From IMG/VR virus record IMGVR_UViG_3300027899_000051, positions 1 to 29,601 of that record: a stretch of DNA of 29,601 bases. One strand, 5' to 3'. The notes beneath the pieces are model-generated. The model worked only from the letters and a program-made list of their open reading frames with translations. It had not been told where the DNA came from and did not search any database. Below are positions 1-29,601 of this stretch, piece after piece. The DNA comes from a virus. How positions within the stretch are numbered: position 1 is the first letter of the stretch; each line of letters begins with the position of its first letter. A program made the translations under genes and the position numbers.

Positions 1-54
1 CAAGAAGGGGAGGATCGGCGGTATCGTGATCAACTAGCGACCAGCGATATTGTT
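1..54. other. Non-coding left edge, possibly host DNA flanking the phage
   Basis: No supported gene. If the phage terminus is at about 55 (or 51), these bases are host sequence next to an inserted prophage, or host DNA packaged beyond the phage end. Nothing in the 54 bases identifies the host. This is inference from the adjoining end-like sequence. Confidence 0.35.
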
Positions 55-181
55 TGAAACGGCGCACATAGGTGCACAACGGTGCGAAAAGCCGCGTGAA
101 TAGCGGGGTTTCTGCGTGCGGCGCGAGGTCGATGGAGGCCGTTGGAGAAAAGGGTAGAAACAGGGCGCATAGAAAAGGGTC
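55..181 (+). mobile_element. Candidate transposable-phage end with repeated transposase-site-like motifs
   Basis: The sequence starting at 55, TGAAACGGCGCAC, agrees at 12 of 13 positions with the right end of phage Mu as I remember it (TGAAGCGGCGCAC), and begins with the TG typical of such ends. Mu transposase sites contain a CGAAA-type core. Here GCGAAAAG occurs at 85-91, and further GAAAAG cores lie at 147-152 and 172-177 with a GAAACAG at 157-163. The stretch lies outside the last gene, a DNA methylase, just as the Mu right end lies outside the mom modification gene. A TG at 51 is an alternative terminus. The exact end and the binding sites are inferred. Confidence 0.55.
61..100 (+). repeat. 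Degenerate 10-base direct repeats at the phage end
   Basis: Four consecutive decamers share a pattern: GGCGCACATA, GGTGCACAAC, GGTGCGAAAA and the weaker GCCGCGTGAA. The first three keep GG, pyrimidine, GC, purine. They lie directly inside the proposed terminus, so they could be helically phased contacts for the transposase. No function is shown by the sequence alone. Confidence 0.5.
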
Positions 182-314
182 GATGGACGCCCAGAATCGC
201 CCACGTTGCGGCGGCCTGGGAGGGGCGAGGGTTGCCACAACCCAGGCACAGAAGCCGACGTGCGCGAACGTGGCGCGACGGCACCGGCAAAGCGCGATGG
301 ATGACCAATCTTCA
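182..314. other. Non-coding stretch between the phage end and the methylase gene
   Basis: I see no credible gene here. The short open frames on both strands have arginine- and proline-rich compositions typical of GC-rich non-coding DNA. A 13-base near-repeat, GTCGATGGASGCC, begins at 128 and again at 179. No terminator with a T tract was found behind the methylase, whose stop is at 315. Confidence 0.5.
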
Positions 315-1094
315 TCATAGATTATGGATCAGCAGTTCAGCCCTGGACTTTCCCCTGGTGTCGGCAGTGACGCGGGAGTTTCCGCTTGAATAGGTGGTAA
401 CGATGCGATCCTGCCGGAATCCCTTATAGATCGCCCGGACATCCTTCGAGTCGTTCAGACTGAGAATGAAGCGGCCCTTAATGCCGTCGAGGGTCGTCCG
501 AAGCCGAAGGAAGTCTTCGTGCGAGAACTTGTGGGCGTAACACTGGGCGACGTCGTAGTACGGCGGGTCGATATAGAAAAGGGTCTCCTTCCGATCGTAC
601 CGCTCGATGCATTTGCAGGCGTCGATGTGTTCCAGCGTGACGCGCTCGACGCGCCAGTGAACTTCAAGCAGGCTTTCCTCCATCGTCGTTAGGTTGAGGT
701 TCATCGGCCTGGTCGCGCCCGATCCGAACGTGCGGGCGACGGTCTTCCCGCCGAAGCCGAGGCGCTGAAGATAGTAGTACCTGACGGCCCGCTGAATGTC
801 GGTCAGGGTTTCGGGATCCTTCTTGTTCTCCAGCGTCCAGAGTTTGCGACTGATGACGGCGTACTTGTAGTAATCCATGAACGGCTGAAGATGGTTCTGG
901 ATGACTCTCCAGAAGTTCACGAGTTCACCATCCATGTCGTTCAGGACTTCGACCTTCGACGGTTTCTTCCTGAAGAAGACCCACGCGGCTCCACAGAAAG
1001 GCTCACAGTAACAGATGTGATCTTTCGGAATCCGGGCGACGATGCGATCTGCGAGACGAGACTTGCCACCGAAGTAACCGAGCGGACTATTCAT
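315..1094 (-). CDS. D12-class N6-adenine DNA methyltransferase (Dam-like)
   Basis: Predicted to methylate adenine N6 in duplex DNA using S-adenosylmethionine. The 259-residue length is normal for the class. An FGGK motif sits at residues 8-11, the SAM-binding motif I at 31-40 (EPFCGAAWVF), and the catalytic DPPY at 176-179. The order of SAM motif before DPPY is that of the D12 (alpha) class. The ATG at 1094 follows AAGGGGTAGT, a good ribosome site. No restriction endonuclease gene lies beside it, so it is an orphan methylase, probably protecting phage DNA or modifying regulatory sites. As the last gene before the proposed phage end, transcribed toward it, it occupies the position of mom in Mu. 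The recognition site cannot be read from the sequence. Confidence 0.93.
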   Translation of the reverse strand: MNSPLGYFGGKSRLADRIVARIPKDHICYCEPFCGAAWVFFRKKPSKVEVLNDMDGELVNFWRVIQNHLQPFMDYYKYAVISRKLWTLENKKDPETLTDIQRAVRYYYLQRLGFGGKTVARTFGSGATRPMNLNLTTMEESLLEVHWRVERVTLEHIDACKCIERYDRKETLFYIDPPYYDVAQCYAHKFSHEDFLRLRTTLDGIKGRFILSLNDSKDVRAIYKGFRQDRIVTTYSSGNSRVTADTRGKSRAELLIHNL

Positions 1095-1217
1095 ACTACC
1101 CCTTTTTGATGTACCGTGTCGCCAGAGTACGAGCGCCTTGCGGCAGATAGCCCCGGCGAGGTGTTTGACGTTGTCGACGTCAGACGGTTGGAGGGGTAGT
1201 GACCCTCTGACCTATTT

Positions 1218-1242
1218 GCCGGTCTGCACCACGCGGACCGGC
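1218..1242. repeat. Inverted repeat after the portal gene
   Basis: GCCGGTC at 1218-1224 is perfectly complementary to GACCGGC at 1236-1242, with an 11-base loop. It lies just after the portal stop on the minus strand, inside the 160-base gap before the methylase. No T tract follows in the transcribed direction, so intrinsic termination is unlikely. It could stabilise mRNA or partly separate methylase expression. Confidence 0.4.
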
Positions 1243-1254
1243 CCAACACATTCT

Positions 1255-2778
1255 TTACCTGGCTGGAACCGAACCGTTCGCCGCGTAAGCACCGAGAGCG
1301 TCGGCGACCAACGTATTGACTCGCTCAGGTTTCCAGCTGACACAAAACTCCCTGATCCTCGATTCGCATTCGTCGGCAGACCGGCTCTCGCGGATGATCC
1401 GCGCAATGGGCGCGAGGCTCCCGCGAAACGCTTGCGCGAGGTCCGCGGCCCCGGCTTCTGCGATGGCATCCAAGTGCCGAGGCGTGCGTTGCCCGGCCAT
1501 GAAGATATAGGGCGAGGAAAAAGGCAGAGGCCCTTGTGCCGCCTGGGACCGGCGTTCGATCTGTAGCCCGAGACGTTCGCTGAGACCGAACAGAGAATCT
1601 TCGGAGACCTGGAGCCCGGCATCGCTCAGTGCCTTCAGGAGCGCGATCGTCCATTGCGCCTTCGCCTCAGATTCAGAACCCCAGGCGAGGATCGGAGGCT
1701 TTCCGGGCAACCGATTGATTGTACAGTACTGCGTGACCAGCTGATCTCGCAGGGTTTCGGATAGGAGCCGGGCGTCGAACTTCCTGATATCCTGCCGGAC
1801 ATTCTCCTGGATCTTCGACGTTCCCGAGCCGAGCCCGGTAGGCTGGGCCTCGCTGGACAGGGTTTGTCCCAGTATGAGTTTCGACATCTCGCGGTTGCAG
1901 ACCGAGAGGAACTTATCGAAGGCATCCCCGGAATCGGAGGCCGCCGCCTGTTTGATCTCCACCGATGTCTCGTCGGATATCGCCAGGCCGCCCAACTTCG
2001 TTGCAAGCGCGAAGGCGCGTTCAAGAATCGTTCGGCCTTCTTCGTCGCTGTACTTGCCGAGCATGAATGGCGAACCATAGCGATCAAGGAACTTCGCCCA
2101 CCACTCACGGTTCATAGTGGCCAGCAGCCACCAGAACAGAACCGATCGCATCGGGCCTCCCCAGTTGTCCGGAGCCGAAATCAGGTGACCGCGATGAACG
2201 ATATAGCGATCCGGGTCGGCCTCGTGCTTCGTGCCGCGAGGTTGGCCGGTGACCGGGTCGACGTCAAAGATCATCAGATGGCCAGAAGTAAAGTCCAGCA
2301 GTTGATAGGGAACGGGCGTCAGGTCTTCGATCGAATAGCCGGAGTCAGTCGCCTTGTAGAGTTTCTCCACGACACTGACGGGATAGAGCGACCCGTCGAG
2401 GAGGAAAGCGCAAGCCCCGATCCATCCACGGAACGCGGAGATTTCCGCTTCAACCTTTGTAGCGGCATCGACGTCGATCTGAGCCTTCTTGTCGAATGGA
2501 AGGAACTGGAGCGCATCGCCCAGGACGGCCAGCTTTCTTTTCGCAAACTCGGTCTGAAGGTGAGACGAGGCCAGCACCATATCGCGGTAGAGCGCGAAGA
2601 GATCGCGTGTCTGCCCCTGCTCGGCAGCGCTGAGAACACTGTGCACGAGTTCGACGGTGATTCCTCTGGCCATTGACGGAGGTTCCGCTCGTGAATCTGT
2701 GACGATGACTCTCTGCATGGGGATCATCGACTTCGGTAAACGTTGAAGCCAACTTCTTATTGTCGTTTTCAGGTTCAT
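1255..2778 (-). CDS. Phage portal protein, Mu gp29-like (DUF935 family)
   Basis: Predicted dodecameric portal at the head vertex through which DNA is packaged and ejected. The 507 residues, the overall sequence pattern (for example WWAKFLDRYGSPFMLGKY near the middle and the glutamine-rich region containing LILGQTLSSEAQPTGLGSG) and the position right after the terminase gene match the gp29/DUF935 family. The ATG overlaps the terminase stop (ATGA) and follows a GGAG-containing site, so the two genes are translationally coupled. In Mu the next genes would be gpF and gpG. Here those two lie far upstream in the same operon and the methylase follows instead. Confidence 0.92.
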   Translation of the reverse strand: MNLKTTIRSWLQRLPKSMIPMQRVIVTDSRAEPPSMARGITVELVHSVLSAAEQGQTRDLFALYRDMVLASSHLQTEFAKRKLAVLGDALQFLPFDKKAQIDVDAATKVEAEISAFRGWIGACAFLLDGSLYPVSVVEKLYKATDSGYSIEDLTPVPYQLLDFTSGHLMIFDVDPVTGQPRGTKHEADPDRYIVHRGHLISAPDNWGGPMRSVLFWWLLATMNREWWAKFLDRYGSPFMLGKYSDEEGRTILERAFALATKLGGLAISDETSVEIKQAAASDSGDAFDKFLSVCNREMSKLILGQTLSSEAQPTGLGSGTSKIQENVRQDIRKFDARLLSETLRDQLVTQYCTINRLPGKPPILAWGSESEAKAQWTIALLKALSDAGLQVSEDSLFGLSERLGLQIERRSQAAQGPLPFSSPYIFMAGQRTPRHLDAIAEAGAADLAQAFRGSLAPIARIIRESRSADECESRIREFCVSWKPERVNTLVADALGAYAANGSVPAR

Positions 2779-4403
2779 GCCATCACCACTCCTCTTTCCT
2801 TTATGTGATCGGACTCATGGTTGGGCCGCATGGTCATTCTTCCTCGCGGCGTTCCAGAGGATCGCCCGTAGGTTCCAACCTGCGCCCCGCTGGCCTTGAT
2901 TTCTCCCGACCCAACCACGACCGCCCAGCGTGCGAGCTTCGATCCATCGAACGTGTCGCCGTGTTTCCCGTCGACATCCGGATCGCAAACGAGAGCGCCG
3001 CGCTCCTTCTTCACCAGCCGCCAGTCTTGCCGGACGTATCGCTCGGGAGGAAGCGTCAGATGGTTGTCGTCGAGGTCGCCGATCAGCTGACTGCCGAGGA
3101 ACTGCTTCGTCGTCATCGGCTCATAACCCGGCTTCTCAATCGTTTCGCTTCCCACGATAACGTCGACCGGGAGCAGATGGCGCAATGCCTTCTTCAACCG
3201 CGCCGCGAAAAAGCGTTCATTCGTTCCGTCGATACAGAGTTTCCTGGCACGTCCGCCTTCCTTCCGCTTCTGCACGGTCTCGACAATCCGCTTGATCCGC
3301 TCTTCTTCAACGTCGGGATCTGCCGTCTTCCAGACGATCATGAGGGGAAACGTGTATTCAAGTCCGACCTCTTCAACTACGGAAACGGCTGTGGGATTGC
3401 TGACCGCCTTTGTCGTAGTGGCCGGATCGACCCCGATCCCGACTCGCCCGCTCCCCAGGTGCGATACCAGGAACGTAAGAGCGCGTTCGAAATCGGCATC
3501 CGAGTCCACATTGATGAAGGCACACTTCCCGATGCCTCGCTGCTGGGCCGTATCGAGCGACATCAGGCTACAGGCGCCCACGCCTCCCATGACAAACCGG
3601 CACCCATAGTTGCGGTCCCAAGCGTCCTTGTCGTGTTCCCGGCGGCGCGATTCTTCCGGGCTCAACGGATCGCCCGTCTTCAAATCGTAGAGGGGGATGC
3701 CATCTGCGTAGGCGTCCCAGGCATCGACCCGGAGAACCATGATCCCCATGTCGCTCTCGTAGAGATTCCCCTCGGCATTGGCGGCGAACTCGGTGCCGAC
3801 CGGCGGTGCCAGCATCTCGAACGAATAGTGCATGTCGTCCGGAGGCGGCGTGGTGGAGAGCGTCAATCGAAACTCCGGGTTGCTGGCCACGATCGGGTTG
3901 ACGGCTTCCCACACTTCGCGCCAGTCCTTCACGCGCCCGATCTCGTCGCACATTAGATCGCCGGTCTCACCCACCGCGTCGGGCCGCAACGCCACGACCT
4001 TGGTGCGTGAATAGCAGGACCGGGAATGGAAGAAACGGAACTCCAGGCGCTGGGCCTCGAAGAGTTCAGCGAAGTCATCGAACTTGAGAACGTCCGGCGA
4101 CTTCTGCGTTTCGCTATCGAAGACTTGAAGCGCGCCCTTCGCTGCCCTGGCTTCGGTCACCAGGTCGGCGATCGCCGCCTGGAGAATCTCCGCTTCCTTC
4201 CGGACGATCTCGCGGGAGAGGTTCAGTTTCGCGGAACCGAAGATGACGGTGTGATTCTTCCGCTTCATCATCTTCTTGAGGGCCACCTTGGCAAAGGTGG
4301 TCGTCTTGCCGTACTGCCGACGTGCTACGAAGGCCAGCGCCCGGTGCGTATCCACCAGGCGCAGGAAACGCCGCTGCGCCTTTCGCATAGAGAGAATGCT
4401 CAC
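2775..4403 (-). CDS. Terminase large subunit, Mu gp28-like packaging ATPase-nuclease
   Basis: Motor that packages phage DNA into the prohead and cuts it when full. The N-terminal ATPase shows a Walker A-like segment at residues 27-35 (ARRQYGKTT) and a Walker B at 149-154 (DLMCDE). The C-terminal half has the RNase H-type nuclease pattern: GIGVDPAT, then KLCIDGTNER, then an aspartate in KHGDTFDGSK. At 542 residues it is close to the usual size. The start is GTG at 4403, whose GTGA overlaps the stop of the small subunit gene. By analogy with Mu, packaging probably begins inside the phage and proceeds headful-wise into host DNA. Confidence 0.93.
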   Translation of the reverse strand: MSILSMRKAQRRFLRLVDTHRALAFVARRQYGKTTTFAKVALKKMMKRKNHTVIFGSAKLNLSREIVRKEAEILQAAIADLVTEARAAKGALQVFDSETQKSPDVLKFDDFAELFEAQRLEFRFFHSRSCYSRTKVVALRPDAVGETGDLMCDEIGRVKDWREVWEAVNPIVASNPEFRLTLSTTPPPDDMHYSFEMLAPPVGTEFAANAEGNLYESDMGIMVLRVDAWDAYADGIPLYDLKTGDPLSPEESRRREHDKDAWDRNYGCRFVMGGVGACSLMSLDTAQQRGIGKCAFINVDSDADFERALTFLVSHLGSGRVGIGVDPATTTKAVSNPTAVSVVEEVGLEYTFPLMIVWKTADPDVEEERIKRIVETVQKRKEGGRARKLCIDGTNERFFAARLKKALRHLLPVDVIVGSETIEKPGYEPMTTKQFLGSQLIGDLDDNHLTLPPERYVRQDWRLVKKERGALVCDPDVDGKHGDTFDGSKLARWAVVVGSGEIKASGAQVGTYGRSSGTPRGRMTMRPNHESDHIKERGVVMA

Positions 4404-4999
4404 TTCCAGTCCTCTCCGAACATAAGACGGCCGAGTCGCTCGACCTTTTCATCAGCGCCTGACTCCGGTTGATCCGCGATGTCCTTTGCCTTCTGACTCG
4501 CATACCACTTGAGGAAAAGTTTCGCCGTATCGCGTTGGTATCTCTGGCGGAGGAGATCGAGGGTCTGTCCTTTCTGCCCCACTTCGATGGCCTTGAGCCG
4601 TAGCGATTCGGCCTCCAGGAGAACACTCAGAACGGGGGTAAACTTCTTGTAGTCGTCTTCCCCGAGCGCATCGATCTGCTCGTCGATCTGTCCAGCCAAC
4701 CGGACCACGACGCTCTGCGGTAACGATCCGCCTGCGGCCTGCGCCATCCGCATCGCCAGTTCCGCCCGGTCCTTGATCTTCTCGACCTGGCCTTCGCTCT
4801 TCAGCCATTCCTGGTACCCGCCATTACGCCACTGCGTCATATTGCTATCGGTGATGTCGGCCGGGTGGCCGTCGCACTTCTGAGTCGCGAGCCAGCGAAT
4901 GATCTGCTTGCCCGTCTGCCCATCGTAGAGCCGACGGTTGATCTGCTCCCGGATCTCGGCCGGCAGCCTGGCAACCTTGCCTACCCGTTGCCGACTCAT
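4400..4999 (-). CDS. Terminase small subunit, Mu gp27-like (DUF3486 family)
   Basis: 199 residues, probably the DNA-recognition partner of the large terminase. The N-terminus reads as a basic helix-turn-helix region (KVARLPAEIREQINRRLYDG, then LATQKCDGHPADITDSNMTQWRNGGYQEWL), typical of the DUF3486/gp27 family in Mu-like phages. The rest is predicted alpha-helical. The ATG at 4999 overlaps the upstream stop (ATGA) behind a GGAGGG site. The order gp27-gp28-gp29 is the same as in Mu. Confidence 0.85.
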   Translation of the reverse strand: MSRQRVGKVARLPAEIREQINRRLYDGQTGKQIIRWLATQKCDGHPADITDSNMTQWRNGGYQEWLKSEGQVEKIKDRAELAMRMAQAAGGSLPQSVVVRLAGQIDEQIDALGEDDYKKFTPVLSVLLEAESLRLKAIEVGQKGQTLDLLRQRYQRDTAKLFLKWYASQKAKDIADQPESGADEKVERLGRLMFGEDWK

Positions 5000-5298
5000 A
5001 CTTCACCCTCCGCTGGATTCTCTTCGACGCGCTTGCGCTGATGGCGGGCGACGCCTGCGCTTGTCGCCTGCCAGCTGGGAACGACAGCCAGCGCATCCGT
5101 GACGCTGGCCGAGAAACCTTCATCCTTCAGAAACGAGACAGCCGCCACAACGTCGGAGGCCATGACCGGGTAATCGATCCGCTGACGGCGCGTGAGCATC
5201 CGGGCGATCGCGTCGGCGGTGTAGGCGTTGGGGTAACGTACCGCCAGAAACTCCAGACACGCCTCGCGCAGGTCAGCCTGTTGTCCGATCGTCAGCAT
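4996..5298 (-). CDS. Small protein of unknown function before the terminase genes (winged-helix-like)
   Basis: 100 residues. The N-terminal half (LREACLEFLAVRYPNAYTADAIARMLTRR) followed by a conserved-looking SDVVAAVSFLKDEGF could be a winged helix. Similar short proteins precede gp27 in many Mu-like phages, but I do not recognise a named family. I chose ATG 5298 over an upstream in-frame start at 5328 because AGGGGTGATCC directly precedes it and it overlaps the stop of the peptidase gene by seven bases. It is coupled to both neighbours by overlaps. Confidence 0.7.
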   Translation of the reverse strand: MLTIGQQADLREACLEFLAVRYPNAYTADAIARMLTRRQRIDYPVMASDVVAAVSFLKDEGFSASVTDALAVVPSWQATSAGVARHQRKRVEENPAEGEV

Positions 5299-6059
5299 TG
5301 GATCACCCCTTTTTTCCAGCCTTCCCACGAAGTCCAGCCCGCCGGGAGATTCGCCGTGTAGGGGCCATCCGGCATTCGCCCTTCTTCATCCTCGGCCTCT
5401 GTCATTATATAGAGACCGTGCCAGCCCCACGCCTGGCCCCAGGAGTTCAGATTCACGTTGAACTTCGTTCCCTCCTGGACAAGCCTCCCGATCCTAAGCG
5501 TTGCGTGGTATCCATCCGCCGCTGTCGGAGCATAGGAATGATCGATGCAGCCGCTCTTCGGGTCCGGAGTTTCCCAACCTTGGTGGATGTGGTGCCCCTG
5601 GACCAGTGGCGTGCTGAGCAATGCATACCCAACCGAGACCCAGTCCGGACTGATGGCCAGCAACTGGCTTTCCGGTGGGATCAAACCGAGATCGCGCATG
5701 GCCTCGAACCCCTGGGGAAGCTCCAGGCCGCCGTCAAGGTTGCCCTTGCAGAACATCTCGCGGCCTCGTTTCCAGATCATCTCACCGCTGATCTGGTCGC
5801 CCGGTTTGAACGGATCCTCCTCGGCATACCGTCGCAACATCAGTTCAAGCCAATTGGCCCACGCCTGGCCTACGCACGATGGCCCGTTCTGGTTATAGGT
5901 CGGCAGACACCAGCGGAACCAACAGAAGATCGGAGCATCGTCGACCGCCGCGCTCGCCTTGACCAGGTGAACGAACCCGGCCTTTGTCGGATCGCCAGCG
6001 ATGGCCCCTTGCCATTTCCAGGGCTGAAACAGAATCGTCTTAGTTCGGGATCGCTTCAT
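5292..6059 (-). CDS. Papain-like (C1A family) cysteine peptidase in the lysis cassette
   Basis: 255 residues with the three signatures of papain-fold peptidases in order: a glutamine and catalytic cysteine in NQNGPSCVGQAWA (Q57, C62), a histidine in DGYHATLRIG (H185), and an asparagine in NLNSWGQAWGWHGLYIM (N205). The spacing fits a catalytic C-H-N triad. No signal peptide is obvious at the chosen ATG 6059, which follows CGGAG and overlaps the lipoprotein gene by 20 bases. It is placed among a membrane protein, an NlpC-like hydrolase and a lipoprotein, so a role in lysis is likely (cutting peptide crosslinks or envelope proteins). Alternatives are a virion-maturation protease or an effector against host proteins. 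Confidence 0.82.
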   Translation of the reverse strand: MKRSRTKTILFQPWKWQGAIAGDPTKAGFVHLVKASAAVDDAPIFCWFRWCLPTYNQNGPSCVGQAWANWLELMLRRYAEEDPFKPGDQISGEMIWKRGREMFCKGNLDGGLELPQGFEAMRDLGLIPPESQLLAISPDWVSVGYALLSTPLVQGHHIHQGWETPDPKSGCIDHSYAPTAADGYHATLRIGRLVQEGTKFNVNLNSWGQAWGWHGLYIMTEAEDEEGRMPDGPYTANLPAGWTSWEGWKKGVIQC

Positions 6060-6198
6060 AGTGTGGCTCCGGTACAGGATTGCCATTGGGATCAACGATT
6101 GGCCCATGCCAGGGATAGTGCTCGACCGGCGACGGCGAGGCGCATCCAGCGATGCCCAATGCCAGCAAAGCGAATGCGATCAGGATTCTCACTTTCAT
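6040..6198 (-). CDS. Small lipoprotein, candidate outer-membrane spanin (Rz1-like)
   Basis: A 52-residue product with a start (MKVR), a hydrophobic signal of about 14 residues, and a lipobox IAGC with the cysteine at residue 19, so the mature form is about 34 residues. The mature part is rich in proline (SPSPVEHYPWHGP and PNGNPVPEP), as in Rz1-type outer-membrane spanins. ATG 6198 follows GGGAGGCAAGA, an excellent site, and overlaps the stop of the zinc-ribbon gene as ATGA. Its end overlaps the peptidase start. The lipoprotein call is firm. The spanin role is inferred from size, composition and position, and no inner-membrane partner was identified beyond the TM protein at 6966-7322. Confidence 0.75.
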   Translation of the reverse strand: MKVRILIAFALLALGIAGCASPSPVEHYPWHGPIVDPNGNPVPEPHYEAIPN

Positions 6199-6392
6199 TC
6201 TTGCCTCCCTGCCATGAGCTGTGTCGAATGGCCCGCAGAACCTTCTTCTTTCTTGTCATTCCTTGGGCCGCTTCCCATCCGAGTGGGCGTGGGCGGGAAC
6301 GGCCGCTTGCTCGTAGTCTCCGAACACCCACATTGCGGGCACCGTTCAAAGTCCGCGTTCTCACTTCCGGCATGGCAGTTCACGCACCACAT
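6195..6392 (-). CDS. Small zinc-ribbon protein
   Basis: 65 residues. Cysteines at 3, 6, 18 and 21 (CVNC and CPQC) form a typical zinc ribbon at the N-terminus, followed by a charged, probably disordered tail. The ATG overlaps the upstream stop (TGAGATG) and its own stop overlaps the lipoprotein start as ATGA, which supports real translation. Its function is unknown. Regulatory nucleic-acid binding or a protein adaptor are both possible. Confidence 0.65.
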   Translation of the reverse strand: MWCVNCHAGSENADFERCPQCGCSETTSKRPFPPTPTRMGSGPRNDKKEEGSAGHSTQLMAGRQE

Positions 6393-6393
6393 C

Positions 6394-6957
6394 TCAGATG
6401 GTCCCTTCTGGATAGAACATGATCTTCAGGGGCGGCTGCCAATTACGTCTGACAACACTCCAGGCGGATCCGGGCGTGACCTCGTCGAACCGCGTGTGGA
6501 TGGAATCGCGGAGTTCAAACTCCGGATGCAACACGCGAGCCGCATATTCCGAACAGACCACGCGACCCGGCGACCTGGGGACGTGCCAACCCCATCGTTT
6601 TCCGAAACGTTCAAACGCCCACATGGCCAGCAACTGCCATTCCCCGTAACCGATCAGGCCGGAGTAGGTCTGCGCGATCCCGTACTTCCGTTCGCAGATG
6701 TTCTCCGGGATCATCAACTCGACGATGGCCAGGCGTCTGCCAGGTTTCTCTTTGCTCCAGGCGACCAGGTGCGGCAGTGGCTTCGGGCCGCGGACGCCTT
6801 TGGCGAACAGGGCTTCGAAGTACACACTGCTCGTGTCGCTGAAGCGGAACCCGATGCCTGCGTGCGACCATCCGCCACAGACCTTGGCGATCAGGCGAGA
6901 GAACCAACTGTCGCCAGCGGCAAAGAAGAGGAACATGGATACGATGCGCGGTGCCAT
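6394..6957 (-). CDS. NlpC/P60-type (YiiX-like, permuted) cysteine hydrolase, probable endolysin
   Basis: 187 residues. A histidine in GGWSHAGIGFRF (H32) comes before a cysteine in GRVVCSEYAARVL (C135), the circularly permuted order of YiiX/YebB-type papain-fold amidases, with a glutamate at 48 (YFEALF). Such enzymes cut amide bonds in peptidoglycan peptides or lipids. I chose ATG 6957 because GAGG lies five bases upstream. A GTG at 6969 overlapping the previous stop is the alternative. Following the candidate holin and preceding the lipoprotein, it is the best candidate for the murein hydrolase. No lysozyme or transglycosylase was seen in the window. Confidence 0.75.
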   Translation of the reverse strand: MAPRIVSMFLFFAAGDSWFSRLIAKVCGGWSHAGIGFRFSDTSSVYFEALFAKGVRGPKPLPHLVAWSKEKPGRRLAIVELMIPENICERKYGIAQTYSGLIGYGEWQLLAMWAFERFGKRWGWHVPRSPGRVVCSEYAARVLHPEFELRDSIHTRFDEVTPGSAWSVVRRNWQPPLKIMFYPEGTI

Positions 6958-6965
6958 TGCGATCC

Positions 6966-7322
6966 TCACGTTTCGGTCTTACTTTTCAACATACCTTCGA
7001 CCCGGCCGAGCCCGCGTTCGAGAGTCTTGAAGTCCGCCTGAGTGACCGCCTGGACCCTCTCGATTTGTTGCGTGGCCCATGTTCTCTCTTCCCGGATCAG
7101 GTTGAATATCTCGACGTGGGTTTCGGAGTTGTGATTGTCCAGGGAGTCCAGCCGATTCTTCACGGCGGAGCATTGCCGATCGTGGTCGCGGGTCGGGAGA
7201 TAGTCCTTATAGAGTTCTTCCGACACTGGAGGTTTGCGACGGAGATTAGCGAAAAGACTTGCCAGATTCCCCACGCCCGTTAGCACAATGATCAGCATCC
7301 ACAGGAAGTTCCCCTCATTCAT
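6966..7322 (-). CDS. Single-TM membrane protein with coiled coil, candidate holin
   Basis: 118 residues from ATG 7322. A short N-terminus is followed by one hydrophobic segment (FLWMLIIVLTGVGNLASLF, about residues 6-24), a basic patch (NLRRK), then a long charged helical region with heptad character (about 50-115). This layout is common among phage holin-like and Mu-type membrane proteins in lysis cassettes. The start has no strong ribosome site. An in-frame TTG at 7370 would add 16 residues. It precedes the hydrolase with a nearly overlapping stop. The holin function is inferred from topology and position only. Confidence 0.6.
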   Translation of the reverse strand: MNEGNFLWMLIIVLTGVGNLASLFANLRRKPPVSEELYKDYLPTRDHDRQCSAVKNRLDSLDNHNSETHVEIFNLIREERTWATQQIERVQAVTQADFKTLERGLGRVEGMLKSKTET

Positions 7323-7404
7323 GCCAATAGGGTAAATCGGATCGGGCAGTTCCAGCGAGAGACGGTGCAAGACGTGAATGATAGAAAGTGCGTCGCGCTC
7401 TGGT

Positions 7405-7905
7405 TCAGGGCTTCAGCAGTTTCGCCAGGGCAACCTTCGCCGCCGCCTCGACCTTTTGCTTGGCCGCTGGCGTCATGTTGCCGCTGGCATCGAACGGAAA
7501 GAATGGCCGGGCAGGTAGACCGGGGTGATGAACGCCCTTCACCGGGTGCGCCGCGCCCGGCCAGAAGAGAGCCTTCTTCAGACGCGCCACGATCTCATAG
7601 GGCCGCGTCCCGAACTGGTGGTAGGGTGCATAAGGCCTGTCGGTTCCGAACGTCACGTACTTGCTCGTGAGCCCTGTAATGCGGATACTCTGCCATAGGG
7701 CTCCCGATCGCTTGAGGGGAGCGCCGCCCTGTTTCTTGACCGGCGGCCACGGCATTGGCCGCAGGGCCTCGTCATTGAACGCCCGCTTGGTCAGGCCGAC
7801 GCCTGCATTGCCCATCGCTTCAAGGATGCTACGCGGATCCGCGCAGTTCCGGGCCATCTTGGCCACGGCCGGGGACAGGGTGTTCTTTTTGATCTTGAAA
7901 CTCAC
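7405..7905 (-). CDS. Virion morphogenesis / tail completion protein, Mu gpG (gp31)-like
   Basis: 166 residues starting at GTG 7905, which overlaps the gpF stop as GTGA. The middle carries the family pattern of a basic alpha-beta domain ending in TFGTDRPYAPYHQFGTRP, followed by PARPFFPFD. The YAxYHQFGT and RPFF elements are hallmarks of the phage virion morphogenesis (gpG) family, which completes the head-tail joining region. As in Mu it directly follows gpF. Unlike Mu it is then followed by the lysis genes rather than the protease gene. Confidence 0.85.
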   Translation of the reverse strand: MSFKIKKNTLSPAVAKMARNCADPRSILEAMGNAGVGLTKRAFNDEALRPMPWPPVKKQGGAPLKRSGALWQSIRITGLTSKYVTFGTDRPYAPYHQFGTRPYEIVARLKKALFWPGAAHPVKGVHHPGLPARPFFPFDASGNMTPAAKQKVEAAAKVALAKLLKP

Positions 7906-8813
7906 TTGGCCACCATAGTCTTGGCGGATGTGGCTGACTTCACCAACTTCTTTCCCTTCAGCCAATCCATAACCGTTACCCCGACATCGTCCAGAGGTTG
8001 CTTCTGCGCCCACTTCTGGAAACTGTCCCACACTTCCGGGTCGTAGCGGTCCTTTAGCTGGTCCACCGGGATCCGGAGATCGCCGGGGTTCCACTGGAAC
8101 GCGCCTTCCTTCCCGCTCGCGGAGGGAGAAGTGACGTCGATATTGTGTCCGGCCCCGTCGTCCAGGACTCCCTGGTTCACCAGGCGTTCCTGCTCCACGT
8201 CGGACAACACGCGGCCGTAGTCGGTCTCACCATCCTTGGTCGCCTGCATCTCCTCTTCCATCAGGCTGACGACCTGGCAGCGACAGCCCCAGTCCCAGGG
8301 CGGATAGTGGTCCTGCCAGAACGGCGAGTCTGCGGGCAGGATAAGGCCATCCAGCGCCGCGTGGGACTCGCGCACGGCCTCATCCTCCATCGTCATGTAC
8401 TGCCAGAACGGGAAGACTTCCTTCTGCCGCGTCATGACGTCGTACTGCGTCGCCTGGTATGCCTGGAAACCGTGAGTGCGGATCAGGAGCTCAGCTCGCC
8501 TATTCGCCGCAGCGATTTGGGCATCCCGAACTTCCGGGTCCGCGCTCTCGTCTACCAGCCAGGGCGAGAGGTCCGCCACAATGTCCTTCTTCACATCGTC
8601 CCAGTTCGCACCGGCCGGGAGGTCCGCAATGCGATCGCGGACCTTCTGCCGCACGTTCGCCGACTCCACGCCGGTGATCGTGAACGCCCGCGCCTTCAGG
8701 TCCGGAAGGAAGTGGTCGAACACATCCCGAGAGACGACCGGCTTGTCCTTTATGAAAGCGATCGCCTCGTCGTGGGGCACCGGCTCGAGTAGGTATTTGC
8801 CGTCGGTCTTCAT
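7902..8813 (-). CDS. Minor head protein, Mu gpF (gp30) / SPP1 gp7-like
   Basis: 303 residues. The C-terminal half contains the family hallmark: RESHAALDGLILPADSPFW followed by YPPWDWGCRCQVV, matching the F protein / SPP1 gp7 head morphogenesis domain. A few copies per head are expected, bound to the portal. I chose ATG 8813 because it overlaps the previous stop (ATGA) and is preceded by AGGAAA. An ATG seven codons upstream also exists. It is separated from its usual partner, the portal, by about 5 kb of lysis and terminase genes. Confidence 0.9.
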   Translation of the reverse strand: MKTDGKYLLEPVPHDEAIAFIKDKPVVSRDVFDHFLPDLKARAFTITGVESANVRQKVRDRIADLPAGANWDDVKKDIVADLSPWLVDESADPEVRDAQIAAANRRAELLIRTHGFQAYQATQYDVMTRQKEVFPFWQYMTMEDEAVRESHAALDGLILPADSPFWQDHYPPWDWGCRCQVVSLMEEEMQATKDGETDYGRVLSDVEQERLVNQGVLDDGAGHNIDVTSPSASGKEGAFQWNPGDLRIPVDQLKDRYDPEVWDSFQKWAQKQPLDDVGVTVMDWLKGKKLVKSATSAKTMVAK

Positions 8814-9034
8814 GGCGTTTCCTGTCGAATCCACTTTCCGTTCGGGAACACATCGAGCACTTCCTTCTTCAGTTGCGCGAGCGCGTCTTCCTCAGATTCT
8901 CCGATCTGGAACCAGATGTCCTTTTGAGGTTCGAACAGTGGACCGTCGGTTAACAACCTCTTCAGGCCGCACCATGCAATCCAACGGTTCGAAGGATGAT
9001 GGGTCTTCCTGCAACTATAGTAGATCGGCCTCAC
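8810..9034 (-). CDS. Small protein of unknown function
   Basis: 74 residues with a GTG start at 9034, which overlaps the previous stop and lies behind AGGAGG (ten bases). The C-terminal half (DIWFQIGESEEDALAQLKKEVLDVF) resembles the strand-helix ending of HicB-fold proteins, where a G-x-S/T-x-x-E-A-L turn is common. There is no HicA partner and the N-terminal half does not fit clearly, so I call no antitoxin. It is real by overlap and ribosome site. Confidence 0.6.
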   Translation of the reverse strand: MRPIYYSCRKTHHPSNRWIAWCGLKRLLTDGPLFEPQKDIWFQIGESEEDALAQLKKEVLDVFPNGKWIRQETP

Positions 9035-9213
9035 AGGTCGGAAACCTCCTCCTCAATTTCCTTCACGTCGAGGTCCAGCTTCTTGAGGCGCTGAAAGGTG
9101 TACGTCTCATGTTGGTCCGTGAGGTCGCCACCCATCGTGGCCACGTCCTTGACGATTTCGATTGGAATCGTCACGGCGTGGAGCGTTGTCTTCAGCAGAG
9201 TTCCAAGTCCCAT
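9031..9213 (-). CDS. Small protein with hydrophobic N-terminus and coiled-coil tail
   Basis: 60 residues. The first 28 residues are amphipathic to hydrophobic (MGLGTLLKTTLHAVTIPIEI, then VKDVATMGG). The remainder is a charged helix with heptad-like leucines (FQRLKKLDLDVKEIEEEVSDL). ATG 9213 follows AAGGGGTGAC and overlaps the end of the upstream gene. This is a much better start than the long frame reaching 9537, which would run antiparallel to the good neighbouring gene. Its function is unknown. Confidence 0.65.
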   Translation of the reverse strand: MGLGTLLKTTLHAVTIPIEIVKDVATMGGDLTDQHETYTFQRLKKLDLDVKEIEEEVSDL

Positions 9214-9214
9214 G

Positions 9215-9625
9215 TCACCCCTTCCTTTCTTTCCAATACTTGATCGCCTGGTCGCAGATGCAGACATCGTCCGGCGCGTACCACACGCATGCCACGATAT
9301 GACCCGAGTCCCACTTCGGCCCCATGGTTCCGCGACGGTAGTGCCAGTTTCGCCGCATCCGCCACGTCCAAAAGGCAATGCGGATGCACATGACAATCGA
9401 CGCCAAGAACGTTTCCTGGCACGCCCGGCATCCGTGCTCGCGGTAATCGCATAGACTATTGGCGTTCGTCGTCCAGCATTCCCGGTTGTGTCCGGAAACG
9501 AACCTCGCCTTCCGGCACTCCAGGATGATCCGGCCATTCCGGCGCAGATCGTGAGCGAGGCTCCACTTGTGCGTGGGGCCCCACACGGACAACCAACCTC
9601 CTAAGGTTCTCAGCAATCTGTTCAT
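9215..9625 (-). CDS. Cysteine-rich protein with one possible membrane segment
   Basis: 136 residues from ATG 9625, two bases after the previous stop. Cysteines and histidines at 37, 46, 50, 59, 64, 66 and 69 form a likely metal-binding cluster. They are followed by a hydrophobic stretch (about 73-88, FLASIVMCIRIAFWTW) and three more cysteines at 113, 122 and 124. I do not recognise a family. The clustered cysteines suggest zinc fingers rather than disulfides, since no signal peptide is present. Confidence 0.6.
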   Translation of the reverse strand: MNRLLRTLGGWLSVWGPTHKWSLAHDLRRNGRIILECRKARFVSGHNRECWTTNANSLCDYREHGCRACQETFLASIVMCIRIAFWTWRMRRNWHYRRGTMGPKWDSGHIVACVWYAPDDVCICDQAIKYWKERKG

Positions 9626-9627
9626 AG

Positions 9628-9975
9628 TCACCACATCACCAGGTCGCCGTGGAACGGCAGGCCGTGCGTCTTGCTGAACCACACCACCATGCCGGGCCAG
9701 TGAGAGAAGCCGTCCGCCTGGGCGAAGCTTTCCAAGAGTTCATCCTGCATCTGCCGCCCATCCAACCATACGCCTTGCTTGGTCAGCATGACGTCGCGCA
9801 CGCGCCTGATTGGCCAGGTTACTAGGCGGCGGCACTTCTTCGTGCGCATGCCCGTGAAACAGTACGCCGTCTGCCCGACTCGTGGCTGGTTGTTCCGCTT
9901 CGCTCGGATCGTCTGACGCTTCAATCCCCGCAAGATTGCATCGGCGAACCGATGCTGGAAGTTGTAGGATGGCAT
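9628..9975 (-). CDS. ASCH-domain protein
   Basis: 115 residues. The N-terminus (FQHRFADAILRGLKRQTIR) carries the helix and G-x-K-x-Q-T-x-R signature with which ASCH domains begin. It is followed by PRVGQTAYCFTGMRTKKCRRL, the expected beta-barrel strands. ASCH domains are PUA-like folds that bind RNA, and some are nucleases or amidohydrolases acting on modified bases. It sits next to the radical SAM gene with one short gene between, so a shared role in RNA or nucleotide modification is possible but not shown. The ATG follows GGGAACTGACC and nearly overlaps the upstream stop. Confidence 0.75.
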   Translation of the reverse strand: MPSYNFQHRFADAILRGLKRQTIRAKRNNQPRVGQTAYCFTGMRTKKCRRLVTWPIRRVRDVMLTKQGVWLDGRQMQDELLESFAQADGFSHWPGMVVWFSKTHGLPFHGDLVMW

Positions 9976-9977
9976 GG

Positions 9978-10328
9978 TCAGTTCCCGGTTTCTGGTTCTT
10001 CGTTCTTGGTTGCGCGATCCAAGCGAAATTCGAACATCGGCAGGTTTCGCAAGTACAGCATCCCATTCCAGCCATCACGATCGCGCCTGAGAACATCGCG
10101 AATACCGCGCACGCTGCGAGGGTTTCTTGGATCGTTGTAGTTAAGCCTGAGACTACTGGACCCCAGTTCTTCTACGGAGAACCAACCCCACTCTCGTCCG
10201 CCCATTTCGTTGTGCCCGATACCATCGACAATCTCCTTGCGATCTTGCAGAAGATTCATTGGCCAACCAACGCCGAAGGTGGTAACGAGCCATTCCCCAT
10301 TGAGAGCTTCCATGAGCGATGTCTTCAC
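9978..10328 (-). CDS. Conserved-looking phage protein of unknown function
   Basis: 116 residues with a GTG start at 10328, which overlaps the radical SAM stop and follows AGGTGG. It is rich in tryptophan, glycine and aromatic residues (GREWGWFSVEELG, GWNGMLYLRNLPMFEFRLDR), suggesting a small beta-rich fold. An ATG five codons downstream is the alternative start. I cannot name a family. Confidence 0.6.
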   Translation of the reverse strand: MKTSLMEALNGEWLVTTFGVGWPMNLLQDRKEIVDGIGHNEMGGREWGWFSVEELGSSSLRLNYNDPRNPRSVRGIRDVLRRDRDGWNGMLYLRNLPMFEFRLDRATKNEEPETGN

Positions 10329-11185
10329 GCCGCCACCACCTTTCGATTTGTCTTGTCCGACCCATGCTCTCTACACTCTGCTCCATGCTCTTGAACGCCC
10401 GGACTCTTCTTCTCCAGGGGAAGGCCCAGCCGTTTCTTCATAGATTCCTTCCAACGGATCAGCGGGTCGTCCTTCAGGTTGGCGTAGATCCGGCGCACGA
10501 TGGGGTCGGTGAACGACTCCATCAGTTCCTGCCCCATCTGGCGGACGTTGTCAGGCTCGCCATTGATCGCCAGGCGCTGCGCTATGAAGTTCGGCAGGCC
10601 GATCCAGATGGACTCCGTCACGTGCGGGCGCACGAGCGCCACGACGCGCTCGGGCATGGTGTCGAGCATCGGCTCGATCGATACGCTGGTCTTGAACCCC
10701 TGGTAGGTCGCCATGATCAAACTCTCCAGCCGGTCGCCCAGACTGGGCGCCTTCGGCTCCCAGTAGTTCAGCGCGTAACGAAACACGGAGCCGATCGTGA
10801 ACCGGAACTCGATCCGGCCCACGCCTCCGTTCTCAGAGAAGTACCGGCAGATGATGTCGATGGCAGCCGGATCCGGCTTGGAGACGACCAGCACCGTGTG
10901 CCCCGCGTTGATCAAGCGGTGGATCGCCGGGATGCACTGCCGAAGATTCACGGTCGTGATGTCGTGGTGCGCCGGGAACATCACGCGCAGCGGCCTCTTC
11001 GACTTCTCCAGGCGAGCGAGCTTCGGCGGCGCGACGATGATGTCCGCCGTGTGCCACTGCCGAGGCTGCATGCCGAAACGCACCGCCTCCGCCTTCGCGT
11101 AGCAGTACCGGCAGCCGTTCGGACACCCGCGCTGGATGTCCAAGGTCTCTTCTGCCCATTCCTTCGTTCCAAAGATTTTCTTCAT
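10325..11185 (-). CDS. Radical SAM enzyme, phage type
   Basis: 286 residues. Cysteines 21, 25 and 28 in RGCPNGCRYCYA form the CX3CX2C motif that binds the 4Fe-4S cluster cleaving S-adenosylmethionine. The following beta-alpha repeats (RVMFPAHHDIT, HTVLVVSKPDP, RIEFRFTIGS, TSVSIEPML, SIWIGLPN) fit a partial TIM barrel like that of spore-photoproduct-lyase-type and DUF5131-type enzymes. I chose ATG 11185 (MKKIFGTKEW) because GGAG precedes it and the longer frame to 11440 is arginine- and proline-rich noise. The last 40 residues are charged and probably disordered. Its substrate is unknown. A DNA- or RNA-modifying role is the natural guess. Confidence 0.88.
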   Translation of the reverse strand: MKKIFGTKEWAEETLDIQRGCPNGCRYCYAKAEAVRFGMQPRQWHTADIIVAPPKLARLEKSKRPLRVMFPAHHDITTVNLRQCIPAIHRLINAGHTVLVVSKPDPAAIDIICRYFSENGGVGRIEFRFTIGSVFRYALNYWEPKAPSLGDRLESLIMATYQGFKTSVSIEPMLDTMPERVVALVRPHVTESIWIGLPNFIAQRLAINGEPDNVRQMGQELMESFTDPIVRRIYANLKDDPLIRWKESMKKRLGLPLEKKSPGVQEHGAECREHGSDKTNRKVVAA

Positions 11186-11189
11186 TGAT

Positions 11190-11663
11190 CTACTCCATGA
11201 AGGAAACGCAGTTCTCGGTTGAACAGCGGGCGTGGACGTGGCCGTTACACCTGGCCACCGAATAGCGAAGGCGACCGGTACCGCAGGCGGGGCAATCCAT
11301 GTCGCCGGTGATTCCCCGTTCACCCTTCGTCTTCTGAACGATGGCATCGCGGACCTTCTGGATCCGGGCGAAACCGGTCTTGAACTGTTCTTCTTGGCGT
11401 ACCTCTGCCCGGTACAACAGGAACATGGCACGGTTGGCAATGTCGATGGAGCGCAGGGAAATCTCCTGATCGGTCAGGCCCGTGCAGGCAATGCGCAGAG
11501 CGTCCTGTCCGATCTGTTGGCAGAGATCACCCGCCGGATGTTCGCCGTCCCATCCGGAATATCCCTTGAGCAACTTCTCCATGAGCCGCCGCTTCATCAA
11601 CTCGGCGAACTTGTCCACGGTCCTATTGAGTCTCGCCACTTCTGCCCGCTGTATGTCATTCAT
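11190..11663 (-). CDS. Helical protein with C-terminal zinc-binding domain
   Basis: 157 residues. The N-terminal two thirds are helical, with a pattern (GYSGWDG, then DLCQQIGQDALRIACTG, then SIDIANRAMFLLYRAEV) resembling small MazG-like or dNTP-pyrophosphohydrolase folds, though the acidic metal ligands expected there are not clear. The C-terminus has cysteines at 124, 127, 139, 147 and 152 and histidines at 142 and 144 (CPACGTG, then CNGHVHARC), probably a zinc ribbon. The ATG overlaps the previous stop (ATGA) behind GAGGAAAGC. The nucleotide-enzyme suggestion is weak. Confidence 0.65.
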   Translation of the reverse strand: MNDIQRAEVARLNRTVDKFAELMKRRLMEKLLKGYSGWDGEHPAGDLCQQIGQDALRIACTGLTDQEISLRSIDIANRAMFLLYRAEVRQEEQFKTGFARIQKVRDAIVQKTKGERGITGDMDCPACGTGRLRYSVARCNGHVHARCSTENCVSFME

Positions 11664-12028
11664 GCTTTCCTCGTTGGTTTGGACTCGTTAACGTTCAGTG
11701 ATTTGAAGTCCTCCCGTGGACTGAACCAATCGTTCTGGATGATGTGACCGATTGTCTCGACTCCCGAGTGGTCGGCCTTCACCCGGATGGACTTCCCTTT
11801 CAGTTTGTTCCAGTCGGTGACACCCGCGATTTCCATGACTCGGAAGATAAAGTGTCCGGCGGGTGATACGATCTCGTGGTGTTCAAATGACTTCGGAAGG
11901 TAGAGGCAGAAGCCGCCGAAGCCTTGGCCGGATCCGCCGTAATCCAGATTCAGCCACGCATCCAGGAATCCACGCTCTCCCGTAGTGAGCGTGGCCGATT
12001 CGATAACTGCATTCTTGATCTCGATCAT
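11660..12028 (-). CDS. Conserved phage protein of unknown function (AWLxLDYGGSGQGFGG type)
   Basis: 122 residues. The segment DAWLNLDYGGSGQGFGGF is very similar to a motif I know from small hypothetical proteins in many unrelated tailed phages, where the function is unassigned. The rest (IFRVMEIAGVTDWNKLKGK, then IRVKADHSGVETIGHI) looks like a small mixed fold. ATG 12028 lies behind a near-perfect AAAGGAGG site. It is in the accessory part of the early operon. Confidence 0.75.
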   Translation of the reverse strand: MIEIKNAVIESATLTTGERGFLDAWLNLDYGGSGQGFGGFCLYLPKSFEHHEIVSPAGHFIFRVMEIAGVTDWNKLKGKSIRVKADHSGVETIGHIIQNDWFSPREDFKSLNVNESKPTRKA

Positions 12029-12041
12029 GTTGCTTCCTCCT

Positions 12042-12539
12042 TTAGAAAATCGACTTCCGGTATTCCTTGTAGTTGTTTCGGTGCGCGTCCCAGAACTCGG
12101 TGTCCTCTGCGCAGCGGCGCAGATGGTTGAACCAGGAGTCCAGGTTCAAGAGGGTAAAGTGGGGCGCGATCTGGATGGTCTCGATGAACCCGGCGCGGGC
12201 CAGCCGGGTCAGCGTACACCATTGCCCAGGGAAGCCCAGGAGGCGCACCAGGTTCTGGTCGAGCCGCACCAGGCGTTCGGTGCAGGGCAGCGGCGAGAAC
12301 GTTCCATCGCCGTTCGTTTGCCAACGGCATAGCGAGACCTCGGGCGGCTCCTGGGTGCGGTTCGGAGCGTACTTGCCGGGCGCAACCTGAACCATGCTCG
12401 GCTTCGTCGCTTCGCGCAGACGATCGGGAAGAGTTCCCCGCGAATCATCCGCCTTCGCCGAGGCTACGGCGGACGTGCGCGAAACATTGCGAATAGGAGA
12501 TCCGACCGGCCCCTTCCACTTTCTGTTCTTCGTTCCCAT
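12042..12539 (-). CDS. Unknown protein with a probable C-terminal helical domain
   Basis: 165 residues. The first 80 residues are polar, proline-rich and probably disordered. The last 80 (LVRLDQNLVRLLGFPGQWCT through WFNHLRRCAEDTEFW) are compact with alternating helices, which could be a small nucleic-acid-binding fold (LTRLARAGFIETIQI resembles a helix-turn-helix pair). The ATG forms a TAATG overlap with the winged-helix gene, so the two are coupled. Confidence 0.6.
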   Translation of the reverse strand: MGTKNRKWKGPVGSPIRNVSRTSAVASAKADDSRGTLPDRLREATKPSMVQVAPGKYAPNRTQEPPEVSLCRWQTNGDGTFSPLPCTERLVRLDQNLVRLLGFPGQWCTLTRLARAGFIETIQIAPHFTLLNLDSWFNHLRRCAEDTEFWDAHRNNYKEYRKSIF

Positions 12540-12859
12540 TATGCTCCCTTGAGGTTAAGTTCCGGTTGAACAAGTGTCTGTGCCTTCCGAGTTTCGAACG
12601 TCTTCTCCGCCTCGATTGCCGAGAGCGCCTTGTAGACTCCGCGTCTGCCGCTCCGACCGACCAACTCCACGAAGCCCAACTCGTAAAGTTCCGTCACACG
12701 CGGCGCGATCGAGAGCACGTCCGCGCCGTTCTTCGCAGCCAATTCCCGAACTGTGCAGGGGCCGCCCTGGGACAGCATCAGGTGAACCCGGCAGCGGTCG
12801 CCATCAACACGGGTGAGGACGTCCGCCCAAGTCGCGTTCCGTAGATCGATCGGCTTCAT
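12539..12859 (-). CDS. Winged-helix DNA-binding protein
   Basis: 106 residues. A helix-turn-helix at about 34-62 (GPCTVRELAAKNG, then APRVTELYELGFVEL) is followed by a short wing (VGRSGRRGVYKAL). This is the common pattern of small phage winged-helix proteins that act as regulators or replication accessories. ATG 12859 follows GGGAGGATG. It is the first gene after the CC-every-five-bases repeat block, so it may be read from a new transcript start or depend on the repeat. Confidence 0.72.
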   Translation of the reverse strand: MKPIDLRNATWADVLTRVDGDRCRVHLMLSQGGPCTVRELAAKNGADVLSIAPRVTELYELGFVELVGRSGRRGVYKALSAIEAEKTFETRKAQTLVQPELNLKGA

Positions 12860-13091
12860 TTCGACATCCTCCCTTCGTTACGAACCTGTCCGTTCCACGC
12901 CTTGCTCAACCACGCCAAACTCTACCTGCCGTTCCCTGCCGGTCCGGATCCAGCCGGGCCTCACCTGGCCCCTGTAAACCCTTCCTCGCCTGCCGCGCCT
13001 TTCCCTGGCATGCATTTCCCGTCCTCGCCATGCCATGCCTGCCAAGCCCCTCTGTGCCTCACCGGTCCCATCCTGTCCCCGTCTTAACCTG
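12860..13091. other. 232-base gap holding a pentameric repeat block
   Basis: This is the longest gene-free stretch in the minus-strand operon. It contains no credible gene: the short plus-strand frame starting at 12902 is simply the repeat read as proline, serine and alanine codons. The repeat inside it is listed separately. No promoter hexamers were recognised. Confidence 0.6.
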
Positions 13092-13099
13092 TCAAACCC
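12925..13099 (-). repeat. Degenerate pentameric repeat, GG every five bases on the minus strand
   Basis: On the plus strand CC occurs nearly every five bases from about 12925 to 13099. The phase is constant from 12929 to 12990, shifts by one base until about 13039, and shifts again to the end. The consensus is therefore CCNNN (GGNNN in the transcribed minus strand) with variable bases between, about 35 units. GGN3GGN3GGN3GG is a two-quartet G-quadruplex pattern, so the minus-strand RNA could fold into serial quadruplexes. The last unit or two overlap the end of the 208-residue protein gene at 13092. Confidence 0.8.
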
Positions 13100-13718
13100 T
13101 CTGAAATCGTCCCCAGCCCAACGCGCTGGACTTCTCCGGCCGTCCCTCGCAGATCCCCACGCCCCAACCGGCCTGGTCCACCAGGGCCAGCAACTGCTCT
13201 TCGCTGACCAGGCGCGGGTTGAACTCGATCCGGACCCGCAGCTGCCATTCCTTGTATTCCGGCCGGTAGGTCAATCCTCGGGTGTTGATGCCGATCGTCA
13301 CGGCGTCTTCGCGCATCACGCCAACGGCCGGGGATCCATCGTGGCGTTCAATGGGGATCAGCGCCGCGCCCGGTACCGCAACGGAGTCCACGAACACGGC
13401 CTGGCGCAAACCGACCTTCGTCAGATCGTCAAAGGCGCTGGCGGCGGTGATGATCGCTTTCTTCAATGTGGTGATCGGAGCGCACTCCCGGCCTTCTTCA
13501 TCCACATACCGCGCCGCCCGGAACTCGGCTTCCGGGTCGCGCTGCTCCTTGGCCTTCTTGGCTTTCTTCTGCTGCTTGTCCCGGATCTCCTGCTTCGCCT
13601 TCTCCGCGAAGGCATGGATCACCAGCGGCGCTCCAGGGCGTCCGCGCAACGTGACCTCGACCGACTTGATCCCGATTTCCGCACTTCCTTTACCAACCGT
13701 CTGCTTCTCCGTCTTCAT
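13092..13718 (-). CDS. Conserved phage protein of unknown function ending in GWGRF
   Basis: 208 residues from ATG 13718, behind GGAAGGTGG and overlapping the upstream stop (ATGA). A lysine-rich helix (about 38-60) separates an N-terminal strand region (EVTLRGRPGAPLVIHAF) from a C-terminal part with PITTLKKAIITAASAFD, LTYRPEYKEWQLRVRIEFN, and a final glycine-rich GWGRFQRV. I know this pattern from early-region proteins of many phages, usually unannotated, often near recombination genes. Neighbours here are Gam and accessory early genes, which fits a DNA-metabolism role. The function is not established. Confidence 0.75.
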   Translation of the reverse strand: MKTEKQTVGKGSAEIGIKSVEVTLRGRPGAPLVIHAFAEKAKQEIRDKQQKKAKKAKEQRDPEAEFRAARYVDEEGRECAPITTLKKAIITAASAFDDLTKVGLRQAVFVDSVAVPGAALIPIERHDGSPAVGVMREDAVTIGINTRGLTYRPEYKEWQLRVRIEFNPRLVSEEQLLALVDQAGWGVGICEGRPEKSSALGWGRFQRV

Positions 13719-14221
13719 GCCACCTTCCTTCGTAGTTGCGAGGCCCGCCGCCTGATGATGTAGATGGCGTGCCACAGTTGTTTCTCGGATGCGTCGTCCA
13801 GATCCACTCCGCGGGCGTTGCGCAAGAATCCCGCCGCGTACTCGCGGGCGTGCGGCAGAACGTCCGCTGCGTCGCGGCATTCCCGTTCGAACCGGCTCTT
13901 CGCCCATATCCTCGGCTCGCAGGTGGCGCGGACCCGCAGCGCGTTCGCGGTGTCCTTCTTGCCGAGCAAGGTCAAGAAATGCGCCTTCAGGAAAAGGAAG
14001 TCTTCGTTCGTGCAAACCGTCAGGCTCTTCCGCTCCACCGCCATCAGCTGCTGTTGGTGCCGCCACTCCTCGAAGTCCATGACATCCAGGCTCTGCGCCA
14101 TGCGTTCCTGGCCGTAGACGTTCCACGCCTTCTTCGCCAGGAGGATGAGATCCCGCTTCTGGTCGTTCGACAGCGGTGCCAGCGCCGCTCCTCCGATCGC
14201 TTTCTGTGTGTGGGAGTCCAT
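13715..14221 (-). CDS. Unknown phage early protein
   Basis: 168 residues. The N-terminus (LSNDQKRDLILLAKKAWNVY) and the central EEWRHQQQLMAVERKSLTVC and DFLFLKAHFLTLLG segments are helical. The end (KQLWHAIYIIRRRASQLRRK) is strongly basic. Similar proteins accompany the GWGRF protein in other Mu-like phages as I recall, but no activity is known to me. ATG 14221 lacks a strong ribosome site and may depend on coupling to the membrane-protein gene five bases upstream. Confidence 0.65.
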   Translation of the reverse strand: MDSHTQKAIGGAALAPLSNDQKRDLILLAKKAWNVYGQERMAQSLDVMDFEEWRHQQQLMAVERKSLTVCTNEDFLFLKAHFLTLLGKKDTANALRVRATCEPRIWAKSRFERECRDAADVLPHAREYAAGFLRNARGVDLDDASEKQLWHAIYIIRRRASQLRRKVA

Positions 14222-14225
14222 GTTC

Positions 14226-14504
14226 TTAACTCAGGAAATGGGGATTCGTCAGATGCGCGAATGTGGTTTTTCGATGCTGGATCGGAGGAACGTTCCACTC
14301 CGCATCCTGCGCCCAACGAGTCGCCTTGGTGGCCATCATAAAGGTCTTAGCGAACCGGCGTGAGAATAGTGCGCTTCCCGTCCTAGCGAGCGCGTCCTGA
14401 TCCCGTTTCCAGCACCAAAGCGCGAGTTGCATGCCTCCCATGACGCCCACGACCAGGGCCAGCGCTACGATCCCAAGGAACCCGATGATGTCTGTCGCGT
14501 CCAT
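14226..14504 (-). CDS. Small single-TM membrane protein
   Basis: 92 residues from ATG 14504, behind AGGCAGG. A hydrophobic segment covers about residues 5-28 (IIGFLGIVALALVVGVMGGM), followed by a cytoplasmic-looking basic region. It is encoded directly after Gam in the early operon, not in the lysis cassette. It could affect the host membrane, exclude superinfecting phages or be a second holin. None of these is shown. Confidence 0.6.
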   Translation of the reverse strand: MDATDIIGFLGIVALALVVGVMGGMQLALWCWKRDQDALARTGSALFSRRFAKTFMMATKATRWAQDAEWNVPPIQHRKTTFAHLTNPHFLS

Positions 14505-14517
14505 GTGTACCTGCCTT

Positions 14518-15036
14518 TCAGCCTTGCGTGAGTTCTTCGCGTTTCGGTTCGATGAAGAAACTCTCGTCCTGGACAACCTTCATGCCCATCTTCCGCAACT
14601 CGGTCTCGGTCAACTTATCCCGGTCGGCAATGAGTTCTTCCTTATTCACCGACACTTCGGTGCGCGTATACCCGCCGCCGTGGTTCAGCAACCACGCCTT
14701 CACGGCATCCCAAGTCCACCCGGCGATCGTCTTCAACTTCGGCATGCCGGTCCGGAATCCGAACGTTGCATGTACGCCCTCGATGGACTTCGCCTTCCCG
14801 AAGGCGTCTCGATTTCGTTCCGCCCAGTCCTGGGCGATCGCCAGTTTCGTTTCCGTCAGGTTGGTGTTCTCCAGCAGCCGTGCCTCGTACTCGGCCCGGA
14901 TGTCCTGAAGACGGCCTTCCATCTCCGCCGTCATGGCGTCGCGGTCGATGACGAGCGCGGCGATCTCTCCGACCGTCCGCTCCATCTCTTCCCGCGTTTC
15001 GATAATCTCTCTCGCTATCTTCACTCGCTTGCTCAT
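14518..15036 (-). CDS. gam: Host-nuclease inhibitor protein Gam (Mu Gam family)
   Basis: 172 residues, almost the length of Mu Gam. The protein is a long helical hairpin (about 1-65, highly charged), then a conserved centre (HATFGFRTGMPKLKTIAGWT, then WDAVKAWLLNHGGGYTRTEV) and a helical C-terminus. Mu Gam binds DNA ends as a dimer, resembles eukaryotic Ku, and protects linear DNA from RecBCD-type nucleases. ATG 15036 follows GGAGG at good spacing. Its position after MuA and MuB matches the Mu early operon. Confidence 0.9.
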   Translation of the reverse strand: MSKRVKIAREIIETREEMERTVGEIAALVIDRDAMTAEMEGRLQDIRAEYEARLLENTNLTETKLAIAQDWAERNRDAFGKAKSIEGVHATFGFRTGMPKLKTIAGWTWDAVKAWLLNHGGGYTRTEVSVNKEELIADRDKLTETELRKMGMKVVQDESFFIEPKREELTQG

Positions 15037-15065
15037 GCTTGTCCTCCGATTTGCGTCCGCAAATC

Positions 15066-15093
15066 GCCGCGCCGTAGGCTTGGCGAAGGCGGG
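15066..15093. repeat. GC-rich palindrome-like element before gam
   Basis: In the 61-base gap between the 62-residue protein gene and gam, CGCC at 15070-15073 pairs with GGCG at 15088-15091 around GTAGGCTTGGCGAA. Elements of the type GTAGGCTTGGCGAAGGCGG look like interspersed repeats I associate with Verrucomicrobia-related and other uncultured bacterial genomes. That recollection cannot be verified here. The element may be host-derived. Confidence 0.35.
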
Positions 15094-15098
15094 CTATT

Positions 15099-15287
15099 TC
15101 ACTTCATGTTCTGACGTTCCAATTCTCTGAACTTCATGGCGCTATCGAAGTCCTGGCTGAGGATGCAGACTTCCTTCAGGACTTTGGCGATGACCCTGCG
15201 TTGCTTGCGGTCCGCCCGTTTCAACATGGCGTCGGCGAGTTCGAGTCCCGACGTCTTTGTGATTGGTCTGACCAGTGTTCCGTTCAT
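15099..15287 (-). CDS. Small early protein of unknown function
   Basis: 62 residues, helical and basic (ELADAMLKRADRKQRRVIAK), preceded by GGAAG and starting six bases after the MuB stop. Mu-like phages commonly carry a tiny gene between B and gam, without assigned function. The long frame extending to 15539 is the antisense-like shadow of the MuB gene in another frame and was not used. Confidence 0.6.
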   Translation of the reverse strand: MNGTLVRPITKTSGLELADAMLKRADRKQRRVIAKVLKEVCILSQDFDSAMKFRELERQNMK

Positions 15288-15292
15288 CGCCG

Positions 15293-16282
15293 CTACTTCC
15301 TTTCCTGGGCGGGAAGCAGTTCCCGCACGGCCGCTTCGATCAATTCCCCGTCCAGATCCTCGCCGGTCTCGTCGGCATTCATCCGGGCCAGTTCCACGCT
15401 GTCGGCCAGGAAACGGAGATTCCCGCCGCGCCGGATCTCCGGGAGGATCCGCTCGGCCAGGACGCGGCAATCGCCATTGAGCCCGGCGGAGCAGTCGAGA
15501 TACTTCTCCACGTCCTTCAGCGTCAGGCCGCGCACCCACTGAGTGGCTATCGGCTTCAGGGACCGGCCCAGCAGTTGCTGGGCTTCCGCCGTGGCGTCCG
15601 TGGATCCGTTCAACAGTCGGCTCCAGGCCGTGGGATAGATTCCGAGCATGAGCTTGGCCCGCGTCTCGTTGATGATGCTCTTCACGAGTTTCATCAGCAG
15701 CACGCCGCCCTCGTGCATTTCGTCGACGCAGAGCGTGATCGGATGGCCCTTGAGATGTTCAAGCACGTTCCGGAAGGTGCCAGCCGCCGAAAGACCTTCG
15801 GCGCAGCCGAGCGCCAGGGCAAACCCGCGTGCGATCTGCATGCGGGAATCCTTCCAGGTCTCGTTGGCGGAGAGATAGGCCGCTTCGGTTCGATTGTCCT
15901 GTGCGATCTTGCGGAGCGCCCACGTCTTGCCGGTACCGGTCGTCCCGATGATCCAGACGCAACGGCGATCCGTATCCGTTCCCTGGAGGATGTGGTAGGC
16001 CGCCTGCGCGTACTTGGCGATCGGGAGTTCCGCGTAATAGGTTTCAAGATCGCTGCCGCCGTCGATCTCAAGTACAAAGGCCGTGAGCTTCTTCTCCCAC
16101 TTGTCCAGGCGGGCTCCGAACTCCTTCCAGTTCCGGGCGCAGAGCCGTTCGCGCCAGGTCTTCGACGTTCCGATGTACCGCTGGTAGCGGGCGACGAACT
16201 GAGAATCGTTCAACTTCAGTTCCTTCTGATGCTTCTCGATCCGCTTCACCAGACTGCTGATCTTCTCCTGCTGTTCACTCAT
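15293..16282 (-). CDS. Target-capture ATPase, MuB-like
   Basis: 329 residues. An N-terminal helix-turn-helix region (about 20-52, LKLNDSQFVARYQRYIG) precedes an AAA+ ATPase domain with Walker A GTTGTGKT at 113-120 and Walker B LCVDEMH around 184-190. MuB polymerises on DNA with ATP, chooses targets, activates the transposase and gives target immunity. The C-terminal region (about 250-329) fits the MuB DNA-binding domain. The ATG overlaps the stop of the preceding gene. Its position after the transposase fits the Mu early operon. Confidence 0.92.
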   Translation of the reverse strand: MSEQQEKISSLVKRIEKHQKELKLNDSQFVARYQRYIGTSKTWRERLCARNWKEFGARLDKWEKKLTAFVLEIDGGSDLETYYAELPIAKYAQAAYHILQGTDTDRRCVWIIGTTGTGKTWALRKIAQDNRTEAAYLSANETWKDSRMQIARGFALALGCAEGLSAAGTFRNVLEHLKGHPITLCVDEMHEGGVLLMKLVKSIINETRAKLMLGIYPTAWSRLLNGSTDATAEAQQLLGRSLKPIATQWVRGLTLKDVEKYLDCSAGLNGDCRVLAERILPEIRRGGNLRFLADSVELARMNADETGEDLDGELIEAAVRELLPAQERK

Positions 16283-16637
16283 GCTTCTCCTTTGGGTTGG
16301 TTACTGGTTCTTGCTTCATCCATGTGGCTAACTTCTTGACGCAAAGATCGTGTATGGTGTCGAAACAACCTTCCCGATCGTCGCACCGATAGGATTCGGG
16401 ATTGTCCGGGTCGGTCATGTTGGCGATATCCTGAATTAGTGCCCGCGAGTTCTCCGACAGAAACCCGGCCACTCTCAGTTGCCCGATCCCGAGTTGTATC
16501 TGCTCGATCCTCTTCCGAAGGGATTCTGCACGGACTTGGTTGGTCCGATGTGGATCTGCCTCACGCTCCCACTCATTGACGTTCTCCTCGTAGGTCTTTA
16601 CGTGGTTCTTCAGAATCTCTATGGCATCTTCGTACAT
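16275..16637 (-). CDS. Small coiled-coil protein between transposase and MuB
   Basis: 120 residues from ATG 16637, behind GGAG. The first 50 residues are a charged helix (EDAIEILKNHVKTYEENVNE). The C-terminal part contains two cysteines (SYRCDDREGCFDTIHDLCVKK). No gene stands here in Mu itself. An in-frame GTG at 16664 would add nine residues and run into the heptamer repeat, so I prefer the ATG. Its function is unknown. A role in transposase-MuB contact is possible only by position. Confidence 0.6.
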   Translation of the reverse strand: MYEDAIEILKNHVKTYEENVNEWEREADPHRTNQVRAESLRKRIEQIQLGIGQLRVAGFLSENSRALIQDIANMTDPDNPESYRCDDREGCFDTIHDLCVKKLATWMKQEPVTNPKEKHE

Positions 16638-16654
16638 CGCGTCTTCTCCGGACC

Positions 16655-16689
16655 AACTGACCACTGACTTCTGACAACTGACCTCTGGC
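16655..16689. repeat. Tandem heptamer repeat NNCTGAC
   Basis: Between the transposase stop and the next gene lie five consecutive heptamers: AACTGAC (16655), CACTGAC (16662), TTCTGAC (16669), AACTGAC (16676) and the decayed CTCTGGC (16683). The minus-strand unit is GTCAGNN. Heptamer repeats of this kind are known from cyanobacterial and other genomes as short tandem repeats. They are unusual inside a compact phage operon. They fill most of the 52-base gap. Confidence 0.8.
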
Positions 16690-18729
16690 CTATGCGTCGA
16701 CCAGATCCATGCGGTTCAGGATGCGCCTGCGGGAGGCGCGTTCCCCCTTCGCCCCTGTTTGCCCATTGCTACGGCGGGACGCATCCAGTTCGAACCTGGA
16801 TGCGGAAGTGGCCCCGGCGTCCTCGCGCCGGTGCGGATCGGCCTCTCTTTTGCCCTCGAGGCCGGAGACCCCAGCCCGTTGGGCTGGAAGGCGAACAGGT
16901 GAAGCATGAGAAGGCCTGTCAGTTCTTGAGGAATCTCCATCAGGCGTGTGATCATTAGGACGGTCGAATCGTTCGATCGTCGTGACGTTGCCGCGTCCAT
17001 CCCGCGACTCGATCGCGGACATGGCGCGCTTGCCGAAGATGCCGGTCCCGGCGTAGGCGTTCACGAAGGCGCGGTGGAACCGCTTGCCCCGCCCGATGCT
17101 TTCCGCCACCTGGTCGCTGTAGCCGAAGAGCGGACGGCTGTTCTCCCATTCCGCGTGGCCGATCCATTCCATGTGAGACCAGCCGTGCGTGTTCCGGGCT
17201 CCGGTTTCCAGGTTGTAGACCTCCGCACCGGCGGCGGGATTGGAATCGTCGAACGACAGCATCAAACGGTAGCCAGCGCCCAGCGTCCCGAACACTTCCG
17301 GGATCATGAATCGATAGATGTCACCGCCCATTTTCTTCTCCAGGCATCCCTGCCGGATCTGAGTTTCAAGTTTCACTGGCATGAAGACCCCCATGTCTTT
17401 CGGTTCGAGTTGACTGAGTTGAAAGCGGTTCGTGTCCTTGACCCAGCGTTCATCAGGAACGCCGTGTTGAATGCGTCCGAACTTCTCCCTGGAGTTTGCG
17501 TAGGTGACGGCCTTGAGATCATTCTGAAGAGCTTCGTTGATGTGCTCCAGCCCGGCTTCCGCCGGATGCATGACGCCCTGCTGGATCCGGGAGATCAACT
17601 TGCTCTCGCCTTCCATCTCTCCGCGCTTGCGGCCGATGTCAGGAGCGCCTTCGTACAGCGACTGGATGCTCTGGAGATAATTGAACCAGGACTCGATCAG
17701 CGCCTTGCCTTCCGACGTGTGGACGTGCTCCACCAGGAAGCCCAGGCTCTTCATGCCGCCCACCACGGCGCTGCGTTCTTCGTCGGGCACCCACACCTTG
17801 TGGCCGTCCACCGTCTTGGCTGCCCAGCAACCTTTCTCGAGGATCCAACCGATGCGCGGCTTGCCGTGATCGGCCTGGATGGACTTCATGTGGCGCAGAA
17901 CATCGGCGGAGGTGTAGGCGTCGCGGGCGCAACCCACGAGCGTAACCCCGAGGCCCTTCCCGGCTGCGTCGATCGTGTAGAGCCCCTGGCGACCGATGGC
18001 CACGCCGTACTTGCGGGCCAGTTTGTCGCCCCGGTTCGCCCTGGTCTCGATCTCCGGATCCGAAAGCTGGAACCAAAAGTAGCGGTTGCGGCTCATGTCG
18101 TCCGAGATGTAGATATCGCCCGCCATCAGGTCGCGGGCCTCGTCGGTCGCCGGATCGATCACCGTTCCGTTGTGGCGGCACTTGAAACCGATGTGCTGGT
18201 AATGGACCGGCCCCCGGTGCCTCGCCTGCATCTCAGGCGTCACGTTGCAGGCGCGGCGCAGTGAGAGCGGGATCGCATGCGGGTTGGGCATGGCGAGAAT
18301 CTTGTCGCGGAGCGGATCGGGACAGAGCGGATCGTCGGCAAAGTGCTGGACCGCCAGCGCCACGGATCCGCAGCGCAGCACCTTGCGGCGCAAGCGGTCA
18401 ACCGCATCCTGTGACAAATCCCCGATGGCGGTCTTGCGTCCGGTCGACCGCTTCCGCAACAACGCCCGGCGGTCGCCCGCGAGCGCATCGTGGTAGCGAT
18501 CGATCCAGCGGCGAATCGTGGCAGCCGAGATCCCGAGCGATGAACCTATCTCGCTGTACCGCTCGCCGTCTTCGCCGCGCTTGACGATCGCTTCGGCGAA
18601 GAGGCGGTTCTCCTGGTACTCGGTTTCCTCGTCGGGCGTCAGATCCGGGACGACAGGCGTGATGCGCTGGAGAGTCTCCGGCTCCTCAACGCCGCATGGT
18701 ATCGACTGCCCTGTGGGGTTCTCGATCAT
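16690..18729 (-). CDS. Transposase, MuA-like (DDE family)
   Basis: 679 residues (Mu A has 663). Domains in order: a helix-turn-helix region at about 55-80 (YSEIGSSLGISAATIRRWI), a second DNA-binding region, the catalytic domain at about 195-400, a beta-barrel region at about 440-560, and a disordered basic tail from about 600. Catalytic candidates are D205 (MAGDIYISD), an acidic residue at 298 in WILEKGCWAAK where Mu has aspartate in a DNT segment, and E346 (ALIESWFNYL). The enzyme would pair the phage ends and catalyse strand transfer during replicative transposition. It has no conventional start overlap: its ATG lies one base after the ParB stop. Confidence 0.93.
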   Translation of the reverse strand: MIENPTGQSIPCGVEEPETLQRITPVVPDLTPDEETEYQENRLFAEAIVKRGEDGERYSEIGSSLGISAATIRRWIDRYHDALAGDRRALLRKRSTGRKTAIGDLSQDAVDRLRRKVLRCGSVALAVQHFADDPLCPDPLRDKILAMPNPHAIPLSLRRACNVTPEMQARHRGPVHYQHIGFKCRHNGTVIDPATDEARDLMAGDIYISDDMSRNRYFWFQLSDPEIETRANRGDKLARKYGVAIGRQGLYTIDAAGKGLGVTLVGCARDAYTSADVLRHMKSIQADHGKPRIGWILEKGCWAAKTVDGHKVWVPDEERSAVVGGMKSLGFLVEHVHTSEGKALIESWFNYLQSIQSLYEGAPDIGRKRGEMEGESKLISRIQQGVMHPAEAGLEHINEALQNDLKAVTYANSREKFGRIQHGVPDERWVKDTNRFQLSQLEPKDMGVFMPVKLETQIRQGCLEKKMGGDIYRFMIPEVFGTLGAGYRLMLSFDDSNPAAGAEVYNLETGARNTHGWSHMEWIGHAEWENSRPLFGYSDQVAESIGRGKRFHRAFVNAYAGTGIFGKRAMSAIESRDGRGNVTTIERFDRPNDHTPDGDSSRTDRPSHASPVRLPAQRAGVSGLEGKREADPHRREDAGATSASRFELDASRRSNGQTGAKGERASRRRILNRMDLVDA

Positions 18730-18730
18730 G

Positions 18731-19627
18731 TTACTTATGGAGTTTGCTCTTGAGTTCCACGAAGAGACGCTTCTGGTCGTGGGCTGGCCAGGACTTCACG
18801 ATTGCATCGGCATTGAGCGTGCGAACTTCATCAGGCATAACAGCGAACGCTGTGGCGAACTTCTGAAGGGTAGCCTCACGGTGAATCGTGCTGAGCCACT
18901 TGATCTTGCCCCAGTTGATGAACGTGTTGGCGATCGTCGTCGCAGCCCTGGGCGCGAGCCTGCCATAAACGGGATCGATCCGTTTCTTCCCCTTGGTGTG
19001 CTGGCTCCCGGCGAGCATCGACGGAATGCGCGGGATGCAAGTTTCGCCTTCGAGGATCGCCATCTTGACGAAGCTCCACTTCTCTTCGTCGCACTGCTCG
19101 CGAATCTCCGCCAAGGCGGAGAAATACTCTCGGGGAACCCGGTACTTTTCGGCGAGCGATGCGAAACTTGACTGACCCTTTTCTCTACCCTTTTCTACCG
19201 ACCCTGTGAATTTATTCACAGGGTTCCCTCCGGCCTTGCTTCTGGCCTTCCTTGCCGCCGGGTTGTTCAGGTCCGGATGGTTCAAAAAGAGGATGAGAAC
19301 GATTCCCGATTTCGTCAGTTGCCTACCCTGGACCGACTTCTCGATGGCGAAATCCAATGGGTCTTTTTCGGCATGGACCACGCAGGGAATCGGGTTCCCT
19401 GCCTTTCGTAGAACCTCGAAGCGATGTCGGCCATCGAGGATCAAATAGGTTCCTTCATGCTGAGGGTTCGGAACGACGGCCAGGGGATCCATGAGTCCTT
19501 TGCTGGCGATGGATTCGGCCAGCGCCGACAACTGGTCTGACGTCAGGCGCGGGATATTTTCGAGAACCGAATGCTCCATCAGAAATTCCGGAGCCACCTC
19601 AATGATCTGCCGCGTTCCATTCTTCAT
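18731..19627 (-). CDS. ParB/Srx-type DNA-binding protein
   Basis: 298 residues. The N-terminal ParB-like domain shows LTSDQLSALAESIASKGLMD, an isoleucine-rich strand, and the signature GRHR in LILDGRHRFEVLRKAG (about 65-69). A further helical region lies at 95-210. True chromosome-partition ParB usually pairs with ParA, which is absent. ParB-fold proteins occur before the transposase in many Mu-like phages, where they may regulate or occupy DNA. I chose ATG 19627 because AGGAG precedes it and the longer frame to 19744 lies inside the Ner-like gene. Confidence 0.85.
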   Translation of the reverse strand: MKNGTRQIIEVAPEFLMEHSVLENIPRLTSDQLSALAESIASKGLMDPLAVVPNPQHEGTYLILDGRHRFEVLRKAGNPIPCVVHAEKDPLDFAIEKSVQGRQLTKSGIVLILFLNHPDLNNPAARKARSKAGGNPVNKFTGSVEKGREKGQSSFASLAEKYRVPREYFSALAEIREQCDEEKWSFVKMAILEGETCIPRIPSMLAGSQHTKGKKRIDPVYGRLAPRAATTIANTFINWGKIKWLSTIHREATLQKFATAFAVMPDEVRTLNADAIVKSWPAHDQKRLFVELKSKLHK

Positions 19628-19667
19628 GCTTTTTCCTTCTCCTTCCGTTACTCCATTTTGGTGTTGC

Positions 19668-19874
19668 CTATAACCCGAGTTCTGCTCTAAGTTTCCGGCG
19701 AATCGCAATCGAAAGGCGGCCCTGGTGAGAACGCGTGATCGCATAGTGAACGGTGGGGCGGAGGTAGCCGCGCGTCTTTGCCCAGCTGGCCAGTGTCAAA
19801 CCTCTCCGCATCAGTTCAGCACGGACACTCAGGGGATCGTCGAAGGCCGGTTCTTTATCTGTCTTCACTTTCAC
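19668..19874 (-). CDS. Ner-like early regulator (small helix-turn-helix protein)
   Basis: 68 residues from GTG 19874. The pattern (PLSVRAELMRRGLTLASWAK, then TRGYLRPTVHYAITRSHQG) is that of the Ner/Nlp family, a small lambda-repressor-like fold. Mu Ner has 75 residues and shuts down early and repressor transcription. It opens the minus-strand operon and lies head to head with the repressor. The start is uncertain: no ribosome site is visible, and GTG 19874 falls at the predicted transcription start, so the mRNA may be leaderless. A TTG at 19916 would overlap the repressor start. Confidence 0.7.
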   Translation of the reverse strand: MKVKTDKEPAFDDPLSVRAELMRRGLTLASWAKTRGYLRPTVHYAITRSHQGRLSIAIRRKLRAELGL

Positions 19875-19881
19875 GGAAGGT

Positions 19882-19910
19882 AAATTAACACCGGAGCGGA
19901 AATGAGTCAA
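19882..19910 (-). promoter_or_regulatory. Probable early promoter for the minus-strand operon
   Basis: On the minus strand TTGACT (19910-19905) is followed, after exactly 17 bases, by TAATTT (19887-19882). The -35 hexamer has five of six consensus bases, the -10 only three. Transcription would begin near 19875, at the start codon of the Ner-like gene. The -35 box lies within the first codons of the divergent repressor gene, so repressor bound there would affect both directions. No comparable promoter was found for the repressor itself. Confidence 0.45.
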
Positions 19911-20369
19911 TACCAAAACGGAAAGATTTTCTCCGAGCGATTACGCGAGGTTCGCGGAAGTCGCTCTCAGGCCGAATTTGCTAGGTTTCTCGGCATAAAC
20001 AACCAAGCAACCTACCACCGTTATGAACACGGCCGCATTCCCAATTCGGAGATTCTTTCGGTAATGGCTTCCCGTTGCGGGAAGACGGTTGGCTGGCTTC
20101 TCGGGACGGAATCCCACACCTCGAAACACGAGTTCGATCCTGCTCTTGTGACGATGCCGAAGGACGTTCACTCGCGTCTCCTTTGGCTGAAAGGAGCCAT
20201 CGCCAGGATCGAAAGTGTCGATGAAAGGACGCGGCATCATTTCTGCGCTGCCGCCGAAACCGAGATCGAAAGCATCCTTCGTCTTTGCGATTCGATCATC
20301 GAGAAAGAATCCGCTTCCGCGCCGGCGGAGGCCGGGAAGGATTTGGCGACGAAGGAGGAATCGAAATGA
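19902..20369 (+). CDS. XRE-family repressor (probable lysogeny repressor)
   Basis: 155 residues. A helix-turn-helix of the XRE/Cro-CI type at about 8-66 (SQAEFARFLGINNQATYHRY and EHGRIPNSEIL) ends in the typical GWLLG. The C-terminal half is helical (ARIESVDERTRHHFCAAAET) and likely drives oligomerisation. There is no peptidase (LexA-like) domain, so induction by RecA cleavage is not expected. Divergent from the Ner-like gene with only 27 bases between starts, it is the natural counterpart of Mu c, though Mu c belongs to a different fold class. ATG 19902 follows GGAG. The next gene starts within its stop codon. Confidence 0.82.
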   Translation: MSQYQNGKIFSERLREVRGSRSQAEFARFLGINNQATYHRYEHGRIPNSEILSVMASRCGKTVGWLLGTESHTSKHEFDPALVTMPKDVHSRLLWLKGAIARIESVDERTRHHFCAAAETEIESILRLCDSIIEKESASAPAEAGKDLATKEESK

Positions 20370-21106
20370 GAACAGTCCTCATCCCATTGGTGTTGGCATT
20401 CGTACTCGGATTTACTGATCCGGTCAGTGCCGCCGAGACGCAGACCACCGACCGAGTTAATATTACGACTGTCAGTGGAGCGACGTACACGAACTGCAAA
20501 ATCACAAGAACCGATCCTGACGGGATCACCGTCATGCATGGTACTGGAATAACCAAAATTCCGTTCACTGATCTTTCGGGAGAAGACCAGACGAGCTATG
20601 GCTACGATCAAAAGGAGGCGGAAGAATACTCGCGAACCATGACAGAAAACCGGGCACGGAAACAGGCAGCAGAGATGTTCAAGGATGCGGCTGGGAAATA
20701 TGCCGTTCTGGGCGAAAAACTGATTCCCCGATCCGACGTCAAAACCGTCAGCGGGAAAATCAGAAGCAAGAACGAGGAGGACTTTGGCAAAGATAACCAT
20801 CCTCTTGGAAAGGGGACGTTCATCGAAGAATATCGCGATTCAAGCAAGTTGATCCTTCCTGAAGGGGATCGCTTCTCAAAGATCGGTGCATATCAAAGTC
20901 GTCCGAGTTCTCCGATTGTCGTTCACAGTTCCAAATCGTCTGGACACCAGGCATTCGTCATCGATTATTTCCCGGAGGAGTCTGTTGGCAAGATGGTCAC
21001 CATTGAAGTCTTTGAGGTTGGCCAGAACAGTTTCGAGGAGCCCGTTTACCGTGTTGTCAAGCCACTCACGCTTGATTCTTGGATCCGGTTGAGACCAGCC
21101 AAGTGA
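20366..21106 (+). CDS. Secreted accessory protein co-transcribed with the repressor (candidate lysogenic conversion gene)
   Basis: 246 residues. An N-terminal signal peptide (MRTVLIPLVLAFVLGFTDPV, cleavage near 22) precedes a domain with SGATYTNCKITRTDPDGITV, then GITKIPFTDLSGEDQTSYGY, a pattern I know from secreted proteins of Verrucomicrobia and related bacteria. Charged helices (85-115) and a C-terminal beta-rich domain follow. ATG 20366 overlaps the repressor stop as ATGA behind GGAGGAATC, so it is translationally coupled to the repressor and should be made in lysogens. Bacterial rather than phage ancestry is likely. Its activity is unknown. It suggests the host lineage. Confidence 0.8.
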   Translation: MRTVLIPLVLAFVLGFTDPVSAAETQTTDRVNITTVSGATYTNCKITRTDPDGITVMHGTGITKIPFTDLSGEDQTSYGYDQKEAEEYSRTMTENRARKQAAEMFKDAAGKYAVLGEKLIPRSDVKTVSGKIRSKNEEDFGKDNHPLGKGTFIEEYRDSSKLILPEGDRFSKIGAYQSRPSSPIVVHSSKSSGHQAFVIDYFPEESVGKMVTIEVFEVGQNSFEEPVYRVVKPLTLDSWIRLRPAK

Positions 21107-21215
21107 AGTCGCCCTCCGTGTAATCCGTCGTCCTTTCCCCTTCTTCCCCGAAACATTCACGTCTTGCAGGAGCCCATGACCGCCTTTGGTCTCTCGTGGC
21201 ACACTGATGCCACTA

Positions 21216-22313
21216 ATGAAGACCGAGAAGGCAAACATTCGTCTGTTGGCGCTGATCAGCAACAACGCGCTCGCAGGGGATCAACTGCCCACGGAACTCA
21301 AACTCCTCGACTTCGGCGTGAACCAGACTCGCAAGGGTCCGGTACACGTTGGACAGAAAACGCGGGACATGCTCCCGCGTCTCCAGCGCGAACGCGGGTT
21401 CGATAGCGTCGCGCTCGACTTCGAGCACAACACCGTTCCAGGCACCAAGGCGTACAAAGAGAGCACGGAGCCGAGGTCGGTTGCCGCGTATGGCATTCCT
21501 CAACTCCGAACGGACGGCATCTACCTGACGAGTCTTACTTGGACTCCCGACGGTAAGAAGTCGGCCCGCAACTTCATCGATCTCTCTCCCGCGCCTGAAC
21601 TCGACGACAACGGCGAGGTGATCTTCCTCCACTCGGCGGCGCTCTGCCGCCAAGGCGCTGTGGACGGCTTGAGCTTTTATTCGGTCGATGTGCCGGTCAA
21701 CGCCGGTCAAACTCAACAGGAGAATGCGGTCATGGACAAGATACTTGCAGCACTCAGAAAAGGGTTGGGCCTGGCGGAGACGGCCACCGAGGAAGATATC
21801 CAGAAATGCCTGACGACGCTCATGGCGAGCATCGCGGGGTTCAAGGAGAGCATCACACCGCTTTCCGGGACCGGAACCGCCATCACGGCCTTGAACGCCA
21901 AGCTGGCCGAGATCGAGAAGTCGATCACGACACTTTCCGCCGCGGGCGGTGGAGAGAAAGCTGCGAAGGAACTCGGCGAGAAGATCACGACTCTGACCGC
22001 GTCGGTCGCTGATGCCTCGACCAAGATCGCGACCTTCCAGGCCGAGATCGAGAAGCGGGACCGCGCCGACCTCGTCGCACTGTCGCGCCGCGAAGGCAAA
22101 GTTCTGCCTCTCAATGCGGACCAGATCGCCGCCACGCCGGTGGCGACCCTGCGTGACCTGGTGAAGAACCTCGCCGTCACGGTGCCGGTCGAGAAGCGCA
22201 CGCCCCTTCACGTCCAGGAGTTCTCTGTGACCGCCGAAGCGGAACTCACGGAAGCTCAGAAACAGATCGCCCGCAACTGCGGCGTGGATCCCGAAAAGCT
22301 CAAGAAGAAGTAG
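21216..22313 (+). CDS. Mu gpI-like head maturation protease and scaffold (long form)
   Basis: 365 residues from ATG 21216. The N-terminal half has the gpI family features ALDFEHNT and FLHSAALCRQGAVDGL, the latter matching the conserved S-A-A-L..P-A-x-x-G-L element. The C-terminal half is alanine-, threonine- and glutamate-rich coiled coil (about 190-300) as in the scaffold part, and ends in a basic segment. The protease cleaves itself and scaffold during head assembly. The start is unclear: neither ATG 21216 nor ATG 21207 has a ribosome site, whereas a strong site (GCAGGAGCCC) precedes an ATG at 21176 in another frame. It opens the plus-strand head-tail block. Confidence 0.85.
   Translation: MKTEKANIRLLALISNNALAGDQLPTELKLLDFGVNQTRKGPVHVGQKTRDMLPRLQRERGFDSVALDFEHNTVPGTKAYKESTEPRSVAAYGIPQLRTDGIYLTSLTWTPDGKKSARNFIDLSPAPELDDNGEVIFLHSAALCRQGAVDGLSFYSVDVPVNAGQTQQENAVMDKILAALRKGLGLAETATEEDIQKCLTTLMASIAGFKESITPLSGTGTAITALNAKLAEIEKSITTLSAAGGGEKAAKELGEKITTLTASVADASTKIATFQAEIEKRDRADLVALSRREGKVLPLNADQIAATPVATLRDLVKNLAVTVPVEKRTPLHVQEFSVTAEAELTEAQKQIARNCGVDPEKLKKK
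21732..22313 (+). CDS. Candidate internal-start scaffold (gpZ-like) nested in gpI
   Basis: In Mu the scaffold gpZ is made from an in-frame internal start of gene I. Here an ATG at 21732 (MDKILAALRKGLGL) follows AGGAG at about nine bases and would give 193 residues comprising only the coiled-coil scaffold region. The frame is the same as the long protein. This is inferred from the Mu precedent and the internal ribosome site. Confidence 0.5.
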   Translation: MDKILAALRKGLGLAETATEEDIQKCLTTLMASIAGFKESITPLSGTGTAITALNAKLAEIEKSITTLSAAGGGEKAAKELGEKITTLTASVADASTKIATFQAEIEKRDRADLVALSRREGKVLPLNADQIAATPVATLRDLVKNLAVTVPVEKRTPLHVQEFSVTAEAELTEAQKQIARNCGVDPEKLKKK

Positions 22314-22320
22314 TCGGAGG

Positions 22321-22360
22321 TTGGCCACAAAAAGGCACAAGAGTCGCAAAGAGGGAAAAG
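22321..22360 (+). repeat. Four degenerate 10-base repeats before the decoration gene
   Basis: Consecutive decamers TTGGCCACAA, AAAGGCACAA, GAGTCGCAAA and GAGGGAAAAG share a G-C-A-C-A-A-like frame. They occupy the 76-base gap between the protease and the decoration gene. A-rich CACAAAGG-type short repeats are common in genomes of the Verrucomicrobia type as I recall. The repeat could also serve as a leader for the next gene. Confidence 0.45.
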
Positions 22361-22389
22361 ACAGAAACCAGTAACGAGGAGACGAGAAA

Positions 22390-23502
22390 ATGAGAGTGAA
22401 ACGAATCCTGATTTCGATGGTAGCCGTGATCGCGGCGATCGCCATGACAAGCGATGTGTTTGCGACGGCCTTGTCGGCGTCGAGGAATACGCCGAGCCGG
22501 ACCGGCGCAAAAATCCAACTGACGATCGCGAGCAACGTCGTCATCTACGCGGGCTCGCTGGTCTGCGTGGATTCGAGCGGCCTGGCCAACCCGGCGGCCG
22601 ATACTTCCGGATTTGCGGTGATCGGCATGGCCGAGCAGACGGTGGATAACCGCACGGCGGTCTATGTGGCCACGAAGAAAATCGCGGTGTCGCGCGGAGT
22701 CTTCCGCTGGGCCAATGCGGACGTGATCGCTGCGGCCGACATCGGAAAGATCGTCTACGTAACCGACGACGCCACCGTCAACAAGACCGGCGGCGGCCAG
22801 AACATCATCGCCGGATCGGTTGTCGACGTGGATGACGACGGCGTGTGGGTGGATACCGCCAAAGTCGGCCCGAGCGGAGCGGCGACACCCTCCAGCCTGT
22901 CGGTGAGCGGCGTCTCGACTTTCACCGGTGTGGCGACCTTCACGGCCGAAAGCGTCCATAACGGCGGCATCGATGCCGACTACATCACGACGGACGCAGC
23001 GGCGGGAATCGATAGCAAGACGGCCGGAACGCTGGTCGTCGGGGCCTCGACGGCGACCAAGGTTGAGATTGCCGATACGGCCGTCGAGACCGAGATCCAG
23101 GGCACACTCGACCAGCAAGAGGCCGCCACCTTCGCCACCACTGTGGAAGTCACCGGTCTGACGACGCTGACGGGCGGAGCCACCGTAGGTGCGGCCGGGA
23201 AAGTTACCACCACTCCCGTGGCAGCGGCCAACGCCACGAACGGTCAGGCTGTAACACTCTCCGGCGTCATCAATCTAATCAACGCCACCGGCAGCGCCGC
23301 CAACGGCACAAACACGGTGACGCTGGCCAACGCCTCCGCCGCTGGAGTGTGGGCGGTGATCGTTAACGTGGATACGGCGACGAACCTCTTGGCGGTCGCC
23401 AAGACCGGCAACTACTACGGGCCGGCACTGGAACTCGCCCCGGGCGAGAGCGCCATTTTGTGGGCGCAGAGCACGTCGAAGTGGCACGGAATCGGGGAAT
23501 AG
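22390..23502 (+). CDS. Probable capsid decoration protein with N-terminal signal-like segment
   Basis: 370 residues. The position between protease-scaffold and major capsid, and residues about 35-160 (repeated valine-, alanine-, aspartate-rich strands such as VVIYAGSLVCVDSSGLANPA and VIAAADIGKIVYVTDD), fit DUF2190-like decoration or head-fibre domains. The rest is a threonine/alanine-rich beta region (TFTGVATFTAES, TLTGGATVGAAGKV) ending in ALELAPGESAILWAQSTSKW. Oddly, the N-terminus is a convincing signal peptide (MRVKRILISMVAVIAAIAMT, cleavage near VFA-TA). ATG 22390 follows GAGGAG. Whether the segment is removed or used for export is unknown. Confidence 0.72.
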   Translation: MRVKRILISMVAVIAAIAMTSDVFATALSASRNTPSRTGAKIQLTIASNVVIYAGSLVCVDSSGLANPAADTSGFAVIGMAEQTVDNRTAVYVATKKIAVSRGVFRWANADVIAAADIGKIVYVTDDATVNKTGGGQNIIAGSVVDVDDDGVWVDTAKVGPSGAATPSSLSVSGVSTFTGVATFTAESVHNGGIDADYITTDAAAGIDSKTAGTLVVGASTATKVEIADTAVETEIQGTLDQQEAATFATTVEVTGLTTLTGGATVGAAGKVTTTPVAAANATNGQAVTLSGVINLINATGSAANGTNTVTLANASAAGVWAVIVNVDTATNLLAVAKTGNYYGPALELAPGESAILWAQSTSKWHGIGE

Positions 23503-23544
23503 GCAGTCGAACAGCGGAATAACCGCTCAAGAAGGAGATCGAAG

Positions 23545-24483
23545 ATGGATACGAATCGAACAAACATGGCAACCCTGTTCAACACGTTCCGTGTGGCCTT
23601 CACCGAAGGCATGCAGCGCGGCCCGGCAATTCCTGCCGAGTTGCAGGGACTGTATATGACCCTCGCGGATCTCGCGATGACGGTGCCATCGAGCGGTGCC
23701 GCCACGGTTCACGCGTGGCTCAACCAGATCCCCGGCTTCCGGGAATGGACTGGCGATCGCCAGAAGAAGAACATCTCGACCGACAAGCTCGAAGTCGTCA
23801 ACGCGGACTTTGAGGACACGGTCGGAGTCGCCCGGAACGACATCCTGGACGACCAGTACGGCCTGTATGCCCCGCTCATGGCCAACATGGGCATCGAAGC
23901 CTCGGACGATTGCCTGTGGCTCGACAGGGCCGTCGCAGCCCTCCTGGCGAACGGCAAGTGGATTGACGACAAGGCGTTCTTCGTCGCCAATCGAGTGTAC
24001 GGCGCGAACACCATCAACAACGTGGGCACGGGTGCTCTCACCCAGATCACGCTGGAAGCCGCCGCAGTTCTGATGGCCGGTTACAAGGGGCCGGAAAACA
24101 ATACGCTCAACGTGATCCCGGTTTATCTCATGGTCGGCCCGAGTCTGAGGGGCACGGCATGGGATCTGGTGAAGAACCAGTTCGTGTCGAGCGGCACCGG
24201 CAAGGGCGGCAACATCGAGAACCGTTGCAGGGGTCTCGCGGGTCTCCGCGTCAGCCCGAAACTGACGGGCGCGTATGCCAACTACTGGTATCTCCTGGGC
24301 GTCAAGGGCGGCATGAAGGCCGTGGCGGTCCAGAAGCGCCAGGCTCCGCAGTTCACGTCGAAGGATCAGGCCAGCGACGACAATGTGTTCTTCAACAAGG
24401 AGTTCATCTACGGTGCCGACGCCCGCGGCGAAGCGTTCCTTACCTTCCCGCATCTGGCGTACTTCAGCACCGGCGCGGCGTAA
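23545..24483 (+). CDS. Major capsid protein, Mu gpT-like
   Basis: 312 residues, close to Mu gpT (about 305). The N-terminus (TLFNTFRVAFTEGMQRGPAI) and the early WLNQIPGFREWTGDR are characteristic of the gpT family, an HK97-fold capsid protein. The C-terminus includes NKEFIYGADARGEAFLTFPH, also conserved in the family. ATG 23545 follows AAGGAG at ideal spacing, as expected for the most abundant virion protein. A strong hairpin lies just after the stop. Confidence 0.94.
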   Translation: MDTNRTNMATLFNTFRVAFTEGMQRGPAIPAELQGLYMTLADLAMTVPSSGAATVHAWLNQIPGFREWTGDRQKKNISTDKLEVVNADFEDTVGVARNDILDDQYGLYAPLMANMGIEASDDCLWLDRAVAALLANGKWIDDKAFFVANRVYGANTINNVGTGALTQITLEAAAVLMAGYKGPENNTLNVIPVYLMVGPSLRGTAWDLVKNQFVSSGTGKGGNIENRCRGLAGLRVSPKLTGAYANYWYLLGVKGGMKAVAVQKRQAPQFTSKDQASDDNVFFNKEFIYGADARGEAFLTFPHLAYFSTGAA

Positions 24484-24519
24484 TCGAAACTAAGCTCTGG
24501 ATAGAGCCTCGTGTGCATC

Positions 24520-24553
24520 GAAGGGCCGGCCGGAAAACCCGGACCGGCCCTTC
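24520..24553 (+). terminator. Strong hairpin after the major capsid gene
   Basis: GAAGGGCCGG (24520-24529) pairs perfectly with CCGGCCCTTC (24544-24553). Inside, CCGG pairs with CCGG across an AAAAC loop with one bulged A. No T tract follows, so it is not a standard rho-independent terminator. It may protect the 3' end of the capsid mRNA or cause partial termination, lowering expression of the downstream tail genes. Confidence 0.5.
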
Positions 24554-24590
24554 AACTTCTGAGATATGAGATAGTGGATTTGAGATCCCA

Positions 24591-25016
24591 ATGAGTTACG
24601 TCGAACAAGCCGATATCGAAGCCCTGATCCCAGCCGACTTCCTCAAGCAGGCGCTTGACGATGATGGCGACGGCGAGGCCGATGCGGGCGTGTGGGACAA
24701 AGTGGTCGCCGCCGTCCAGGATGAGATCGATGGCGCCCTGGGCCAGAAGTACTCCGTGCCATTCACCGATCCGTACCCGGCCGTCGTCAAGGCCGCTGCC
24801 AAGGTGCTGACTCTCTGGTCGCTCTATCAGCGGCGCGGCCATCATGGCGATGCCAATCCCTGGGAGACCGAGGCCAAGCGGCAACGCGACAAGCTGGACC
24901 GGATTGGGCGCGGCACGGATCCACTGACACCCGACAACCTGGGCAAGATGCCTGGCGGCATTGTGATCACCGAACCGGCAAAGACTTTCGATAGTGGCGG
25001 AAACCTGATGGCGTAA
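24591..25016 (+). CDS. Mu gp36-like head-tail protein (DUF1320 family)
   Basis: 141 residues. The start (MSYVEQADIEALIPADFLKQ) and WDKVVAAVQDEIDGALGQKY, then VKAAAKVLTLWSLYQRR, match the helical DUF1320/gp36 family, a probable head-tail connector or completion protein. It follows the capsid gene after the hairpin, as gp36 follows the capsid gene in Mu-like phages. Confidence 0.87.
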   Translation: MSYVEQADIEALIPADFLKQALDDDGDGEADAGVWDKVVAAVQDEIDGALGQKYSVPFTDPYPAVVKAAAKVLTLWSLYQRRGHHGDANPWETEAKRQRDKLDRIGRGTDPLTPDNLGKMPGGIVITEPAKTFDSGGNLMA

Positions 25017-25031
25017 GAAAGGAACACGACG

Positions 25032-25268
25032 ATGGACATCAAAGCAGCGAAGTTGACCAAGCAAGGCAAAGCGATCGAAGGCGACCCGCAACCCGGAAAG
25101 TATTACCGCGTCGAAGTCCCTGAAGGCGTGGACGTCAAGGCCGCCGCGCTCGCGTTCAAGAAGGAGTTCCCGAAGAGTTTCTTCGCGTTCAGAGCCACGA
25201 AGCCGCGCACGGCGGAAGAAGCGGCTCCCGCGAATGACGCGAAAGGTCGCGAAACGAAGAAGAGTTAG
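25032..25268 (+). CDS. Small unknown protein of the head-tail region
   Basis: 78 residues. The segment GKYYRVEVPEGVDVKAAALAFKKEF suggests one alpha-beta unit, followed by a disordered charged tail (TAEEAAPANDAKGRETKKS). ATG 25032 follows AAAGGAACACGACG. It lies between the gp36-like and gp37-like genes. No family was recognised. Confidence 0.6.
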   Translation: MDIKAAKLTKQGKAIEGDPQPGKYYRVEVPEGVDVKAAALAFKKEFPKSFFAFRATKPRTAEEAAPANDAKGRETKKS

Positions 25269-25294
25269 CGGATGGGCCTATCGGTGGAGAGACA

Positions 25295-25801
25295 ATGCGA
25301 ATCGACCAGATAATTGATGATCTGAGGAAAGACTTCGACGGCTGGGTCAAAGAGCGCCGTGGAACGTTGACTGTGGCGAAGGATCCCTGGCACGCGCTGG
25401 AGATCCTCTGCACCGGTCCCCAGGGCATTCAGTTCATCCTGGGCTGGGGTGGAGACGACACGGAAGGCGATCAGGCCCAGGAGCCGCTGGGTGACAACGT
25501 CATCGAATTGACGGTGGCCTACAATCTTGGTCTTGAAGCCGATCGCGATGCGGCGCTGATGAAGAATCGGGACAACCGGCCGAGCCTCTTGAAACTCGTC
25601 AACGATGCCAGGGCTCGCCTATTGGCCTATGTCTTTGCCGCCGATGACGAGCCGCAGTTCCTGGCCTATGGCGGCACCACTCCCGTAACGGTGCCCGAGG
25701 GACTTCCCCTGGCGGCGTTCAGGATCCGCGCCACCATTTTGCAGAAGGTTGAGATCGACGAGCAGTATCGAGGCCCAGGCGCTGACCTATTGAGTCAGTA
25801 A
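25295..25801 (+). CDS. Mu gp37-like tail-terminator-type protein
   Basis: 168 residues with the alpha-beta architecture of gp37/DUF1834-like proteins: an N-terminal helix (DQIIDDLRKDFDGW), strands (DNVIELTVAYNLGL), a helix (SLLKLVNDARARLLAYVF), and a strand-rich end (AFRIRATILQKVEI). Its position after the gp36-like gene supports a tail-terminator or neck role. Sequence identity to a named family is weak, so the function is inferred largely from gene order. ATG 25295 follows GGAGAGACA. Confidence 0.6.
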   Translation: MRIDQIIDDLRKDFDGWVKERRGTLTVAKDPWHALEILCTGPQGIQFILGWGGDDTEGDQAQEPLGDNVIELTVAYNLGLEADRDAALMKNRDNRPSLLKLVNDARARLLAYVFAADDEPQFLAYGGTTPVTVPEGLPLAAFRIRATILQKVEIDEQYRGPGADLLSQ

Positions 25802-25869
25802 AGAGCAGCAAGCCCTGAACCGTGCCAAAGGCTCTGGTTCAGGGAAAGGAACGAAGAACGGAGGATAAT

Positions 25870-26220
25870 ATGGCAAATGCAGTCATTCGCGGCCGAGCGG
25901 CCATTTGGGGAATCAAGACCGAGTCGGGCGACACCTATGCCGCCGGTATCATTACCAACCAGGCGCGGGTGATCGCCGGGGAAGAGGACTTCGTTTTCGA
26001 CAACGATGGCTTCACGATCGCAGAAGTCTTTTTCGACGACCGCGACGAATGCGACATCAATGTCATCTGCGAAAGCGCCACGACGCCACCGGCGCGCAGC
26101 GACGACATTCAGATCGTCGGCGTTGATTGCATCGTGCAGTCGGCGGAGGTCAAGTGGGACCAGAAGGGCTGGAAACTTCTGAACGTCAAGGCGAAGAAGT
26201 TTGCCAACCTGACGGAATAG
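25870..26220 (+). CDS. Probable tail tube protein
   Basis: 116 residues from ATG 25870, behind GGAGGATAAT. The sequence is strand-rich and follows the pattern of small siphovirus-like tail tube proteins: an N-terminal strand pair, then DFVFDNDGFTIAEVFFDDRD, a lone pair of strands (DIQIVGVDCIVQSAEVKW) and a closing KGWKLLNVKAKKFANL. The lack of any sheath gene and the following tail chaperone and tape measure genes fit a non-contractile tail. The specific assignment is inferred. Confidence 0.62.
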   Translation: MANAVIRGRAAIWGIKTESGDTYAAGIITNQARVIAGEEDFVFDNDGFTIAEVFFDDRDECDINVICESATTPPARSDDIQIVGVDCIVQSAEVKWDQKGWKLLNVKAKKFANLTE

Positions 26221-26240
26221 CGGTGGAGAAAGGAATCGAT

Positions 26241-26696
26241 ATGGTCAGGAATCATTCGCGTCTCTTCGCGCTTTTCGCGGGCTCAGTGTGCGCTCTGATC
26301 TTTGCGTTGCGCCTTCTTGCCGACACCGTCGCTCCGGCGAGCGTCACGTTCACGAACTGCCGGGCCGACTTGGTGAACGGAGCGGTCTCGCTGACGTCGT
26401 TCGTTGAAGGCACCACGTTGATCATGACGAATTGCGTCGTCTACTCGGGTGGCACCACGTCGAGCGCCGTTCAGGGTCTGACCGACGTCGCGATCGAGAT
26501 CCGGATCGGCGATCTCTTCTCGAGCACCGCCTACACGGGACACGTGATCAATGCGGAATCGGGAACCTGGTGGACGAGCATCACAGTGCCCACCAATTAT
26601 CCGACGACGTTCCTTCAGATGAAACTGACGGACGCCGCAACGAACATGTTCATTTATCCTCTGCGGATCATCCGAACCGTTCAGCCGTTGGATTGA
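26241..26696 (+). CDS. Unknown tail-region protein with N-terminal signal-like segment
   Basis: 151 residues from ATG 26241, behind AAAGGAATC. A hydrophobic segment at about 8-27 (LFALFAGSVCALIFALRLLA) is preceded by basic residues and followed by DTVAPA, as in a signal peptide or anchor. The remainder is a compact beta-rich domain (ASVTFTNCRADLVNGAVSLT, then LTDVAIEIRIGDLFSS). Located between the tube protein and the tail chaperones, where phages usually do not encode exported proteins. It could be a virion decoration or a moron. Confidence 0.65.
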   Translation: MVRNHSRLFALFAGSVCALIFALRLLADTVAPASVTFTNCRADLVNGAVSLTSFVEGTTLIMTNCVVYSGGTTSSAVQGLTDVAIEIRIGDLFSSTAYTGHVINAESGTWWTSITVPTNYPTTFLQMKLTDAATNMFIYPLRIIRTVQPLD

Positions 26697-26707
26697 GAGG
26701 AGCGCCT

Positions 26708-27166
26708 ATGGCCAGGAATCCAAAGAAGGTAGTCGAGGCATTGAACGCGCACGGGGCGAAGGTGGGCGGGATCACGCTGCGCGACTTCACCCCATCCACG
26801 ATCACCATCATGCAGCAGATCAACAGTCCGCTCATGAAAGCGTCGAACGGCAAGGTCGAGATGACGGATATGGACATCCTCCGCATGTTGTTCGTGCTCG
26901 CGCATCCGGCGGGTCACAGCTTCCAGTTCTTGAGTTCAGGGATGAAGGCGTTCGACCAGGCTGTCATCGAGTTCGGCGATGCGATCGCCATGAGCGAGAT
27001 GCCGGACCTCGGGAAGAAACTGCTGGCGCTGTTCTCCAAGGCCATGTCCACGGCTCCATCGAGTCCCACCTTGGAGGGCACCTCGGGCTCAAAAAAAGAC
27101 GAGGGAGCCGCCCAGATCCGTTCTTCGAAATCCCCTGTAGGGGAAACGGACTCGGCTGGCTCCTGA
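26708..27166 (+). CDS. Tail assembly chaperone, short form (gpG-like)
   Basis: 152 residues in the unshifted frame. It starts at ATG 26708 behind AGGAGCG. The helical N-terminal domain (ITLRDFTPSTITIMQQINSP, MTDMDILRMLFVLAHP) is typical of tail chaperones that coat the tape measure. The sequence ends in a low-complexity tail after a run of seven A bases, exactly where a -1 frameshift would switch to the extended product. It precedes the tape measure gene. Confidence 0.82.
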   Translation: MARNPKKVVEALNAHGAKVGGITLRDFTPSTITIMQQINSPLMKASNGKVEMTDMDILRMLFVLAHPAGHSFQFLSSGMKAFDQAVIEFGDAIAMSEMPDLGKKLLALFSKAMSTAPSSPTLEGTSGSKKDEGAAQIRSSKSPVGETDSAGS

Positions 27167-27426
27167 CGATCATCGATGCCATTGCCAGTGAATATGGCTG
27201 GGCCGAGCAGTTCATCTTCGAGGAACTCCCGCTCTGTAGAGCCTTCATGTACTTCAGGGCGATCAAGTCGCGGTATGACGAGAACGATACCGGGCCGACG
27301 TTCGAAGATGAAGACATGCTGGATGGCGACATGAAGGAATATCGAAACCTGCTCCGCGCCGCCGTCGCGCAGTTCCGGCGGATGAAGCGCGGCGGGTCCG
27401 CGAGGCGAAGGAAGGGGAAGAAATAG
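26708..27426 (+). CDS. Tail assembly chaperone, frameshifted long form (gpGT-like)
   Basis: Slipping back one base at A AAA AAA (27091-27097) joins the chaperone to an open frame without a start codon that runs to TAG at 27424. The total is about 239 residues. The extension reads RRGSRPDPFFEIP, then GLGWLLTIIDAIASEYGWAE, then QFIFEELPLCRAFMYFRAIK, ending in a basic tail (SARRRKGKK). This is the known G/GT arrangement of lambda-type tails, where the long form recruits the tube protein. The region is otherwise a 260-base gap in gene coverage with good coding character. Confidence 0.8.
27091..27163 (+). promoter_or_regulatory. Programmed -1 ribosomal frameshift signal
   Basis: The slippery heptamer A AAA AAA occupies 27091-27097 with zero-frame codons TCA AAA AAA GAC. 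Six bases later GGAGCC (27104-27109) can pair with GGCTCC (27158-27163), enclosing CCGTT (27118-27122) with AACGG (27145-27149) and TCCCC (27131-27135) with GGGGA (27140-27144) around a TGTA loop. Slippery site, spacer and nested stem together are the standard -1 frameshift layout. Confidence 0.78.
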
Positions 27427-27428
27427 CC

Positions 27429-28955
27429 ATGCTGCTCCAAGCCATGATGAAACTCGACTCGACGGGTTTCACGAATCCCCTCAACGGGATCCGGAGCGGC
27501 GTCAGCGGCACGATCAAGACGCTCGCGGCGCTGGCCGGGATCACCGTCAGTGTCGCCGGAACGATCGCTGGCCTCAAGAACGCGCTTCAGGTAGGCGGTC
27601 AGCTCTCCGAACTCTCCCAGCGGACCGGCATTGCGGTCAAAGACCTGGTCATCCTGCGCCAGGCATTCGACGACACCGGCGTGGGAGCCGACTCCGGCGT
27701 GCAGGCCATCACTCTCATGCAGAAGTCCCTCAGCGGAATGAACGACGAGGGCCAGCCCACCAACAAGATGTTCAAGCAACTTGGCCTCAATATGGAAGAG
27801 TTGAAGGGGATGGGTACGGGCGACCAGCTCCAGGCCATCGGCAAGGCCATCATGACGCTCAAGGATCCGGCCCAGCAGACGGCCGCGAGCATGGCCATCT
27901 TCGGGCGATCCGGAGCGGCGATGAAACAGTTCTTCTCCGACCCGGCCGCGATCGAGACGGCCACCAAGTCGCTGGGCAGCATGCCCGCCGTTCTTGAACG
28001 GAACGCCGCGCTCTTCGATTCGATCGGGGACGCAATGGGTCGCATCAAGAGCAAGGCGACCGGCTTCTTCGCGGGCATCATGGAAGGCATCGCACCGGCG
28101 CTCAAGAGCATCACGGATTCCCTGGACACAATCGACTTCACCAAGTGGGGCGTCGAGATCGGGAAGGTCATCGGGATCCTGCTGGAGGCGTTCAAGGAGG
28201 GCAAGCTGGGTACACTGGCCGGGCTCAGCCTGAAGATCGGATTCGGAGAGGCCATAAACTTCCTGGCCGGGACGATCGGTAGCGCTCAGTTCTGGAAAGG
28301 CGTAGGTCAGCTGGTCCTGGGCGCGTTCCTCGGCATTGGCGGCGCACTGCTTAAGATATTCATGACGCCGATCACCTATCTCCAGGCGGGCATGGACAAG
28401 GTCGTCGATGAACTCTTCGCCGCCCTGGCGAAAGTGCCTGGCATCAGCAAGGCGATGGGCTTGGAGAACTACGGCGAGGCCAAGAGCTTCAAGGAGCATC
28501 TGACGGATCGCGAGCAGAACGGATTCTTCCTGAAGGACGCGGCGGACGAGTCCAGCAAGATGTCCGCCGACATGATGGCCTCCGGGATGGCGAATCTCCG
28601 GGAAGGCATGAAGTCCAAGAACGTGATCGATACCTCCGAGTGGAAGAACTCGCTCGGCGATATCTGGAGCGGACTGAGCGAAACCTTCAAGGCCAAGCAG
28701 GAGGCTCTCCAGGAAGCAGCGAAGACCGTCGTCCCCACGGGGACGGCTTCTCTTCAACCCGTTGGCCGGGACAAGACGAAGCTGGAGATCGCGAGCGATC
28801 GCCTGGCGAAGATCGGCCTCTATGTGGGCGGTGGGGCGACGATCGATCTCGCCAGGAAGACCGCAGCGGCGACGGAGCGGACCGCCAAGGCCGTTGAGAA
28901 GATGGTGTCGAAGATGACAGCGGGACAGCAAGTGGTTCCTGTGTGGGGAGCGTAA
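27429..28955 (+). CDS. Tape measure protein
   Basis: 508 residues. The N-terminal third is alanine-, leucine- and glycine-rich helix (TIKTLAALAGITVSVAGTIA) followed by a typical tape-measure segment (QRTGIAVKDLVILRQAFDD). A hydrophobic central region lies at about 245-320 (AINFLAGTIGSAQFWKGVGQ, LVLGAFLGIGGALLKIFM). The C-terminal part is helical. At about 0.15 nm per residue it would set a tail of roughly 75 nm, short for a siphovirus. ATG 27429 lies two bases after the frameshifted stop. Confidence 0.88.
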   Translation: MLLQAMMKLDSTGFTNPLNGIRSGVSGTIKTLAALAGITVSVAGTIAGLKNALQVGGQLSELSQRTGIAVKDLVILRQAFDDTGVGADSGVQAITLMQKSLSGMNDEGQPTNKMFKQLGLNMEELKGMGTGDQLQAIGKAIMTLKDPAQQTAASMAIFGRSGAAMKQFFSDPAAIETATKSLGSMPAVLERNAALFDSIGDAMGRIKSKATGFFAGIMEGIAPALKSITDSLDTIDFTKWGVEIGKVIGILLEAFKEGKLGTLAGLSLKIGFGEAINFLAGTIGSAQFWKGVGQLVLGAFLGIGGALLKIFMTPITYLQAGMDKVVDELFAALAKVPGISKAMGLENYGEAKSFKEHLTDREQNGFFLKDAADESSKMSADMMASGMANLREGMKSKNVIDTSEWKNSLGDIWSGLSETFKAKQEALQEAAKTVVPTGTASLQPVGRDKTKLEIASDRLAKIGLYVGGGATIDLARKTAAATERTAKAVEKMVSKMTAGQQVVPVWGA

Positions 28956-28956
28956 T

Positions 28957-29601
28957 ATGGCAGTGCCACGATGGAGAGGAAGCCGACAATTAAACGAGAC
29001 TCCGGATTCTCCCGACTGGGATTTTTCAGGAGAAGCTGTCACCTGCACTCGTATCTTCGAAGGCCCCTACGGAACCTGCCTTGAGAGCCGTCCTCAGCGC
29101 GGCGAATCCATGACGGGTTACACCGGGCTCGTGGTGGACAATGCCAAGGTCAAGAAAGCTCCAGGCGGAAAAGGGCGGCTCACTGTCACGGCCTTCGCAA
29201 AGGCTCCCTCGTCAAGCGTAGTGGACATGCCGGAAGAGAAGTTCGAGGTCGACTGGGTCGAGGTGCAACGGCCATTGATCACGAATCCTTGTTTTGCCGC
29301 CGACGGCTCGTACCCGCTGACGATGGACGACAAGATCGCGATCGAGAAATGGGAGGATTGCCCTGACGCCGACATCAAGGCTGATTACGGGTACTACACC
29401 AACAACGATACACGCGAACCGGATGGAGGCATCCAACTTTCCGACAATGCCAAGGTCTACGTGGACAAGCGCCTGAAGGGCGTGGACTCGTGGGTGGAGT
29501 ATATGCCCGTCTGCCGAAAGACATCGCTGACCGTTGCCAAGCCGAGCGAGTCGGCGGCTGGCTTCATCAATGAGCCGGATGGATTTGGGAGCGCACTGCC
29601 A
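28957..29601 (+). CDS. Tail protein, incomplete at the window edge
   Basis: The open frame begins at ATG 28957, behind GGGGAGCG and one base after the tape measure stop, and continues without a stop to the end of the window (215 codons). The sequence is strand-rich with many aromatics (PRWRGSRQLNETPDSPDWDF, GPYGTCLESRPQRGE). It follows the tape measure, where distal tail or baseplate proteins are encoded, so a distal-tail-like protein is the best guess. No family was recognised. Confidence 0.7.
   Translation, partial: MAVPRWRGSRQLNETPDSPDWDFSGEAVTCTRIFEGPYGTCLESRPQRGESMTGYTGLVVDNAKVKKAPGGKGRLTVTAFAKAPSSSVVDMPEEKFEVDWVEVQRPLITNPCFAADGSYPLTMDDKIAIEKWEDCPDADIKADYGYYTNNDTREPDGGIQLSDNAKVYVDKRLKGVDSWVEYMPVCRKTSLTVAKPSESAAGFINEPDGFGSALP

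Follow-up and report, generated by a model that had tools for sequence, protein, structure and literature searches.

The periodic block at positions 12882-13089 of the analysed DNA is very probably the array of guide RNAs (vrRNAs) belonging to a VIPR system encoded by the phage, with the vipr gene located directly upstream. The window, i.e. the whole stretch that was analysed, comprises 29,601 nt (IMG/VR record IMGVR_UViG_3300027899_000051, positions 1 to 29,601) and belongs to a phage with Mu-type transposition genes and Gam. VIPR is a recently described CRISPR-like weapon, apparently directed by phages at their rivals. In the published systems, a phage-encoded RAMP protein of ~20 kDa, Vipr, is accompanied by vrRNAs, each built from 9-16 repeats of YNNGG with a constant GGY and a guide formed by NN; skipping one base at a time, the NN bases locate double-stranded DNA, and VIPR represses competing phages (PMC13142463). 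The membership of the window locus in VIPR is well supported by the periodic array, its junctions, the position-specific conservation, the Vipr homology, the RAMP fold, the co-occurrence of gene and array in relatives and the insertion as a cassette. A VIPR system is thus assigned to an uncultivated phage of the Mu-like kind, and comparison with a sister phage shows vipr and its array to be one cassette, which the sister lacks. The features of the locus are as follows.

13092-13718, minus strand: vipr, encoding a predicted 208-aa RAMP protein with the C-terminal glycine-rich loop AGWGVGICEGRPEKSSALGWGRF (translation, profile match, AF2 model, Foldseek)
12882-13089, minus strand: GGHNN pentamer array (probable vrRNA array), ~38 pentamers with 3 GGCA junctions (segmentation, logo, shuffles)
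13040-13089, minus strand: unit A, 9 pentamers + GGCA, with an extra base at 13079 and the first pentamers uncertain; NN: TA CG CA TG CC GA AC GG TT
12991-13039, minus strand: unit B, 9 pentamers + GGCA; NN: AT AT GA CG AA AT AG AA GC
12927-12990, minus strand: unit C, 12 pentamers + GGCA; NN: GA AG TT GG CA GA CC TG CC CC AG AC
12887-12926, minus strand: unit D, 8 pentamers without a closing GGCA; NN: AG TT GT TG AA GT AC CA
12874-12884, minus strand: short inverted repeat TTCGTAACGAA closing the array, with a GGGAGG ribosome-binding-like site after it (sequence)

The minus strand of the non-coding gap at 12860-13091 (232 nt), which is situated between two minus-strand genes, shows GG at intervals of five bases. 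On the plus strand of 12925-13101, CC pairs occurred 19, 21 and 19 times at lags of 5, 10 and 20, compared with shuffle means of 9.3, 9.1 and 8.5, and these counts were equalled in 2, 0 and 0 of 5000 dinucleotide shuffles, respectively. For the entire gap, the lag-5 count of 23 (10.0 ± 2.7 expected from shuffling) was reached in 1 of 10,000 shuffles. The five-base CC spacing reported in the preliminary description is therefore real and exceeds shuffled sequence. Its placement in the gap preceding the winged-helix gene, and of GG on the transcribed strand, also agrees with our data. Its borders of 12925-13099 required revision: a block does lie there, but the array extends from about 13089 to 12882, whereby 12882-12924 had been overlooked and the upstream gene already occupies 13092-13099 with its 3' end. 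This is the sole such block in the window (top CC score of 19; top GG score anywhere of 7), and segmentation of the window yielded a single array. The RNA fold of the whole array revealed no strong structure (z = -1.4), and neither an Rfam search of 12400-14300 nor a promoter/terminator scan of the array region gave a match. When IMG/VR was scanned for ten consecutive GGNNN, at least 120 stretches were obtained, and those inspected among the ones listed were mostly GGCNN/GGTNN arrays, many of them with GGCA slips. By this recurrence, the pattern represents a widespread class and is not peculiar to the window phage.

The logo of the 38 pentamers showed G at frequencies of 0.84 and 0.92 at positions 1 and 2, while position 3 is C (0.42), A (0.37) or T (0.21) and in no case G (0/38). 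The NN positions 4-5 contain only 0.04 and 0.02 bits. The earlier statement that the remaining bases vary freely hence applies to positions 4-5, but not to position 3. This pattern also bears on a degenerate microsatellite-like tandem repeat without its own function, as might be proposed from the five-base period and from the fragments reported by Tandem Repeats Finder. Drift would erode all positions alike, whereas here two are near fixed and two are random, likewise in many unrelated phages, and in close relatives the array is always found beside vipr; the probability of such a repeat is negligible.

Three -1 slips interrupt the array, every one at the identical 4-mer GGCA-GG on the minus strand (the hyphen marks the junction), together with one +1 slip at 13079, which replaces the two one-base slips counted previously. 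The GGCA-GG slips divide the array into four units of 9, 9, 12 and 8 pentamers, to be compared with the published 9-16 repeats if the GGCA junctions are taken as putative RNA borders. The same junctions recur in the loci of relatives, most often at a spacing of 7-12 pentamers, and the bases flanking them there are ordinary pentamers with a slight bias. A search for a structured tail after each unit found none between the units and just one short TTCGTAACGAA at the end of the array; this inverted repeat is a possible candidate for the 3' end or tail.

The vipr gene has the same orientation as the array, and its start codon (ATG) overlaps the stop codon (TGA) of the preceding gene. A profile built from the 208-aa protein and 20 relatives was compared with the PDB, whereby 36PP, 'SUSP1 Vipr protein', was the one chain out of 177,635 sequences to score significantly (E = 7.2e-11); the single 208-aa sequence also finds 36PP (E = 4.8e-4). 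The AlphaFold (AF2) model of the protein has a pLDDT of 81 and a pTM of 0.77. With this model, all top Foldseek matches were CRISPR RAMPs (Csm3, Cas7-like, Cmr), with 37 chains at E ≤ 0.001 and modest TM-scores of 0.35-0.50. The C-terminus holds a RAMP-type G-loop (GRPEK...GWGRF end, AGWGVGICEGRPEK...GWGRF), in the region of which A180, G181, G185, R190, P191 and G198 are invariant across 21 relatives. The protein has no Pfam family and falls in PHROG 4652 (function unknown). Judged by this homology, the gene at 13092-13718 is a gene encoding a Vipr protein.

A total of 35 viral relatives of Vipr were found. All 26 relatives at ≥61% identity, two of which (L251 and L253) carry an identical locus, have an array adjoining vipr on the same strand, either downstream, upstream or on both sides of the gene. 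Related phages, in which the preliminary description had proposed to check the period, hold such arrays too. In a DNA comparison with the relatives, vipr gave 30 matches and the window array only 1 short match; that the gene can be aligned while the array cannot is expected of hypervariable guides. Arrays flank vipr on both sides in, e.g., L260, L261 and L268, and L254:800-956 is also listed among these. A 37% vipr relative (L276:4676-5000) possesses an array with the consensus GCANN and GCCA slips, not GGYNN with GGCA, so that the fixed triplet is not the same in all clades. In L266 (5665-6183), a vipr relative at 61% is flanked by an array with T at position 3 in 83% of the pentamers and the first G present in only 55%; near-identical units recur in this array, which hints at unit duplication. 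Among named phages, Gordonia phage Ecliptus (L305:2426-3330) and Mycobacterium phage Saal (L306:2040-3055) encode Vipr homologues with 31-39% identity that are annotated as 'hypothetical protein', and GGYNN arrays with GGCA-GG junctions adjoin both. A vipr homologue with this annotation is also encoded in ~30 more Mycobacterium/Gordonia records, in a Pseudomonas phage and in a cyanophage.

The preliminary description had interpreted the block as possible serial RNA G-quadruplexes with two quartets; in this reading, the block would attenuate transcription or translation. GGN3 repeats are in principle able to form such structures, and the G-rich strand is the coding strand. However, position 3 is never G in the window and mostly C or T in the pooled pentamers of relatives (0.66 C, 0.25 T; n = 2099), and the strict 5-nt register over ~40 units, the non-G base after GG, the fixed GGCA junction and the linked RAMP gene are all features, present in the window as in the relatives, that a quadruplex does not require. 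Moreover, the period is kept when one G is lost, as in the L276 and L266 arrays, although this would break the quartets. Serial quadruplexes are consequently very improbable, while the accompanying option of a 'protein-loading element' is not far from a guide RNA coated by a RAMP.

The decoded guides were also searched for targets. In ~2 Mb of loci, skip-1 matches showed no excess over skips of 0, 2 or 3 or over shuffled guides, and no excess at any skip was found in the sister phage L002, in L003 or in the window itself. Pattern scans of IMG/VR with units B, C (in two parts) and D returned chance-level matches only, in unrelated proteins, and these matches do not extend into the remaining NN. 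At skip 3, the perfect hits for L266 guides turned out to be the L266 array itself, which had escaped masking. One Saal guide had 3 matches at 2 mismatches in 248 mycobacterial genomes compared with 1 for the reversed control, which is not meaningful. The guide searches required exact or near-exact matches in sequences other than the source metagenome, so that the negative target result is weak evidence either way.

A VIPR locus that has decayed and lost its function, with the array as a remnant, would agree with the missing target and tail, with the 7 of 38 pentamers without a full GG, with the +1 slip and with the raised A at position 3. Nevertheless, the GG conservation of the window array equals the clade mean (0.84/0.92 vs 0.86/0.95), A at position 3 is also elevated in the nearest relatives L243 (0.20) and L247 (0.27), and vipr retains its full length and an intact G-loop. 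Decay of the locus is therefore considered unlikely.

The phage backbone closest to that of the window is found in L002, with identities of 71% for MuA, 82% for MuB, 69% for the 168-aa gene and 77% for the winged-helix protein. In L002, the 168-aa gene immediately precedes the winged-helix gene with no array in between, and vipr was not found in the whole record. The presence of this backbone without vipr and array shows that both arrived as one cassette. Conversely, the neighbour genes of the window were searched for in the vipr-bearing loci, and none was found there, the sole exception being g10325 with a weak match (29%) in L245. On comparison with L002 and these loci, vipr and its array behave as a mobile unit. 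We had also considered the winged-helix gene as a part of the system, which was rejected: L003, like L002, contains this gene without an array or vipr. By its distribution among these records, the winged-helix gene is part of the phage backbone. Relatives of MuA were found at only 35% identity in a sample of L144's phylum and not at all among deposited phages. Three further observations concern the backbone. L002 carries a palindromic GTGGCATGGGCGTCCCGCCCATGAATCACGGGCAAGATGCCCGTGCCAC element (5925-6000) in the gap corresponding to the cassette site. A short degenerate tandem repeat (GACCACT / CTGACAACTGACCT) occupies 16651-16687 of the window, within the gap that precedes the gene for the MuA-like transposase. 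A ParB-N-like protein (window 18731-19744) adjoins the MuA/MuB pair and is present in L002 too (26%).

Taking the block as a VIPR array, the following mechanism can be proposed. Transcription of the vipr-array stretch would proceed along the minus strand, together with the early operon, and the RNA would be divided at the GGCA-GG junctions into units of 8-12 pentamers. By analogy with the SUSP1 and P. fulva systems, Vipr subunits would then assemble on the RNA, one per pentamer, whereby GGH is held and NN is presented. The NN series would pair with DNA, one base being skipped after each NN (NNxNNx...), and the paired complex may block transcription of a gene in a rival phage or another element, the repression being that described for SUSP1 and P. 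fulva. Since no tail is present between the units, unlike in SUSP1, the processing may differ. The compact architecture may represent a distinct variant of VIPR. Rather more speculatively, the clade could constitute a separate, compact VIPR type, with vipr alone and no accessory gene, a continuous multi-guide transcript, GGCA-GG as a cutting signal or a handle replacing the tail, and a cassette moving between unrelated phages; we regard this extended proposal as possible but somewhat doubtful. In any case, arrays of the VIPR kind are recognisable in raw sequence, and the decoded guides are open to testing.

With class 1 CRISPR effectors (Csm3/Cas7 RAMPs), the window system shares the RAMP fold, the RRM core and the G-loop. 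It differs in being a single small protein with no cas operon alongside and no 25-40-nt repeats with spacers. No CRISPR direct repeats with spacers were found within the window, and Pfam and PHROG scans of the neighbouring early-region proteins revealed no Cas families. Membership in class 1 CRISPR-Cas is not supported, with neither a repeat-spacer array in the window nor a Cas family among the scanned neighbours.

The closest described counterparts are treated in the VIPR report, which covers Escherichia phage SUSP1 and a P. fulva prophage, type II (PMC13142463). Like these, the window locus is phage-borne and minimal, with a homologous Vipr (36PP, E = 7e-11) and adjoining intergenic GGY/NN pentamers of variable NN. 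SUSP1 possesses separate vrRNAs of ~100 nt, each with its own 3' tail, as well as a vap gene, and separate arrays were indeed seen when its locus was inspected. In contrast, the window contains one continuous array cut only by GGCA-GG into units of 8-12 pentamers. No tail was visible on the individual units, and a crude ORF comparison for a vap gene conserved in the clade gave no neighbour common to at least 4 relatives beyond vipr and artefact frames. Position 3 is H in the window (A in 37%), compared with Y in the published consensus. It has been reported that the structured 3' tail on each vrRNA belongs to the SUSP1 and P. fulva clades, that array architecture differs in other types, and that the vap accessory gene is typical but not universal (PMC13142463); the tail is therefore not defining for all types. 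Seven VIPR types have been published, and staggered arrays and single-vrRNA types are mentioned (PMC13142463). The Ecliptus and Saal loci resemble that of the window in having a Vipr homologue beside a GGYNN array with GGCA-GG junctions, although the phage backbones of both differ from that of the window and the Saal array lies upstream of the gene. These loci point to a large clade that includes Mycobacterium and Gordonia phages with culturable laboratory hosts, in which the way a tail-less array is processed could be studied.
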